Below, in pieces: positions 1 to 64,000 of a stretch of 64,000 bases of DNA. Source of the stretch: Actinomycetota bacterium (GTDB taxonomy: Bacteria; Actinomycetota; UBA4738; HRBIN12); NCBI GenBank assembly GCA_005884925.1, contig VAYU01000062.1, forward strand, positions 1-64,000, in the 5' to 3' direction. How positions within the stretch are numbered: position 1 is the stretch's first letter; the number at the start of each line of letters is the position of its first letter. Made by a program: the position numbers and the translations under genes. The notes below the pieces were generated by a model that saw only the letters and a list, made by a program, of their open reading frames with translations, had not been told where the DNA came from and ran no database searches.

Positions 1-258
1 CGGGAATTGCTGGAGCACTACATGCTCTCCAAGGATCCCGTGAAGAACTTCGAGCAGTACCTGAAGGACCAGCGCATCGTCACGGACGAGGACGTCGCGG
101 AGATCCAGGCGCGGGTGGAGCGCGAGTTCGAGGAGGGTCACGAGTACGCCCTGGCGTCGCCGTTCCCCGAGCCCGGAGACGTCATCAAGGGCTGGTGGGT
201 CGAGGACGGCTATTGGGTCGGGGAGCCCGGCCGCGCCGGCGGCACGGAGGCGAGCTGA
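1..258 (+). CDS. 2-oxoacid dehydrogenase E1 alpha, C-terminal end (partial)
   Basis: The reading frame is open from the window edge, so the N-terminus lies outside. The 85 visible residues are the helical tail of a thiamine-diphosphate E1 alpha subunit: a segment starting LLEHYMLSKDPVK, an acidic stretch predicted as helix, then SPFPEPGDVIKGWW. E1 alpha forms a heterotetramer with E1 beta and decarboxylates pyruvate or a branched 2-oxoacid. The stop overlaps the start of the next gene (TGATG), which encodes E1 beta, so the two are co-translated partners. The substrate cannot be told from this fragment. The family call rests largely on the E1 beta and E2 neighbours. Confidence 0.8.
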   Translation, partial: RELLEHYMLSKDPVKNFEQYLKDQRIVTDEDVAEIQARVEREFEEGHEYALASPFPEPGDVIKGWWVEDGYWVGEPGRAGGTEAS

Positions 259-1304
259 TGGCGACGCAGCAGGTGGAAGCCGGCGCGGCCGGCCACGGCG
301 CCGAGCCGCGGGGCAAACGGAGCGAGGACGGGCAGGCCACCTACCTGATCGCCATCGCGGAGGCGCTCTGGGAGGAGGTGGAGCGCGACGATCGCGTCTT
401 CATGCTCGGCGAGGACATCGGGGTCTACGGCGGCGCCTTCAAGGTCACGGAGGGGTTCATCGAGCGGTTCGGGCCCGAGCGCGTGATGGACACGCCCATC
501 GCGGAAGAGACGATCGTCGGCATGTCCGTCGGCGCCGCCATGGAGGGTCTGCGTCCGGTGGCGGAGTTCCAATACGCCGATTTCATGTCCAGCGGCTTCG
601 ACGAGATCACGACCGTGCTCTCCCGGTACCACTACCGTGCCGGGGTACCGCTGCCGGTCGTCCTGCGCGGGCCGAGCGGGGGCGGGGTGCGCGCCTCGAG
701 CTTCCACTCGATCAATCCCGAGCCGTGGTACGCGTACGCGGGCGGGATCAAGATCATGTGCCCGGCGTTCCCCTCCGACGCGAAAGGCTTGCTCAAGTCG
801 GCGATCCGCGACGACAACCCGAGCCTGTTCCTCGAGCACAAATGGATCTATCGCCGGATCAAGGAACAGGTCTCCGAAGACCCTGAGTTCCTCGTTCCGA
901 TCGGATCGGCGGACGTCAAGCGCGAGGGTTCGGACGTGTCGATCATCACCTACGGCGCGATGGTGCACAAAGCGCTCGAGGCCGCGGAAGCGCTCGCGCA
1001 TCGCGGCATCTCGGCGGAGATCGTCGATCTCCGCACCGTCTATCCGCTGGACGAAGAGACGATCCTGCGCTCGATCGAGAAGACGTCGCGGGCACTCGTC
1101 CTGTACGAGTCGTACCGGTTCCTCGGGATCGGGACGGAGGTCGCGGCCGTGATCGCGGAGAAGGCCTTCGAGCACCTGGACGCGCCCGTCGTGCGGCTGG
1201 CCCCACCCAACGTGCCCGTCCCGTTCTCGCCTCCACTGGAAGATGCGTTCCTGCCGCAGATCGCCGACATCGAGGCGGCCGTCGACCGGCTGGCCGGATG
1301 GTGA
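258..1304 (+). CDS. 2-oxoacid dehydrogenase E1 component, beta subunit
   Basis: 348 residues, the usual E1 beta length plus a short extension of about 30 residues. The transketolase-type pyrimidine domain opens with [12 protein letters not shown] and carries [23 protein letters not shown] and EFQYADFM; the C-terminal transketolase domain runs from about residue 215. I chose the ATG overlapping the stop of E1 alpha (TGATG) because the preceding in-frame codons lie inside that gene and conservation only begins later. With E1 alpha it passes acyl groups to the lipoyl domain of E2, which is the next gene. Pyruvate and branched-chain versions look alike, so I do not assign a substrate. Confidence 0.93.
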
Positions 1305-1314
1305 GGAGGACGAG

Positions 1315-2668
1315 GTGACTTCGATCCAGATGCCGCAGCTCGGCGAGACCATCGTCGAGGGGACGATCCTGAAGTGGCTGAAGCGGGAGGGAGACTCGGT
1401 CGATCGGGACGAGCCCTTGTTCGAGATCTCGACGGACAAGGTCGACACCGAGGTCCCCTCGCCCGTGGCGGGCACGGTCCGGAAGATCCTGGTCGACGAG
1501 GGCGCGACCGTTCCCGTCGGGACGCCCTTGATGGAGATCGAGGAGGCTGGGGCGCCTGCCGCTGATGCTGGCGGAGCCTCCGGTGGCGCGGCTTCCTCAC
1601 CCCATCCGTCGGCCGCGGAGCCTGCGGGAGCTGCTCCGGAACCCTCCCAGACCGCGTCCTCCTCAGAGGGGTCGTCAGCCGCCCCACCTGCGGCCGCAGC
1701 GACTGCGGCTCCCCCACCCACGCCTGCGGCTCCGTCATCGGGGTCCGCGTTCGCAGATCCTCTCCCCCCTCGTCCGCCGATTGGCGAAGGAGCACGACCT
1801 CGACCTCGCGCAGATCCCGGGCACCGGGACCGGCGGAAGGATCACGAAAGCGGACGTGATGGCCGTCATCTCCTCCGGTGGCGCGCGGCCGGTCGCGCCC
1901 GCGACCGCGGGTGCGACCGCGCCGGCGATCGCGCCTGCGCAACCGATGCCCGCGCCGAGCGCGGGCATCGGCGAGGAGGTCGTTCCCATCTCGCACATCC
2001 GCCGGGCGATCGCCGAGCACATGCTCGCCTCCACCCAGGGAACGGCGCGGGCCTGGACGATGGTGGAGGTCAACGTCGACCACCTCGTCAAGCTGCGTGA
2101 GCGGGTCAAGGCCGCGTTCCAGGAACGCTACGGCATCAAGATCACCTACCTCCCCATGGTCGTGCGCGCCACCGTGGACGCACTGCTGGAGTACCCCGAC
2201 GTCAACGCGCGGTTGGACGGCGAGAACATCGTTCGTCACCGCTTCGTGAACATGGGCATCGCGGTCAGCTACGACGCCGGGCTCATCGTCCCGGTCGTCA
2301 AAGGCGCCGACGGGATGAACACGATCGGGGTCGCCAGGTCGATCGCGGACCTGGCCGCACGTGCCCGCTCCCACCAGCTCACGCCCGACGAGGTGCAGGG
2401 GGCGACGTTCACGATCACCAACCCGGGCCCGTACGGATCCGTCGCGAGCGTCCCGATCATCAACCAGCCGAACGTCGGGATCCTGTCCTTCGACGCGATC
2501 GTGAAACGCCCGGTGGTGATCGAGGACGCCATCGCGATCCGGAGCATGGTCAACCTCTCGATGTCGTGGGACCACCGGGTGATCGACGGCGAGCTGGCCA
2601 CACGGTTCCTCGCGCGCGTCAAGCAGAACCTCGAGAGCTGGGACTTCGCGGGGGACCTGGGCGTCTAA
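1315..2668 (+). CDS. Dihydrolipoamide acyltransferase E2, frameshifted
   Basis: GTG start with AGGAGG five bases upstream. The first frame gives a lipoyl domain ([13 protein letters not shown]; lipoyl-lysine in [11 protein letters not shown], residue about 42) and an Ala/Pro-rich linker. The rest lies one frame later: a subunit-binding domain ([15 protein letters not shown] then [13 protein letters not shown]) and the catalytic domain ending with SWDHRVIDG, which has the acyltransferase His and Asp. Removing one C from the C6 run at 1764-1769 joins the frames into about 450 residues, the normal E2 size. Both parts look intact and the enzyme is central, so a sequencing indel is likelier than a true pseudogene. 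It is the only E2 in the window. Confidence 0.88.
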
Positions 2669-2681
2669 GGGCGCCCATCCC

Positions 2682-3380
2682 ATGCCGGTGCCCGCCTGGT
2701 TGATCCGACCCGGAACGGTCCCGTACGACGTCGCGAACGCGGCGATGCATCGACTGGCGGAGCGACGGCTCGCCGGCGAGATCCCGGACACCGTCATCCT
2801 CCTCGAACACCCTCCCGTCTTCACCGCGGGACGTCGCGCCAAGATCGACGAGCTGCTGTGGTCTCCGGACGAGGTCGAAGCACGCGGCGGGCTGGTCCGC
2901 ATGATCGACCGAGGAGGCTCGTTCACGTACCACGGTCCGGGGCAACTCGTCGGCTATCCGATCCTCGGGCTCGGATCCAGACCGGACGCTGTCGACTACC
3001 TCCGCCGGCTGGAGGAAGCGGTGATCGGCATCTGCGCGGACGTCGGGGTCGCGACCGAGCGGCGAGCCGACGTCCAGACCGGCGTGTGGGTCGGCGACGA
3101 CAAGATCTGCGCGATCGGCGTCCGTCTGATGCGCGCGCGCGTCACGCTGCACGGGTTCGCCCTGAACTGCGAAACCGACCTCTCATGGTTCCGCGGCATC
3201 GTCGCCTGCGGCCTCCCAGGCCACGGCCAGACATCGCTCTCCGACCGGCTGGGCCGCCGCGTGGCGGTCGCCGATGTCCTGCCCTTCGCCGAACGGCACC
3301 TGGCTGAAGTGTTCGACCTCTCGTTCGAGCCCGCGCCCGGCGAGATCCTCTCGCCGTTCCAGGTTGCCGATGCCGTCTGA
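2682..3380 (+). CDS. lipB: Octanoyl-[ACP]:protein N-octanoyltransferase LipB
   Basis: 232 residues, normal for LipB. Family motifs are clear: RGGSFTYHGPGQLVGYP, the lysine loop DDKICAIGV, HGFALNC, and the catalytic cysteine in GIVACG. LipB moves octanoate from acyl carrier protein to a lipoyl-domain lysine; LipA (14081-15049 here) then inserts sulfur. It lies 13 bases after the E2 gene, whose lipoyl domain is a likely substrate, so this is a lipoylation gene inside the dehydrogenase operon. The start follows the E2 stop directly and puts the conserved region at the expected distance. Confidence 0.95.
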   Translation: MPVPAWLIRPGTVPYDVANAAMHRLAERRLAGEIPDTVILLEHPPVFTAGRRAKIDELLWSPDEVEARGGLVRMIDRGGSFTYHGPGQLVGYPILGLGSRPDAVDYLRRLEEAVIGICADVGVATERRADVQTGVWVGDDKICAIGVRLMRARVTLHGFALNCETDLSWFRGIVACGLPGHGQTSLSDRLGRRVAVADVLPFAERHLAEVFDLSFEPAPGEILSPFQVADAV

Positions 3381-4131
3381 GGCGCGGGTCCATCCATCCG
3401 CACTCGCGTTCGAACGAGTGGTGGCCGACTACGAGCGAGGACGACCTGAGTTCCCCGATGCCGCCATCGGGTTCCTGGACGACCGGTTGGGCTTGGCTCC
3501 GGGACGGACGCTGCTGGAGTTGGGAGCGGGGACGGGCAAACTCACGCGCCTGCTGGCGCCTTCCGGGGTCCGCATCATCGCGGTCGAGCCGCTCGCCGCG
3601 ATGCGAGGGGCCCTCGGCCGCAACCTCCCGGATGTGGAGGTGCTCGACGCCGTGGCCGAGGACCTGCCGCTCGGGCAAGGCTCGATCGATGCGGCGGTGG
3701 CCGCGCAAGCCTTCCACTGGTTCGATGGCGACCGTGCTCTCACCGAGCTGGCCCGCGTGCTGCTGCCCGCCGCGCCGATCGCCCTCGTGTGGAACGTCCG
3801 CGACGAGTCGGTCCCCTGGATCCGGGAGCTCACGGAGCTGATCGAGCCGTACCGCGGCGACACGCCGAGCCATCGTTCGCTCCGGTGGAAGGCCGCCTTC
3901 GACGCGAGCGACGCGTTCCTGCCGCCGGAGCTCACGTCGTTCCCGTACCTGCACGCCACGACGCGCGAGCGGATCGTGGCGCGCGTACTGTCGATCAGCT
4001 TCATCGCGACCCTCCCGGCTGAGGAGCGGGAGCGGGTCGCCGCTGGGGTCCGGCATCTCGTCCCGACGGACGAGGTCGCGTTCGCGTACCGGACGGACGT
4101 CTGGGTCAGCCGCGTGCGACCAGCGGCATGA
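3370..4131 (+). CDS. Class I SAM-dependent methyltransferase
   Basis: 253 residues. Motif I is LLELGAGTGKLT (residues about 51-62), followed by an acidic residue in IIAVEPLAAM, an acidic VLDAVAEDLPL, and QAFHWFDGDRAL, typical of type 11 methyltransferases. I chose the ATG at 3370, which overlaps the end of lipB by 11 bases; a longer open frame upstream is only the shadow of lipB. The overlap implies co-transcription with the dehydrogenase operon. The acceptor substrate cannot be read from the sequence. It is convergent with the next methyltransferase, leaving 8 bases between stops. Confidence 0.85.
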   Translation: MPSEARVHPSALAFERVVADYERGRPEFPDAAIGFLDDRLGLAPGRTLLELGAGTGKLTRLLAPSGVRIIAVEPLAAMRGALGRNLPDVEVLDAVAEDLPLGQGSIDAAVAAQAFHWFDGDRALTELARVLLPAAPIALVWNVRDESVPWIRELTELIEPYRGDTPSHRSLRWKAAFDASDAFLPPELTSFPYLHATTRERIVARVLSISFIATLPAEERERVAAGVRHLVPTDEVAFAYRTDVWVSRVRPAA

Positions 4132-4139
4132 CCTGAGGT

Positions 4140-4880
4140 TCAAGCCTCGGCGACGATCGCGTAGCGAGGGCTTCTCATCAGCGCCCCGAGCGGCCACGCT
4201 TCCCGCTGTTCCGCGGCCCACTCGACGTCGAGGAGCCGCTCGAGCTGCACCGCTCGCCAGCCGGCCGCGAGCACAGCGTCCACGAATGGCGCCGGCGTCG
4301 TGGTAGCGCCGAGGGGAAGGAGGCGCACCACGTCCTCGGGATACGGCCCGTGGTGATCGTCCGCGTCCCTCCGGAACCGATGGAGCGCGCCGGCGACGGC
4401 GTCCTTCAGCTTGTGGAGCGGACCTTCCCCGCCCCACGAACCCTCGAAGAGGACGAGACGCCCGGAAGGCGCGACCTTGCGCCAGGCTCCGAAGGCCGCG
4501 ACGGGGTCCGGAAGCGTCCACGCGACGTGTCGCTCGATCACCGCATCGAACGGGCCTTCGGGTGGCGACTCGGCCTTCGCGACCACGAACGAGATCGCCG
4601 CTCCTCGCTCCTCCGCCTTCACGCGCGCGCGGTCGAGCATCCCCTCCGAGAGGTCGAGCGCGGTCACCTCGTGACCGAGGTCGGCGGCGAGCAGCGAAAG
4701 GGAGCCGGTGCCGGCGCCCACGTCCAGGACCCGCGACGGCGGCGCCGGGAGAAGGCGGCGGAGCGCCGCCCTCCAGGCGGCCGCTTCCACGGGGTCCGAG
4801 ATCGCGTGACCGACCGACCGGTCGTAGTGGCGCGCGTCCGCATCCCACCAGTCCCTGATCGAACCGTGCAGGTCGGGCAT
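4140..4880 (-). CDS. Class I SAM-dependent methyltransferase
   Basis: 246 residues. The N-terminus has WWDADARHYD, common in small-molecule methyltransferases. Motif I is VLDVGAGTGSLSLLAADLG, followed by VTALDLSEGML, so the Rossmann-type SAM fold is secure. The C-terminal third, with many Trp and Arg residues, probably shapes the substrate pocket. It is not close to the neighbouring plus-strand methyltransferase beyond the shared fold. It lies 22 bases downstream of the thioredoxin-TPR gene on the same strand and could be co-transcribed with it. The substrate is unknown. Confidence 0.85.
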   Translation of the reverse strand: MPDLHGSIRDWWDADARHYDRSVGHAISDPVEAAAWRAALRRLLPAPPSRVLDVGAGTGSLSLLAADLGHEVTALDLSEGMLDRARVKAEERGAAISFVVAKAESPPEGPFDAVIERHVAWTLPDPVAAFGAWRKVAPSGRLVLFEGSWGGEGPLHKLKDAVAGALHRFRRDADDHHGPYPEDVVRLLPLGATTTPAPFVDAVLAAGWRAVQLERLLDVEWAAEQREAWPLGALMRSPRYAIVAEA

Positions 4881-4902
4881 CGTCGGGCGGTCTCCTTCGG
4901 CC

Positions 4903-5706
4903 TCAGAACAACGCGGACGCCAGACGACGCCGGTACTCGGGGACGAGCTCGTGCTCGTCCCCGAGCACCGCGAATGCCGTGATCAAGGCCTGCCGGGCAC
5001 CGTCACGGTCCTCGCCGAGCGCCGCCATCATGCCGGGGAGCGCGGCCGCCCAATCGCCGGCCGCCGCGAGACGCTTCGCGACCGCGAGCGTTCCGTCGCC
5101 CGGCTCCTCGGCCCAGTCGTGGACCTCGATCGCTGCACTGAGGTGTTCGGCTTCGGGCGCGGGGAGATGCTTCTCGACCAGCGTTCGGGCCTCCTCGAAC
5201 TCGCCGCGGTCGATCAACAGTTCGGCGAGCCCCAGCGCTGCGTCCTCGTTGTCCGGGTCCTCGGCGAGCGCATCACGGAACCCGCGCTCCGCTCCAGCGG
5301 CGTCACCCGACTCGGCGGCCTGCTCGGCCTCCTTCGCGTCGAGCTCGGCTCCGGTCGGGAGGATCGAATCGATGAACCGGTTGACCTCCTCCTCGGGATA
5401 GGCGCCGATGAACATCGAGACCGGCTGGCCGTCGCGGAAGGCGACCACGGTCGGGATACCCTGGGAGCGGACCGCTTGGAGCAATGACTGACCGACGCCG
5501 TTCGCGTCGACGTCGAGCTTCGCGAGCAGGAACGCGCCTTCTCGCTCGGATGCGACCTTCTCCAGCATCGGGCCGAGCGTCCTGCAGGGACCGCACCACT
5601 CAGCCCAGAGATCGACGACGACGGGCCGGTCGCTCGAACCCTCGATCACCGTCCGTTCGAACGTCTCGTCCGTCACGTCGACGACATGTTCCATGGTCGT
5701 GCTCAT
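4903..5706 (-). CDS. Thioredoxin-domain protein with C-terminal TPR region (CnoX/YbbN-like)
   Basis: 267 residues. A thioredoxin domain (about 1-115) has the redox motif WAEWCGPCR and the cis-proline loop QGIPTVVAF. A helical region follows (about 120-267) with TPR-like repeats such as AAESGDAAGAERGFRDAL and ALGLAELLIDRGEFEEA. Thioredoxin plus TPR is the layout of CnoX/YbbN, a chaperone-like cytoplasmic thioredoxin. Unlike E. coli CnoX, both active-site cysteines are present, so redox activity is expected. I took the first ATG (MSTTMEH); no signal peptide is seen. A much longer open frame upstream is the shadow of the opposite-strand E1 alpha gene. Confidence 0.88.
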   Translation of the reverse strand: MSTTMEHVVDVTDETFERTVIEGSSDRPVVVDLWAEWCGPCRTLGPMLEKVASEREGAFLLAKLDVDANGVGQSLLQAVRSQGIPTVVAFRDGQPVSMFIGAYPEEEVNRFIDSILPTGAELDAKEAEQAAESGDAAGAERGFRDALAEDPDNEDAALGLAELLIDRGEFEEARTLVEKHLPAPEAEHLSAAIEVHDWAEEPGDGTLAVAKRLAAAGDWAAALPGMMAALGEDRDGARQALITAFAVLGDEHELVPEYRRRLASALF

Positions 5707-5789
5707 GCTAAAAGAGTTCCTTCCCTTCGGATGACCGGGCGCCACGAGCAGCCCTTCAGTGGGAAACGCCTCGACCCGCCGGCGTTGTT

Positions 5790-5828
5790 CCCGCGACGCC
5801 GGCCCGCGACGCCGGCCCGCGACGCCGG
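5790..5828. repeat. 13-bp tandem repeat, three perfect copies
   Basis: Unit CCCGCGACGCCGG repeated three times without mismatch. It lies in the 180-base space between the divergent thioredoxin-TPR and E1 alpha genes, where promoters for both are expected. It could be a slipped-strand expansion or a regulatory site; the sequence does not say which. Confidence 0.85.
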
Positions 5829-5886
5829 GCAGAGGTCGGTCGTGCCTCCGGTGTAGACTCGCCGGCAGGGTGCGAGGAGGCACGAC

Positions 5887-6900
5887 GTGTCCGCGCAGGT
5901 GACCGAGACGGCCCACGGGTCCCTGGGCCTCGCCGTCGACGATCTGCTGGCCATGCACCGGACCATGCTGACGGCTCGGCTGATCGACGAGGCCGCGCTC
6001 CGACAGAATCGGATGGGACGCGCTCCCTTCGTCGTCCCGGTCTCCGGCCACGAGGGCTGCCAGATCGGAACGGCCTGGCCGATGCGCAAGGGCACGGACA
6101 TCTGGGTCCCCTACTACCGCGACCTCGGAGTGGTCTTGGTCGCGGGGATGACCCCCGAGCAGATCTTCCTCGGGGTGTTCTCGAAGGCGACGGATCCGAC
6201 ATCCGGCGGACGGCAGATGCCGAGCCACTGGAGCTCGAAGGAGCTCGGGATCGTGAGCCACTCCTCGCCGATCTCGACACAGGTGCCGCACGCGGCGGGG
6301 ATCGCCTACGCCATGAAGTATCGGAACGAAGATGCCGTCGTCGCCAGCTGGTTCGGGGAGGGGGCAACCAGCGAGGGTGACTGGCACGAGGGCCTGAACA
6401 TCGCCGCGATCCACCGCCTGCCGGTCGTGTTCGTCTGCGAGAACAACGAGTACGCGATCAGCGTGCCGCAGTCCAAGCAGATGGCCGTGGCGGACGTCGC
6501 GAGCCGCGCCGATGGGTACGGCATCCCGGGGTTCGTGGTCGATGGCAACGATGTCCTCGCCTGCTATCGCGTGATGAAGGATGCACACGAGCGTGCTCGC
6601 GCCGGCGAAGGACCGTCCCTGATCGAATGCAAGACGTACCGGTTCCTCCCCCACACCTCGGACGACGACGACAAGACCTACCGGTCACGCGAGGAGGTCG
6701 AGGAGCGCAAGCATCACGACCCCATCGAACGGTTCGCGACCTACCTCATCGACGCCGGCATCACCGATCGCGCCGCTCTGCAGACCGTTCAGGATGAGGT
6801 CAGGGCCCAGGTCGAGTCGGCGATCACGGCCGCCTGGGACGCACCAGATCCGGATCCATCGACGGCGACCCGTCATGTCTTCGCCGAGGACGACGCGTGA
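5887..6900 (+). CDS. 2-oxoacid dehydrogenase E1 alpha subunit (probably branched-chain type)
   Basis: 337 residues from a GTG with AGGAGG six bases upstream (5875-5880). Thiamine-diphosphate motifs are present: WFGEGATSEGDWHEGLN (GDG-type motif with E in the second position) and VVFVCENNEYAIS. GRQMPSHWSS and IVSHSSPISTQVPHAAGIA form the substrate and phosphorylation-loop region found in branched-chain and bacterial E1 alpha proteins. The HSSP-type loop suggests a branched-chain 2-oxoacid enzyme; this is inference. It overlaps E1 beta by 4 bases. No dedicated E2 follows, so this pair may share the E2 at 1315 or use one outside the window. Confidence 0.93.
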   Translation: MSAQVTETAHGSLGLAVDDLLAMHRTMLTARLIDEAALRQNRMGRAPFVVPVSGHEGCQIGTAWPMRKGTDIWVPYYRDLGVVLVAGMTPEQIFLGVFSKATDPTSGGRQMPSHWSSKELGIVSHSSPISTQVPHAAGIAYAMKYRNEDAVVASWFGEGATSEGDWHEGLNIAAIHRLPVVFVCENNEYAISVPQSKQMAVADVASRADGYGIPGFVVDGNDVLACYRVMKDAHERARAGEGPSLIECKTYRFLPHTSDDDDKTYRSREEVEERKHHDPIERFATYLIDAGITDRAALQTVQDEVRAQVESAITAAWDAPDPDPSTATRHVFAEDDA

Positions 6901-7886
6901 CGGAGAAGAACCTCGTCACCGCGATCCGCGACACCCTCCACGACGAGATGGCGGCGGACGACCGCATCGTGCTGATCGGTCAGGACGTCGGCGCGCGTGG
7001 CGGCGTCTTCAAGGTCTCCGAGGGGTTCATGACCGAGTTCGGGGAGCAACGCGTGGTCGATGCGCCGCTGGCCGAGTCCGGCATCGTGGGGGTCGCCATC
7101 GGGATGGCGCTGCACGGGCTGCTGCCGATCGCCGAGATCGAATTCGCGGACTTCATCCATCCGGCGTTCGACCAGATCCTTTCCGAGGCGTCGCGCATGC
7201 GCTACCGGACCAACGGCGACTGGGGATGCCCGCTGGTCATCCGAGCGCCGTGCGGCGGCGGGATCCACGGCGCCCTCTACCACTCGCAATCGATCGAAGC
7301 GTTCTACTCGCACATCCCGGGCGTGAAGGTGGTGATGCCGTCGACCCCCGCCGATGCAGCAGGACTGCTGCACACCGCGATCGCCGACCCCGATCCCGTG
7401 TTGTTCCTCGAACACAAGAAGTGCTACCGGCTGATCAAGGGTGACGTTCCGGATGCCCCGCAGACGACCCCGATCGGTCTGGCCGACGTGAAACGCGAAG
7501 GCACGGACCTGACCGTCGTGAGCTACGGCTACGAGCTTCACCGCTGTCTGGATGCTGCCGCCCGGCTCGAGGAGGACGAAGGGATCCATGCCGAGGTCGT
7601 CGACGTGCGCACCCTCGCGCCCCTCGACATGGAGACGATCCTCGCATCGGTGCGCAAGACCGCCCGCGCGATGGTCGTGTACGAAGACAACCGGACCTAC
7701 GGCGCCGGCGCCGAGATCGCCGCGACGATCGCCGAACGGGCCATGTTCGACCTGGACGCGCCGATCGTGCGGATCGGCGGCCCGGACATCCCGGCGATGC
7801 CCTTCGCGGCGGCGCTCGAGCACTACTACATGGAGCCCGAGCCGGATCACATCTTCGTCGGCATGCGCGACCTCGCGCACTTCTGA
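6897..7886 (+). CDS. 2-oxoacid dehydrogenase E1 beta subunit (second copy)
   Basis: 329 residues. The GTG start overlaps the E1 alpha stop (GTGA), so translation is coupled. Conserved segments are LIGQDVGARGGVFKVSEGF, DAPLAESGIVGVAIGMA, EIEFADFIHPAFDQI and, near the C-terminus, YEDNRTYGAGAEIAATIAER. It parallels the E1 beta at 258 through its whole length but lacks the N-terminal extension and has clearly diverged. Together the two pairs suggest two dehydrogenase specificities. Confidence 0.93.
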   Translation: MTEKNLVTAIRDTLHDEMAADDRIVLIGQDVGARGGVFKVSEGFMTEFGEQRVVDAPLAESGIVGVAIGMALHGLLPIAEIEFADFIHPAFDQILSEASRMRYRTNGDWGCPLVIRAPCGGGIHGALYHSQSIEAFYSHIPGVKVVMPSTPADAAGLLHTAIADPDPVLFLEHKKCYRLIKGDVPDAPQTTPIGLADVKREGTDLTVVSYGYELHRCLDAAARLEEDEGIHAEVVDVRTLAPLDMETILASVRKTARAMVVYEDNRTYGAGAEIAATIAERAMFDLDAPIVRIGGPDIPAMPFAAALEHYYMEPEPDHIFVGMRDLAHF

Positions 7887-7997
7887 CCCGCCCGCCAGGG
7901 TCAGCCCGGCCGCCTCCCCCGGAACGCTCCCGCCCGCGGATGGGAGGGCCCTCGGGGAGTTCAGACGTCTCCTTCGCCGCCCGATAACGGGTGGGAC

Positions 7998-10900
7998 GTG
8001 CGCGAACGTGTGCGGCCCTCCAGTCCCCCTCGGCGGCCGAACGGGCGGCGCGACGTGCTCATCGTCGCGGTGGCCGTGGCCGTGCTCTTCGTCGTGGGCA
8101 GCGCCCTCGGCATCTTCGGGCGGCTGCAGGATCGTTTGGCGTCCGGGGGTCGCGGCGAGGCGCTCGGGCTGGCTCTCCTCGCGCTCATCGGCACGGCCGT
8201 CCTGGCGCTCCGCCGATCATCTCGCGCAGACCGGGAGCAGCGACTCCGGGAGACTGCCGACGCCCGCCTGCGGGCCTTGATCGAAGGGTCTCCCGCTGTC
8301 TCGTACAGCTGGGACCCGACGACGCACCACCACCTCTACGTGAGCCCGCAGGTGGAGCAGCTCCTCGGCGTCTCACCGGAGCGCTACGCCGACGAGTGGG
8401 TGGCCATGATCCACCCCGACGACCGTGAGGGGGTCCTGGCGTCGTCGGCGGATTCCGACGTCACCGGGGCGCGGTTCGTGGCCGAGTACCGCTCGTACCG
8501 GGCGGACGGGCAGCTCGTGTGGATCCGCGACGAGGCCAACTACGTCGCCTTCGGCGAAACAGGCCGTCCGACCCTGTCGCAGGGAGTGATGTACGACATC
8601 ACGGCCCGGAAGGAGGCAGACGCTCGAGCGTTCACCGCCGAACGCCAGTTCCAGACGCTGGTCGAGCGGGTGCCCGCGATCGCCTACGTCTGGGACGCAG
8701 CGCACGCCCCGGGCGTCGCGCCCGCCACCTACATCAGCCCGCAGATCGAGCACGTGCTCGGATACGACGCGGCGGATTGGATGAACGACCCGGCCGCCTG
8801 GCACGATCACGCGCATCCCGACGACGCCGCGCGCGTGCTCGAAGCCTGGAGCGACGCCGTCGAGGAGCGCAGACCGTTCGTCGACGAGTATCGGATGCGC
8901 GCTGCCGACGGATCGTGGCGCTGGCTGCGGGACGAGGCCAATCCGGTCGCGGAGAACCCGGGGGGCAGTCTCATCTATCAGGGCGTGATGCTCGACATCA
9001 CGGAGCGTCACGACGCCGAGGACCGGCTGCGTGAAGCGGAAGAACGGTGGCGCACCCTCCTGGAGGATCTCCCGGTGGTCGCCTACATGATCGAGTCGAC
9101 GCGCGAAGGCGAGGTCGGCGAGCGGTGGGTCGGGCCCGGCATCGAGGCGCTCGTCGGCGTGAGCCCCGGTGACTGGCTCGGGGATCTGCAGACATGGACG
9201 AGGATGCTTCATCCGGACGATCGGGACGAGGTCCTCGACGAATGGGAGCGGACCGCCCACGTCGGCATGCCGTTCGACATGGAGTACCGGATGATCCACC
9301 GGGACGGACGGGTCATCTGGGTGCACGACCAGGCCGTCTCGGTGCTCACCGACGGCCGGTTCTACGCCGAAGGCGTGTTCTACGACGTGACGGCTCGGCG
9401 AACGGCCGAGCGCGCCCTCATACAGGCAGAGGATCGCTTCAGGAGCCTCGTGGAGCGGCTCCCTCAGATCGTCTACGTCGAAGACGCCCTCACCGGGGAG
9501 GACATCTACGTGAGTCCGCAGATCGAAGCGGTCTACGGGTACACGCCCGAGGAATGGACACGGGACACGGGGCTGTGGGAGAAGAGCATCCATCCGGATG
9601 ATCGGGCCTGGGTGATGGCTGCCGATCACGAGGATACCGGTGACCGTTGGAGCGTCGATCACCGCTCGATCACGCGTGACGGCCGCGTGATCTGGATCCA
9701 CAACGACGCCGAGCTGTTGCGCGACGGCGAGGGCAACCCCCTGTACTGGCAAGGCGTGATCTACGACATCACCGAACGCAAGCAGGCGGAGGAACGCCTC
9801 CGCGAGGCGGAGGAGCGGTACCGCACGCTCGTCGAGCAGCTTCCGGTGGCGATCTACACGGACGCGACGGACGATCTGAGCACCGCGCTCTACATCAGCC
9901 CGCAGTACGAACGGCTGACCGGCTACACCCCCGAACAACGCCTGATGGACCCCGGCCTGTGGGTCCGGATGCTCCACCCCGACGACCGCGAGCGCGTGCT
10001 CGTGGAGTCGAAGCGAACGAACCGAACGGGCGACCCCTTCGACGTCGAGTACCGGGTCGTCCGGGCCGACGGCACCATCACGTGGTTACACGACCACGCG
10101 ATGGTGGTCGCCGGCCCGGACGGCAAGCGTCTGTGGCACGGGGTGCTCCAGGACATCACCGCGGAGAAGGCGGCCGAAGCGCAACTGCGGGAGGCGGAGG
10201 AGCGCTACCGGCAACTCGTCGAGGAGATCCCCGCCGTCACCTACCTCGATGAGTTCGACCCGGCCGACCCCGATCTCTGGCCGACGATCTACATCAGCCC
10301 GCAGGTCGAGACGATCCTCGGGTACACGCCCGAGGAGTGGAAGGCGAACCCGTGGATCTGGCAGGAGATGATCCATCCGGACGACCGCGAGCGGGTCGCC
10401 GAGGCGGAACGCCGCCACTACGTGGACGGCGAGCCGCTCGACGTGGAGCATCGCGTCACGGCGAAGGACGGCACGGTGTGGTGGTTACGCGACCAGGCCT
10501 CGATCGTTCGCGACGAGGATGGTCGGCCGCGGTTCAGCCACGGCTTCCTGATCGATGTCGGCGAGCGCAAGGCGGCCGAACAGGCGATGCACGACGCCGA
10601 GCGCCGGTACCGATCGCTGATCGAGACGCTGCCGTCGGTGACGTACATCGACACCTTGGGCGAGGACTCGATCCCCGTCTACGTCAGCCCGCAGGTCGCC
10701 ACGATCTTCGGGTACGGACCCGATGAGTGGCGATCGATCGATCGGCTCTGGCGGAGCCGTCTGCACCCTGACGACCTCGAGCGGACGCTGGATGCGGTTC
10801 GGGCTCACGCCACGACCTTGGAACCGTTCGATGTCGAGTACCGGTTCCAACACCGGGACGGAACCTGGATGTGGGTCCGCGACCAAGCGGTCGTGATCCG

Positions 10901-12161
10901 CGACGAAGAGGGCACACCGTTGTTCTCCCAAGGGGTCATGCACGACGTCACCCGGGAGAAGACCGCCGAAGGAAGGCTCCGGGAAGCCGAGGAGCGCTAC
11001 CGGGGCATCGTCGAGCACGTCCCTGCCGCGATCTATCTCGACCGGGCGGACGCCAGCATGGAGTCGGTCTACGTCAGCCCCCAGATCCTCGAGATCGCGG
11101 GTGTCACGCCCGAGCGATGGTTGCAGGACCCCGAGCTCTGGCTCCGTCTGATGGATCCGAGCGAACGCGATGCCGTCGGCGCCAGCTACACCCTCGCGGC
11201 GACCTCGGGGATGCCGTGGAGCGCCGAGTATCGCCTGCACACGCCCGACGGTCGCACGATCTGGGTGCACGACGAGACCACGTTCCTCCATGCCGACGAC
11301 GGCACGCCGCTGTACCTGCAGGGCGTCATCTTCGACATCACGGAGCGCAAGCTGGCCGAGCAGGCCCTCCGCGAGAGCGAACAGCGGGAGCGGGACGCCG
11401 CCGAGCGGTTGCGCGCGCTCGACGAGATGAAGAACACCTTCCTCGCGGCGGTCTCCCACGAGCTGCGGAGCCCGCTGACGTCCATCCTCGGACTGTCCCT
11501 CACGCTCGAACGAACACCGGAGATGCCCGACGCCGACCGGGGGGATCTGCTCCGGCGATTGGCCCAGAACGCGTCGAAGCTCGACCGGCTGCTCAAGGAC
11601 CTCCTGGACATCGACCGGCTCAACCGGGGGATCGTGGAGCCGCAGTACCGCGTCACCGACGTCGGTGCGCTCGCGCGACGGACCGTCGAGAGCCTCGACA
11701 TCCTGACGGGAAGGGAGGTCGTCGCCGAGGCCGATGCGGTCGTGATCCCGGTCGACCCGGCAAAGGTGGAGCGGATCGTCGAGAACCTGCTCATGAACGC
11801 CGCACGGCACACGGCACCCGACCGGCGGATCTGGCTGAAGGTCATCGCGCGGGACGGCGGCGTCGCGCTCACGGTCGAGGACGACGGCCCAGGCGTTCCG
11901 GCTGAGATCCGCGGAGCGATCTTCGAGCCGTTCCGTCAGGGTCCGACCGCATCCCCGCACGCGCCCGGGACGGGGATCGGGCTCTCGCTCGTAGCCAGGT
12001 TCGCCCAGCTGCACGGTGGGCGCGCGTGGGTCGACGAGCGCGACGGCGGTGGAGCGTCGTTCCATGTCTTCCTCCCCGGGCAGCGTGATGGAACCCCGGT
12101 TCCCCCGGACGGCGGTGAGGACGAGGGCGAGGCGCAGCTGTCACGCGCCGACGTCGGCTGA
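7998..12161 (+). CDS. Membrane-anchored sensor histidine kinase with eight tandem PAS domains
   Basis: 1387 residues, very long for a histidine kinase. Two membrane segments (about 20-43 and 53-72) are followed by eight PAS/PAC units of roughly 125 residues. Each opens with a phrase like RTLVEQLPVAIY, contains YVSPQ and HPDDR, and closes with QGVIYDITERK. The HisKA domain has the phospho-acceptor His in AVSHELRSPL (about 1155); HATPase motifs are NLLMNAARHT (about 1262) and GTGIGLSLV (about 1325). The GTG start precedes the first membrane segment. No response regulator is adjacent, so it is an orphan kinase. The repeats clearly share ancestry but differ, implying old duplications. Confidence 0.93.
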   Translation: MRERVRPSSPPRRPNGRRDVLIVAVAVAVLFVVGSALGIFGRLQDRLASGGRGEALGLALLALIGTAVLALRRSSRADREQRLRETADARLRALIEGSPAVSYSWDPTTHHHLYVSPQVEQLLGVSPERYADEWVAMIHPDDREGVLASSADSDVTGARFVAEYRSYRADGQLVWIRDEANYVAFGETGRPTLSQGVMYDITARKEADARAFTAERQFQTLVERVPAIAYVWDAAHAPGVAPATYISPQIEHVLGYDAADWMNDPAAWHDHAHPDDAARVLEAWSDAVEERRPFVDEYRMRAADGSWRWLRDEANPVAENPGGSLIYQGVMLDITERHDAEDRLREAEERWRTLLEDLPVVAYMIESTREGEVGERWVGPGIEALVGVSPGDWLGDLQTWTRMLHPDDRDEVLDEWERTAHVGMPFDMEYRMIHRDGRVIWVHDQAVSVLTDGRFYAEGVFYDVTARRTAERALIQAEDRFRSLVERLPQIVYVEDALTGEDIYVSPQIEAVYGYTPEEWTRDTGLWEKSIHPDDRAWVMAADHEDTGDRWSVDHRSITRDGRVIWIHNDAELLRDGEGNPLYWQGVIYDITERKQAEERLREAEERYRTLVEQLPVAIYTDATDDLSTALYISPQYERLTGYTPEQRLMDPGLWVRMLHPDDRERVLVESKRTNRTGDPFDVEYRVVRADGTITWLHDHAMVVAGPDGKRLWHGVLQDITAEKAAEAQLREAEERYRQLVEEIPAVTYLDEFDPADPDLWPTIYISPQVETILGYTPEEWKANPWIWQEMIHPDDRERVAEAERRHYVDGEPLDVEHRVTAKDGTVWWLRDQASIVRDEDGRPRFSHGFLIDVGERKAAEQAMHDAERRYRSLIETLPSVTYIDTLGEDSIPVYVSPQVATIFGYGPDEWRSIDRLWRSRLHPDDLERTLDAVRAHATTLEPFDVEYRFQHRDGTWMWVRDQAVVIRDEEGTPLFSQGVMHDVTREKTAEGRLREAEERYRGIVEHVPAAIYLDRADASMESVYVSPQILEIAGVTPERWLQDPELWLRLMDPSERDAVGASYTLAATSGMPWSAEYRLHTPDGRTIWVHDETTFLHADDGTPLYLQGVIFDITERKLAEQALRESEQRERDAAERLRALDEMKNTFLAAVSHELRSPLTSILGLSLTLERTPEMPDADRGDLLRRLAQNASKLDRLLKDLLDIDRLNRGIVEPQYRVTDVGALARRTVESLDILTGREVVAEADAVVIPVDPAKVERIVENLLMNAARHTAPDRRIWLKVIARDGGVALTVEDDGPGVPAEIRGAIFEPFRQGPTASPHAPGTGIGLSLVARFAQLHGGRAWVDERDGGGASFHVFLPGQRDGTPVPPDGGEDEGEAQLSRADVG

Positions 12162-12184
12162 ACCTCACTGCTTCACCCTTGACC

Positions 12185-12360
12185 CGGCAGATGTAAGTCT
12201 GCTGGCACACCCGGGGTTCGCCGGTGCATCGCCAACCTGAACTGGCTCGTCGAGGGCCTGGCTGAGAAGCGCGAGCCCGGCGGGCCCGGGGCCTGCCGAC
12301 TGGCGATAGGGCTATGCGCCTCGAGCGCCCATCAGTGAGCGACCGGCGAGCAGACCCCGA
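12185..12360 (+). ncRNA. Candidate IS110 bridge RNA leader
   Basis: In the IS110 group the non-coding region between left end and transposase encodes a bridge RNA with target- and donor-binding loops. This leader starts with a small hairpin (GGCAGA / TCTGCT around TGTAAG, about 12186-12202) and continues as GC-rich sequence able to fold. ATAGGGCTAT at 12306-12315 matches ATAGGGCTCT at the predicted right end (13629-13638) in nine of ten bases, as a donor-guide segment might. The RNA ends and fold are inference. Confidence 0.35.
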
Positions 12361-12401
12361 ACCGGACCGGGTGCTTCCCCCGAGTGAAGGAGAGGAGCCA
12401 G

Positions 12402-13619
12402 ATGGACGCTAGGCCATCTGTGGGTCCGCGTCACGCGGGCGTGGACTGGTCGTGGGACCGCCAAGCGGTGTGCGTGATCGACGAGGAGGGAGCGGTCCTG
12501 GATCGGTTCGATGTGAAGCACCAAGCTCGCGAGTTCACCGCGATGACCGAGCGGCTGCGCCGGTGGGGTGTGGAGCGCGTCGCGATCGAACGACCCGACG
12601 GGCCGGTCGTCCAAGCCCTGCTGGACGCAGACGTGCCGGTCGTGGTGATCTCCCCTCGGCAGGTTCGGGCGTTCCGGCTGCGTCACGGGACCGCGGGCAA
12701 CAAGGACGACCGGTTCGACGCCTACGTGCTGGCCGATGCGGTTCGCACCGACGGGCACCGCATGGGATCGCTCGTGCCGGACCGAGATGACACCAGGGCG
12801 CTGCGTGCGCTCGTTCGAGCCCGCAAGGACCTCGTGGGGCACCGGATCGCGGTGCACAACCAGCTGCTCGCGAACCTGCAGCACGCGTTCCCTGGGGCCG
12901 TGGGGCTGTTCGCCCAGCTCGACAGCCCGATCTCGCTCACGTTCCTCGAGCGGTTCCCCACCGTCGATAAGGCGGCGTGGCTATCGGAACGGCGGCTCCA
13001 GGCGTGGCTGCGGTCGGTCGGCTACTGCGGGAACAAGACGCCGGCGAGCCTGATCGCGCACCTGCGGGAGGCTCCCGTGGGGCTCGAGGAAGAGGCCGGG
13101 GTCGGCCACGCGGTGGTGACGATCCAACTGGTGGGGTTGCAGCGCACGATCCGGGTCCAGATCGATGAGCTCGATCACCGGATCGCCGAGGCGCTCAACC
13201 TGCACCCCGACGGGGATATCTTCCGGTCGCTGCCGAGGGCGGGGACCAACCGGGCGGCGCTGCTGCTCGCGGAGATCGGCGATCGCCGTGGGCGGTTCCC
13301 TGACGAGGCCTCGCTTGCGGCGGCGGCGGGGGTGGCGCCGTCCACGCGCGCCTCGGGGAAGCGACACAGCGTGAGCTTCCGACGGGGGTGCGACAAGCAC
13401 CTGCGCTCGGCGCTGGTCGACTTCGCCCAAGACAGCGTGAAGGCGAGTCCTTGGGCTCGCGACATCTACGACCGAGCGCGTTCGCGCGGATGCAGGCACC
13501 CGCACGCGGTCCGGATCGTAGCTAGAGCATGGGTCCGCGTGATCTGGAGGTGTTGGACACAGGGCGTTCCTTACGACCCGACCATCCATGGCGGCCTGAA
13601 CAAGCTTGAGGCCGCCTGA
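12402..13619 (+). CDS. IS110-family transposase (DEDD RuvC-like plus serine domain)
   Basis: 405 residues, normal for IS110. The N-terminal RuvC-like DEDD domain is visible: GVDWSWDRQAV, the acidic VAIERPDG, and NKDDRFDAYVLAD with the last aspartates. The C-terminal Transposase_20 domain has FRSLPRAG, then AAAGVAPSTRASGK and the catalytic-serine region. These enzymes recombine a circular donor at a target chosen by the bridge RNA. The ATG at 12402 is favoured over an earlier codon by GGAGAGGAG just upstream. The gene looks full length with no internal stops, so the element may still be active. Confidence 0.93.
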   Translation: MDARPSVGPRHAGVDWSWDRQAVCVIDEEGAVLDRFDVKHQAREFTAMTERLRRWGVERVAIERPDGPVVQALLDADVPVVVISPRQVRAFRLRHGTAGNKDDRFDAYVLADAVRTDGHRMGSLVPDRDDTRALRALVRARKDLVGHRIAVHNQLLANLQHAFPGAVGLFAQLDSPISLTFLERFPTVDKAAWLSERRLQAWLRSVGYCGNKTPASLIAHLREAPVGLEEEAGVGHAVVTIQLVGLQRTIRVQIDELDHRIAEALNLHPDGDIFRSLPRAGTNRAALLLAEIGDRRGRFPDEASLAAAAGVAPSTRASGKRHSVSFRRGCDKHLRSALVDFAQDSVKASPWARDIYDRARSRGCRHPHAVRIVARAWVRVIWRCWTQGVPYDPTIHGGLNKLEAA

Positions 13620-13637
13620 CAGGTTGACATAGGGCTC

Positions 13638-14057
13638 TCAGCCCGACGGCGTCCGGTCGCACTCGAGGTGCTGGACCACTTCGTCGTAGGCGCCGCCGAG
13701 GCGGCGCGCGGGCGCGGCCGCCTCGGCGGCGGCCTCCGAGAAGGGATCGTCGTCGCCGATCCCGTCCAAGACATCCCGGTAGTCGTCGCGCGCGTCCGAG
13801 AGGGCTTTGCCCATCGCGTCGGGGACCGCGTCGGATCCGTCGACCGCCCCGATCGTGCTGGCGAGCTTCTCGATGTCGCCGCGGACCTCGCCCACCGTCG
13901 CGTCGGTGTTCGGCGCCTCGAGGGAGCTCACCGTCGCTCGGAGGTTCCGCAGGTCCTCACAGAGCGACGCGGCCTGTGCGTGATCCGAACCGTTGCAACC
14001 CGTCGCCGCGAGCGCGACGGCGGCCATGAGCGCTGCGGCGCGGAGGGTCGGTGACAC
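13638..14057 (-). CDS. Putative lipoprotein of unknown function
   Basis: About 139 residues. A signal peptide ([17 protein letters not shown]) ends in a lipobox, so the protein should be lipidated and outside the membrane. The mature part is small, helical and acidic, with two further cysteines (SLCEDL and HLECDR) that could form a disulfide. No family is recognised. I used the GTG that gives the shortest credible signal peptide; another GTG lies five codons upstream. The stop overlaps the predicted right end of the IS110 element, so insertion may have trimmed the C-terminus. It is divergent from lipA, and the start-to-start gap is only about 25 bases. Confidence 0.65.
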
Positions 14058-14080
14058 GGCCCGAGCGTACACTCGGCTCG

Positions 14081-15049
<969 letters not shown>

Positions 15050-15070
15050 CCGACCGGCGACCGGGCGGTC

Positions 15071-15625
15071 TCAGGTGGCGTCGGCCACCGCGGTTCGGAG
15101 GCGCGCGAACGCGTCGGCCAGATCGGGCAGCTGATGATGAGCGTTCAGGCCGCTCGGGTTCGGGAGCACCCACAAGCCTGCGCCCTCGAAGCGTTCGTCC
15201 TGCAGGCCGAGCGAAGCCTTCGAGCGCTCGAAGCCGGTGCGATACGCCGTCACGCCGAGGATGGCGACGGCGGCGGGACGGAACCGCCTGATCTTCGTTC
15301 CGAGCGCTCGGCGCCCTTCCCGGAGCTCGGCCGCCGAGAGCTCCGCAGCGGTGGCTGTCGGCCGGCCGACGATGTTCGTGATACCGATCCCGATGCTCAG
15401 GAGCTCCCGGTCGTCGGAGGGTACCCAGATGCGATCGGTGATCCCGGCCAGGTAGAGCGCCTTCCAGAACCGGTTGCCGGGCCGGGCGAAATGGTGCCCG
15501 ACGGCCGCGGAGAAGAGCCCGGGGTTGATGCCGACGAACACGATCACCAGCCCGGGACCGAGCACGTCGGGCACCGACCGGCTCCGTGCCGCCTCGAGCT
15601 CGTCGCGGGTGGGCACGGTCGGCAT
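15071..15625 (-). CDS. mug: G/U mismatch-specific uracil-DNA glycosylase
   Basis: 184 residues, typical of the Mug/TDG family. Active-site motif GINPG sits in VIVFVGINPGLFSA; its Asn activates the water. Family loop LPNPSGLNAHH is near the C-terminus and inserts into the DNA gap. GHHFARPGNRFWKAL and TNIVGRPTATAAEL also match. The enzyme removes uracil or ethenocytosine from mispairs, a repair task suited to a GC-rich genome. It is convergent with lipA (21-base gap), and its start is 23 bases from the 3' end of the RNase P RNA on the same strand. Confidence 0.92.
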   Translation of the reverse strand: MPTVPTRDELEAARSRSVPDVLGPGLVIVFVGINPGLFSAAVGHHFARPGNRFWKALYLAGITDRIWVPSDDRELLSIGIGITNIVGRPTATAAELSAAELREGRRALGTKIRRFRPAAVAILGVTAYRTGFERSKASLGLQDERFEGAGLWVLPNPSGLNAHHQLPDLADAFARLRTAVADAT

Positions 15626-15645
15626 CGGCCGAGCGTATCCGTGAT

Positions 15646-16050
<405 letters not shown>

Positions 16051-16064
16051 CTGACGGTACCGCG

Positions 16065-16484
16065 TCAGCGGCCGCGAGAGGCGAGCCACGCGTCGACCCC
16101 TTCGTTGGCGAGCCGGTCCGCCTCGGTGTTCCGCTCGCGCGGGACGTGCTCGTACCGGATCCGTTCGAACCCCGACGCGAGCTGCCGCAGCTTCCGGTGG
16201 AGCGGCTGCAGGTGGGAGGTCTTGACCTTGTAGACGCCGGTGAGCTGGTTGATCAGGAGCTGGCTATCCGACCGCAGCAGCACGTCTGTGGCGCCAAGCT
16301 CACGGGCACGCTCGAGTCCGAGGATCGCGGCCGTGTATTCGGCCACGTTGTTCGTGGTCTCCCCGAGCCCCTGGGAGATCTCCGCGGCGATCTCGCCGTC
16401 GGGCGTCGTGAGCTGCGATCCGGCTCCGGCCGGACCCGGGTTTCCGCGCGCAGCACCGTCGCACCAGACGATCAGCCTGGTCAC
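16065..16484 (-). CDS. Ribonuclease HI-family protein
   Basis: 139 residues. The four RNase H carboxylates are visible: Asp in IVWCDGAARGNPGPAG, Glu in TNNVAEYTA, Asp in LLRSDSQLLINQL and Asp in RERNTEADRLANEG. This is the compact form that, in actinobacteria, may be fused to an acid phosphatase; no phosphatase domain is present. The GTG start overlaps the stop of the zinc-ribbon gene by GTGA, setting the start and implying coupling. It degrades RNA in RNA-DNA hybrids such as primers and R-loops. The RNase P RNA follows 15 bases later on the same strand. Confidence 0.92.
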   Translation of the reverse strand: MTRLIVWCDGAARGNPGPAGAGSQLTTPDGEIAAEISQGLGETTNNVAEYTAAILGLERARELGATDVLLRSDSQLLINQLTGVYKVKTSHLQPLHRKLRQLASGFERIRYEHVPRERNTEADRLANEGVDAWLASRGR

Positions 16485-17188
16485 AGCACGAGGATCCGTC
16501 GGCAGTACTCGCAGCGAGCGATCCCCTCGGTCCGCTTGACGCGGTCGAGCTCCACCGACGAGAGCTTCTCGTGACATCCCTGGCACACGCCGTCGATGAG
16601 GGCGACGGCCGCGACCCCCTTCTTCTGCGGCCGCAGATCCTCGTACAGCTCGAAGAGCTCCGGGTCGATCCCGGATGCCAGTCGCGCTCGCTCCTCGCGG
16701 CGTGTCACCAGCTCTGCGCCGACCGACTCCAGTTCGCGCGTCGCGTTCCCCGCCACGTGGTCGACGGCGCTTCGGAGCTCGGTCGCACGCTCCTCCGCTT
16801 CCTTCGCCCGTCGTTCGACGTCCTCGCGCCGCTCGAGCACGACCAGCAGCTCGTCCTCACGCTCGGACCTCCGCTTCTTGAGGTTGTCCACCTCGTGTTG
16901 GATCGATCCGAGCTCCCTCGCGTTCGCGACGGCCCCGCCGTAGAGACGGCTCTCCTCGTCGGCGGCCTTGCGCGTGAGCGAATCGATCTCGTGCTCGAGC
17001 TTGGCGCCGTCGCGATCGAACGTATCGATCGCGAGGCGCAGCTCGCCGAGCTCGCGCTCGGCGAGCTCCGCCTGGCCGCGCGCCGCTGCGAGCTCACCCT
17101 CGCCTTCCAGTGCCCGCTTGCGGGCATCGAGCCGATCGATCGCGGTATCGATCGCTTGGAGGTCGAGCAATCCCGAGGGGGTCCCCAT
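16481..17188 (-). CDS. Coiled-coil protein with C-terminal C4 zinc ribbon (zf-RING_7 type)
   Basis: 235 residues. Residues 1-170 are almost entirely charged coiled coil (LDLQAIDTAIDRLDARKRAL to ATELRSAVDHVAG). The C-terminus has a four-cysteine zinc ribbon: IDGVCQGCHEKLSS and IARCEYCRRILVL. This architecture is widespread in actinobacteria and other phyla and is regularly coupled to an RNase HI gene, as here. It is thought to act in nucleic-acid metabolism, but no precise role is established. The start follows the first ATG, with hydrophobic MGTPSGLLDLQAID as usual. Confidence 0.9.
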   Translation of the reverse strand: MGTPSGLLDLQAIDTAIDRLDARKRALEGEGELAAARGQAELAERELGELRLAIDTFDRDGAKLEHEIDSLTRKAADEESRLYGGAVANARELGSIQHEVDNLKKRRSEREDELLVVLERREDVERRAKEAEERATELRSAVDHVAGNATRELESVGAELVTRREERARLASGIDPELFELYEDLRPQKKGVAAVALIDGVCQGCHEKLSSVELDRVKRTEGIARCEYCRRILVL

Positions 17189-17228
17189 CGGCTGCGGAGC
17201 CTAGCTGATGGAGGCCGATACGACGGCG

Positions 17229-17650
17229 TTACGCAGGCGGCATCGGCGGCGGCGGTGGTGCCGTCGCGGCCGGGGACGCGACCGGACCTCGGTAGGTCGA
17301 CGAGCCGAAAGCCAGGATCATCAGGAAGATCCAGCTGAGGAAGAGCAGCCCGAGCGTGAAGCCGACACCGTGACCGAAGTTCTCGGAAAGGTCGTTCAGC
17401 ACGATGATGAGGATGACGATGTTCACGATCGGGACGAACAACAAGACGATCGACCACGCGGGCCGCCCGACGACCTCCAGGAGCACGATCGTGCTGTAGA
17501 TCGGGATGAACGCTGCCCAAGCCGGTTTGCCGGCTTCGTGAAGATCCCGTCGTAGTGGATCACCAACAAGACGTAGATGATGAGGAACCACAGGAAGAAG
17601 GGACCGCCCGACGTGCCGTTGTTGCCGTGATCGGTCGCTTGCACGAACAT
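17229..17650 (-). CDS. Small multi-pass membrane protein (DUF5684-like), frameshifted
   Basis: Two frames together encode a typical DUF5684 protein: GGPFFLWFLIIYVLLVIHY and GIFTK in one, then AGKPAWAAFIPIYSTIV, WSIVLLFVPIVNIVILIIV and LLFLSWIFLMILAFG in the next, ending with a proline-rich tail. Restoring one base at about 17534 (GGCC instead of GGC) joins them into about 140 residues with four membrane segments. The break may be a sequencing error or a recent mutation; no second copy is available here. The protein is sometimes mis-annotated as signal peptidase I. No function is known. Confidence 0.7.
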
Positions 17651-17757
17651 CCCGTGTCCCCTCGGCCCGGTCGACGGCGTGAGCGTCGCACCGCTGGTAG
17701 GACGAAACAACGACCTCAGTCGTTGGCCGCTCGAGGCTGACGGTAGGCTTCGGCCGG

Positions 17758-18537
17758 ATGGAAGCCGAGCTTGCGGAGAAGGTGGCCCTCGTCACCGGAG
17801 CCGGCTCCCCCACCGGGATCGGGTTCGCAACGGCGAAGATCCTGGGGCGGGAGGGAGCCGCGGTCGCGCTCTGCTCGACCACGGAGCGGATCCACGAACG
17901 CGCGGCGGAGTTACACAGCGCCGGCACGCGGGCCGCAGGATTCGTCGCCGACCTGACGGACCGCGGGCAGGTGCGTGAGATGGTCGACGCCGTGATCGAG
18001 GCGTTCGGCCGGATCGACGTGCTCGTCAACAACGCCGGCATGGTGCACGTCGGGATGGACGGACAGCCCGGCGGGCCCTTCCTCGAGCTCTCGGATGCGG
18101 CCTGGGACCTCGATCTGCGGCTCAACCTGGACACGGCCTACGCGGTCACGCGCGCCGCCGTCCCCGGGATGGTCCATCGCGGCTGGGGTCGCGTGGTGAT
18201 GGTCTCTTCGGTCACAGGGTCGATCGCGACCGATCTCGGTTCGGCCGGCTACGCGGCGGCGAAGGCCGGCATGGATGGGTTGATGCGAACCGTCGCGCTC
18301 GAGGTCGGCCATGCGGGCGTCACGGTCAACTCCGTCGCCCCCGGGTGGATCGCCACGGGCTCGCAACTCCCGGAGGAAGCAGCGGCGGGCGTGCATACGC
18401 CGATCGGGCGCTCCGGAACGCCCGATGAGGTGGCCGAGGTGATCGCCTTCCTCGCCAGCGAGCGTGCGAGTTACGTGACCGGCACGCTCATCGTGGTCGA
18501 CGGCGGCAACACGATCCAGGAGACGAAGGGAACCTGA
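17758..18537 (+). CDS. Short-chain dehydrogenase/reductase (FabG-like)
   Basis: 259 residues, classical SDR. The cofactor motif is TGAGSPTGIGFATAK, the NNAG motif is in DVLVNNAGMVH, and the catalytic Ser-Tyr-Lys lies in VMVSSVTGS and GYAAAKAGM. The C-terminal TGTLIVVDGGN is typical of FabG-like enzymes. The residue after the second beta strand (LCSTTERI) suggests NADP use, though this is weak. SDRs of this type reduce 3-oxoacyl groups, steroids or sugars; the substrate cannot be predicted. It is followed by a hairpin and then SURF1. Confidence 0.9.
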   Translation: MEAELAEKVALVTGAGSPTGIGFATAKILGREGAAVALCSTTERIHERAAELHSAGTRAAGFVADLTDRGQVREMVDAVIEAFGRIDVLVNNAGMVHVGMDGQPGGPFLELSDAAWDLDLRLNLDTAYAVTRAAVPGMVHRGWGRVVMVSSVTGSIATDLGSAGYAAAKAGMDGLMRTVALEVGHAGVTVNSVAPGWIATGSQLPEEAAAGVHTPIGRSGTPDEVAEVIAFLASERASYVTGTLIVVDGGNTIQETKGT

Positions 18538-18552
18538 GCGCTCGGGGCCCGA

Positions 18553-18570
18553 GCTCGGCGCGGGCCGAGC
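18553..18570 (+). terminator. Hairpin downstream of the SDR gene
   Basis: GCTCGGC and GCCGAGC form a perfect 7-bp stem around a GCGG loop, 16 bases after the SDR stop. There is no T run, so intrinsic termination is only possible. Confidence 0.35.
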
Positions 18571-18598
18571 CCCAAGCCCCCGTGGCTATGCTCGGCGC

Positions 18599-19357
18599 GT
18601 GCAGCCACCTCGTCTGCGAACGATCGTGCTGACCGCGGTCACGCTCGTCATCGTCCTCACCTGCATCCGCTTGGGCCTCTGGCAGCTCCACCGCCTGGAC
18701 GGACGGAAGGAGGCGAACGCCGAGATCTCGGCCGCGGAGGCGGCGCCTCCTCGCCCGTTGCCCGTGCTGCTCGCCGGAACGAACGACCCAACGTCGCTCC
18801 GCTTCCGCCCCACCGTCACCACCGGGACCTACGACCCGGCCCACGAGGTGCTCTTGTACGGGCGATCCTCGGTGCAGGGCGAACCCGGCGATCAGGTGTT
18901 GACGCCGCTGCGGCTCGCCGACGGGAGGGGCCTCGTGGTCGATCGCGGCTGGATCCCGCTGGATCAGGGTGTCCCCGTCACGGGCGAGGCCTCCGCGCCG
19001 ACCGGCACCGTCACGGTCGCGGGCGTCCTGTTCCCGCCGGACGCCGTCGCGGTCCCGACCGGAACCCCATCGCCCGTGGAGCGGATCACGAAGGTCGATC
19101 TGGGGCAGATCGGGGCGCAGCTCCCCTATCCGGTCCTGCCGGTCTACCTGCTCCTGCAGACCCAACGCCCGCCGCAGCAGGGGGCCCTGCCCGAACCGCC
19201 GCCCCTTCCACCGCTCACGAACGGGCCCCACCTGTCCTACGCGTTCCAATGGTTCTCGTTCGCGACGATCGCGATCGTCGGGTACGTCGTGCTGGTGGGG
19301 CGCGACCGCCGCGACGAGGTCGCGGCGGTCCGGCCCCACCCAGGAGAGGAGGTCTGA
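18599..19357 (+). CDS. SURF1 family protein (cytochrome oxidase assembly)
   Basis: 252 residues from a GTG. SURF1 topology is clear: an N-terminal membrane segment (IVLTAVTLVIVLTCIRLGLWQLHRL) with the family's WQ-x-x-R/K-type end, a large external domain with GLVVDRGWIP and GTVTVAGVLFP, then a C-terminal segment HLSYAFQWFSFATIAIVGYVVLV, the conserved YAxQWF region. SURF1 helps insert heme a into subunit I of aa3 oxidases. No oxidase genes are in the window. The next gene starts on the base after the stop. Confidence 0.92.
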   Translation: MQPPRLRTIVLTAVTLVIVLTCIRLGLWQLHRLDGRKEANAEISAAEAAPPRPLPVLLAGTNDPTSLRFRPTVTTGTYDPAHEVLLYGRSSVQGEPGDQVLTPLRLADGRGLVVDRGWIPLDQGVPVTGEASAPTGTVTVAGVLFPPDAVAVPTGTPSPVERITKVDLGQIGAQLPYPVLPVYLLLQTQRPPQQGALPEPPPLPPLTNGPHLSYAFQWFSFATIAIVGYVVLVGRDRRDEVAAVRPHPGEEV

Positions 19358-19639
19358 ATGGGCTGCCTGTTCGCGATCCTCGCGCTCATCACGCCCCGGT
19401 TCGTGGTCTTCGTGCTGTGGATCTTCACCGATTACCTCTCCACGGCCTACGGGACGTGGTTCTGGCCGACGCTCGGGTTCTTCGTCGCGCCGACCACGAC
19501 GCTTGCCTACGCCGTGGCGCGCAACGATCTCTCGACCGCGACCGGCGCGATCACCGCGGCCGGCACCCTCGTGATCCTCGTCGGGGTCCTGATCGACATC
19601 GGGCTGATCGGCGGAGGCGCTCGAGGCCGGCGCTCGTGA
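19358..19639 (+). CDS. Small membrane protein downstream of SURF1
   Basis: 93 residues with three predicted membrane segments: LFAILALITPRFVVFVLWIF, TWFWPTLGFFVAPTTTLAYA and TGAITAAGTLVILVGVLIDIGL. The ATG abuts the SURF1 stop, so the two are surely co-transcribed. AGGAGG about 10 bases upstream supports the start. Proteins of this size beginning MGCLFAIL are common in actinobacteria but have no assigned role that I know. A link to oxidase assembly is suggested only by position. Confidence 0.8.
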   Translation: MGCLFAILALITPRFVVFVLWIFTDYLSTAYGTWFWPTLGFFVAPTTTLAYAVARNDLSTATGAITAAGTLVILVGVLIDIGLIGGGARGRRS

Positions 19640-19712
19640 GCGAACGTCTGACGGGAATACGTGAGGCCCGGCGCGCCGTTCCGCGAGGCACAGACCGAAC
19701 GGAGGCTCCGCG

Positions 19713-20675
19713 ATGCCCGCACTGACGCCCGCCGACACCACGATCCTTCCCCGCGTCGATCCGGCCGACGGCGAGCCGGCACGCCCCGTCGTCGACGTTG
19801 TCGACGCGCCGTCGTTCCTCGAAGGGGAGGGGTTCAAGGTGCGGCGAGCGACCGCCGGCATCAACCTCAGCCTCGCCGATCCGTTCCTGATGCTCGACCA
19901 CATGGGAGCGGTGGAATACGCGCCCGGCGAGGCCAAGGGAGCGCCCGACCATCCCCACCGCGGGTTCGAAACCGTGACCTACATGATGGACGGGAAGATC
20001 CGCCACCGTGACTCCTACGGCGGGGGCGGGATCATCACCGACGGGGCCACGCAGTGGATGACGGCGGGCTCCGGCGTCGTCCACAGCGAGATGCCGACGG
20101 AGGATCTGTTGCAGGGAGGCGGACTCTTCCACGGCGTGCAGCTGTGGGTGAATCTCCCGGCCGCACAGAAGTGGATGCCGCCGGCCTACCAGGACCTCGA
20201 ACCCGCACAGGTCGGGCTCGTGACGTCCCAGGACGCGGGGGCGGTCGTCCGGCTGATCGCCGGCGACCTCGGCGGGATGAGCGGCCCCGGCGCGACGCGG
20301 ACGCCGATCACCTATGCCCACGCGACCCTGGCCCCCGGCGCTCGACTGCGGACGAGATGGCGCCCCGAGTTCAACGCGCTCGCGTACGTGCTGTCCGGGC
20401 GTGGGAACGTCGGCGCCGAGCGCCGCCCCATCCACGAGGGTCAGCTCGCCGTGTTCGGCAGCGGTGCCGCGATCGAGCTCGGGTCCGACGCCACGCAGGA
20501 CGAGAAGGATCGCGCAGGGGTGGAGGTCCTGTTGCTCGGTGGCTTGCCGATCCGCGAGCAGGTCTCCTGGTACGGGCCCTTCGTGATGAACACGAAGGAA
20601 GAGATCATCGAGGCGATCGAGGACTACCAGGCCGGCCGGATGGGATCGATCCCGCCCGGGCTCAGCAGGACCTGA
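19713..20675 (+). CDS. Pirin family protein (bicupin)
   Basis: 320 residues. The N-terminal cupin has the pirin metal site: DHPHRGFETVTYMMDGKIRHRDS and VVHSEMP, giving His, His, His and Glu ligands. The C-terminal pirin domain runs from about residue 200 (TYAHATLAPGARL, SGRGNVGAERRPIHEGQLAVFG). Bacterial pirins bind iron and act as quercetin 2,3-dioxygenases or redox regulators of metabolic enzymes; the exact role here is open. It is convergent with the globin gene, with only 2 bases between stops. Confidence 0.92.
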   Translation: MPALTPADTTILPRVDPADGEPARPVVDVVDAPSFLEGEGFKVRRATAGINLSLADPFLMLDHMGAVEYAPGEAKGAPDHPHRGFETVTYMMDGKIRHRDSYGGGGIITDGATQWMTAGSGVVHSEMPTEDLLQGGGLFHGVQLWVNLPAAQKWMPPAYQDLEPAQVGLVTSQDAGAVVRLIAGDLGGMSGPGATRTPITYAHATLAPGARLRTRWRPEFNALAYVLSGRGNVGAERRPIHEGQLAVFGSGAAIELGSDATQDEKDRAGVEVLLLGGLPIREQVSWYGPFVMNTKEEIIEAIEDYQAGRMGSIPPGLSRT

Positions 20676-20677
20676 TC

Positions 20678-21064
20678 TCAGAAGCGATTGCGCATCGACT
20701 CGGCGGCCGTCTCGAGATACTCCTCGAGCGCCCGCCGGATATCCGGCTCCGGGTCCAACGACGCGACGGCCGCGCGCATGTGGGTGAGCCAGTGGTCTCG
20801 CTCCTCCGGACCGATCGCGAATGGAGCGTGACGCATCCGGAGCCTCGGGTGTCCTCGCTCGTCGGAGTAGGTCGTCGGTCCGCCCCAGTACTGGGCGAGG
20901 AACAGCGACAGATGGCGGCGCGCGGCACCGAGATCCTCCGGGTGGGGATACAGGCGCAGCAACACCGGATCGGCCGCGACGCCCTCGTAGAACCGGTCGA
21001 CGAGCCGCTCGAAGAAGGGCAACCCGCCCACCCGTTCGTACACGTGCAGGGCTGGGACGGACAT
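20678..21064 (-). CDS. Group II truncated hemoglobin
   Basis: 128 residues, the size of a 2/2 globin. YERVGGLPFFERLVDRFYEGVAAD is the N-terminal helix pair, FLAQYWGGPTTYSDERGHPRL carries the group II features, and the proximal heme His is in RLRMRHAPFAI. These proteins bind oxygen or nitric oxide and can detoxify NO. The ATG gives a normal N-terminus; a long frame upstream is the shadow of the dodecin and subtilase region. Dodecin lies divergently 69 bases away. Confidence 0.92.
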   Translation of the reverse strand: MSVPALHVYERVGGLPFFERLVDRFYEGVAADPVLLRLYPHPEDLGAARRHLSLFLAQYWGGPTTYSDERGHPRLRMRHAPFAIGPEERDHWLTHMRAAVASLDPEPDIRRALEEYLETAAESMRNRF

Positions 21065-21133
21065 GGAGCGAGTGTACGGACGTCCTCGGCGCACTCGTGC
21101 GAGGATGAACCTTCGCCGCCGAGGGAGGGTGCC

Positions 21134-21349
21134 ATGAGCGAGAGCATCTACCGGGTCACCGAGGTGATCGGGACGAGCACCGAGTCGTGGGAGGACGCCG
21201 CCAAACACGCGGTGGAGACCGCGTCGGCCACGCTGCGGGACCTCCGGATCGGCGAGGTCGTCAAGCTGGATGTCACGATCGACGACGGGCACGTGACGCA
21301 CTACCGCGCCAGGGTCGCCATCTCGTTCAAGTACGAGCACGGCAACTAG
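21134..21349 (+). CDS. Dodecin
   Basis: 71 residues, the standard dodecin length. The fold marks are clear: VYRVTEVIGTSTESWEDA-type start (here IYRVTEVIGTSTESWEDAAK), the helix AVETASATLRDLRI, and beta strands EVVKLDVTIDDGHVTHYRARVAISFKY. Dodecins form hollow dodecamers that store and protect flavins or coenzyme A in the cytoplasm. GAGGGAGGG just upstream supports the ATG. Confidence 0.95.
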   Translation: MSESIYRVTEVIGTSTESWEDAAKHAVETASATLRDLRIGEVVKLDVTIDDGHVTHYRARVAISFKYEHGN

Positions 21350-21489
21350 TTCCCGGCCGTCGACGGCCGAGGCGATGTCCCCTGAACGGCGCCTCCGGCG
21401 CCGATCGCGGACCGAGACCATCGACGGATTGCGCGGCCCAGATCGCTCGGGGACACTGGTGCATCTTCCGTCCCGAGGGGCTCGGACCG

Positions 21490-23607
21490 ATGCACAACTG
21501 GGTGAAGCGGCGCGGCGTAGCCTTGCTCGCGACCGCGGGACTCCTAGCGGTCCCGATCGCGGCGCCGGCCGCCGCGGCCCCTCACGGCGCACATCATGCG
21601 GCCGCGCACGGCCACGCCCTCGTCGATCGGAACGGTGACCACCTCTCGGACGGGCTCGATGCGAAGCTGACGCACGCGAACCCCGCGACGCGGATCGATG
21701 TCGTCGCCACGTTCACCGACCGCGGCTCGATGCGGGGCGCTCGCCGGCAGCTCGGGCGCGTGGACACGATGTTCTCGTTGATCCCCGGGTTCGCCGCCCG
21801 TCTCACCCCGGGGCAGATCCGATCGATGGCCCACCGCCCGGGGATGCTGCGCGTGGAGCAGAACTTCACGATCCACGCGCTCGATGACGCGGCCAACCGC
21901 GACTTCGGGGTCACGTCCGCGCAGAACACCTTCTCGGCGACCGGCGTGGGGACGGAGGTCTGCGTCGTCGACACCGGCGTCGACCCGAACCACGAGCAGC
22001 TCGACTCGAAGGCGCCGATCCCATGGGTCGACTACATCAACGGCAAGCCCAGCCCGTACGACGACTACGGCCACGGGACGAGTGTTGCGTCGATCGCCGT
22101 CGGCGACGGCATCGGCGGTCCGACCGCGGGGCTGATGAAGGGGGTCGCTCCGGCGGCCGATCTGTCGGCGGCCAAGGTCCTCGACGCGACCGGATCGGGC
22201 GACGATTCCTTCGGCATCCTCGGGATCCAGTGGTGCGCGAATCGGGCCAGCGTCGACGTGATCTCGCTCAGCCTCGGCTCCGACGTCCCGAGCGACGGCC
22301 TGGACGGGCTCTCCCAGGCGGTGGACGCCGCGGTCCTCGACAAGGGGAAGATCGTCGTCGCGGCGGCGGGGAACGCCGGCGACTTCCCCGGCACGATCGC
22401 CTCACCCGGTTCGGCGGTCGAGGCGATCACGGTCGGCGCGACCGCCGACTGGTCCGCGCCTGTCAGCGCGCCGTACCACGCCGAGGGCCCCTACCTCGCG
22501 CCGTTCTCGAGCCGTGGTCCGACCCTGGACAACCGGACGAAGCCCGACATCGTGGCGCCGGGCGTGAACATCGGCTCCGCCGCGGCCGGCTCCGCGTCCG
22601 GCTACGTCGCGGGCCCGCAGGGCACCGGCACCTCATTCGCGACGCCGTTCGTGTCGGGTCTCGCGGCCCTGCTCCGACAGAAGCAACCGACGTGGACCCA
22701 GGCGAACGTGCGGGCCGACATCGAAGGCACCGCCTTCGATGTCGGCCCTCCGGGCAAGGACAACGAGTGGGGCGCCGGCCTGCTCGACGGCTACGAGGCC
22801 GTCGCGCAGGCCGCCGGCGCTACCGGCCAGACGCCCTTCCCCTCCTACCAGCGCCTCACCGGCTCGGTCCCCAACTTCGGAACGACCACCGAGACGTTCA
22901 CGCTCGGAGCCGGGGACCTCGGAGCGCCGATCGCCGCGACGATCACGGTCGACGGCGCGCCGTACTGCGTGCTCGACGTCGGGCCTCTCGGATGCTTCCT
23001 CTTCGAGTGGAACCCGGACCTCGATGCGTGGTTGGTCGACCCGAACGGAGCAGAGCTCGACGCCAGCACGTGCGCCGCCGGGGACGAGTGCGGTCTCGGC
23101 CGGCAGGAGACGTTGCACGCGATGCCGACGGTCGCCGGCACCTACTCGATCCGGATCGAGCCGTTCCCTGGCGATCCGAACTTCCCGACGGACCACGACG
23201 GCGCGGGCGGATCCTTCGCGATCGACCTCTTCCACGGACCGGTCAGCGGCGGGTCGCCTCCGCCTCCTCCTCCACCGCCCAACGTGCACGTCGGAGATCT
23301 GGACGATACGAGTGCGCTGCTCGCCACAGGATGGCGCGCACAGGCGCGGATCCTGGTCGAGAACCAAGACCGCGCCAGCGTCGCGGGCGCCATCGTGACC
23401 GGGAAGTGGCCGAACGGCACGACCGGCACGTGCACGGCCAACATCAACGGCCTCTGCCGGATCGGCCGGAAGCTCGCGAGGTCCAAGCTCTCGATCGTGT
23501 TCACCGTCACGAAGGTCGTCTCGGCCGCCGGCGCCTACAAGCCGGCGGCCAACCACGATCCGGACGGCGACAGCAACGGAACGAGGATCACGCTCGTCAA
23601 GCCGTAG
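21490..23607 (+). CDS. Secreted subtilisin-like serine protease (S8)
   Basis: 705 residues. A signal peptide (VALLATAGLLAVPIAAPAAAA) is followed by an inhibitor-like prodomain (DVVATFTDRGSMRGARRQL) and the S8 domain. The catalytic triad is in VCVVDTGVD (about 160), YGHGTSVASIA (about 195) and GTGTSFATPFVSG (about 383); the oxyanion Asn is in AAAGNAGDF. A pre-peptidase-like C-terminal beta domain has TYSIRIEPFPGDPNF. After a seven-proline linker comes a beta-sandwich module (VHVGDLDDTSALL onward) with two cysteines. It is an exported, self-processed endopeptidase. The upstream 140 bases show no clear riboswitch. Confidence 0.94.
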   Translation: MHNWVKRRGVALLATAGLLAVPIAAPAAAAPHGAHHAAAHGHALVDRNGDHLSDGLDAKLTHANPATRIDVVATFTDRGSMRGARRQLGRVDTMFSLIPGFAARLTPGQIRSMAHRPGMLRVEQNFTIHALDDAANRDFGVTSAQNTFSATGVGTEVCVVDTGVDPNHEQLDSKAPIPWVDYINGKPSPYDDYGHGTSVASIAVGDGIGGPTAGLMKGVAPAADLSAAKVLDATGSGDDSFGILGIQWCANRASVDVISLSLGSDVPSDGLDGLSQAVDAAVLDKGKIVVAAAGNAGDFPGTIASPGSAVEAITVGATADWSAPVSAPYHAEGPYLAPFSSRGPTLDNRTKPDIVAPGVNIGSAAAGSASGYVAGPQGTGTSFATPFVSGLAALLRQKQPTWTQANVRADIEGTAFDVGPPGKDNEWGAGLLDGYEAVAQAAGATGQTPFPSYQRLTGSVPNFGTTTETFTLGAGDLGAPIAATITVDGAPYCVLDVGPLGCFLFEWNPDLDAWLVDPNGAELDASTCAAGDECGLGRQETLHAMPTVAGTYSIRIEPFPGDPNFPTDHDGAGGSFAIDLFHGPVSGGSPPPPPPPPNVHVGDLDDTSALLATGWRAQARILVENQDRASVAGAIVTGKWPNGTTGTCTANINGLCRIGRKLARSKLSIVFTVTKVVSAAGAYKPAANHDPDGDSNGTRITLVKP

Positions 23608-23660
23608 CGGGCACCCGAGCGCAACGCAGCCCGACGTCGGTTCGGGCGTACGCTTCCGCC

Positions 23661-24935
23661 ATGGCCGTCCGAACCCGCCATTCTGGCCGTCGCGGACGGA
23701 TCCGCGGGTTCGGCTATTTCTCACGTCTGGGCCCCGCCTTCATCACGGGCGCCGCCGACGACGATCCGTCGGGAATCGGCACGTACTCGCAGGTCGGCGC
23801 GGCGTTCGGCTTTGGCCTCCTGTGGATGTCGGTCGTGACACTGCCGCTCGCGGCCGGGGTCCAAGAGCTTGCCGCCCGATTCGGGCTCGCGACGGGACAT
23901 GGGCTCGCCTCCTGCATCGCCCGCCGCTACTCGCGCGGCGTTCTCATCGGGGCGGTCGCGCTGGTGGCCACGGCGAACCTCTTCAACATCGGCGCCGATC
24001 TCGGAGCGATGGCCTCCTCGGTGCGCCTGCTCGTTCGCGTCCCCTATACGGCCGTGATCGTTGCGATGACCGCCGTGATGCTCGCCCTCGAGATCGCGGT
24101 CCCCTACCGGACGTACTCCCGCGTTCTCCGGTGGCTCACGCTCTCGCTCGGGGCGTACGTCGGCGTCTTGTTCGTCATCGACGTCGACTGGGCAGGGGTG
24201 CTTCGGGCAACGTTCGTCCCGTCGGCGACGATGAACCGAGCAGAGCTCGGCGCGATCATCGCCGTCTTGGGAACCACGATCTCGCCCTACCTGTTCTTCT
24301 GGCAAGCGAGCGAAGAGGTTGAAGAGGAGGAGCAGTTGGGGACCAAGCCCGGCGTGCTGCTGGATCGGCGTCACGTGCGTGCGATGCGTGGGGACGTCGC
24401 GGCGGGCATGACCTCGGCCGTCTTCGTGATGTTCGCGATCATGGTGGCGTCGGCATCAACCCTGCACGCGGCCCGGATCACCAACGTCCACACCGCAGCT
24501 GAGGCGGCGAGTGCGCTCGAACCCGTGGCCGGGCGCTTCGCGAGTCTGCTCTTCACCCTCGGGATCGTCGGGACCGGGATGCTCGCCGTCCCCGTGCTGG
24601 CCGGCTCGACCGCGTATGCGCTCGCGGACGCCTTCGGCTGGGAGGAGGGACTGGGCAAGACCTTCAGGCAGGCGCGTGGCTTCTACTCGGTGATCGCGGG
24701 GGCGATGGTCGTGGGCCTGGCTATGGACTTCGCAGGTATCGACCCGATCCGAGGTCTCTACCTCCCGGCGATCTTGAACGGCCTCGCCGCACCGCCCCTG
24801 ATCCTGCTGATGCTCTTCCTCGGCAACGATCCAGGGACGATGGGCAGTTGGCGCTCCGGCTGGGTGTCGAACGCGCTCGTGGGGCTGGCGCTCCTGGCGA
24901 TGGTGCTGGCGCCGATCGCGTATCTCCTCTCCTGA
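23661..24935 (+). CDS. NRAMP-like divalent metal transporter, divergent motifs
   Basis: 424 residues with about eleven membrane segments. The TM1 region is GPAFITGAADDDPSGIGTYSQ, so the classical DPGN metal site reads DPSG. In TM6 the usual MPH methionine is replaced (TTISPYLFFWQASEEVEEEE). These changes match a large bacterial branch of NRAMP-related proteins whose metal differs from canonical MntH; magnesium or other hard ions are possible. The ATG is the first after a 53-base gap from the protease. Annotators often label this branch only as divalent metal cation transporter. Confidence 0.9.
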   Translation: MAVRTRHSGRRGRIRGFGYFSRLGPAFITGAADDDPSGIGTYSQVGAAFGFGLLWMSVVTLPLAAGVQELAARFGLATGHGLASCIARRYSRGVLIGAVALVATANLFNIGADLGAMASSVRLLVRVPYTAVIVAMTAVMLALEIAVPYRTYSRVLRWLTLSLGAYVGVLFVIDVDWAGVLRATFVPSATMNRAELGAIIAVLGTTISPYLFFWQASEEVEEEEQLGTKPGVLLDRRHVRAMRGDVAAGMTSAVFVMFAIMVASASTLHAARITNVHTAAEAASALEPVAGRFASLLFTLGIVGTGMLAVPVLAGSTAYALADAFGWEEGLGKTFRQARGFYSVIAGAMVVGLAMDFAGIDPIRGLYLPAILNGLAAPPLILLMLFLGNDPGTMGSWRSGWVSNALVGLALLAMVLAPIAYLLS

Positions 24936-25670
24936 TCCCGTCTGTTGGTCCGGCGGTATCGTTCGCGGCCTCGGTCCCCCCCCAAGACCCCTCCCAGACG
25001 GTCTGGACCCACAAGAACGTGGTGGCCGACAGCCCTGGCGCGGGTGGCCTGGGCTCCTCAGCCAACCAGTTCTCGGTCCCGGTCGTCGAGAAGAACGGGG
25101 CGCTTGACATCGCTTACGTCCTCGAGGAGTGCAACACGTCGCTCGATCACGGTCTGCGGTTCAAGAAGTCCACGAACGGGAGCGCGAGCTTCTCGTCCGC
25201 CGTCAAGGTCAACAAGGCCGGGCAGTGGGCCGACAACCCGGACCTGGGGGACCAGATCCCGAACACGCATTTCCGCACGCCGAACACCGTCGCATTGGCC
25301 TACAGCGGGGTGACGGGGACCCTCGCGTTCGTCTACACGAACTACATCCGGGGGCAAGGGAACGGCGACATCGACGTGAGCCTGTCGCACGACGGCGGGA
25401 TGACGTGGTCGAACGCGATCCCGATCAGCCTGAGCAACGGCACCCCCGCGAGGAACAACCAGTTCTTCCCGTGGATCGCGGCTGACCAGAGCGGTCGATC
25501 CGTGGCGATGTGGCTGGTTCTTCGCCGCTGGTGCGTTCATCGGCGACTACAACGGGCTCGCGGCGAACGACAACGTCGTCCATCCGACATGGACCGGCGG
25601 CCGCGCCAGCGACATAGCGGTGACGGTCGGAGAGACCGACGTCTTCACCGACGTCGAGGTCCGCACCTAG
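24936..25670 (+). pseudogene. Sialidase/BNR-like exo-protein remnant
   Basis: An open frame after the transporter reads SQTVWTHKNVVADSPG, SVPVVEKNGALDIAYVLEECNTSLDHGLRF, DIDVSLSHDGGMTWSNAIPISL and FFPWIAADQSGRSVAMWL, typical of secreted beta-propeller proteins with Asp-box repeats (SHDGGMTW). It then jumps frame near 25512 to WFFAAGAFIGDYNGLAA and VTVGETDVFTDVEVRT with a TAG stop. Related proteins have roughly 50 more residues at that point, so a deletion removed sequence and frame. No start codon or signal peptide can be found, and a C8 run lies at about 24976. I regard it as a dead gene fragment. Confidence 0.7.
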
Positions 25671-25697
25671 TTCCTCCACTCGGGTGTGAGGAACGGC

Positions 25698-25731
25698 TGA
25701 ACGGGGCGGCCCGCGAGGGTCGCCCCGTTCA
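25698..25731. terminator. Strong bidirectional hairpin with GNRA loop
   Basis: TGAACGGGGCG pairs with CGCCCCGTTCA (11 bp); the inner GCCC/GGGT extends the stem to 15 bp around a GCGA tetraloop. It lies between two converging units: the sialidase remnant and the LURP-one gene. No long T run is present, but stem strength and position favour a shared terminator. Confidence 0.7.
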
Positions 25732-25744
25732 TCCATCGCGCGGA

Positions 25745-26386
25745 TCAGGGGATGAGGTCGGAGAGATCGATGCCGCCGAAGCCCCACCCGCCGGCGTCGT
25801 CCTGTTTGAGCGCGGTGTCGAGCGCAGCTGCCGATGCCACGAGCAAGAAGCGCAGGTCCGGTGACGTCGGCCCGGTGATCTCCAGGACGTAATGATCGGC
25901 CGTCGTGAACCCCTCGCGTAGGAAGCCGGCCCACGTCTTGGTCACGCGCGCGATCTCCGTCCCGCCCGCGTCATGGATCGCGAAATCCCACGAGCGCCAG
26001 TTCTCCGCGTCGATCGATCCGAGCGGTTCGTCGGCCGGTCCCCGGAGGGCGAACCGCTTCTTGCCGATCACGTTCTCCTGCACGATGGCTCCGCGGGCCG
26101 TTCCGCCCGCGTCGCGGATCTGCAACGTGGACTTGAAGATCTTCGCGGGACGGACGATCTCAAGCAGCTTCGTCCCGTCGGCCTCATAGACGGAGAGCCG
26201 GTGCGTCAAGAACTGATCCACGTCGCTCACGAGGCGGAGCAGCTTCTTCGCCTTCGACTGACCCTCCTCGCGGATCGCCCCGACCTCTTCGCCCTCCGGA
26301 TCGAGGATCCGGTACTCGTTGGTCATCTCGATCAGCTTGGCTTTCTGGCTGATCACGAGGACGTCGCGCTGAAGCAGGCTCGTCAT
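25745..26386 (-). CDS. LURP-one/phospholipid scramblase-like protein
   Basis: 213 residues. The twelve-stranded LURP-one barrel pattern is visible: RDVLVISQKAKLIEMTNEYRILDPEGEEVGAI, a DADG-like turn in VYEADGTKLLEIVRP, ALRGPADEPLGSI, and HYVLEITGPTSPDLRFLLVASAAALDTAL at the end. The last helix is hydrophobic, as in scramblase-like proteins. Bacterial members have no proven role; membrane-associated lipid binding is suspected. Neighbouring genes give no clue. Confidence 0.85.
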   Translation of the reverse strand: MTSLLQRDVLVISQKAKLIEMTNEYRILDPEGEEVGAIREEGQSKAKKLLRLVSDVDQFLTHRLSVYEADGTKLLEIVRPAKIFKSTLQIRDAGGTARGAIVQENVIGKKRFALRGPADEPLGSIDAENWRSWDFAIHDAGGTEIARVTKTWAGFLREGFTTADHYVLEITGPTSPDLRFLLVASAAALDTALKQDDAGGWGFGGIDLSDLIP

Positions 26387-26399
26387 GCGGTCATCCTAG

Positions 26400-26569
26400 C
26401 CCTGCCGACATCGTCGCTCGAAAAGCAGGCGCTCACGGAGATCGAGCGGATCCTGCGACCTGGCGGGCGGGTCTCGATGGCCGATCTGACGGTCGAGGGA
26501 GAACTACCGCCGAAGATCGCGAACAACCACAGCGCCTTGGCCGGGCGTTCGCGTTTACGGGCTCGCTAG
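26400..26569 (+). pseudogene. Fragment of a SAM methyltransferase (ArsM/UbiE type)
   Basis: A 55-residue stretch reads LEKQALTEIERILRPGGRV then SMADLTVEGELPPKIANNHSA, the post-motif III part of type 11 methyltransferases such as arsenite methyltransferase. Motif I, the SAM site and a start codon are all missing, and the frame stops after RSRLRAR. It is a small relic squeezed between two minus-strand genes; its last 15 bases overlap the end of the selenoprotein candidate. Confidence 0.6.
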
Positions 26570-27127
26570 AACGTCCTTGAGCTGGGAGACGATCTCTGCC
26601 GGCTTTACGTACATGACGCCGCCGTGCTCCATGGCGCCGTAGTCCCTCACCCAATCGATCTTTCCGTCGGATCCGACGAGGAAGAACGTGTGGCCTGGCT
26701 CATTCGTCGCCATCATCCAAGCGGGGGTCCCGTACTTCAGCCAGACCGTGTTACCTATGTCCGAGAGCATCGGAACCGTCACATCCAGTGCGCCGCCTTC
26801 TTTCTGCCAGGCGGTCACCGGATCCGGCGAGATCGCGAGCAGCTCGATACCGAGTCTCTTGAACGCTTCGTCGTTCTGCAGGTCGACCACCTGCTGCATG
26901 CAGCCACCTCAGCCAGGGCCCATGCTGAAGTAGAGCAACACGGGCTTCCCCACGTAGTCGGACAGCGAAACGGTGCCGCCGCTCGCGGACCTGAGCGAGA
27001 ACGTGGGGGCAGTGTCCCCGACGGCGATCGGGGTCGCCTCCGAGCTCGACGAACTGGTCTGCCGTGTACACCCCGCTCCCACGAACGAGAAGGCGATGGC
27101 CGCGGCGACCAACATCTGTCGTTTCAT
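26555..27127 (-). CDS. Predicted selenocysteine-containing thioredoxin-fold lipoprotein (redoxin, UxxC)
   Basis: One frame runs through an in-frame TGA at 26911-26909 and encodes 190 residues with Sec at position 73. N-terminus: hydrophobic signal (AAAIAFSFVGAGC) with a lipobox-like end. Then a redoxin/AhpC-TSA domain: VGDTAPTFSLRSASGGTVSLSDYVGKPVLLYFSMGPG, then U-G-G-C, then MQQVVDLQ, LLAISPDPVTAWQ and HTFFLVGSDGKIDWV. TGA stands exactly where the first active-site cysteine belongs, and Cys76 completes UxxC. The start overlaps the stop of the upstream CopCD gene (ATGA). The hairpin after the TGA (separate entry) fits a bacterial SECIS. Alternative: a nonsense mutation splitting a cysteine protein, but flanking sequence on both sides is intact. 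Confidence 0.82.
26878..26894 (-). promoter_or_regulatory. Candidate bacterial SECIS hairpin
   Basis: Fifteen bases after the TGA starts a stem GCAGGT / ACCTGC (6 bp) with apical loop GGTCG; one further pair follows after an A-A mismatch. The first loop bases are GG, 20 bases past the TGA, within the 16-37 base window known for bacterial SECIS elements, and GGUC is also the loop core in E. coli formate dehydrogenase mRNA. It would bind SelB. The RNA fold is by eye. Confidence 0.7.
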
Positions 27128-29196
27128 GCGTTCGCTCCCTCCGGTGGTCCGATCGAGATAGGTGCGTCGAAGGCGGAGTACCGCTGGTTCATGAAATGGC
27201 CCTGGGCACGCATCTCGCTGCGTCGAACGAGCCCCGTCGGATCGACCCACAAACGGAACCAATAGGCGGCGCTTCCAAGCGGTCCGTAGAACGAGAGGAT
27301 CGTGGTGTCTACCCCATCGACGTGTGCTGTGCCGACTATCCGGGGATCGATGATGCGGTCCGGCACATAATCCCAGACGAACGAGAGCACCGGGAAAGGT
27401 GGTTCCCCGCGGTCCACGATCCAGCCAGCACGCGGCGCCCTTTCGATGTACTCGGTCCCCCCCGTCCACACGATCTTGAAGCCGCCTGTCGAACGAGCCC
27501 GCATCTGGTCCGGAGCGCGACACATGTACACCGTGCGCAGCGTGTCGGTTCCGGAGTCGAGGGATTGGTTCAGTTGATAGGACGTCAGTGCGTGCATGCG
27601 TTGCTCCGCTTTCGCGAGGAGCTGTGCTCCGTCGGCGGCTGGCAGCGTTGGCACGTTGAAGGATGCGACGCTGATCCCTGAGCCGCCGACGCGCACCTGG
27701 ATACGGTCCCCGCCAGACAGATCCACGGCCGCCCGGCGGCACGCTGTCCCGCACGTATCGAGCGCGACGCTTCGCTCGTCGATCGACAGATCGACGGGGA
27801 CAGCTCGCTCGCCTCGAAGCGGCAGCACGTAGACGAAGAGGTCGTTCCGACCCGGCTCGCCGGGACTAAGCGTGAGACCCACGAGTGTCGTCCCGGCGCG
27901 GCCTCCGAGCGTGAGATCGCCCGCCTCGGGCAGGCCCGGTCCCTGAGCCGCCATGCCGACGGCTTTCTCGGCCTCGCTCGATCGAGCCGGAGGCAGCGGG
28001 TACGCGGCGAGGAGCACGGCTGCTGCGGTGACCCCGAGCACCAAAGCAGACTCGAGCCTCGGTGCGACGAGCCGGCGCCGCCAGGCGAGCACGGACAGTG
28101 CCACCATCACGACGACGAACAGGCTCTTCACGAGAAGCGTCACACCGTACGAAGAGGCGAATACCTCGTGGACCGAGCCGACCTCCTGCGCTCCTCGAAG
28201 AAGGCCGGCCATCGCGGTGAGCGTGAACGCCCCCAGCGCAACGGGCGTGAATCGTCGGAGCAGGGAGCGGCCCTCCACGCTTGACCAGCCACCCGGCGGG
28301 TGTTGCAACGCGAGGGCGAGGACTCCGCCCGCCCAGACCGCTGCCGCTCCGACGTGCACCGCCTCGATGGAGACGCCCCACGGCACGGCCTCGGCGTGTC
28401 CCGCTGCGGCGAGCGCAACGATCGAAGCCGCCACCGCCCACGCCGTGGACCTCGAGCGCCGCCGAGCCAGCAACGATGCGAAGAGCTCGAGCGCCGGGCG
28501 GATCAAGCGCGCGACGCCGGACACGCCCGTCGTGAGGTAGGACGCGACGGCGCCCGGTGAGACACCGCGGGCCGCGGAGATCGCTTCCGCCGACACGACC
28601 GCGATCCCCGCGGCGGCGGCGACCGTGAGCGGAACGACAGGACGCGAACGGACCCAACCGAGCGGAGGTTCCCGCCGCGCCAACCACCCGAGCAGCAGGA
28701 GCCCGGTCGTGAGGAAGAGCCCGAGGTCCTCGACGGCGCGGGCGATCGAGATCAGTAGATCGGTCGTCCGAGGTGATGTGGAGACACCTTCGTCTGTCTG
28801 GGGATCGACCGGCACCCCAACCCCGAACGCGAAGGATCCGGACAAGGTGTGGCCATCCAGGAGGCTGACCGTGGTCCACGAGACCCGATACTCCCCGGGG
28901 GTATCCGTCGCGAGCTGCACCGCGATCTCCTCCGGACCGACGACCGTGCCGCTCACATCGCTCCCACCCGGTGTGCTTACCGACGCGCCAGAGAGCCGAA
29001 CGTTCACAGGCTCGGAGAACCGCATCGTCACGGCGCCCGGAGCCGAAGCCAGTTCGGCGCCCGGCTCCGGGGTCGACGAAAGGAGACCGGCGTGGGCGAA
29101 CGCGGCCATCGGGAGCGCCAGCGGGAGTCCCGTCGCGATCGCGAGCGCGAGGAGGATGCGCCTGGCGTTCGTCAGCCGGCGCCCGGGCACCAACAT
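27124..29196 (-). CDS. CopC-CopD fusion with C-terminal LolA-like domain (copy 2)
   Basis: 690 residues. After a signal peptide (LLALAIATGLPLALPMAAFA) the mature protein begins with His in AHAGLLSSTPEPGAEL, the CopC copper-binding N-terminus, and continues with VTMRFSEPVNVRL. The middle is CopD-like with about eight membrane segments; conserved histidines appear in AAAGHAEAVPWGVSIEAVHVGAAAVW. The C-terminal 200 residues (QLLAKAEQRMHALTSYQLNQ to DLRVSEMRAQGHFMNQ-like end) resemble LolA/LppX lipid-carrier folds. It would bind copper outside and move it across the membrane. Its TGATG junction with copy 1 and ATGA junction with the selenoprotein indicate one operon. A GTG one codon earlier is also possible. 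Confidence 0.88.
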   Translation of the reverse strand: MLVPGRRLTNARRILLALAIATGLPLALPMAAFAHAGLLSSTPEPGAELASAPGAVTMRFSEPVNVRLSGASVSTPGGSDVSGTVVGPEEIAVQLATDTPGEYRVSWTTVSLLDGHTLSGSFAFGVGVPVDPQTDEGVSTSPRTTDLLISIARAVEDLGLFLTTGLLLLGWLARREPPLGWVRSRPVVPLTVAAAAGIAVVSAEAISAARGVSPGAVASYLTTGVSGVARLIRPALELFASLLARRRSRSTAWAVAASIVALAAAGHAEAVPWGVSIEAVHVGAAAVWAGGVLALALQHPPGGWSSVEGRSLLRRFTPVALGAFTLTAMAGLLRGAQEVGSVHEVFASSYGVTLLVKSLFVVVMVALSVLAWRRRLVAPRLESALVLGVTAAAVLLAAYPLPPARSSEAEKAVGMAAQGPGLPEAGDLTLGGRAGTTLVGLTLSPGEPGRNDLFVYVLPLRGERAVPVDLSIDERSVALDTCGTACRRAAVDLSGGDRIQVRVGGSGISVASFNVPTLPAADGAQLLAKAEQRMHALTSYQLNQSLDSGTDTLRTVYMCRAPDQMRARSTGGFKIVWTGGTEYIERAPRAGWIVDRGEPPFPVLSFVWDYVPDRIIDPRIVGTAHVDGVDTTILSFYGPLGSAAYWFRLWVDPTGLVRRSEMRAQGHFMNQRYSAFDAPISIGPPEGANA

Positions 29197-31295
29197 CACC
29201 CCGTGGCACCCGGGCCGGTCGGCGGCGCAATCGTGATCGGCGCGTCGAAGTCGTAATACCGGTGGTCCATGAAGTGTCCGGGGGCCCGCATCTGCGCACG
29301 ATGGACGAACCCTTTGGCGTCGACCCAGAGGTCGAACCAGACGGGCAGCTCCTGGTCTCCGCCGGCGAACGCGATCTCCGTGCTCGGCATCCCATCGACC
29401 ACGGCGCTCCCGACGATCCGCACGTCCCGGTACGGCTTGAACGAATCCCAGATATAGGTCGGAACCGGCAGGAATGGCGTTCCCTTCTCGACCTGCCAGC
29501 TACCGTTGTCCTCTCGCAGGTACCTCGTGTCGCCGATCCATACCGTTCGGCCCGAGCTGCCGGGCTCGCGGACTTGCGACTCGAACGAGTTGGGCGCCGC
29601 GAAGGCATAGGTCGAGTCAACGGTCGTCCCGAGCCCCGACGTGAGGGTCTCGTCGAGCCGATAGGTCGTCAGGGCGCCCATCGTTGTTTGCATCTTCTTC
29701 AGCAGAAGCTCACCTGAGGGCGCGGGGAGGTTGGGGATGCGGAAGACCGCACGGCCACCCGCGGGTGTGCCGACGTCGACCGTGACACGATCACCTCCGC
29801 GCAGCTTCGCCCGGCCCTTCCGACACGTGTCGGCGCATCGTGTGAGCGTGATGGGTTCGCCGTTCACGGTTGCCTTGACTGGAATGGCGGCAGTCGCGGC
29901 GGGACCATCCAGGCTCTGGACGTAGATCGTCATCTCGTTCGAACCGGGCGCTCCTGGCGAGAGGGTGAGACCGACGAGCACGGGCCCGGCGTGCGCCCCA
30001 AGCGTGAGGGCGCCACTGGCGGGGATGGGCGCGGCCGAGGTGGGGGCGAGCGTGTGGCCCACGGCTGCTTCGACCTGTCGGGCGGGAGGGAGCGGGAAGG
30101 CGGATAGAAGGGCCGCCGCCCCGATCACGAGCGCAGTGGCCAACGCTTCGCCCTTGGGAAAGATGGCGATCCTGCGCCAGGCGAGCACCGAGGCTTGGAC
30201 CATCGTGAGCACCAGGAGGATCTTCACAACGAGGACCAGCCCGTAGAGGGAGCCGAACAGCCGGGCCCAGCCACCCACCTCCTGGACGCCGCGGATCGCG
30301 CCCGTGCCGACCGTAAACGCGAAGGAGGCCAGTCCGACGGGCGTGAACCGATCGAGGAGCGTGCGGCCCCCTTCGCCGAGCCACCGATCGGGAGGTCGCA
30401 GCAGCGCCAGGGCCAGGATCCCGCCTGCCCAGAGTCCGGCCGAAAGGACATGGACGGCCTCGACCGTCACACCCCACGCGCGGGGCTGGATCGCGGCGGC
30501 ATGTCCCGCGGCCGCCAGCGCGATGGTCGCCGCGACAGCCAGCGGCGCCTGAGCACGAGTCCATCGCCACGCGGCGAGGATCCCGACACCCTCGAGGACC
30601 ACCCTCGCGAGTCGAGAGCATCCCGGTAGTCCGGTGGTGAGGTACGCGACGACGGCTCCGACCCCTAGGGACGGCGCCGCGCGAAGCGCTTCGCCCAGGG
30701 TGACCGCGACGCCCCCGGCGAAAGCAAGAGCGAACACGAGAAGGGTCGGCGTCCTGACCCACGTGATCGGCGGATCCCTCCGTGCGAGGCGACCGAGGAG
30801 CAGGAGGCCGATGACCAGGAGCAGGCTCGTGTCCTCGACGAGGCGTCCGACCGCGATCAGTAGATCCCAGCCGGTCGGCGCATCGGTCGTCCCGCTCACC
30901 GCGCCGGCGCCTGGCGAGACACCGACCCCGAACCGGAACGAACCGGAGAGCGTGTGCCCGTCGACCAGGCTGACGGTCGTCCAGTCGACCTCGTACACGC
31001 CGGGCTGCCCCGACGTGAGATCGACGACCATCCCGTCGTCTCCGACGACGTTGCCTGCCACCGACGACCCATCGGGCGTTCGGACGGCGACCCGCGACAG
31101 GCGCGCGTTCAGAGGCTCGGAGAACGTGACGCTGACCTGACCGGGGGCGCTGCCCAGGATCGCTCCGGGCTGCGGCGTCGAAGAAACGAACCCGGCGTGC
31201 GCGGATGCGGTCGCCGGCAGGATCACAACCATGATCGCACCGAGCACGAGGGCGCGTCGCAGGCGCCGGATCATGCCCTTCCCCCGACGGTTCAT
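29196..31295 (-). CDS. CopC-CopD fusion with C-terminal LolA-like domain (copy 1)
   Basis: 699 residues with the same three parts as its neighbour: signal peptide, CopC domain starting AHAGFVSSTPQPGAIL and QVSVTFSEPLNARLS, about eight CopD membrane segments with AAAGHAAAIQPRAWGVTVEAVHVLSAGLWAGG, and a C-terminal LolA-like domain (LLLKKMQTTMGALTTYRLDETL to HRAQMRAPGHFMDHRYYDFDAPI). A CxxxC pair (RCADTCRKG) lies in the external part and is shared with copy 2. The ATG at 31295 overlaps the CcdA stop (ATGA). The two copies are clear but old tandem duplicates. Which metal and cargo the LolA-like part handles is unknown. Confidence 0.88.
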   Translation of the reverse strand: MNRRGKGMIRRLRRALVLGAIMVVILPATASAHAGFVSSTPQPGAILGSAPGQVSVTFSEPLNARLSRVAVRTPDGSSVAGNVVGDDGMVVDLTSGQPGVYEVDWTTVSLVDGHTLSGSFRFGVGVSPGAGAVSGTTDAPTGWDLLIAVGRLVEDTSLLLVIGLLLLGRLARRDPPITWVRTPTLLVFALAFAGGVAVTLGEALRAAPSLGVGAVVAYLTTGLPGCSRLARVVLEGVGILAAWRWTRAQAPLAVAATIALAAAGHAAAIQPRAWGVTVEAVHVLSAGLWAGGILALALLRPPDRWLGEGGRTLLDRFTPVGLASFAFTVGTGAIRGVQEVGGWARLFGSLYGLVLVVKILLVLTMVQASVLAWRRIAIFPKGEALATALVIGAAALLSAFPLPPARQVEAAVGHTLAPTSAAPIPASGALTLGAHAGPVLVGLTLSPGAPGSNEMTIYVQSLDGPAATAAIPVKATVNGEPITLTRCADTCRKGRAKLRGGDRVTVDVGTPAGGRAVFRIPNLPAPSGELLLKKMQTTMGALTTYRLDETLTSGLGTTVDSTYAFAAPNSFESQVREPGSSGRTVWIGDTRYLREDNGSWQVEKGTPFLPVPTYIWDSFKPYRDVRIVGSAVVDGMPSTEIAFAGGDQELPVWFDLWVDAKGFVHRAQMRAPGHFMDHRYYDFDAPITIAPPTGPGATG

Positions 31296-32020
31296 AGCGG
31301 TGGCCATCCCTCCCGAGCGAATATCCGGATGAGTGGTGTAAAGAGCCGGACCCACTGTCCGGCGATCATCAGCACACCCATCAGGATGAGGACTCCCCCA
31401 CCGACGAGCTCGATCGCCCATCCGTGCCTGCGGAGCCACGCGAAGAGCTTCCCGGTCCTTGCCACCGCGAACGCAAGCAGCAGGAACGGGACACCGAGGC
31501 CCAGGGAGTAGACGAACAGCAGGGCTGCCCCGCGCCACGCGCCGTCTACGGTTGCCGCAGCCGCCAGGATGGCGGCCAGCACGGGCCCTACGCACGGTGT
31601 CCATCCGATCGCGAACGCCATGCCGAGCGGCATCGCACCCGCAGGGCCGGACTGGACCCTGGTCAGGTCGAGTCGCCGCTCCCGATAAAGGATGGGCACC
31701 CGCAGGACCCTCATCGTCGCGAGTCCCATGACGATCACGAAGACCCCGGCGATCCTCATGAAGATCAACCGGTGGAAGAGGATCAGCGAACCGAGACCGG
31801 ACGCCGCTGCCCCCATGAGCGTGAACGTGACGACGAACCCGGCGACGAACAAGCTCGCGGCGAGCATCGTGCGGCTCCTGAGGAGGATGGCCTTCGGACG
31901 TGTCGTGGCCACGCCGCTCACGTACGACACGTAGCCGGGCATCAGCGGGAGGCAGCACGGGGAGGAGAACGAGATCAGGCCCGCGACGAACGCCAGGGCG
32001 AAGGGTCCGAGGACGCTCAT
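31292..32020 (-). CDS. ccdA: CcdA/DsbD-type thiol-disulfide transmembrane carrier
   Basis: 242 residues with six to seven membrane segments. The redox cysteines are in the expected places: SSPCCLPLMPGYVSY in the first segment and GWTPCVGPVLAAIL in the fourth. CcdA passes electrons from cytoplasmic thioredoxin to external thiol proteins, here presumably TlpA next door and perhaps the Sec protein. Its ATG overlaps the TlpA stop and its TGA overlaps the CopCD start, both by ATGA. The start is therefore set by the overlap. Confidence 0.94.
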   Translation of the reverse strand: MSVLGPFALAFVAGLISFSSPCCLPLMPGYVSYVSGVATTRPKAILLRSRTMLAASLFVAGFVVTFTLMGAAASGLGSLILFHRLIFMRIAGVFVIVMGLATMRVLRVPILYRERRLDLTRVQSGPAGAMPLGMAFAIGWTPCVGPVLAAILAAAATVDGAWRGAALLFVYSLGLGVPFLLLAFAVARTGKLFAWLRRHGWAIELVGGGVLILMGVLMIAGQWVRLFTPLIRIFAREGWPPL

Positions 32021-32598
32021 GCGCTCGGTCCTTGAACCACGGTCTCGAGGGTCGATCGCAGGATGTCCGCGTTCAGGTACCCAACGAACCGATACCGTAG
32101 TTGGCCTTGCGCATCGATCACGAAGGTGGTCGGCATCCCGAACAGACCGTAGGGCGCGGCTAGCCTTCCGCTGGCGTCGGTGACGCTCGGGTAACCGAGA
32201 CGGAACTCGGAGACGAACGCTCGGCCCGCCGCATCGTCGTCACGCTCGTCGACCCCGACGAAGCGCACGCCCTTGGATCGATAATCCTGCCAGGTCTGCT
32301 CCAGGCCCGGTGCCTCGATCCGGCACGGGGCACACCACGAGCCCCAGAAGTTGAGGACCGCAACGTGACCTCGTAAGGAAGAAAGCGTGATCGGCCTTCC
32401 GCCTTGCAATGAGGGAAGCGTGAAGTCCGGTGCTGACCCCTGTTGGATCTCCGCCTTTGCTTGGTAGTCGGCGACGCTGAACCCGAGCACGCCCTGCGTC
32501 TGGCGGGACCTGTACTCGGCCGCCGCGATCCCGACGATGAGGGAGAAGACCGACAAAATGACGAGCCAGATGACGACCCCCCTCGTTCTCGCGTTCAT
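32017..32598 (-). CDS. TlpA/ResA-like membrane-anchored thioredoxin
   Basis: 193 residues. One N-terminal anchor (VVIWLVILSVFSLIVGIAAA) is followed by an external thioredoxin fold with the active site NFWGSWCAPCR, and the cis-proline in GLFGMPTTFVIDAQG. TlpA/ResA proteins keep copper- or heme-binding thiols reduced using electrons from CcdA. Co-translation with ccdA makes that partnership likely. It is a classic CxxC version, in contrast to the UxxC protein at the operon's other end. Confidence 0.93.
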   Translation of the reverse strand: MNARTRGVVIWLVILSVFSLIVGIAAAEYRSRQTQGVLGFSVADYQAKAEIQQGSAPDFTLPSLQGGRPITLSSLRGHVAVLNFWGSWCAPCRIEAPGLEQTWQDYRSKGVRFVGVDERDDDAAGRAFVSEFRLGYPSVTDASGRLAAPYGLFGMPTTFVIDAQGQLRYRFVGYLNADILRSTLETVVQGPSA

Positions 32599-32651
32599 GA
32601 CGTGATCACGGGAGCACCGATCCGACGAAGAAGACTCTGCCGGCCCGCCAG

Positions 32652-32816
32652 CTACCGGTCGGCCCGCACAGAAGGCTCAGGGTCCGCCTCGCTCGACATG
32701 CTCGACTCGGACTCCGGTGATGTGGGCGGATCGTGTTTCCCGGACATCATCCGGACGCACACGACCATCGTTCCGGCGCATAGGAGAGCCGGCAGGAAGG
32801 GCAGGAGCGTTCGCAC
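32652..32816 (-). CDS. Small membrane protein, 54 residues
   Basis: A GTG preceded by AAGGAGGAGAAC opens a 54-residue frame. It has one hydrophobic segment (LLPFLPALLCAGTMVVCV) and an acidic, serine-rich tail (SPESESSMSSEADPEP). Two cysteines lie in the membrane part. It matches no family I know. The strong ribosome binding site and its place 53 bases before tlpA on the same strand support a real gene belonging to the redox operon. Confidence 0.65.
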   Translation of the reverse strand: MRTLLPFLPALLCAGTMVVCVRMMSGKHDPPTSPESESSMSSEADPEPSVRADR

Positions 32817-32873
32817 GTTCTCCTCCTTATGATCGAGAGAGAGGCCGCGCGGTGGCGCAACCTCAAGGGCCGA

Positions 32874-33116
32874 TCAGAAGGAGCGGGGTGGACGGTCGAG
32901 ACGGCGAACGACGATGAACCCGGGCGATCCAGCGACCTCCGAGATGAGGCCGGACAACATCGTTATGGCGAAGATCAGGACCGCCGCAGCGAGGATCGCG
33001 CACGACGATACGAGCATAGGGACTCCCGCCGTCGGGCACTCAGGACAACCACCCATCGCGAGGCTGATCCCTAGGGGGATGATCAGGATGAACAACAGGA
33101 GGACAACCGCGACCAT
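32874..33116 (-). CDS. Small two-helix membrane protein with CPEC motif
   Basis: 80 residues. Two membrane segments (VAVVLLLFILIIPLGISLAM and SCAILAAAVLIFAITMLSGL) flank a short loop GGCPECPTAG with a CxxC pair. I chose the ATG with AAGGAAG six bases upstream over a GTG six codons earlier. The loop cysteines could bind metal or exchange disulfides. It is probably the first gene of the copper/redox operon, 57 bases ahead of the 54-residue gene. No family is recognised. Confidence 0.65.
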   Translation of the reverse strand: MVAVVLLLFILIIPLGISLAMGGCPECPTAGVPMLVSSCAILAAAVLIFAITMLSGLISEVAGSPGFIVVRRLDRPPRSF

Positions 33117-33325
33117 CGTCAGCTTCCTTGTCACGATCCCAACGTAACACCGCCGGTCTGTTTCGTAGTCGAGACTCACCGACAGGACTTCTCGTCGGGA
33201 GACTTACTCGACCCGGCCCTCGCGATAAGGGGGAGGCCGGCTGGCACCCGGAACTGGCACCATCCTGCGCTCCGCGAGCGACCGCCGGAAAAGCGAAGTA
33301 GACACTGGTGCGCGCACAGAGCCGG

Positions 33326-33373
33326 TGGGCGCTGAGGGGCTCGAACCCCCCGTCCTTCGCCTTGTAAGGGCGA
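33326..33373 (-). repeat. Degenerate 3'-half copy of tRNA-Val
   Basis: From the anticodon arm (TCGCCCTTACAAGGCGA) through the T arm to the acceptor 3' strand it matches the intact tRNA-Val at 39068-39143 with two substitutions and one extra C. The 5' half is not recognisable as a tRNA and the CCA has become CCG. Same orientation as the intact gene and 5.7 kb downstream of it: the arrangement left by an element that integrated into the tRNA 3' half. Confidence 0.75.
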
Positions 33374-33422
33374 GACGGAGCTGCTGGTCAGGCGCTTGAG
33401 CAGGCATTCCGGAGTTTGACCC

Positions 33423-33452
33423 GAGTACCCGTGAATACCTGGGAGTACCTGC
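33423..33452. repeat. 10-bp tandem repeat next to the tRNA half copy
   Basis: Three consecutive units GAGTACCCGT, GAATACCTGG and GAGTACCTGC share the pattern GA(G/A)TACC(C/T)G. The 10-bp period would place the units on one helix face. It begins 50 bases from the tRNA remnant and may be an integrase arm-type site; this is inference. Confidence 0.6.
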
Positions 33453-33696
33453 GAGTTGTTATGCGGTCGTTACGCGCGGAGGAACCCAGATCGTGGGCCA
33501 CCTCAGCGTCTCCGCCTGACTGACTCTTGGGCAATCGCATCCGAGCCTCGAACTGTAGGTGCTTGTCCTGAGGCCCCCACGCCGACATGTCACGCCGCTT
33601 GCTCCAGGGAGGCCGGACCGTTCACGTTCCTGGCTGGCACATCGGAGTGTGGAGCCACGATCGGCAGCCAGAACACCGCTCAGCTTCGCCGATCTC

Positions 33697-35844
33697 TCAA
33701 GGGCACGGCGCGCCGGCGCCGCACAGCACCAAGTCTTCCTCTTGCCCCACGAACGTAACGAGCTGTGATCGAGGGACGTATGACAACCCGCCTTCGGCTT
33801 CGAATGACGGGACGGGAGGAAGCGAGGAACGGTAGGTGACACACCCGCCACGGACCTCGATCGCCTGGATCGCCGGGTCGTCACTCATCACGGGGCAGGT
33901 CGGGGTCAGGGTCACGTCGACGACCGGGGTCCCGCCACCCTGGCCGAGCTGCAACTGGACGCCGGCGCCCCCTCCCCCACCCATCACCAAGAGCTCGAAC
34001 GTCGCACGGCCGCGCACGATCGTGGCTCCCGCGAGGCTCCACCCGAAGGGAAGCGACCGGATGCACGGCAGCTGCTCGGCGGTGGGCACGGCTTGCGCCA
34101 TCAGGATCATCGTGCGGTTCGTCTCGCATGAGGGCGTCGAGACATCGCCTCGGCTCGGGAAGAACAGCGAGAGGCTGAAGGCGCCGGCGGCGAACACCAC
34201 GAGCAACGTGAGGAGGATCAGCCCGATCCGCCTGAAGCTCCAGCGTTGGATCGTCACAGGCCGACGCTCCGGCACGAGCGAGCGGAACTGTTCGAGCAGG
34301 TCGCGTCCATCTCGCTTCGTGAAGTTGCGGAGCTGCGTCGAGCTCGCCACGCCGCGCGTCGCGGCGAACGCTTCGGACAGTTCTTCGGACGTGAAGTACG
34401 CGAGGGCCATCTCGTACACGGTCTGCGCGTCCGAGCGGAGCGCGAGCACGAGCATCATGTTCCCGAGGTCGACGGCTTGCCGCCACGGGGACGGCCGGAC
34501 CTGCACGAAGAAGACATCGATCAACCGGAGATGGCCCTCCTGCACCATCAGGTTCGCCGGCTTGATGTCGCGGTGTGCCAGGCCGACGTCCCACATCCGC
34601 CTGATCATCGCGAGCCCCTCGTCGACCACCTGCTCATCGATGTCGACGTCTCCTATCTCTTCGGCTCCATCGAAGAACTCCATCGCGATGAGGTATTCGC
34701 TTTCAGGGGTGATCTCGACGATGCCGAGCGGCGCCGGTGTCGGGAACCCGTACTCACCCAGGAGCCGGAGCGTGTAGTCCTCGTACTCGACGAATCGCCT
34801 GACCGTCTTGAACGGCGTCTCGTCCTCGAGCCGCCCGTAGAGCATCAGCCGGCCGAGCTTGTACCAGCGGTCGGCACGGACGTGGTTCTTCGCGTACAGC
34901 TTCGCGAACATCGACCGCTCAACGCCTTCCTCGTCCCTGACGAGGAGCTTCAGCGGGGTCGACCCACCGGAGCCCTCGAGCCCGACGAGCTTCATCTCGA
35001 GGATGGTGAACCCGAGCTGCTCCTGCATCGCCCGCCGTATCGCCTCGCCCCGGCGGCCACCGACATCCAGGTGCGCCGACTTGCCGCGCTGTCCGTACCG
35101 CACAGGGAAGACGTCGCTCGGGGTGAAGGCGCGGAACAGCGCCACCGGGATCGCCACGCCGAGGATGACCGCGAACGCGAGATCAGTCGGGTGATCGACG
35201 CCGAGGTAGATGCGGTTCAGCGCCACCCCGGCGAGGATGGCGACGATCGCGAGCTTCGCATACCAACGCGGGCGGCCGGGAACCACCAGCATGTAGATGA
35301 ACCCCATGAGCACGGCGGCGAGCGCCGCGACAGGCTGTGACGGCGACGAGAACCCCTCCCAGTGACCGATCGCGGTAACGCCGTAGGGACGCGGGCGCGC
35401 GGCCGTGATGTAGAGGCCCGGGAGGACGATCTCGAGCACGGCGAGGCTCACGAGGAAAACCACCAGATGCCTCCATCGACGGAAGGCGACGGCAAGCGCC
35501 ACGGTGAGGAGTCCAAGGATCGCGAGCCCCCACTTCGATCCGACCGAGTTGAGGTTGTTGGTCAGCGAGTCCAGCCGCGGGGTCCGCGCCGACGTGACGA
35601 ACCGGATGATCGGGGTGTCGAGACGATCGAGCGGACCGGTCGTGGAGTGGAGCCAGACGACGCCCGAGACCACGATGACGACGACAGCCGCGAGCCAGAG
35701 CACGCCGGTCAGGCCGATCTTCTTGGGCAGGGGCGGCGGCGCTCCCGTCGGCCGGCGCTGCCGGTGGTGCACCTCCGGCACGACCACGACGCGTTCGGCA
35801 GACGCTGCTGCGTGTGGCGGTCTGTCCACAGAAGGACCACTCAT
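33697..35844 (-). CDS. PAP2-like membrane domain fused to a RIO/lipopolysaccharide-type kinase
   Basis: 715 residues. The N-terminal six-helix part resembles PAP2 phosphatases, but motifs are eroded: PSGH reads PSQP (SSPSQPVAA) and the motif 1 lysine is missing, although NRIYLGVDHPTD keeps motif 3. A protein kinase-like domain follows: Lys in MFAKLYAKN, catalytic loop LAHRDIKPANLMV, and metal Asp in LRLIDVFFV. A further membrane helix (about 560) and an external domain with four cysteines end the protein. So a probable non-catalytic PAP2 domain anchors an apparently active cytoplasmic kinase. Substrate unknown. It overlaps the preceding PAP2 gene by ATGA. Confidence 0.85.
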   Translation of the reverse strand: MSGPSVDRPPHAAASAERVVVVPEVHHRQRRPTGAPPPLPKKIGLTGVLWLAAVVVIVVSGVVWLHSTTGPLDRLDTPIIRFVTSARTPRLDSLTNNLNSVGSKWGLAILGLLTVALAVAFRRWRHLVVFLVSLAVLEIVLPGLYITAARPRPYGVTAIGHWEGFSSPSQPVAALAAVLMGFIYMLVVPGRPRWYAKLAIVAILAGVALNRIYLGVDHPTDLAFAVILGVAIPVALFRAFTPSDVFPVRYGQRGKSAHLDVGGRRGEAIRRAMQEQLGFTILEMKLVGLEGSGGSTPLKLLVRDEEGVERSMFAKLYAKNHVRADRWYKLGRLMLYGRLEDETPFKTVRRFVEYEDYTLRLLGEYGFPTPAPLGIVEITPESEYLIAMEFFDGAEEIGDVDIDEQVVDEGLAMIRRMWDVGLAHRDIKPANLMVQEGHLRLIDVFFVQVRPSPWRQAVDLGNMMLVLALRSDAQTVYEMALAYFTSEELSEAFAATRGVASSTQLRNFTKRDGRDLLEQFRSLVPERRPVTIQRWSFRRIGLILLTLLVVFAAGAFSLSLFFPSRGDVSTPSCETNRTMILMAQAVPTAEQLPCIRSLPFGWSLAGATIVRGRATFELLVMGGGGGAGVQLQLGQGGGTPVVDVTLTPTCPVMSDDPAIQAIEVRGGCVTYRSSLPPVPSFEAEGGLSYVPRSQLVTFVGQEEDLVLCGAGAPCP

Positions 35845-36536
35845 GAGACGGTCGGATGCTCAACAACCATTGCAGGTTGGTCTGACCCCATCTCCTTCCT
35901 CTCGACACCGACGATCAGGTTCGCGGCACCCCCAACGACAAGACCAAGACCGACACCGCCCAGGACGTCGAGCGGCGCGTGTGCCCCCAGGTAGATCCGG
36001 GCGAACCCGACAAGGGCAAGGACAGCCCAGGGCAGGACCTTCCATCTCCCGCGCAGGTAAGGGGTGAGCACCAATGCCAACCCCGTGACGAGAACGACGT
36101 GTCCCGAGACGAACGCAACGCCCGTGGTGGGCGTGTTCCCACGCACGATCGCGTCAGGGATCGTCGTCCCAGGCCGCGAGCGCTGGATGAAGTGCCAGAC
36201 GATCCTCTCCGCGGCCAGCTTCCCCACCGTGACGAGGATCGCGGCAAGCGCGAGGCGCCATCTCCGGAATACAGCGGCGCCCACCGCCACGATCGGTCCA
36301 ACCGCGAGGACACCCAGGAACTGAGCGAGCTTCATCGGCGATGAAAGGATGTCGGGCAACCCGTTGATCCAGTGGAACACCTTCTGCTCGAGGGAGCTCG
36401 TCGTCCCGTTGTGGACGATCAAGGCACAGATGAGGAAGACCCCGAGCCCGACGGCGCAGACGATCCAGTCGATAGACCGCCTTTCGACAGTGACGCGTTC
36501 GTGACCGGGTGCAGGATCGACATGCGTCTCAGCCAC
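35841..36536 (-). CDS. PAP2-family membrane phosphatase
   Basis: 231 residues with six membrane segments. Phosphatase motifs: RSRPGT (motif 1), FVSGHVVLV (motif 2, catalytic His) and ARIYLGAHAPLDVLGG (motif 3; the usual Ser is Ala). These enzymes remove phosphate from lipids such as undecaprenyl pyrophosphate or phosphatidic acid at the outer face. Its stop overlaps the start of the PAP2-kinase gene, so an intact phosphatase and its degenerate relative are made together. Confidence 0.9.
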   Translation of the reverse strand: MAETHVDPAPGHERVTVERRSIDWIVCAVGLGVFLICALIVHNGTTSSLEQKVFHWINGLPDILSSPMKLAQFLGVLAVGPIVAVGAAVFRRWRLALAAILVTVGKLAAERIVWHFIQRSRPGTTIPDAIVRGNTPTTGVAFVSGHVVLVTGLALVLTPYLRGRWKVLPWAVLALVGFARIYLGAHAPLDVLGGVGLGLVVGGAANLIVGVERKEMGSDQPAMVVEHPTVS

Positions 36537-36764
36537 AGCGCACCCTACGGTTCATCGGAAATGCTTCCTCGAAGGCCCGGCTGGTCGGACTGGTGCGGGA
36601 CGGATGCCAGGGCTCAAGAGCACAGCTGAGATCTGCGGACGTCTCGGCCTCATCCACGACCTCCCGCCATCATGCACGGCCTTCCTGCGACGCTACTCCT
36701 CCAGCCTCCGCATGTCAGAGGATCTGAACGGTGACAGTCGTCCGAGCCGGACCGCACGCATCCC

Positions 36765-37865
36765 TCAGGTCGCGAAGTAGATCTTCACGCGCTCGCCCTG
36801 CGCCGCCGCATCCTCAGCGCGCCGCCAGTCGGACTTGACGCGCCAGATGATGTAGGTGAAGCCGCCGATCGGGATCTGGACCACGTACGTTAGCGCGCGG
36901 AACAGCAGGACCGCCGCAACGATCTGGGCCTTCTCCGCACTGTCGAAGGCGGTCAGCCCCCCTATGTATCCGAGGTCGATCACGCCGACCGCGCCGGGGG
37001 TGATCGGGACCGCCGACAGCAGGCGGGAGAACGCGAACACCGCGAACGCCTCGGCGGTCGACACCTCCTGCTCGGAGATGCCCATGTGTCGCAAAGACAT
37101 GAGCAGCACGATGAACAATGCCGACTGGCTCAAGACCGTCGTCCAGCTCAGCCGGAACCACCGGTGTTCGACCAGCGCGATCGTGTCCCGCCGGAAGCGT
37201 GCAGCGCCATCGCCCCACGTCGTGACCGGCGGCTTGCGCAATAGGCGCCGGAACCAGGAAGCCACGCGACCGAGCCAGTTCCCGATCTTGATCGCGAACG
37301 CCTCGCTCCGGAACAGAAGCGTGAATAGGCCGACCGCGACACTTAACACGACGAGGCCGAGGATCGCAGCGAGGATGTACGTTGGCGTCAGGTGCCCGCT
37401 GAGTGCGAGGAACACGAGCGCGAGCATCGGAAGCCCGAGCTTGGTGAAGATGTTCCAGATACCTGTCACGCCGACGTACAAGGCCACGCTCGTTCCCGTG
37501 AACCCCCAGGAGTCGAGGATGGCGTAGGTCAGCCCGATCGCGACGGCGCCGCCCGCCGGAAGCGTGTTCGCGACCGACGTCGTCGTCTGCGTGAGGACCG
37601 CGGCCTTCCCGATGCCAAGACCCGGAAGGGCGGCCTGGTTCGCCCACCAGTAGGTGACGAGGTTGAAGAGAGTCGCGGCGACGAGCGACCACGTCTCGAG
37701 AGGGGTGAGCGTCTTGATCGCCGCCCACACGTCCCGGTAGTTCGCGAACTTCGGGATCGCCCACGTGAAGATCGCGATGACGATGATCAGCGAAACGATG
37801 TAGCCGAAGATCTTCTTCCACCCGAGAGGTTTCCGGGTTCGCTCGGCCGTGTGGGCCGCCTCCAC
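36765..37865 (-). CDS. Lysylphosphatidylglycerol synthase-type transmembrane protein (UPF0104)
   Basis: 366 residues from a GTG, with about eight membrane segments. VTYWWANQAALPGLG, TLPAGGAVAIGLTY and SAVPITPGAVGVIDLGYIGGL are signatures of the MprF flippase-like membrane domain. The cytoplasmic aminoacyl-transferase part of MprF is missing, as in many stand-alone members thought to flip or export lipids. It lies 228 bases upstream of the PAP2 pair on the same strand; together they suggest lipid handling at the membrane. Confidence 0.88.
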   Translation of the reverse strand: MEAAHTAERTRKPLGWKKIFGYIVSLIIVIAIFTWAIPKFANYRDVWAAIKTLTPLETWSLVAATLFNLVTYWWANQAALPGLGIGKAAVLTQTTTSVANTLPAGGAVAIGLTYAILDSWGFTGTSVALYVGVTGIWNIFTKLGLPMLALVFLALSGHLTPTYILAAILGLVVLSVAVGLFTLLFRSEAFAIKIGNWLGRVASWFRRLLRKPPVTTWGDGAARFRRDTIALVEHRWFRLSWTTVLSQSALFIVLLMSLRHMGISEQEVSTAEAFAVFAFSRLLSAVPITPGAVGVIDLGYIGGLTAFDSAEKAQIVAAVLLFRALTYVVQIPIGGFTYIIWRVKSDWRRAEDAAAQGERVKIYFAT

Positions 37866-38041
37866 CGTGCGACCCTACTCCTCGCCAAGCGAGGACGGCA
37901 CGGCCGGGCGTTCGTGCCTCCGGTCTCCTTAGACGGCGTTTCCGTCTCGAACGGCGCAGAGCAAGACTCGTGGTGCCCCGCTGCATCGTGCGACGCAGCC
38001 ATCGTCAGCGTCGAAGAGAGAGCTTGGTTCGGCCCGGGAGA

Positions 38042-38716
38042 TCAGGGATCGTGCGCACTCGCTGGTTTGCGCGCGCCGAGCAGCAGGATCACTGCCGACG
38101 CCACCAGTACCCCTAGTGCCGCCCCGCCGATCAGGTCGAGCGGCAAATGGGCCGCGAGGTACATGCGGACGACCGGGACCACGATCGCCAGAGCTATGGC
38201 GACGATCCGCCAGGGTCGCCCCAACCAGGCCAGGACGATGATCGTGATCGCCCATGCCACCGCGGCATGGCCAGAGGGGAACCCGAGGCTTTCCGGCGAG
38301 AACGACTCCCGCTCCACGACGCCCTCCACGAGGGCCGAGGGACGGCCTCGATCCACGTACTCCTTGATGATCTTGGCCAGCACGTAGACCGTCACTCCGC
38401 TGATCGCGAGCGCCGCGGCAAGGACCCACTTCCGAAAGGCAAGAGCGACGGCGGTCGCGATGGGGATCGTGATCGCGGTCCCGTATTGGTTGAGCACCCA
38501 CAGGAACGGGCGAAGGCTGCCGGGCAAACCGTTGATCGCTTGGAAGATGCCAACCTCCCACCCGTATACACCGCGTTTGGCGAGGAGGGCGCTGCCCACG
38601 AGCACCGCTGCTCCCAACACCGTCAGCGTGATATCGAGCGTCCGCCCTCGCATCACCTTCGCGTAGGAAGGAACCCCCTCGGGTGAAGGCGTCGGCTGAT
38701 CCCGCCCGCTTGTCAT
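38042..38716 (-). CDS. PAP2-family membrane phosphatase
   Basis: 224 residues. All three motifs are intact: KEYVDRGRPSAL, GFPSGHAAVAWA and VRMYLAAHLPLDLIGG. Six membrane segments surround them, with a short soluble N-terminus. It is the most canonical of the three PAP2 proteins here, so it is likely an active lipid phosphatase, for example on undecaprenyl pyrophosphate. The ATG at 38716 gives a usual N-terminus; a longer frame upstream is not conserved. Confidence 0.9.
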   Translation of the reverse strand: MTSGRDQPTPSPEGVPSYAKVMRGRTLDITLTVLGAAVLVGSALLAKRGVYGWEVGIFQAINGLPGSLRPFLWVLNQYGTAITIPIATAVALAFRKWVLAAALAISGVTVYVLAKIIKEYVDRGRPSALVEGVVERESFSPESLGFPSGHAAVAWAITIIVLAWLGRPWRIVAIALAIVVPVVRMYLAAHLPLDLIGGAALGVLVASAVILLLGARKPASAHDP

Positions 38717-38769
38717 CCATCCGAGGCTAGGGACGTGACGGCGTCCAAGCAAGCGCCGGCAACCTATCC

Positions 38770-38910
38770 TCAGTACAAGCCTCCTCCTCCGCCTCCACTG
38801 TGAGCGAAGAACAGGAGATACACGATCAGGTAGACGATCGCACCAGCGATCGCGTAGATCGCCAGCCACTTCTTCCAAGTCCTGCGACTGTACCCGGTGC
38901 TCTTCTGCAT
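38770..38910 (-). CDS. Small membrane peptide with Gly-rich C-terminus, 46 residues
   Basis: An ATG eight bases after AGGAGG opens a 46-residue frame: a basic start (SRRTWKKW), one membrane helix (LAIYAIAGAIVYLIVYLLFF) and the tail AHSGGGGGGLY. An ATG seven codons upstream lacks a good binding site. Six glycines before a terminal Leu-Tyr are unusual and may be a recognition tail. No family is recognised; it may be co-transcribed with the PAP2 gene 53 bases on. Confidence 0.65.
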   Translation of the reverse strand: MQKSTGYSRRTWKKWLAIYAIAGAIVYLIVYLLFFAHSGGGGGGLY

Positions 38911-39067
38911 CGTCGCCACCTCCTGCGTCATCGGGGTGGACCCTTCCACCCACACCGGGTACTACGGGCCGCATGCCCGCTCAGATCATGTGTCGTTCGT
39001 CACGTCCCCCCACGCGGGACACGGAGCGTGGGCGGGTACGCAAGACGCGTCCTGAACCGCCGCCTCT

Positions 39068-39143
39068 TGGTGGGCGCTGAGGGACTCGAACCCCCGACCT
39101 TCGCCTTGTAAGGGCGACGCTCTTCCAGCTGAGCTAAGCGCCC
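39068..39143 (-). tRNA. tRNA-Val (anticodon TAC)
   Basis: Full cloverleaf: acceptor GGGCGCT pairs with the 3' AGCGCCC, D arm GCTC/GAGC, anticodon arm TCGCC-CTTACAA-GGCGA with anticodon TAC, T arm GGGGG-TTCGAGT-CCCTC, discriminator A and an encoded CCA. The 5' end overlaps the final codons of the zinc-ribbon gene by about 10 bases. Confidence 0.95.
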
Positions 39144-39412
39144 GCGCGTGCGGTTGCCGTGTGACCGCACGCGCGGCACACCACGTCGCCGAGCTGTAAC
39201 GACAGGCGCGTCGCACCGCACGCTTCGCACCGGTCCAGACCGTCAGTCCATCCCGATTCGCGCTGGCACTCGGGACACACCAGCACCTGTCGTCCGCCCA
39301 CGACCGCTCGAGCCCACGGCACCGAACGTTTGTCGGGATCGTAGGTGGGACGGCCGCAGCGCCAACACGCCGGTCGATCGCTCGGCTCGTGGGGTCCGTC
39401 GGACGGCCTCAC
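39134..39412 (-). CDS. Small zinc-ribbon protein with four CxxC motifs
   Basis: About 92 residues from a GTG. Four cysteine pairs are evenly placed: CWRCGRP, LVCPECQRE, RCEACGA and VCRACGHT, enough for two zinc ribbons. The C-terminal ribbon resembles those of small nucleic-acid-binding proteins. No ribosome binding site is strong and a longer frame exists upstream, so the start is uncertain. The stop lies inside the tRNA-Val gene, so transcription probably runs into the tRNA. It is divergent from the cNMP-binding gene. Confidence 0.65.
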   Translation of the reverse strand: MRPSDGPHEPSDRPACWRCGRPTYDPDKRSVPWARAVVGGRQVLVCPECQRESGWTDGLDRCEACGATRLSLQLGDVVCRACGHTATARAGA

Positions 39413-39478
39413 GGCTCGCAAGGATACGCTTCGCGGCGCGGCTAGACTGCTCGCCGCCAAAACCAGATCGAGGACTGG

Positions 39479-39901
39479 ATGAGCGAACCAACGACCCCGT
39501 TCCGAGCGAAGGGCCTGTTCGCCGGTCTCACGACCGACGACGTCGAGGGCATCGTGCGGGTCGGAGAACCGGTCACGTTCGAGCCCGACCACGCGATCTT
39601 CGAGTCCGGCGACGGCGGCGACGCGATGTACGTGATCACCGAAGGCGAGGCTCGTGTCGAGGTCGGCGGCCGCTCCCATGTCCTGGGACCCGGTGACGTC
39701 TTCGGAGAGATGGCCCTGCTCGCCCCCGGGAAGCGGATGGCGACGGTCCGTGCCGTCTCGGCGGTCGCCGCCTTGCGCGTCCCGGCCGAAGCGTTCCAGA
39801 CGTTCCTGCTCCAGCATCCGGCCGTCGGGATCTCGATCATGAAGCAGCTCGTGCTTCGGCTCCGAGAGGTCGAACAACGCATCGAAGCCTGGATGGCCTG
39901 A
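39479..39901 (+). CDS. Single-domain cyclic nucleotide-binding (cNMP) protein
   Basis: 140 residues forming one cNMP-binding fold: LFAGLTTDDVEGIVRVGEPVTFEPD, IFESGDGGDAMYVITEGEARVEV, and the phosphate cassette GPGDVFGEMALLAPGKRMATVRAVS. There is no DNA-binding helix-turn-helix, so it is not a full Crp/Fnr regulator. A C-terminal helix (VLRLREVEQRIEAWM) may dimerise it. The cassette lacks part of the classic cAMP-binding arginine pattern at usual spacing, although Arg is present. A second cNMP protein begins at 63787. Confidence 0.88.
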   Translation: MSEPTTPFRAKGLFAGLTTDDVEGIVRVGEPVTFEPDHAIFESGDGGDAMYVITEGEARVEVGGRSHVLGPGDVFGEMALLAPGKRMATVRAVSAVAALRVPAEAFQTFLLQHPAVGISIMKQLVLRLREVEQRIEAWMA

Positions 39902-40055
39902 CGAGCCGCTCGTCGTCGCAGGTCAGAGCACCCGCAAGCGAGTTCCCGCGAGAAGTCGCACAATCGCACTGTTCGTGGGTGCCTTCCCTCGCCCGCGGAT
40001 AGACCTTCCCAGGGCGAGCGAAGCCACCGCCTGAGCCGAGCAGGAGGTGGTGTCG

Positions 40056-40760
40056 ATGGTTATGACGCGGTCCGACCGGGAGAACCGGCGGGCCCAAGAT
40101 GGCTTCGTCATGGACTGCCCGGTCTGTGGCGCGTATCTCCGATGGGTGCACCTGGAGCCGTCGTCGCACGGATCCAAGTGCACGTTCTGCGGAACGACGG
40201 TCGTGCCGACGCGACCCGACGGGTTCCGCGATCTCGACGAGCGTCTGGTCGAGGTCGAGGACCTGGGGTTGATCAGTGAGCAGCTCGAGGATCCGCCTTC
40301 CCTCCTCGGGCCGATCCCTGAGCGTCGGCGAGTGCCGGGCTGGTTGTTCGCCCTCGTGTCGATCATCGCGATCGTCGGGTTCGGGGCATGGCGGCTCGCC
40401 ACGTCGCCGTCCGCACCGGCTGCGCCGATCCATGTCGCCGCCTCGCCGTCGGTCCCGGTGCACACGCCTCCGGCATCGAAGGGAGAACCGGGCCAGCCGT
40501 CCGCGACCCGGATCACCGCGACGATGGGGTTCGACACCCCGACGTGGATCCAGGTCACCGGCGACGGACGGCTGCTGACGTCGCAGACGTATCCACCACA
40601 GCGGCTCGTCTTCCACGCGAAGCACGACCTGCTGGTGTGGTTGGGGCATGGCAGCGGCGTCACGCTGACGGTGGACGGGAAGAGCGTGAGCCTGGGATCC
40701 AACAGCACGAAGCTCAGCGTCATGCTCCGGGACGGACACGTTTCGATCACGCAGAGGTGA
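40056..40760 (+). CDS. Zinc-ribbon membrane protein with RodZ-like C-terminal domain
   Basis: 234 residues. An N-terminal zinc ribbon (MDCPVCGAYLRWV, SKCTFCGTTVV) is followed by one membrane helix (WLFALVSIIAIVGFGAWRL), a Pro-rich linker and an external domain. That domain (TWIQVTGDGRLLTSQTYPPQ, VWLGHGSGVTLTVDGKSVSLG) resembles DUF4115 of RodZ. I chose the ATG eight bases after AGGAGG over two earlier GTG codons. The fusion suggests a link between cytoplasm and cell wall; its role is unknown. It converges with the amidohydrolase gene. Confidence 0.8.
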   Translation: MVMTRSDRENRRAQDGFVMDCPVCGAYLRWVHLEPSSHGSKCTFCGTTVVPTRPDGFRDLDERLVEVEDLGLISEQLEDPPSLLGPIPERRRVPGWLFALVSIIAIVGFGAWRLATSPSAPAAPIHVAASPSVPVHTPPASKGEPGQPSATRITATMGFDTPTWIQVTGDGRLLTSQTYPPQRLVFHAKHDLLVWLGHGSGVTLTVDGKSVSLGSNSTKLSVMLRDGHVSITQR

Positions 40761-40763
40761 GGA

Positions 40764-42398
40764 TCAGGTCGCGTCGTACACGACGAGACCCGCTGCGACC
40801 GTCATCGCCACGCGCGTCGTGGCGATCCGGTTCGCCGGGCCGTCGAACGGGTTGCGGTCGAGCACGGCCAGGTCGGCTCGCTTCCCGGGCTGGATGGAGC
40901 CGGCATCATCGTCGTGGTTCACGAACGCCGACCCGCGGGTGAAGGCCGCGAGGGCGGCGTTCAGGTCGATACCTTGTGCTGCAACGAGAACCGGGCCTTC
41001 TGACGAACCCGGAGCGCGTCTCGTCACGGCGACCTCCATCTGCAAGAACGGATCCGGGGTCGAGACCGGCCAATCGCTCCCGAAGGCCAGCATGGCGCCG
41101 GTCCGCTGCAGGTCGCCGATCGGGTAGAGGCGGTCGGCCCGGTCGCCGACGCGCGGTTTCGTCATCGTCTCGATCAGCGGATCGGGCTGTGCCCAGAACG
41201 GCTGCATGTTCGCGACGGCGCCGACCTCTCGGAGTCGCGGGACATCCGCGGGATCCGGCACCTGGAGATGGGCGATGTGATGCCGCAGGTCGTTCGCTCC
41301 GTTCGCACGACGCGCCGTCTCGAGCGCGTCCAAAGCGCTTCGGACCGCGCTGTCACCGAGCGCGTGTTGATGCACTTGGAACCCCAGGGAGTCGAGCCGT
41401 CCCACCGCTTCGTTCAGAACCTCCGCATCGACGAACTGGATCCCTCGGTCGTGCTCCTGCCCGAAGGTTCCCTCGTACGGCGCCAGCATCGACGCCGTGC
41501 ATGTCTCGGGACAGCCGTCCAACATGATCTTGACGGTCGAGGCATGAACGTTGCCGCCACTCCCCCACGCACGCCGGTCCACGAACCCTTCGATCTGCTC
41601 CACCCCGCGATGCCGGTCCCACCAGAGAGCGGTGACGACGCGGGCGTGGAGCTCGCCCCCGTCGTCGAGTGTTCGGTAGGCGCGGAGGAGATCGGACTCG
41701 ACCCATGCGTCCTGCCATCCGGTGATCCCGAGAGCGTGCAACCGGTCCTGCGCCACGCGGATCGCAGCCCGCCAGTCGTCGAGGGAAGCGCGCGGCACCA
41801 CCTCCGACCAGAAGGAGTACGCCGCGCCCTCCTGCAGGCAGCCCGTCGGCATGCCATCGGCATCGCGCACGTAGTAGCCATCCCAGGGGTCGGTCGTCGA
41901 CGAGGTGATCGCACCGGCCTCGAGCGCCTTCGTGTTGACCCACGCCGCGTGCGTGTCGGCGTTCATCAGGAAGACCGGCCTGTCCGCGACGACGACATCG
42001 AGGTCTGCAGCCCGCGGACCACCGGTCGCCTGGAATACCGGGTTGGACCAGCCACCTCCCACGATCCACGGGAAGTCGGGATGCTCGCCTGCGAACGTCG
42101 CGATCCGCTCGAGGTACGCGTCCCTCGTCGCCAGATCATCGAGGTTGACGTTCAGGAGGATCCGGCCGGCGAACGCCGCGTGGACGTGCGCGTCCTGGAA
42201 CCCGGGCACGATGCAGGCGCCGCGGACGACCTCGTCCGCGGCGCCGACCCGATCGCGCACCTCATCCTCGGTGCCGACCGCGACGATCCGGTCGCCCTCG
42301 ATCGCGACCGCTCGCGCCCGCCGCCCCGACGCATCGACCGGGCAGACGTCGCCGACGAGCACCAGGTCCGCACCGCTCACGGGCGCGGACGCTACCAC
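40764..42398 (-). CDS. YtcJ-like metal-dependent amidohydrolase
   Basis: 544 residues, normal for the YtcJ/amidohydrolase 3 family. The metal-binding HxH is in GFQDAHVHAAF; later ligands lie in QVHQHALGDSAV and LRHHIAHLQ, and the catalytic Asp in AFGSDWPVSTPDPF. SIQPGKRADLAVLDRNPF closes the composite beta domain. YtcJ relatives hydrolyse N-acyl or formyl-type amides; no substrate is known for most. The GTG start is inferred from length. Converges with the RodZ-like gene and lies next to a cupredoxin gene on the same strand. Confidence 0.92.
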   Translation of the reverse strand: MVASAPVSGADLVLVGDVCPVDASGRRARAVAIEGDRIVAVGTEDEVRDRVGAADEVVRGACIVPGFQDAHVHAAFAGRILLNVNLDDLATRDAYLERIATFAGEHPDFPWIVGGGWSNPVFQATGGPRAADLDVVVADRPVFLMNADTHAAWVNTKALEAGAITSSTTDPWDGYYVRDADGMPTGCLQEGAAYSFWSEVVPRASLDDWRAAIRVAQDRLHALGITGWQDAWVESDLLRAYRTLDDGGELHARVVTALWWDRHRGVEQIEGFVDRRAWGSGGNVHASTVKIMLDGCPETCTASMLAPYEGTFGQEHDRGIQFVDAEVLNEAVGRLDSLGFQVHQHALGDSAVRSALDALETARRANGANDLRHHIAHLQVPDPADVPRLREVGAVANMQPFWAQPDPLIETMTKPRVGDRADRLYPIGDLQRTGAMLAFGSDWPVSTPDPFLQMEVAVTRRAPGSSEGPVLVAAQGIDLNAALAAFTRGSAFVNHDDDAGSIQPGKRADLAVLDRNPFDGPANRIATTRVAMTVAAGLVVYDAT

Positions 42399-42413
42399 CC
42401 GTCGTGATGCCGC

Positions 42414-42827
42414 TCAGCGGATCACGATGCTGCCGTGCATCCCGTAGGCGTAATGCCCCGGGAGATGGCATGCGAACTGGAGATGGCCGCCGGGTGTCGT
42501 CGGGAACGTGTACGTCGTCTCGGCCGTGGTCTCGGCGGGCACCGACACTTCGCCCGGCTTCGCGCCGTGCGAGGGCTCCGTGCCGAACTCGTGGATCAGC
42601 TGGACGTACCGATCGCCCACGATGAACTCGTGGTCGATCGGATCCTCGTTGTGGATCACGAACCGGACCGTCTCTCCCGGAGCGACGGCGATCGACGACG
42701 CGTCGAAGTGGGAGAAGTGGATCGTGATGTCGACGGTGCGCACGGTGGAACCGGCGTTGCTCCATGCGACCAGCGCGCCGACCAACACGAGCCCGGCCAC
42801 GATCGCCGCAACCCGCGCGCGAACCAT
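42414..42827 (-). CDS. Membrane-anchored cupredoxin
   Basis: 137 residues. One N-terminal membrane helix (VAAIVAGLVLVGALVAW) anchors a cupredoxin domain. Type 1 copper ligands are all present: His in PIDHEFIVGD and Cys-His-Met in FACHLPGHYAYGM. It should bind copper outside the membrane and carry electrons or sense or store copper. Its ATG shares a base with the stop of the DUF2330 gene (TGATG), so the two proteins are co-translated. Confidence 0.9.
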   Translation of the reverse strand: MVRARVAAIVAGLVLVGALVAWSNAGSTVRTVDITIHFSHFDASSIAVAPGETVRFVIHNEDPIDHEFIVGDRYVQLIHEFGTEPSHGAKPGEVSVPAETTAETTYTFPTTPGGHLQFACHLPGHYAYGMHGSIVIR

Positions 42828-43903
42828 CAGCGCGCGGCTTGGTGCACGATCCCCCGGCGGCCCACGGCGACGACGAACCCGAGGACGACGAGCGAGAGGA
42901 CGCCGACCCACGCGACCGGCCACGCCGCGGGAAGGGACGGCGTGACCGGCGCGTACCCGGCCGCGACCGGGTCCGGATGTCCGTACCCGCTCGCGTCGAT
43001 CGCCAGGTCGTTCGTGAGTGCGCTCGCCGGAGTGTTGATCTTGAGGTACGTGAGCCAGAGGCCGCTCGAGGGCAGCCACCCCATCCGTCGGTCGGATCGA
43101 AGGTCCGCGAGGAGGCTCTGGGAGGCGGCTTCGCTCACCTGCCTCACGATCCCTTGTTGATCGGGGTCGCCGTTGGGCCGCTCCGCGTGCGGGAGCATCG
43201 CGGGCGCACGGTCGGTGAGCAGATAGACGTCGGCCTGGACGAGCTGGGTTGGCTTCAGTCCGAGCGTGAGGATGCGGAGCGGGACCCACGGGTTGGGTGT
43301 GGGGATCACGATGTCGACCGGGGTCCCCTCACCCTCCAGGACCCCCTGTGCCGCCGCGCGCTTCGCGTTGAACCGGACCGCCATGAAGATCGGGCTCCGC
43401 TGCGCGTAGAAATCGAGGACCTCCGGGGCGTCGGGCGGGAGGAAGAACCCGTGCTGGGTCGCCCACGTGCCGACGGCGACCGCACCGCCCTTGAGCACCG
43501 TGACGTCGAGCGAGTCGATCTTCGTCTTGAGGATCACGACGGCGTGCTCGGGGGCGGCCGAGGCCGCCGCGACGGCGCCGTCTGTCGCGAAGACCGGGGG
43601 GTTCGTCTCGAGGACCAGCCGTTGCAAGGTCCAGCCCCCGCCCTTGATCACCTTCGACGGGATGCCCGGCAGCGGGATGATCGATCCAACGTCCCCACTC
43701 GTCTTTCCGGCGTACTCGAACGACGTGATGTAGTGCTCGATCCCGTTGTGGTAGGCGGCCAGCGTCGTGGTGCGGGTCAGGCTGATCGTTCCGTTCGGCG
43801 CCAGGAGGGCGCCGCAGGCGAACGCGCTCCCGACGGGAGCGAGCACGAGGACGGCGGTGATCCCGGCGACCACGAGACGGCGGACGGTACGTGTTCGGGC
43901 CAT
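42827..43903 (-). CDS. DUF2330 secreted membrane-anchored protein
   Basis: 358 residues. Signal peptide (RLVVAGITAVLVLAPVGSAFACG), a long external domain (DVGSIIPLPGIPSKVIKGG, FFLPPDAPEVLDFYAQRSPIFMAVRF) and a C-terminal membrane helix (VAWVGVLSLVVLGFVVAV) are the DUF2330 layout. The Cys after the signal (AFACG) is conserved in the family. No function is assigned. Translational coupling to a cupredoxin hints at copper or redox work at the cell surface; that is inference. Confidence 0.88.
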   Translation of the reverse strand: MARTRTVRRLVVAGITAVLVLAPVGSAFACGALLAPNGTISLTRTTTLAAYHNGIEHYITSFEYAGKTSGDVGSIIPLPGIPSKVIKGGGWTLQRLVLETNPPVFATDGAVAAASAAPEHAVVILKTKIDSLDVTVLKGGAVAVGTWATQHGFFLPPDAPEVLDFYAQRSPIFMAVRFNAKRAAAQGVLEGEGTPVDIVIPTPNPWVPLRILTLGLKPTQLVQADVYLLTDRAPAMLPHAERPNGDPDQQGIVRQVSEAASQSLLADLRSDRRMGWLPSSGLWLTYLKINTPASALTNDLAIDASGYGHPDPVAAGYAPVTPSLPAAWPVAWVGVLSLVVLGFVVAVGRRGIVHQAAR

Positions 43904-44023
43904 GGCCTCTCCCCTTCGTGCGAGGACCGCCGTTCGACGGCGCCGGCCGCCGCGATGGTTCCCGCGGCTCGACGATCCATGCCTTGGGGCGTGGGACTGT
44001 GACCGCAGCCGACGGCCGGATGC

Positions 44024-44722
44024 TCAGCCCGGGGTGACGAACGTCGAACCGGCGCGGAAGGTCTCGCGGTGGGTGGGCCCTCGAACGTCGACCCCGCCGC
44101 GGCCGAAGACCTCCCAGCGCTCACCGTCCCCGAGGATCGCCGTGCGCTCGTCGATCCCGACGAACCAGGTCGCGTCGGGGAGTCGCGACGTCATCCACCA
44201 GGCCAGGCCGGGGATCTTCGCCGCACGATCCCAATGGACGCCGAACGAGGCGTGTGGGATGAGGCCGAGACCGAAGAGCCACGAGCTCCCACGGGCCCCG
44301 TCCCGCGCGCGGCTGACGACCATCGCTCCCGCGCTGCATCCGGTCCAGACGGCGCCGCGGTCCATGGCACGGAGGATCGCCTCGAGCAACGGCGTGTCCC
44401 GGAGCACATCGGCGAGGTGCTGTGGTTTGCCCCCGGAGAAGTAGACGAGAGCGGCTGCTTCGACGCGGGTCGCGAGCTCCTCGCGGAACGCGTCCTCCCG
44501 TCGCTTCACGGGTAGCACCTCGGCAGGGAGGTCGACCTCGGCGTAGTGATCGAGCCCCATCTGCGCCCACCGGTCGAACACGACGTCGCCCTCGGTCGCG
44601 CTCGCGGTCGGGAGGATCACGACGGTCCCGTCGCCGGTCGCATCGGCGAGCACCCGCGACTCCGCATCGTGCGTCCACGGCTCGAACTCGCCGGAACCGA
44701 GCAACAGGAAGGTACGCGCCAT
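44024..44722 (-). CDS. Peptidase S51-like/cyanophycinase-type hydrolase
   Basis: 232 residues. The nucleophile elbow GCSAGAMVVSRA and the earlier FSGGKPQHLADVL match peptidase family S51 (dipeptidase E, cyanophycinase). The start LLLGSGEFEPWT is also typical. The substrate may be Asp-containing peptides or cyanophycin-like material; it cannot be decided. It lies 25 bases downstream of the bactofilin-like membrane gene on the same strand. Confidence 0.85.
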   Translation of the reverse strand: MARTFLLLGSGEFEPWTHDAESRVLADATGDGTVVILPTASATEGDVVFDRWAQMGLDHYAEVDLPAEVLPVKRREDAFREELATRVEAAALVYFSGGKPQHLADVLRDTPLLEAILRAMDRGAVWTGCSAGAMVVSRARDGARGSSWLFGLGLIPHASFGVHWDRAAKIPGLAWWMTSRLPDATWFVGIDERTAILGDGERWEVFGRGGVDVRGPTHRETFRAGSTFVTPG

Positions 44723-44747
44723 CGTCAGCGAGCGTACCGGTCAAGCG

Positions 44748-45740
44748 TCAGTCTTCGGCGAGCGGGGTCTCGGGCAACGAGATGACTTCCGCGGGCACGG
44801 TGATCCGTCCTTCCCGATGGCGGCCGCCACGTTCCCGGCGCTGGCGCCGAACGGCGGGCCGTCGTTCGCTCGGCTCGCGCGTGGACCGTGCACGCCAGGT
44901 GGCCACGACCATCGCCCCAAAACCGAACATGCTCCCGAGGGTCCACCAGGCGACGTTGACGAACGGCACGAGCCCGATCGCGGAGCCGACCCCCCATCCG
45001 GCGAAGAGCGAGGCCCAGCGTGTTCGGGGCTCCTTCAGGAGCGCGCGCCCGACGATCCAGGTCGCCCACGCCATCCCGATGAGCCAGAGCAGGCCGATGC
45101 CGAGCAGCAGCGCGAGCGCGAGCGGCAACCCGAGGATCGTCGCTCCCGCCGCGATCGAGGCGATCGGGAGAGCGATCACCGACACCAGGCCCCAGCCCGC
45201 GGAGGCGAACGGCGATGTGCGCCCGGCTGCCGCGACGCGATCGACCCCGCGCGGCGCGAACAGGAGCAGGACGAGCGCGGCGATGAGGATCGACACCGCC
45301 ATCGCGGCCGACGCGAGGAGCGGGCCGAGCGCATCGAGGGGACCCGCCAGGGTGAAGCGGGCACCGCGCTGGATCCCCCCGCTCACCTGGGCGCCATCCG
45401 CTCGTCGAACATCGCCCCCGGCGCGAACGCTCCCGGCGACCTGCGCCGTGGCGAGGAGCCGCACGGATCCATGGAGCGCGATCACGTCCCCGCCGACCTG
45501 GCCCGCGATCGTGATCGGTCCGTCGAGCACCACCACGTCGCCGCGAGCCACGCCGGCGACGGTCGCGCTCCCGCTGAACACGACGATCTCCCCGACCACC
45601 TGGCCCCGCGCGACGACGACGTCGCCGCGCAACACCACCTGATCGACGGGGGACACGGAACCGGAAACCTGCGCGGACGCGGCGGTCGGCCACATCGCGA
45701 CCGCGAGGAGGAGCACGATCGCTGCGGGGCGGCGCGACAT
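44748..45740 (-). CDS. Exported beta-helix (bactofilin-like) membrane protein
   Basis: 330 residues. A signal peptide (IVLLLAVAMWPTAASA) leads to short repeats of about 17-20 residues, such as VVLRGDVVVARGQVVGEIVVF, GVARGDVVVLDGPITIAG and QVGGDVIALHGSVRL, that should form a right-handed beta helix. About four to five membrane segments follow and a basic tail (RRPAVRRQRRERGG). This resembles polymer-forming cytoskeletal proteins, but exported. Function unknown. Divergent from the Lhr gene, with 64 bases between them. Confidence 0.8.
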   Translation of the reverse strand: MSRRPAAIVLLLAVAMWPTAASAQVSGSVSPVDQVVLRGDVVVARGQVVGEIVVFSGSATVAGVARGDVVVLDGPITIAGQVGGDVIALHGSVRLLATAQVAGSVRAGGDVRRADGAQVSGGIQRGARFTLAGPLDALGPLLASAAMAVSILIAALVLLLFAPRGVDRVAAAGRTSPFASAGWGLVSVIALPIASIAAGATILGLPLALALLLGIGLLWLIGMAWATWIVGRALLKEPRTRWASLFAGWGVGSAIGLVPFVNVAWWTLGSMFGFGAMVVATWRARSTREPSERRPAVRRQRRERGGRHREGRITVPAEVISLPETPLAED

Positions 45741-45804
45741 GGTGTGGCATCGTACCCATGTCGCCCCCCGTCCCCGCTCGGATGTCGGCGTCAGCGGGTA
45801 GCGT

Positions 45805-48800
45805 GTGATCGACGTGTCCCTCCCTCGGTTCTCTCCCGCCACGCGTGCCTGGTTCGAAGGCTCGTTCGAGGCGCCGACAGACGCGCAGACCAAGGGTTGG
45901 AAGGCGATCGCCGAGGGGCGCCACACGTTGCTCCTGGCGCCCACCGGCTCGGGCAAGACCCTCGCAGCGTTCCTCGCTGCGATCGACCGCCTGACGACCA
46001 CCCCGCCCCCCGGCCGAGACCGGCGCACCAGCGTGCTCTACGTCTCCCCGCTCCGGGCGCTCGCCGTGGATATCGAGAAGAACCTCCGGGCGCCGCTCGC
46101 GGGCATCCAGCACGCCGCGGAACGCGGCGGGCTGACGCTCGCCCACGTGCCCACGGTCGGCGTACGCACTGGCGACACCGACGCCCGCGAGCGGCGCCGC
46201 CTCGTGAGCCATCCGCCCGACATCCTCATCACCACGCCCGAATCGCTGTACCTGATGCTCACCTCCTCCGCCCGGGAGACGCTCCGGAGCGTTCGGACCG
46301 TGATCGTCGATGAGATCCACGCCATCGCGGCGACCAAGCGCGGCGCCCACCTGATGCTCTCGTTGGAGCGGCTCGAGGAGCTGACGGATGAGGCCCCGCA
46401 GCGGATCGGCCTGTCCGCCACGCAGCGACCGCTCGAGGAGATCGCGCGGCTGCTCGGCGGCTTCGCGGCTCCCGGCCGCCCGCGCGACGTCGCCGTCGTC
46501 GACGCGGGCCGGCGGAAGACGCTCGACCTGGAGATCATCGTCCCCGTCGAGGACATGGCCGATCTCAGCATCCGGCCCGTCGACGCGCCCCAGCCGCAGC
46601 TCACGGACGTGCCCGACCACACCTCGATCTGGCCCTCGATCCACCCGGTCCTGTTGGACCTGATCCGCGCGCATCGCTCGACGATCGTGTTCGTGAACAA
46701 CCGGCGGAGCGCCGAGCGGCTGGCATCGCGGCTGAACGAGCTCGCGGACGAGGACCTCGTCCGGGCGCATCACGGATCGATCGCTCGCGAGCAGCGCCTC
46801 GGGGTGGAGGATGCGCTGAAGGAGGGGCGACTGCGAGGCATCGTCGCGACATCCTCGCTCGAGCTGGGGATCGACATGGGCGCGGTCGACCTCGTCGCGC
46901 AGGTCGAGGCGCCACCGACCGTCGCCGGCGGGCTCCAGCGCATCGGGCGGGCCGGGCATCAGGTCGGCGCGCCCAGCGTCGGCAAGCTGATCCCCAAGTA
47001 CCGGGGCGACCTGCTCCAGACGGCGGTGGTCGCCGAACGGATGCTCGGCGCGGACATCGAGTCGACCCGCTACCCGCGCAACCCGCTGGACGTGCTCGCG
47101 CAGCAGGTCGTCGCGATGTCCGCCGTCGACGAGTGGCCCGTCGAGGACCTCTTCGATGCGGTGCGGCGGTGCGCGAGCTTCGCCGAGCTCTCGGAGGACC
47201 TGTTCCTCGCGGTGCTCGACATGCTGGCGGGCCGGTACCCCTCCGACGCGTTCGCGGAGCTCAGACCTCGGATCGTCTGGGACCGGGCGTCCAACGTGGT
47301 TCGCGCGCGCGAAGGTGCCGGGCGCCTCGCGATCGTCTCGGGCGGCACGATCCCGGACCGAGGCCTGTTCGGCGTCTTCATGCCGGATGGCACGCGGGTC
47401 GGTGAGCTGGACGAAGAGTGCGTGTACGAGTCCCGGCGCGGCGAGGTCATCCTGCTCGGCGCGAGCGCGTGGCGGATCGAAGACATCACGCGTGACCGCG
47501 TCGTCGTCGTCCCCGCGCCGGGCGAGCACGGGAAGCTCCCGTTCTGGAAGGCGCCCGGTCCGGGGAGGCCGATCGAGCTCGGCCGCGCGATCGGCCGGTT
47601 CACCCGTGAGCTGCGTTCCGCGCGGCGCGACGACGCCCTTCGCCGGCTCCGCGAGGACATCGGGCTGGACGAGCGCGCCGCGCGGAACCTCGTTGCCTAC
47701 ATCGACGAGCAGGCCGAGGCGACGGGCGGCGCGGTCCCGGACGACCGGACGATCGTCGTCGAACGCTTCCGTGACGAGCTCGGCGACTGGCGTGTGTGCA
47801 TCCTGTCCCCGTTCGGCTCACGCGTGCACGCACCCTGGGCGCTCGCGATCGAAGCCCGCGTCCAGGAGCGTCTCGGGTCCGGCGCCCAGGTGTTGTGGTC
47901 CGACGATGGGATCGTGCTCCGGCTCCCCGAGGCCGTCGAACGGATCCCGGTCGAGGACCTCGTGTTCGAACCCGATGAGATCGAAGAGGCCGTCGTCGGC
48001 GTGCTCACGGGAACGACCATGTTCGCCACCGTCTTCCGAGAGGTCGCGGCCCGAGCCCTGCTGCTCCCACGCCGGCTCCCCGGACGACGCACCCCCCTGT
48101 GGCAGCAGCGGCAACGGAGCGCCGATCTGCTGGGGCAGGCGGGCCGCTACCCCGGCTTCCCCATGCTGCTCGAGACCACGCGTGAATGCCTGCGCGACCT
48201 CTTCGACGTCCCCGCGCTCCGCGAGGTGATGGCCGACCTGCGCGCGCGCACCACCCGGCTCGTCGCGGTCGAGACCGACAAGGCCTCGCCGTTCTCCCAA
48301 TCGCTGCTCTTCAGCTGGATCGCCGTCTACATGTACGAGGGCGACGCCCCGCTCGCCGAGCGACGCGCGGCCGCCCTCTCGCTGGACCGCGACCTGCTCC
48401 GCGAGCTCCTCGGCACCGACGAGCTCCGCGAGCTCCTGGACCCACGAGCGCTCGACGAGGTAGAGCTCGAGCTGCAACGACTCCCCGCCGGGCGACACGC
48501 GCGCCACGCCGACGGCGTGCACGACCTGCTCCGTGACCTCGGCCCGCTCCGCCGCGACGAGGTTCGCGCCCGGACCGACGGTGACGCCGACGCCATGCTC
48601 GCGCGCGTGCTGGAGGACGGTCGCGCGATCTCGGTTCGCGTCGCCGGCGAGGATCGATTCGCCGCCGCCGAGGACGCCGCCAGGCTCCGCGACGCGCTCG
48701 GTGTCTCCCTTCCGCTCGGGGTGCCGGGCGCGTTCACCGCCGCCGTCGATCGGCCGCTCGACGACCTCGTCGCGCGCTACGCAAGGACGCACGGTCCCTG

Positions 48801-50232
48801 CATGACCGAGGAGATCGCGGCCCGGCTCGGCGCCGGTACGGACCGCGTGCGCGAGGCGCTCGAGCGGCTCCGGATCGAAGGTCGTGTGGTCCAGGGGGCA
48901 TTCCGACCCACCGGGATCGAACGCGAGTGGTGCGAGGTCGACGTGTTGCGCCGGATCCGTGCGCGTTCGCTGGCGGCGCTACGGCGTGAGGTCGAACCGG
49001 TCGGCGCCGCCGCGCTCGCGCGCTTCCTGCCGGCGTGGCAGGGGGCGGACCGCCCGCGCGGCGGCGCCGACGCCCTGCCCGAGGCGATCGCCAGGCTCCA
49101 GGGAACCGCGATCCCGGCGTCCATCCTGGAGAGCGACGTCCTGCCCGCGCGCGTGCGCGGCTTCCGGCCCGCGGACCTCGACGCGCTCTGCGCCAGCGGG
49201 GATCTGGTGTGGGTCGGGGCCGGGGCGCTCGGCGCGACCGACGGCCGCGTGTCGCTGCTGTTCCGGGACCGCGCCGGCCTGCTCGCGCCGAGCGTCCCGG
49301 CGCCGGAGGACCGGCCGGCCGGCCCGCTCCACGAGGGGATCCGGGAGCGACTCGCCTCCCGCGGTGCCTCGTTCTGGCCCGACCTCGTCGACGCCGCCGG
49401 GACCGCCAACGAGGCGGCGCTGCTGCGAGCCCTCTGGGACCTGGTGTGGGCGGGCGAGGTCACGAACGACACCCTCGCGCCACTCCGGGCGTCGATCGGG
49501 GGCGCCGGGGCGCGGCGCCGATCGACGCGCGGAGCGGGCCGCGGACAGCGTCCCCGTCCGGGGACGCTGCGGCGGGCCGGCCCGCCCGCGGGCGCCGGCC
49601 GGTGGTCGCTCGTCACCGACGTGGTCCGCGACATCCCCGGCGCGACGGAGCGCGCCCACGCGCTCGCGACCCAGCTCCTGGACCGTCACGGCGTCGTCAC
49701 GCGCGAGGCCACCCTTGCCGAGGGGACGCCCGGCGGGTTCGCCGCCGTGTACCCCGTCCTCAAGCTGATGGAGGAAGCCGGCGCGGTCCGGCGCGGGTAC
49801 TTCGTCGCCGGGCTGGGTGGGGCGCAGTTCGCCCATCCGGGTGCCGTCGATCGTCTCCGCACGCTCCGTGAGGGAACCGGCGGTGGCGAGGTCGTCACCC
49901 TCGCGGCGGCCGACCCCGCGCAGCCGTACGGGGCCGCGCTCGCGTGGCCCGAGAGCGGCGGCCGACCCAGCCGGAGCGCGGGTGCCTACGTCGTGCTCGT
50001 CGACGGCGAGCCGGCGGCGTTCCTCGAGCGAGGGGCGAAGACGCTCGTGACGTTCGGCGCCGACGCCACGCGCTGGGCCGACGCGCTCGCGGCGCTGGTG
50101 AAGGACGGCCGGGTCCGTCGGATCGAGCTCCGTCAGATCGACGGAGCGGCGGCGGGCGACCACGCGGCCGCGCCCCTGCTCCGCGAGGTCGGCTTCGCGG
50201 ACGGATATCGCGGCCTGACGCTCCGCGGGTAA
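45805..50232 (+). CDS. lhr: Lhr-type superfamily 2 DNA helicase
   Basis: 1475 residues, the length of actinobacterial Lhr. Motifs: Walker A in LLLAPTGSGKTLAAF (about 46-53), DEIHAIAATKRG (motif II, about 169), SATQRPLEEIA (motif III), LVRAHHGSIAREQR and QRIGRAGHQVGAPS (motif VI). The core is followed by the winged-helix and beta-barrel Lhr domains and a long C-terminal domain shared only by full-length bacterial Lhr. It moves 3' to 5' on DNA with preference for RNA-DNA hybrids and is linked to repair. The stretch near 1230-1260 is rich in Arg and Gly and looks like an extra linker. Confidence 0.94.
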   Translation: MIDVSLPRFSPATRAWFEGSFEAPTDAQTKGWKAIAEGRHTLLLAPTGSGKTLAAFLAAIDRLTTTPPPGRDRRTSVLYVSPLRALAVDIEKNLRAPLAGIQHAAERGGLTLAHVPTVGVRTGDTDARERRRLVSHPPDILITTPESLYLMLTSSARETLRSVRTVIVDEIHAIAATKRGAHLMLSLERLEELTDEAPQRIGLSATQRPLEEIARLLGGFAAPGRPRDVAVVDAGRRKTLDLEIIVPVEDMADLSIRPVDAPQPQLTDVPDHTSIWPSIHPVLLDLIRAHRSTIVFVNNRRSAERLASRLNELADEDLVRAHHGSIAREQRLGVEDALKEGRLRGIVATSSLELGIDMGAVDLVAQVEAPPTVAGGLQRIGRAGHQVGAPSVGKLIPKYRGDLLQTAVVAERMLGADIESTRYPRNPLDVLAQQVVAMSAVDEWPVEDLFDAVRRCASFAELSEDLFLAVLDMLAGRYPSDAFAELRPRIVWDRASNVVRAREGAGRLAIVSGGTIPDRGLFGVFMPDGTRVGELDEECVYESRRGEVILLGASAWRIEDITRDRVVVVPAPGEHGKLPFWKAPGPGRPIELGRAIGRFTRELRSARRDDALRRLREDIGLDERAARNLVAYIDEQAEATGGAVPDDRTIVVERFRDELGDWRVCILSPFGSRVHAPWALAIEARVQERLGSGAQVLWSDDGIVLRLPEAVERIPVEDLVFEPDEIEEAVVGVLTGTTMFATVFREVAARALLLPRRLPGRRTPLWQQRQRSADLLGQAGRYPGFPMLLETTRECLRDLFDVPALREVMADLRARTTRLVAVETDKASPFSQSLLFSWIAVYMYEGDAPLAERRAAALSLDRDLLRELLGTDELRELLDPRALDEVELELQRLPAGRHARHADGVHDLLRDLGPLRRDEVRARTDGDADAMLARVLEDGRAISVRVAGEDRFAAAEDAARLRDALGVSLPLGVPGAFTAAVDRPLDDLVARYARTHGPCMTEEIAARLGAGTDRVREALERLRIEGRVVQGAFRPTGIEREWCEVDVLRRIRARSLAALRREVEPVGAAALARFLPAWQGADRPRGGADALPEAIARLQGTAIPASILESDVLPARVRGFRPADLDALCASGDLVWVGAGALGATDGRVSLLFRDRAGLLAPSVPAPEDRPAGPLHEGIRERLASRGASFWPDLVDAAGTANEAALLRALWDLVWAGEVTNDTLAPLRASIGGAGARRRSTRGAGRGQRPRPGTLRRAGPPAGAGRWSLVTDVVRDIPGATERAHALATQLLDRHGVVTREATLAEGTPGGFAAVYPVLKLMEEAGAVRRGYFVAGLGGAQFAHPGAVDRLRTLREGTGGGEVVTLAAADPAQPYGAALAWPESGGRPSRSAGAYVVLVDGEPAAFLERGAKTLVTFGADATRWADALAALVKDGRVRRIELRQIDGAAAGDHAAAPLLREVGFADGYRGLTLRG

Positions 50233-50242
50233 CCTCGCGCCC

Positions 50243-51802
50243 ATGAAGCGATCGGCCTCGGGACCGGCCTGGGCGATCGCCACGCCGCACCAGGAGGCGA
50301 CGCGCGCGGGTGCCGCCGCGTTCGAGGCCGGCGGCAACGCGGTCGACGCTGCGCTCCGCGCCGCCACGGTCCTTGCGGTCGCCTACCCACACATGTGCGG
50401 TGTCGGCGGCGACCTGTTCGCCCTGGTGCAGCGGCCCGACGGCCAGACCCTCGCGGTCAGCTCCAGCGGACGAGCTCCCGCGGCGGCAGTTCCCTCGGCC
50501 GTCGCGGGCGCCGACGCGATGCCGATCCGCGGCCCCATCCCGATCACGGTGCCGGGCGCCGTCGCCGGGTGGCGGGCGTTGCACGGCACCGGCGCGGTCC
50601 TCCCGTGGGACGGCGCGTTCTCGCGCGCGATCGAGCTCGCGATCGACGGCGTGCCCGTCGCGCGCGCGCTCGCGGAGACCCTCGCCGCGCCGGACGAACC
50701 CTTCGGCGATGATCCCGGGCTCTCCGCGATCTTCTTCGCCGACGGGATCCCCTTACCACCCGGTGCGACGGTCCACCAGGGCGCGCTCGGAGCCACGCTC
50801 GCCGGGATCGCGGAGGGCGGCCCCGAAGCGCTGTACGGGGGCGACATCGGCAGGGCCTACGTCGGCGGGCTCAACGACGCCGGCTCCCCGATCGCGATCG
50901 AGGATCTGGCGGCGCATCGCGCGCTCGTCCTCCCAGCGCTCACCGCCGCGTTCCGCGACCTCCACGTCTCCGTCGTCCCGCCGAACTCGCAGGGGTTCGT
51001 GCTGCTGGAGATCCTCGCGCTGCTCGAACGGCTCCGGGTCGACGCCGATCCGCACGGCCCCGAGGCGGGCACGATCGCTCGCGTCTTCGCCTCGTCCGCC
51101 CGCGACCGAGACCGGCACCTCGCCGACCCCGAGCACATGACCGTGCACCCGTCGACGCTCCTCGACGACGGGCATCTCGCGTCCCTGGCGGACGAGATCC
51201 GGCTGGAGCTCCCGGCGAGGCTGCCCGCACGCCCGAGCGGCGACACGGTCGCCCTCGTCGCAGCCGACGTTGAGGGCTTCGGCGTGTCGTTGATCCAGAG
51301 CCTGTTCTGGGGGTTCGGGTCGGGGATCTGCGAACCGACCACGGGGATCGTCGCGCAGAACCGCGGCGCGTGTTTCACCCTGGAGCCGGGGCACCCCAAC
51401 GCCTTCGAGCCCGGCAAGCTCCCGGCGCACACGCTGATGCCCGTGATCGTCCACGACGAGCACGGTCTGGCGGCGGTCGCGGGGTCCATGGGCGGGTACG
51501 CGCAACCTCAGATCAACGCGCAAACGCTGCTCCACCTGGTGGGCGGCGCCGCGCCCGCGGACGCGGTCGCGGCGCCGCGCTGGATCCTCGAGCGCCCGGA
51601 GGCGGCCTCGCCGCCGCGGATCGTCATCGAAGATGGCGTCCCCGCGGCGGCGAGGCGCTCGCTCGAGTCGTTGCCCTACCGGGCGACGGTGGTCCCCGAT
51701 CGCTCCGACGAGCTCGGGCACGCGCACCTGATCCGCCTGGGCACCGAGGGGTTCGACGCGGGTTCGGACCCTCGGTCGGATGGGGGTTCCCTGGCCGGGT
51801 GA
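50243..51802 (+). CDS. Gamma-glutamyltransferase
   Basis: 519 residues. The autoprocessing nucleophile Thr is in SGDTVALVAADVEG (about 335). Other marks are GGNAVDAALRAATVLAV, PHMCGVGGDLF and SMGGYAQPQINAQTLLHLV. No signal peptide is visible, so it may be cytoplasmic. GGTs transfer or hydrolyse gamma-glutamyl groups from glutathione, mycothiol-type or polyglutamate substrates. It lies 10 bases after lhr, and its last bases run close to the next kinase gene. Confidence 0.9.
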   Translation: MKRSASGPAWAIATPHQEATRAGAAAFEAGGNAVDAALRAATVLAVAYPHMCGVGGDLFALVQRPDGQTLAVSSSGRAPAAAVPSAVAGADAMPIRGPIPITVPGAVAGWRALHGTGAVLPWDGAFSRAIELAIDGVPVARALAETLAAPDEPFGDDPGLSAIFFADGIPLPPGATVHQGALGATLAGIAEGGPEALYGGDIGRAYVGGLNDAGSPIAIEDLAAHRALVLPALTAAFRDLHVSVVPPNSQGFVLLEILALLERLRVDADPHGPEAGTIARVFASSARDRDRHLADPEHMTVHPSTLLDDGHLASLADEIRLELPARLPARPSGDTVALVAADVEGFGVSLIQSLFWGFGSGICEPTTGIVAQNRGACFTLEPGHPNAFEPGKLPAHTLMPVIVHDEHGLAAVAGSMGGYAQPQINAQTLLHLVGGAAPADAVAAPRWILERPEAASPPRIVIEDGVPAAARRSLESLPYRATVVPDRSDELGHAHLIRLGTEGFDAGSDPRSDGGSLAG

Positions 51803-51866
51803 CCGGCTACGCCGTTCTGGTGGTGGCGCCTCAGGCGAGGTCGCTGTCAGACTTCGGCAGGAGACG

Positions 51867-54245
51867 ATGCCACATCCCCCGATGATCCCTTCCGGCTCCG
51901 AGCTGCGCCATGTGAGCGCCCTGATGGCCGACCTCCACGGGATCGCCTGGGAGGCGGACGCGACCTCGATGACGTTCACCTTCGTCTCCCAGGCGGTCCA
52001 GGAGATCCTCGGCTACGGCGTCGCCGAGTGGCTGTCCGACCCGGGATTCTGGAACGACCACCTCCACCCCGAGGACCACGACCGCATGGTCGGAAGGCTC
52101 GTGCGGATCGCGACCGCCGGGGGGCCGTTCGACGAGGAGTACCGGCTCCTCGCGAAGGACGGCGCGTGGGTGTGGATCCGGGACGTCGGGCACGCCGTCA
52201 AGGACGAAGAAGGCTCGCCGGCCGTGATCCGCGGCCTGATGGTCGAGATCACGGCGCAGAAGGCGCGCGAGCATGAGCGCGACGAGCGGCAGGGGCGATT
52301 CCAGCGGGTCGTCGAGAACCTGCCGGCGATCGTCTACCTCGAATCCGTCACCCGTCAGGACAACGGCATCGGGGAGATGCTCTACGTCAGCCCTCAGGTT
52401 GAGGAGATCCTGGGGTTCCCTCCCGAGCAGTGGATCGCAGACCCTGCGGCGTGGGCCGCCCAGTTCCACCCGGACGACCGGATGCGCGTCCGCCAGGAGT
52501 ACGAGCGCATCGAGCGCACGGGCGGTCCCTTCCGGGCCGAGTACCGGATGTACACGCGCACCGGCGACATCCGCTGGTTCCGTGATGAGGCCGCGTTGAT
52601 CCGGGACCGGGCCGGCAGCCCGCTGTACTGGCAGGGGATCATGTACGACATCACCGCGGCGCGCGACGCCGAGGATCGGGCCCGCGAATCCGAGGACCGG
52701 TACCGAACCCTCGTCGAGCAGATCCCCGCGATCGTCTACCGCGAGGAAGTCACCGGCGACAGCCTCAAACTGGTCTACATCAACGCACGGGTCCAGGAGC
52801 TCGTGGGGATCACCCCCGAGGAATGGATCCGCGATCCGGGCGTCTGGCTCGAGTCGATCCACGAGGACGATCGGCCGTACGTGATCGAGGAGAACCGCAG
52901 GACCGAGCTGAGCGGCGAGCCGTTCCTGAGCGAGTATCGGATGCGTGCACGCGACGGCCGGATCGTGTGGTTCCGCGACCAGGCCGTGATGATGCGTGGG
53001 CCCGATGGCGAACCCGCGTACTGGCAGGGGGTGATGATCGACATCACTCCCCTCAAGGAGGCGACCGGTCAGCTCTCGGAGGCGGAGACGCGCTACCGCA
53101 CGCTGGTCGAGCAGATCCCGGCGATCGCGTACATCGACCCGGTGGACGATGGTCCCACGGTCTACATCAGCCCGCAGACCGCGACGATCCTCGGGTACGA
53201 GCCCGAGGCGTGGTACGCCGACAAGGACCTGTGGAGGAAGCTCGTGCATCCGGATGACCGCGCGATGATGGAGGGGAGCGTCGCGCGTGGTGAGCCGCAC
53301 GCAGCGACCTATCGGCTCATCGCGCGCGACGGTCACGAGGTCTGGGTGCAGGACCAGGCGCGGCTTGTGCTCGACGACGAAGGGCGGCCGGTCTACTGGC
53401 AGGGCGTGCTGATCGACGTCACCGAGCAACGACGGACGCAGGATCTGGAGCGTGACCTGGAACGCGAGCGGACCGAGGCGGAGCGGCTCCGCGTCGAGGA
53501 TGAGATGAAGACGACGTTCCTCCAGGCGGTCTCGCACGACCTCCGCACACCGCTCGCCGCGATCCTCGGTCTCGCCGTCACGATGGAGCGCGACGACATC
53601 GACATCACCCAGGACGAGACCCGCGACATGGCCCGTCGCATCGCGTCGAACGCGCGGAAGCTCGACAGGATCGTCGCGGACTTCCTGGATCTGGAACGTC
53701 TGAACCGGGGGCTCGCGGAGACGCACTTCGAGCCGATCGACGTCGGTGCGCTGATCCGCGAGATCGTCGCGAACTCCGACCTGGTCGCGGAGCGTCGTCT
53801 GGCGATGGACGTCGCGCCGATCACCGTCAAGGCTGACGCCGCGATGGTCGAGCGGATCGTCGAGAACCTGCTCGGCAACACGGTGAAGCACACGCCGGGC
53901 GACTCGCGCATCTGGGTGCGGCTGGAGCGGACGGACGACGGCGCGATGCTCATCGTCGAGGACGACGGTCCGGGCGTCGCGCCCGGCGATCGCGAGCGGA
54001 TCTTCGAGACCTTCCGCCAGGGGGCGGGCGCCGGGGCGGGCTCGGGGGTGGGGCTCGCCCTCGTCGCCCGGTTCGCCGAGCTGCACGACGGTCGCGCCTG
54101 GGTGCAGGAGCGGACCGGCGGAGGGGCGTCGTTCCGGGTCACGCTGGCCGCCGATCCGCGTGAACGGCCGCACGACGTGGACCTGACCGAACTCGAGCGC
54201 GATCAGCCGACGGGCACCGGCTCGCCCGACGACAACCACGCGTAG
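51867..54245 (+). CDS. Cytoplasmic sensor histidine kinase with four tandem PAS domains
   Basis: 792 residues with no membrane segment. Four PAS/PAC units open with phrases such as MADLHGIAWEAD, QRVVENLPAIVYLES and RTLVEQIPAIAYIDP, each with HPDDR-like loops. HisKA follows with AVSHDLRTPLAAILG (His about 556), then NLLGNTVKHT and GSGVGLALVARFAEL of the ATPase. It resembles the eight-PAS kinase at 7998 in every domain, including the phrase LERLNRGLAE, so the two are paralogs. I chose the ATG with CAGGAG upstream. The 3' end overlaps the converging ATPase gene by 43 bases. No response regulator is adjacent. Confidence 0.92.
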   Translation: MPHPPMIPSGSELRHVSALMADLHGIAWEADATSMTFTFVSQAVQEILGYGVAEWLSDPGFWNDHLHPEDHDRMVGRLVRIATAGGPFDEEYRLLAKDGAWVWIRDVGHAVKDEEGSPAVIRGLMVEITAQKAREHERDERQGRFQRVVENLPAIVYLESVTRQDNGIGEMLYVSPQVEEILGFPPEQWIADPAAWAAQFHPDDRMRVRQEYERIERTGGPFRAEYRMYTRTGDIRWFRDEAALIRDRAGSPLYWQGIMYDITAARDAEDRARESEDRYRTLVEQIPAIVYREEVTGDSLKLVYINARVQELVGITPEEWIRDPGVWLESIHEDDRPYVIEENRRTELSGEPFLSEYRMRARDGRIVWFRDQAVMMRGPDGEPAYWQGVMIDITPLKEATGQLSEAETRYRTLVEQIPAIAYIDPVDDGPTVYISPQTATILGYEPEAWYADKDLWRKLVHPDDRAMMEGSVARGEPHAATYRLIARDGHEVWVQDQARLVLDDEGRPVYWQGVLIDVTEQRRTQDLERDLERERTEAERLRVEDEMKTTFLQAVSHDLRTPLAAILGLAVTMERDDIDITQDETRDMARRIASNARKLDRIVADFLDLERLNRGLAETHFEPIDVGALIREIVANSDLVAERRLAMDVAPITVKADAAMVERIVENLLGNTVKHTPGDSRIWVRLERTDDGAMLIVEDDGPGVAPGDRERIFETFRQGAGAGAGSGVGLALVARFAELHDGRAWVQERTGGGASFRVTLAADPRERPHDVDLTELERDQPTGTGSPDDNHA

Positions 54246-56506
54246 GCCTCCTCCTCCTGCGCGAAATGCAACCGGAGGATCGCGTGGAGGCCGTAGAGAA
54301 CCCGCCGGAGGTCGAGCAGGTCGTCGGGTGAAGGGCCCTCGGGCGGCAGGTCCTCGAGCAGCTGCTGGAAGATCCGGCCCAGGTGAGAGATCTCGACGTG
54401 CGCTCTGGCCATGCTGGACATCGGGTCTTCGCCGCCCATCAGGCTGGCGACGATCGGATAGACGGCGGCCTCTTCCTCCTCCTCGTGCCGCGGAAGCCGC
54501 TCGGCGATGAAGACCCGCACCGTCTCCAGCTCGCGGATGGCCTCGGCGCCGGACATCTGCTCCAGGCGATCGGCGACCGACCGGAGCCGCTGGAGCTCGG
54601 GAGCGAACTCGCGGTGCTCCCGCCGGAAGCGATCGGCGACGTCGGTGGACGGGCCCGGAGGGCCCTGCCCACCGTCGCCGCCGATCGCCCGTAGCGCGTT
54701 CAGGATGGACATCACGTCGATCCCTTCCTGGATCAGCGCGCCGGCGATCGGGCCGAAGAGCCCGATCGCCGCCGCTCCCATGAACCCGAACGCGAGTCCC
54801 ATCCCGATCGCGACGCTCTGTACCGCGATCGCGCGCGACCGTCGCGCGATCGCGATCGCCTCGACGAGCCGATCCAGGCGGTCGACGACGAGCACGACGT
54901 CCGCGGCTTCGGATGACGCGGTCGCGCCCCGTGCTCCCATCGCGACCCCGACGTCGGCCGCCGCGAGTGCGGGGGCGTCGTTCAGCCCGTCCCCCACCAT
55001 GATGACGACGCCGTGCTCGCGTTCGGCCTTGACGGCCTCGACCTTCTCGTCGGGGGCACGCTCGGACAGGATCCGGTCGACGCCGAGGGCCGCGCCGACC
55101 GATTCCGCCACGTCCGGGTGATCCCCGGTGACCATCACGACGCGCTCGATCCCCGAACGTCGGAGCGCACGGATCACGCGCGGCGTGTCCGGTCTGATCG
55201 GGTCGTCGATCACGAGCGCGCCGGCCACCTCGCCGTCCACGCCGACGAACACGGACGAGGATCCGTCCATCATCGTGCGGCGACGCACCTCCCGGGCCCG
55301 GCGTGGCAGTGGCCCCCCGCCGGTCACGAAGCCCGCCTTGCCCAGCGACACCTTCCGACCATCCACGACACCGCCGATCCCGGCGCCGTAGCGCTCGGTG
55401 ACGTCTTCCGGGAACGAGAGCTCCAGGTCTCGCTCCCGGGCGGCGCGGACGATGGCCGTCGCGAGGACGTGCGGCGACACCTGGTCGAGCGATGCGGCCA
55501 GTCGGAACAGCTCGCCCGCGTCGATCGCACCGAACGTCTCGACATCGGCCACCTGCGGGATCCCGGACGTGAGCGTGCCGGTCTTGTCGAACAGCAGGGT
55601 CTTGCCGCGCGCGAGGGTCTCGAGCGCCCCGCCACCCTTGACGATGATCCCTCGCTTGGCCGCCCGCGAGATCCCCGCCACGACCGCGATCGGGACCGCG
55701 AGGATCAGCGGGCACGGCGTGGCGACGACCAGCACGGAGAGCGCCCGGATCGGATCGCCGCTGATCGCCCACGCTCCCCCCGCCAGCACCAGCGTGACCG
55801 GCACGAAGATGAGCGCGTACCGGTCGGCCAGACGGACCGCGGGCGCCTTCTGGCGCTCCGCCTCCTCCACCAACCGGACGATGCCGGCGTAGGTGCTGTC
55901 CGCAGCGGTCGAGGTCGCATGCAGGTCGAAGCCGACGCCGGCGTTCAACGCTCCCGAGCGGACCAGATCGCCCCGCGGCCGCTCCATGGGCCGGGACTCG
56001 CCCGTGAGCGCGGATTCGTCGAGGACGGCGTCGCCCTCCAGCACCCCATCGACCGGGACCACCTCTCCGGTCTTGACGAAGAGCCGGTCCCCCAACACGA
56101 CCGTGCCGATCGGGCGCGTGCGCAACTCACCGTCTTCGTACCGGTGCACCAACTGCGGAGCTCGCTCCAACAACGCGGAGAGCTCGCGGTGAGCGCGCCG
56201 GTCGGCGTAGGACTCGAGCGCCTGGCCGGTCGAGAGCATCAACGCGATCACGGCGCCCGCCAGGTACTCGCCGAGGCCGAGCGATGCGACGATCGCCAGG
56301 AGCGCGATGAAATCGACGCTGGGCTCCCGCTTGGCGATCGAACGGACCACATCCAGGACCAGTGGGATGCCGCCGATCACGGTGGTGATCGCCCACGCCA
56401 CCTTCGCACCGTCGTGCGCGCCGGCGATCCACATCGCGGCCCCGATCGTGATCCCGACGATCGAGCAGACGAGCCACGCCCGGTCCAGGTAGCGGGTCGC
56501 GTTCAC
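54203..56506 (-). CDS. P1B-5-type metal ATPase with C-terminal hemerythrin domain
   Basis: 767 residues. P-type ATPase motifs: TGES (actuator), the membrane motif VVATPCPLILAVP (TPC), phosphorylation site LLFDKTGTLTSG (Asp about 307), MVTGDHPDVA and VGDGLNDAPAL. No N-terminal metal-binding domain is present. After the last helices a hemerythrin-like four-helix domain begins (about 620): FRREHREF, LPRHEEEEEAAVYP, ARAHVEISH and LRLHFAQEEEAY supply histidines and glutamates for a di-iron site. This matches P1B-5 ATPases as described in Acidothermus cellulolyticus. The metal, perhaps iron, nickel or cobalt, is unproven. GTG start overlaps the nitrobindin-like stop (GTGA). Confidence 0.92.
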   Translation of the reverse strand: MNATRYLDRAWLVCSIVGITIGAAMWIAGAHDGAKVAWAITTVIGGIPLVLDVVRSIAKREPSVDFIALLAIVASLGLGEYLAGAVIALMLSTGQALESYADRRAHRELSALLERAPQLVHRYEDGELRTRPIGTVVLGDRLFVKTGEVVPVDGVLEGDAVLDESALTGESRPMERPRGDLVRSGALNAGVGFDLHATSTAADSTYAGIVRLVEEAERQKAPAVRLADRYALIFVPVTLVLAGGAWAISGDPIRALSVLVVATPCPLILAVPIAVVAGISRAAKRGIIVKGGGALETLARGKTLLFDKTGTLTSGIPQVADVETFGAIDAGELFRLAASLDQVSPHVLATAIVRAARERDLELSFPEDVTERYGAGIGGVVDGRKVSLGKAGFVTGGGPLPRRAREVRRRTMMDGSSSVFVGVDGEVAGALVIDDPIRPDTPRVIRALRRSGIERVVMVTGDHPDVAESVGAALGVDRILSERAPDEKVEAVKAEREHGVVIMVGDGLNDAPALAAADVGVAMGARGATASSEAADVVLVVDRLDRLVEAIAIARRSRAIAVQSVAIGMGLAFGFMGAAAIGLFGPIAGALIQEGIDVMSILNALRAIGGDGGQGPPGPSTDVADRFRREHREFAPELQRLRSVADRLEQMSGAEAIRELETVRVFIAERLPRHEEEEEAAVYPIVASLMGGEDPMSSMARAHVEISHLGRIFQQLLEDLPPEGPSPDDLLDLRRVLYGLHAILRLHFAQEEEAYAWLSSGEPVPVG

Positions 56507-56988
56507 GGGAGCCTCCGCAGCTCGCCACGCAGATGCAGGGTGTTCGGCGTCTGTTCGGTCGCCATGAAGAGCTCGTACGCGAGTCGGTCGCCATCCACCC
56601 GGTAGGCGCGGGTGAGGGCCGTGACCTCGAGGCCGGTCCGTGTCCGGCCGACGACGCCGTCGCGATCCGTCGAGAGTTCGAGCGTCGGACCGTCGACGCT
56701 GCCGTGGGCGATCTCGGTCAGGCCGAGCGGGTGCGCGAGGCAGAGCTCGACCTCGCCGGGAGCGCTACCGGGGCGGATGAAGCCGCGCTCGAGGTGGAGC
56801 GGTCCCCGATCATCCGAACTCCAGCTGGACTGACGGTAGAGCAGGTAGGGTTCGCCGACGTGCTCGACCACGACCTCCTCCTCATAGGGGAACGGGTCGA
56901 TCGTCGGGTACTCGCCTCGACCGGATCCTCTCCACGTCCCCAGGAGGAACGACAGCTCGGCGAGGTCGGGATGAACGTCGAGCTCCAC
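56503..56988 (-). CDS. Nitrobindin-like heme-binding beta-barrel protein
   Basis: 161 residues. The N-terminal GTWRGSGRGEYPTI is the signature of the nitrobindin/THAP4 C-terminal family (a ten-stranded heme barrel); later YEEEVVVEHVG, LHLERGFIRP and GLTEIAHGSV fit the same fold. Ferric-heme nitrobindins bind nitric oxide and isomerise peroxynitrite. The GTG start gives the usual family N-terminus. Its stop overlaps the start of the hemerythrin-tailed ATPase, so a heme/NO protein and an iron-site-regulated metal pump are co-translated. Confidence 0.88.
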   Translation of the reverse strand: MELDVHPDLAELSFLLGTWRGSGRGEYPTIDPFPYEEEVVVEHVGEPYLLYRQSSWSSDDRGPLHLERGFIRPGSAPGEVELCLAHPLGLTEIAHGSVDGPTLELSTDRDGVVGRTRTGLEVTALTRAYRVDGDRLAYELFMATEQTPNTLHLRGELRRLP

Positions 56989-57037
56989 GGGACCGAACGT
57001 ACCACCCGGTACGCGCGCGGCAGGACGGGCGCGCGGA

Positions 57038-57331
57038 TCAGGGGTCGCGCAGCCGACGATCGATCGCGTGCTGCAGGTCGACGACGCTCGTGAACTCGTG
57101 TTCGAGCTCGGCCAGCCGCGCGTGGAGCTCCGCGACACGCCGTTCCGCGAGCACGACATCGTCCGAGGGCGCGGGCGACGCGTGATCGATGGGAACGGCC
57201 CCATCGTCGATATGCGCGGGGCCACGCGCCAGGACGAGCGTCGCCGGATCGCCCCGGAGCCGCGCCTGCAGGTCGCAGAGGTTCGACAGGACCACCTGAT
57301 GGATCGGCACTGCGCTCGTGGCTCGAATCAT
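57038..57331 (-). CDS. Small protein with C-terminal coiled coil, unknown
   Basis: 97 residues from an ATG with GGAGGA seven bases upstream. The N-terminal half has PIHQVVLSNLCDLQARLRGD; the C-terminal half (LAERRVAELHARLAELEHEF then VVDLQHAIDRRL) is a heptad coiled coil. Third codon positions are nearly all G or C, as in real genes here. No family is recognised. It lies 49 bases upstream of the nitrobindin-like gene on the same strand and may share its transcript. Confidence 0.6.
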   Translation of the reverse strand: MIRATSAVPIHQVVLSNLCDLQARLRGDPATLVLARGPAHIDDGAVPIDHASPAPSDDVVLAERRVAELHARLAELEHEFTSVVDLQHAIDRRLRDP

Positions 57332-57520
57332 CCCCGGTTCCTCCGTCGAGCGTGACGCCTTGGTAACGACCAGATCATATGCCATGCCGACCATGGCGGT
57401 CGATCCGCCGTCGGTCCGGATCTTCCCGGGCCGCGCCGGTCCGAACCACGATGCCGCCGGGTCGCCGGGAGGGGAGGGATCAGGCTTCCGACGCTCCCCC
57501 GCTACGATTCCTTGCAGGTC

Positions 57521-58537
57521 ATGCGAAGTTCCTCCCTGGTACCCGCGCTCTTGGCCGCCTTCCTCACGCTGACGGCATGCGACAACTTCGCGGCGGCGCG
57601 GGCGACCGCGTCGGCGCAGCCGGAGCTCACGCCCGCGCCGGGCGCGGCCGCCCGCGCCGCCGACGCCTGCCGTGTGCAGCTCGACCCCGCGTCCACGATC
57701 AGGGTGGAGACGCTTCGCGCCGCGGATGGGAACTGCGTGTCGCCGTCGAACCTCGTCGTCTACCGCTGCGACCCGTCCCTGGATCCGCCGGTGGCGGTCG
57801 CCGACGTGGCCGGCGTCCGCCGCCGGTTCCTCGGCGGCCCGTACGCGGTGTCCGTGGCCGCCGTGCCGACCGACGCCCTTCCGATCGGGATCGCGGAGAT
57901 CGGCAGGATCTGGACCACCCGGGATAGCCACCGGCTCTACGTGGAGGCCGAAGGACGGATCGAGCGCTGGCTGTCGCTCCCGGCCGACGGAGCGCTCTCG
58001 AGCCCTCCCACGGCGTTCCTGCTCGGCGACTCGATCTTGGACGGCGGGCAAGCCGACATCATCGCCCGTCTGCAGGACTGGAACGTGACCGTGGACGCGG
58101 TCATCGGCCGCGGTTCCTCCGGCGGGATCACGCCTGCCGAGTCGCTCCCGACGATCCCCGACGTCGTGGTCGTGGAGCTCGGTGTGAACGACCTCGATGC
58201 CGAGAGCTTCGCGGCGAACGCCCAGCGGATCCTTGCCGCCGTCGGCAGCGCACATCTGTTGGTGTGGGTCACCGCGCACGGGCCGCAGCCCGTCACCGAC
58301 CAGATCGACCGCACGATCGTCACGATGGTGGGAGCCATCCCCAACGGGGCCATCCTCGACTGGGACCGACTCGTCCCGCCCGACCTGCTGGGGAGCGACG
58401 GCGTGCATCCGATCACCGGGCAGGAGGGGCTCTTGGGCAGTTTCCTTGTCCCGTTCTTGCAGACGTGGCGCGATGCCGCCTCGGGCCGCGGCCCGACGCG
58501 GTGCGAAGGTGACGTCCTGAACGCGGTGCGGGGATGA
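57521..58537 (+). CDS. SGNH-hydrolase-like lipoprotein
   Basis: 338 residues. A signal peptide ends in a lipobox (AAFLTLTACDN), so it is probably anchored outside the membrane. The C-terminal half is an SGNH/GDSL fold: AFLLGDSILDGGQ (nucleophile Ser), GRGSSGGI, VVVELGVNDLD (block III Asn) and SDGVHPITGQ (Asp and His). The N-terminal region, about 100 residues, is unassigned. Such enzymes deacetylate sugars or cleave esters on cell-wall polymers. The start is set by the signal peptide and the ATG. Confidence 0.85.
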   Translation: MRSSSLVPALLAAFLTLTACDNFAAARATASAQPELTPAPGAAARAADACRVQLDPASTIRVETLRAADGNCVSPSNLVVYRCDPSLDPPVAVADVAGVRRRFLGGPYAVSVAAVPTDALPIGIAEIGRIWTTRDSHRLYVEAEGRIERWLSLPADGALSSPPTAFLLGDSILDGGQADIIARLQDWNVTVDAVIGRGSSGGITPAESLPTIPDVVVVELGVNDLDAESFAANAQRILAAVGSAHLLVWVTAHGPQPVTDQIDRTIVTMVGAIPNGAILDWDRLVPPDLLGSDGVHPITGQEGLLGSFLVPFLQTWRDAASGRGPTRCEGDVLNAVRG

Positions 58538-58660
58538 GCCTCGCGAGCGACCTCCCGACGCTCGCATCGGGTTCCGGCTGGACGCCTTCCCCTGACGAGC
58601 TCGAAGAGGTCGCCCGCGCGCCGTGTTCGCTTGGCGACGTCGCGCGGAGGATCCGAACCG

Positions 58661-58894
58661 TCAGCGGTGAGGACGGCGCCGGAAGAAGTGGATCCGCTGA
58701 CGGAGCGCGGCCTGTGACCGTCGCTCTGCGGCGGCCTGGCTCAGTCGCTCTCTGTTCCGTTCCGACTCAACACCTGAGCCGTAGCGGTGATCCCAGCACA
58801 CCATGCCTTGCACCGTCGGTGATTCGCTCGGGTAATACGCCGGTCGCCTCAGACCTCGCTCCAGGCACACCGGACAATCGTCGCCTAGCCTCAT
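58661..58894 (-). CDS. Small Cys-containing protein, 77 residues
   Basis: An ATG six bases after GGGAGGG opens the frame. The N-terminus has DDCPVCLERGLRRP and later VCWDHRYGSG, a possible single zinc knuckle, followed by a basic tail (AERRSQAALRQRIHFFRRRPHR). No family is recognised. The binding site and codon pattern favour a real gene; an overlapping plus-strand frame has neither. Confidence 0.55.
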   Translation of the reverse strand: MRLGDDCPVCLERGLRRPAYYPSESPTVQGMVCWDHRYGSGVESERNRERLSQAAAERRSQAALRQRIHFFRRRPHR

Positions 58895-58946
58895 CCGATC
58901 CCTCCCCTGATCGGTGTACCCGCGACGCGACCGACCGAACCCTGCG

Positions 58947-59915
58947 TCAGACGGTGATGACGACCTTTCCTCGAGGGTGTCCTTCTTCCAGATGGCGGAT
59001 CGCTTCGGGCGCCTCGCTCAAAGGATAGGTCCTGTCGATGACCGGCGTGACCTTGCCTGCCTCGATGAGCTCCCGGAGGGCATCGAAGTCCTCGCCGAGC
59101 TCCTTGGAAGCCAGCATCATCAGCCGCTGCGGAACGAACATGGACACCAAGCCTGAACGGAGGTTCCGATCGAACCCACCCAGCCAGTTCCCGCCGCCTT
59201 CGCCGCCTACGATCACGAGCGTTCCCTTTGGCGTGAGCGCGCGTCGGAGGTCCGACAGCGAACGACGCCCCCCAGTGTCGAGGATGAGGTCCCAGTGCCG
59301 CGTCCCATCCGCGAAGTTCTCGCGCGTGTAGTCGATCAGGTCGTCCGCGCCCAGCGATCGGACGAAGTCCATCTTCTCCGTGCTGGACACGCCGGTGACC
59401 TCCGCTCCGAACGCTTTGGCGATCTGCACCGCGAACGAGCCCACGCCGCCGGACGCGCCGACGATCAGGACCTTCTGCCCCGGCCGGATGTTCCCCTTGC
59501 GGAGCCCCTGGAGAGCGGTGCCACCGGAGATCGGCACGACGGCCGCCTGCTCGAACGTGACGTTCCCGGGCTTCGGCGCGAGCCTTGCCTCCGGCGCAGA
59601 CGCGTACTCAGCGAAGGAGCCGTCGGCGGTACCGAACACCTCGTCGCCCGGCTGGAACCGGGTCACGTTCTTCCCGACTGCCTCGACAACCCCGGCGACG
59701 TCGCGGCCTCGGACGGCGACCCTGGGCTTCCGCAGCCCGAAGCCCATGATGCGCAGCAGGTACGGCTTACCGGCCATGACGTGCCAGACGCCGATCTCGA
59801 CACCGGCCGAGTGAACACGCACGAGCACGTCGTCATCCCCGGCTACCGGAACCTCGATGTCCATCATCTTCAGGACATCAGCTGAGCCGTACTCGTCCTG
59901 GACGATCGCCTTCAT
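58947..59915 (-). CDS. NAD(P)-dependent quinone oxidoreductase-like alcohol dehydrogenase (MDR family)
   Basis: 322 residues. The N-terminal GroES-like domain starts MKAIVQDEYGSADVLKMMDIEVP and has RGRDVAGVVEAVGKNV. The cofactor fold carries VLIVGASGGVGSFAVQIAKAFGAEV. Zinc ligands of classical alcohol dehydrogenases are missing, so it belongs to the zinc-free quinone oxidoreductase group. It probably reduces quinones or enones with NADPH. GGGGAG four bases before the ATG supports the start. Confidence 0.9.
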   Translation of the reverse strand: MKAIVQDEYGSADVLKMMDIEVPVAGDDDVLVRVHSAGVEIGVWHVMAGKPYLLRIMGFGLRKPRVAVRGRDVAGVVEAVGKNVTRFQPGDEVFGTADGSFAEYASAPEARLAPKPGNVTFEQAAVVPISGGTALQGLRKGNIRPGQKVLIVGASGGVGSFAVQIAKAFGAEVTGVSSTEKMDFVRSLGADDLIDYTRENFADGTRHWDLILDTGGRRSLSDLRRALTPKGTLVIVGGEGGGNWLGGFDRNLRSGLVSMFVPQRLMMLASKELGEDFDALRELIEAGKVTPVIDRTYPLSEAPEAIRHLEEGHPRGKVVITV

Positions 59916-60008
59916 GGATCTCCCCGCTCGTCAGGGTTCCTGACGCAGAGAAGGACCTCCCTGAGTGGCACTCTTCGCGCTCATGGCGCTCCTTCCGATC
60001 GACACTAC

Positions 60009-60268
60009 CTATTCCAGCGGGACGTATCCCTGGGTGAGGAGGATCAGGCTGCCGGCTGATAGGTCACCATCACGGATCGAAGTCCTCGTAGGTCCGTCGG
60101 CCCAGCAGCAGCGCACCGGCCGTGCCCGTTCCCTGCCGCATGATCGGGTCGGCTTAGGGCGTCGCCCAGCACCGTGTTCGAAATCATCGCGAGGGTCCTC
60201 GTCCGGCGTCCCGCAGCCTGCATGACGCCGTCGAGTGAAAGACTCTCGAACACCACCACCTTGCTCAT
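60009..60268 (-). pseudogene. Decayed dihydrofolate reductase-like (RibD C-terminal) gene
   Basis: The start MSKVVVFESLSLDGVMQA is the classic N-terminus of RibD_C/YyaP-type reductases. After about 20 residues the frame breaks; the next expected segment, PDEDPRDDFEHG, continues in another frame, as do pieces resembling a GRRTYEDF loop and the C-terminal LLTQGYVPLE. Several indels in 260 bases and the short length mean it cannot encode a full protein of about 180 residues. It is a dead gene beside tRNA-CAT. Confidence 0.75.
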
Positions 60269-60461
60269 GTTCGCGCTCCTTCCCGTCGTCCGAAGGAATC
60301 AGTTGTCGCGGCAGCCGCAGTTCTTGACCCAGACGATGCCGTCCGTTTCGCGACGCGTGCCGGAGGTCAAGAGCCTCGTCGAGCGCGAGCGCCCGAAGGG
60401 GCGCGATCTTCATGCCGCGGCTTCCTTGGTGGGGGGTACACCGTCCCTGGTGGGGCGTCGG

Positions 60462-60538
60462 TGGTGGGGCGGGCAGGACTTGAACCTGCGACCGGAGGAT
60501 TATGAGTCCCCTGCTCTGACCGACTGAGCTACCGCCCC
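60462..60538 (-). tRNA. tRNA with CAT anticodon (elongator Met, or Ile2)
   Basis: Cloverleaf: acceptor GGGGCGG with CCGCCCC, D arm GCTC/GAGC, anticodon loop CTCATAA, T arm GCAGG-TTCAAGT-CCTGC, discriminator A and encoded CCA. CAT without the initiator's C1:A72-type mismatch means elongator Met or, if lysidine-modified, Ile2. The GGACTCATAATCC anticodon arm occurs in both types, so I leave it open. Confidence 0.92.
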
Positions 60539-60599
60539 GTCCAACATCTCCGCTGGTAGACGGAGTCTACGCGCCGTCGCGGACCCGGCGGGAAGGCTC

Positions 60600-60618
60600 C
60601 GTGCTACCGGCGTGCTAC
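60600..60618 (+). repeat. CGTGCTAC direct repeat near tRNA-CAT
   Basis: CGTGCTAC at 60600-60607 and again at 60611-60618, 11 bases apart, about 60 bases upstream of the tRNA 5' end. The same word recurs at 61699-61706. Repeats of this size beside tRNA genes can be integrase arm-type sites; this is inference. Confidence 0.5.
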
Positions 60619-60770
60619 GAAATCGTGTCACGACTCGGCCGCTTCCGGTGTCGGCGAGGATCGGACGGCGGCGGATGAGCGGCCGCGGCCTCACGTCTCA
60701 TCTCCCCCGGTGGAAGGTGTCGTCTGATGCCTTGCTCGGACCACGACCCCTGGCTAGCCTCGGAGGAAGG

Positions 60771-61397
60771 ATGCGTTGGCTTCATCGCATCGATGCGATC
60801 CTCCTGCTCGCCTCAGCGATCGCCGGAATCGCTACGTCGAACGCCGACGCCGGAAGCACGTGCGACGCGAGGTACCGAGTTGGGGTGCTGCGAAATGGGG
60901 GGAGCGAGCTTGACGCGTACGTGTGTGACGTCGGACAGCTCATCCGTTGGCTCCACCTGACGCCACAGGCGGTGGTTACCCAGCAGGGGCCAGCAGGAGA
61001 TCTGAGCGATGCCTTCACGGTCACGATCGCCGATGAGTCCGGGTTGGATCGACCGCTTGTCGCAGAGGTGTATCCCTCCGCGGCGAACGGTCCCGTCGCA
61101 CATGTGCTGTCCAGGACCGTGCTCAGGACACGATCTTCAAACCGCCGATGGGTCGTTCCAGCCGGATGGCGAACGCTCGACGCAAGCGAGGAGATCCCCG
61201 CTCTGCTGAGGAAGCTCGGCATGTTCCAGTCTGCCGCGCGTCCGCCCTCGCCCTCCGTTCCTGCCGTCACGTCTCCGACGCCGAATCCTTCTGGCAGGCC
61301 GGATCTAGTCACGCTCGTCTTCCTGGTCGCCGTGCTCACCGCGGCCCTAGTCCTCGTGCGCCAGAGCATCGGTGCTCGGAATCGCGGCACGCCCTAG
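60771..61397 (+). CDS. Exported protein with C-terminal membrane helix, unknown
   Basis: 208 residues. GGAGGAAGG precedes the ATG. A signal-like segment (IDAILLLASAIAGIATSNADA) is followed by an external domain with two cysteines (STCDARYRVG and AYVCDVGQ) that could pair. It ends with a Pro-rich stretch and a membrane helix (LVTLVFLVAVLTAALVLV) then basic residues. No family is recognised. It lies between tRNA-CAT and its half copy. Confidence 0.7.
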   Translation: MRWLHRIDAILLLASAIAGIATSNADAGSTCDARYRVGVLRNGGSELDAYVCDVGQLIRWLHLTPQAVVTQQGPAGDLSDAFTVTIADESGLDRPLVAEVYPSAANGPVAHVLSRTVLRTRSSNRRWVVPAGWRTLDASEEIPALLRKLGMFQSAARPPSPSVPAVTSPTPNPSGRPDLVTLVFLVAVLTAALVLVRQSIGARNRGTP

Positions 61398-61480
61398 CTC
61401 CATTCGCTCTGTCTCGACCTCGCGCTGTCCGACACGCGGTCTAGCATCGTCGGTGAACGATCAAAGGGGAAAGCTGAGGT

Positions 61481-61633
61481 ATGAGCGACGGCGAGCTGAT
61501 GAAGACGAAGTCTCCGAAGAAGGTCTTCGTGAAGGTGGAAGGGGCCTCCGACCTAGCCGAGATCGCCAAGCAGCTCGCGGAGGCCCGATGGCGATATGGA
61601 TCAGGTGCTCCCGTGCAGGTTTTACCCTCGTGA
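61481..61633 (+). CDS. Small basic protein, 50 residues
   Basis: Frame MSDGELMKTKSPKKVFVKVEG... then DLAEIAKQLAEARWRYGS, ending in a TGA. The middle looks like one beta strand and one amphipathic helix. AAAGGGGAAAG lies about 10 bases upstream. Codon use is less GC-biased than neighbours. No family is known; it may be a relic or cargo of the tRNA-flanked segment. Confidence 0.45.
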   Translation: MSDGELMKTKSPKKVFVKVEGASDLAEIAKQLAEARWRYGSGAPVQVLPS

Positions 61634-61686
61634 TCACAGGCGTTGCACGTCAACGTCTCCGGCGTCGGCACGGTCTGAGGCTACGC

Positions 61687-61706
61687 CGTGCTGCCACCCG
61701 TGCTAC
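61687..61706 (+). repeat. CGTGCT(G/A)C pair near the tRNA half copy
   Basis: CGTGCTGC at 61687-61694 and CGTGCTAC at 61699-61706, echoing the pair at 60600-60618 at the other side of this segment. Spacing is 12 bases. Confidence 0.45.
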
Positions 61707-61818
61707 TGGAGGGGCCGTCAGAAGCCGTCAAGACACGTCAGGAGCGCGGGCCGGTTCGGTGAAAACGCAGGTAGCGTCACGTTGGCATAGATCGTGACTG
61801 TGCGTCACGAGGCCGCTC

Positions 61819-61860
61819 GGCTACTGAGTCCTTAGCTCTCACCGACTGAGCTACCGCCCC
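61819..61860 (-). repeat. Degenerate 5'-half copy of tRNA-CAT
   Basis: The first 42 bases of the tRNA (acceptor 5' strand to anticodon arm) match 35 of 42 positions of the intact gene at 60462-60538. The first 20 bases are identical; the anticodon loop is changed and the 3' half is absent. It cannot be a functional tRNA. Confidence 0.75.
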
Positions 61861-61927
61861 GCACATCAGAGCATAGGCACGTGACCGAACGACTGCTCTT
61901 CTTTGTCGGATCGACGCTCCTGGCGGA

Positions 61928-62323
61928 TCAGAATCCCTCGTCGTACTCGGCGTCCGCCACGGGCTCGCCCCACTCGGGGGTTCCGGCGCCGTTCACGGCA
62001 ACATGCACCAGCGGAGACTCCGGGCCCCCACCGTGGAAATGCCATTCGTCCGGGCTGACGTGGATCACGTCACCCGGCTCGAGCGTGTGCCCCTGCTCCC
62101 CTCGCGTCCGCACCCGCCCACGACCGGTGACGCAGTAGAGGAACTGTCCCCCCGGATGGCGGTGCCAGTGGGTGCGTGCGGCAGGCGAGAAGTGGACCAC
62201 CCCGATGTTGGTCGTGTCGGATGCCGTGACGGTGCCCCGCAGCCAGACCTCACCGGTGAACCGTCCGGCGTCGCCACGCTCGAAGACCCCGTCCGTCGCC
62301 CGCGCCACGTCCACGATCCCCAC
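61928..62323 (-). CDS. Cupin-domain protein
   Basis: 131 residues forming one cupin. Metal ligands: His, His and Gln in [15 protein letters not shown] and His in [10 protein letters not shown]. This resembles manganese-type cupins such as the hydroxynitrile-lyase-like group (R)-HNL, but also dioxygenases and small-molecule binders. A GTG at 62323 or three codons later starts it. Divergent from fumarase, 69 bases between. No specific substrate can be given. Confidence 0.85.
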
Positions 62324-62392
62324 CTTATCCGCGTGGGAGCGATCGGGAGCCGGCCGGGTCGGGCACTCCGTTGCCGCTACGATGCTCCTGGC

Positions 62393-63784
62393 ATGACGGA
62401 GTACCGGACCGAGACCGACCCGTTCGGCCCCATCGAGGTCGACGCGAGCCGGTACTGGGGGGCGCAGACGCAGCGCTCGCTCCACCACTTCTCGATCGGG
62501 TGGCCCGACGCGGACCGGATGCCTCGCGAGGTGATCCACGCGATGGGGGTCCTCAAGGAGGCTGCCGCGCAGGTCAACATGGAGCTCGGCCTCCTCGATC
62601 CCGGGTTCGGCGCGCCGATCGTCTCGGCGGCCGAGGAGGTGGCGTCGGGATCCCTCGACGACCACTTCCCGCTCTACGTCTGGCAGACGGGCTCGGGGAC
62701 ACAGACGAACATGAACGCGAACGAGGTGATCGCGAATCGCGCGATCGAGCTGCTGGGGGGCGAGATCGGCTCGAAGACGCCGATCCATCCGAACGATCAC
62801 GTCAACATGTCGCAGTCGTCGAACGACACCTTCCCCACGGCGATGCACATCGCCGGTGCGACCGTGATCGTCGAACGGTTGCTGCCGAGCGTTCGCGCCC
62901 TCCGCGACGCGCTCGATACGAAGGCAGAGGCGTTCGCCGACATCGTGAAGATCGGGCGCACGCACCTGCAGGATGCCGTCCCGCTCACGCTCGGTCAGGA
63001 GTTCTCCGGGTACGTGGCGCAGCTCGACGCGGACATCGCTCGGATCGAGTCCGCGCTCCCCAGTCTGTACGAGCTCGCGATCGGGGGCACGGCGGTCGGG
63101 ACCGGGCTGAACGCTCCCGACGGGTTCGGGGACCGCTGCGCCGCGAAGATCGCGGCCCTCACGGGTCTGCCCTTCGTCCAAGCCCCCAACACGTTCGCGG
63201 CACTCGCCGCGCACGACGCGATCGTCTTCATGAGCGGCGCGCTCGCGACCCTTGCAGCGTCGCTGATGAAGATCGCGAACGACATCCGGTGGCTCGGTTC
63301 CGGGCCTCGAGCGGGGATCGCCGAGCTCCGGCTCCCCGAGAACGAGCCGGGTTCGTCCATCATGCCGGGCAAGGTCAACCCGACGCAGTCGGAGGCGATG
63401 ACGATGATCGCCACGCAGGTGATGGGGAACGACACCACCATCACCATCGCCGGGTCGCAGGGGAACTTCGAGCTCAACGTCTTCAACCCGGTCATGATCA
63501 AGAACCTCCTGCACTCCGCGGTCCTGATGGCCGACTCGTGCCGGACCTTCCGGGAGTTCTGCGTCGACGGGCTCGAGGCTGACCGAGCTCGGATCGAGGA
63601 CCTGGTGCACCGCTCGCTGATGCTCGTGACGCCGCTCACGACGAAGATCGGTTACGACAAGGCGGCTGAGATCGCGAAGAAGGCACACCACGACGGAACG
63701 ACGCTGAAGGAAGCGGCCCTGTCGCTCGGGTACCTCACGGAGGCCGAATACGATGAGGCCGTCGTCCCCGAGAAGATGGTGTAG
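62393..63784 (+). CDS. fumC: Class II fumarate hydratase
   Basis: 463 residues, normal for FumC. The superfamily signature [13 protein letters not shown] (catalytic Ser loop) is intact; other marks are [35 protein letters not shown], the B-site region [18 protein letters not shown] and the acid-base His in [11 protein letters not shown]. It hydrates fumarate to malate in the TCA cycle, needs no iron-sulfur cluster and works in the cytoplasm. It fits the carbon metabolism of region 1. The next gene starts 2 bases after the stop. Confidence 0.97.
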
Positions 63785-63786
63785 CG

Positions 63787-64000
63787 ATGAGCGAGCCCCG
63801 GATCCCGTGGACGCATCAGCCCACCGGCCGCACCGATGGGCGCGACCGTCGAGCGCGATCGTCGGAGCGCCTGGCCCTGCTCGCGGATACGCCACTCTTC
63901 GACGGTCTCGCGAAGAGCCAGCTCCGGAGGATCGCGAAGGTGAGCGGGGCGCGGACGTTCGGGCCCGGCGACGAACTGGTGAAGGAAGGCGTCCCGGGGC
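63787..64000 (+). CDS. cNMP-binding domain protein (partial)
   Basis: 71 residues visible; it runs off the window. LLADTPLFDGLAKSQLRRIAKVSGARTFGPGDELVKEGVPG is the start of a cyclic-nucleotide-binding fold, related to the single-domain protein at 39479. The first 30 residues are basic and polar. Whether a helix-turn-helix follows cannot be seen. It starts 2 bases after fumC and is probably co-transcribed. Confidence 0.8.
   Translation, partial: MSEPRIPWTHQPTGRTDGRDRRARSSERLALLADTPLFDGLAKSQLRRIAKVSGARTFGPGDELVKEGVPG

Follow-up and report, generated by a model that had tools for sequence, protein, structure and literature searches.

The window, a 64,000-nucleotide stretch of DNA from an Actinomycetota genome (2.7 Mb, 92% complete), contains a run of minus-strand genes in the order tlpA, ccdA, copCD, copCD and, at the end, a redoxin gene with an in-frame TGA that is almost certainly a selenoprotein gene. 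The ends of these genes overlap or are closely spaced. The first gene (32017..32598) encodes a TlpA/ResA-like thioredoxin with a WCAPC motif (99.8 bits for ResA, below the cut-off), and the second (31292..32020) encodes a CcdA/DsbD-type membrane electron carrier that matches DsbD-related models, also below the cut-off. Two fusions of CopC and CopD follow. The first (29196..31190, start approximate) matches CopD with 56 bits and CopC with 40 bits, and the second (27124..29199) matches CopC with 57 bits and CopD with 44 bits; the TGA stop codon of the second overlaps the start codon of the last gene (ATGA). Each of the tandem fusions (27124-31190) has an extra region C-terminal of CopD, and the pair apparently reflects a duplication. 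The window's minus strand also carries a class A RNase P RNA (15647-16043) and two tRNA genes (39071-39143 and 60465-60538).

The last gene (27127..26555, minus strand) is a single frame that, when translated through one TGA, encodes a 190-residue lipoprotein redoxin and ends with TAA. The TGA (26911..26909) corresponds to residue 73, within the motif F-S-M-G-P-G-U-G-G-C (U73-G-G-C76). The product starts with MKRQMLVAAAIAFSFVGAGC, continues further on with LLYFSMGPG-U-GGCMQQVVDLQ, and has VLASP at its C-terminus. There is a plausible ribosome-binding site, GGAGGGAG, 5′ of the ATG (27128..27152), and a similar AAGGAG is found in two of the genomes with orthologs (G011 and G016). A signal peptide with a lipobox (27068..27127) puts the acylated cysteine at residue 20, which is invariant in five actinobacterial orthologs; a similar lipobox can be made out by eye in Chloroflexota sequences, L066 and L071 among them. 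Pfam matches to AhpC-TSA (77 bits) and Redoxin (56 bits), both above the gathering score, run across the TGA. A sequence-only reading of this DNA had described a signal-bearing lipoprotein of the UxxC redoxin type, with one TGA interrupting the frame at the first active-site cysteine of a thioredoxin-fold protein. The translation, the signal peptide, the Pfam matches and the CxxC homologs agree with that description.

Is the TGA conserved? A genome scan found 24 orthologous sequences that cover the TGA region in Actinomycetota and Chloroflexota (25 with the window gene), and the U73 codon is TGA in 24/24 and Cys in 0/24. Five of the orthologs are from Actinobacteria/Actinomycetota or their kin, one (L073) is labelled Acidimicrobiia, and the rest are from Chloroflexota; the carrier organisms are MAGs. 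Bacterium HR12, among the actinobacterial carriers or their kin, belongs to the same family as the window's organism. Across 397 Actinomycetota genomes, the best six matches (231–247 bits) all have the TGA, and the next matches, at 133 bits and lower, lack a stop at this position, with Cys wherever this was checked. Homologs therefore show neither a true stop nor random residues here: every ortholog has TGA, and more distant homologs have Cys. Purifying selection also acts on the sequence beyond the TGA, with dN/dS values of 0.10–0.38 against four orthologs, which bears out the earlier statement that the C-terminal part shows no decay.

These data bear on the simplest alternative, namely that an ordinary CxxC redoxin gene has acquired a nonsense mutation or a sequencing error and is a pseudogene or an artefact. 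An in-frame TGA is by default a stop, and the genome has a second, truncated copy of the 3′ part of the gene. Nonetheless, the TGA occupies the same codon in 25 separate assemblies from two phyla, the downstream sequence is constrained, and both the selenocysteine machinery and a conserved hairpin are present (see below), so this alternative is excluded for practical purposes. The truncated copy lies on another contig (C57:54588-54767), covers residues 131–190 without the TGA region, and is 88% identical to the window gene in protein and 90% in DNA; the same stretch also has terminase-like and DNA methylase-like genes, by eye. In a genome of the same genus (G002), the last residues of a homolog are found at a contig edge (C72:1-87), and this genome may carry the full homolog or a fragment. 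Two orthologs deserve separate mention. First, L071 (Chloroflexi RBG_19FT_COMBO_62_14, 2747-2758) has TGA at both redox positions, giving U-P-P-U, which suggests either a diselenide form or a sequencing error. Second, L073 (JAOSJK010000001.1), despite its Acidimicrobiia label, groups with and is syntenic with the Thermoflexus/Anaerolinea loci L067 and L072, and is either mislabelled or was transferred along with its neighbours.

A second alternative is that the TGA is read as some other amino acid, by genome-wide reassignment or by leaky readthrough. The frame would be open whichever residue the TGA encodes, but TGA terminates the adjacent copCD gene and, in genome G020, the ortholog of the window gene itself, so the code is not reassigned. 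In addition, the genome has a tRNA-Sec with the matching TCA anticodon, and the TGA falls exactly at the active-site Cys position of the relatives. Reassignment is rejected, and a reading of the TGA as another amino acid is very unlikely.

The nearest sequence relatives are CxxC redoxins of Actinomycetota (for example, L088 and L100), which have the motif at the same position. They differ from the window family in having Cys rather than Sec and in never forming the full hairpin, and they are a clade apart: the Sec group lies on one side of a branch with 99/98 support, and no Cys member falls inside it in the tree built with the nearest CxxC redoxins. That tree left out five distant Bcp-type peroxiredoxins; in the first tree, which included them, they fell within the Sec group at the end of a long branch, with open forks. 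The clade is apparently Sec-only in everything found, a small family of secreted redox proteins in two groups of uncultured bacteria from soil and water. Sec-only clades are unusual among thiol oxidoreductases, and this suggests that Sec is needed, not optional, in the window family.

Downstream of the TGA is a bacterial SECIS-like hairpin, GCAGGU-GGUCG-ACCUGC (26878..26894, minus strand). Its stem begins 14 nt after the TGA and its GGUCG loop begins 20 nt after it; the sequence-only reading was correct about the 6-bp stem and the loop but had placed the stem where the loop starts. The hairpin alone is weak evidence, because a 6/6 stem of identical geometry follows 12 of the 1326 TGA triplets in the window (0.9%). 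The folding energy of the region is not unusual (z = −0.04) and is thus uninformative, so the hairpin has to be judged on conservation. By that measure it is significant, because it is kept across the orthologs. All six pairs form in 18 of the 25 orthologous sequences and five of the six form in the other 7, with a G as the first or second loop base in every one, and this upholds the earlier identification of a SECIS hairpin that follows the loop rule. Overall, 95.3% of pair cells are kept in the 25 sequences, versus 17–34% when one arm is slid. The full stem is never seen in the nineteen Cys homologs, where 2–5 of the 6 pairs form.

The pattern of substitutions in the stem points the same way. 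In three of the six pairs both partners have changed, and covariation scores higher than in 500 of 500 shuffles. In the main covarying pair, the first position of a Val/Ile codon is matched to the free third position of an Asp codon: sequences with Val have GAC and those with Ile have GAT (a synonymous difference), with one G-U exception. L076 shows a double synonymous swap in the stem, with CAA...TTG in place of CAG...CTG. Synonymous difference is 0–0.40 in the hairpin codons versus 0.60–0.74 in the remaining 3′ part. The main pair changed independently just 2–4 times in the phylogeny, which leaves a formal sign test without power, so the covariation is supportive and not decisive alone. No listed SECIS element came up when the window was searched against Rfam.

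The window's genome encodes the machinery for inserting selenocysteine, whose absence would have refuted the sequence-only reading. Specifically, SelA scores 494 bits (cut-off 268), SelB 294 bits (cut-off 242) and SelD 368 bits, selA is directly upstream of selB, and a tRNA-Sec gene (selC) with a TCA anticodon is present. SelB is above the cut-off in 23/25 carrier genomes. It was not found above the cut-off in carriers L069 and L075, both MAGs, and tRNA-Sec was not detected in G011; these are probably assembly gaps. The machinery of the window's genome probably has a further client, a formate dehydrogenase-like gene (contig C25, 65401-66564) with an in-frame TGA in T-U-H-A-P, which contains the classical U-H-A-P motif. 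The assignment of the window gene as a selenoprotein gene rests on the TGA in 24/24 orthologs, the separate clade, the conserved hairpin, the purifying selection and the presence of this machinery. We put the probability that it is a selenoprotein with a redox function at roughly 90%.

To what extent is this selenoprotein new? Prx-like UxxC/UxxU selenoproteins are well established (PMC2398784, PMC1794560, PMC13188914, PMC9312934), and the earlier remark that UxxC redoxin selenoproteins are known in other bacteria is correct, as they have been catalogued (PMC2398784, PMC13188914). The claim of novelty therefore survives only for the subfamily. No NCBIfam model scores above its cut-off for the window protein, no model in a scan of all 25 members is named for or dedicated to the family, and the papers searched contain no description of this Actinomycetota/Chloroflexota subfamily or of its CopCD/TlpA/CcdA context. 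It is quite conceivable, at somewhat less than even odds, that the protein is a true selenoprotein that simply belongs to one of the catalogued groups, either “Prx-like 1 / Prx-like thiol:disulfide oxidoreductase” (UxxC/UxxU) or “Redoxin family protein” (UxxC), represented by WP_010940744.1 and HEU0032618.1, the latter being a Redoxin family protein (PMC13188914). This would affect novelty, not mechanism. The Pfam domains are identical, the same motif appears in PMC2398784 and PMC13188914, and the UxxU of L071 is a variant listed for the Prx-like group. On the other hand, the window protein is below all NCBIfam cut-offs, including that for SelL-related redox proteins (NF040769; 22.5 versus 120 bits), with which it shares the AhpC-like fold and which it matches weakly across the domain's first 70 residues.

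How does the window family compare with its known counterparts? With the Prx-like thiol:disulfide oxidoreductase selenoproteins (PF00578; “Prx-like 1” in PMC2398784; PMC13188914) it shares the Pfam family, UxxC, Cys homologs and a Sec-coding TGA, whereas it forms a Sec-only lipoprotein clade of Actinomycetota and Chloroflexota, a comparison made by domain and motif only. With the Redoxin family protein selenoprotein (PF08534, PMC13188914), compared by description only, it shares the Redoxin domain and UxxC. With ResA/TlpA oxidoreductases it shares a membrane-anchored extracytoplasmic thioredoxin fold, a CxxC-type centre and a CcdA partner, but it has Sec at the first Cys and scores 40 bits against a ResA (PRK03147) cut-off of 170. 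The window protein is thus a well-supported addition to a known kind of selenoprotein rather than a new system. Gene callers that treat TGA as a stop break the gene, and no NCBIfam model was found that would restore it. Uncultured Actinomycetota and Chloroflexota therefore probably contain wrongly annotated genes for a selenium-dependent envelope protein. The 25 sequences suffice to build an annotation model for the family.

The likely chemistry can be judged from the fold and the motif. An AlphaFold model of the window protein has a mean pLDDT of 86.9, and the PDB folds nearest to it are Bcp/AhpE-type peroxiredoxins; by sequence, the nearest are a peroxiredoxin-like protein and ResA. UxxC is the thioredoxin/ResA arrangement, and thiol-disulfide exchange is for that reason favoured over peroxidase activity, as far as sequence comparison can indicate. 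The proximity of the peroxiredoxin folds lends some weight to the opposite view, that the protein is a selenium-dependent hydroperoxide peroxidase and no thiol-disulfide exchanger. This is unlikely, at odds of about one to three, because an alignment to Prx places C76 on the peroxidatic Cys and pairs U73 with the Thr of TxxC, and because TlpA and CcdA are encoded in the same operon. Furthermore, known Sec-peroxiredoxins have a TxxU motif (PMC13188914), which the window protein lacks.

How might the protein work? SelB and selenocysteyl-tRNA, both of whose genes are in the genome, would insert selenocysteine at the TGA (26911..26909), guided by the downstream hairpin. The product would be exported and anchored as a lipoprotein, as its signal peptide and invariant Cys20 indicate, and its predicted peroxiredoxin/ResA-type thioredoxin fold would carry U73-x-x-C76 as a selenol-thiol redox centre. 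Because the gene ends a tlpA-ccdA-copCD-copCD operon, CcdA/TlpA would be the source of electrons, and, outside the membrane, the protein could use them to reduce disulfides in proteins that handle copper or assemble cytochrome oxidase. Judged from the gene neighbourhood, the likely function is extracytoplasmic redox chemistry tied to copper or oxidase assembly, which fits the actinobacterial cases; that such copper-handling or oxidase-assembly proteins are the actual targets is a more tentative proposal, which we hold as possible but somewhat improbable. The most complete form of this proposal is that as yet unmodelled, selenocysteine-only envelope lipoproteins (UPPC/UGGC redoxins) supply selenium-dependent reducing power to a CcdA/TlpA relay that serves extracytoplasmic copper delivery or cytochrome oxidase assembly in Actinomycetota. 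This is doubtful as a whole, although, if true, it would join selenium biology to copper biology.

Gene neighbourhoods in other carriers give a mixed picture. In G011, copCD is upstream of the ortholog too, and in G020 copCD, TlpA and CcdA-like genes are nearby. In G016, the ortholog is followed by TlpA and CcdA. The neighbours in G056 are COX1, a cation efflux gene, a DsbD-type membrane protein just under the Pfam cut-off, and TlpA. The Chloroflexota neighbours differ, and most members from that phylum lack the CopCD/TlpA/CcdA context, so the link to copper may be restricted to certain lineages. A functional operon context would provide a testable tie between selenium and extracytoplasmic copper or the assembly of respiratory enzymes. 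Among the Chloroflexota, a heavy-metal P-type ATPase gene and a cytochrome c gene adjoin the ortholog at L060, and a cytochrome c gene also adjoins the ortholog at the actinomycetotal locus L062.
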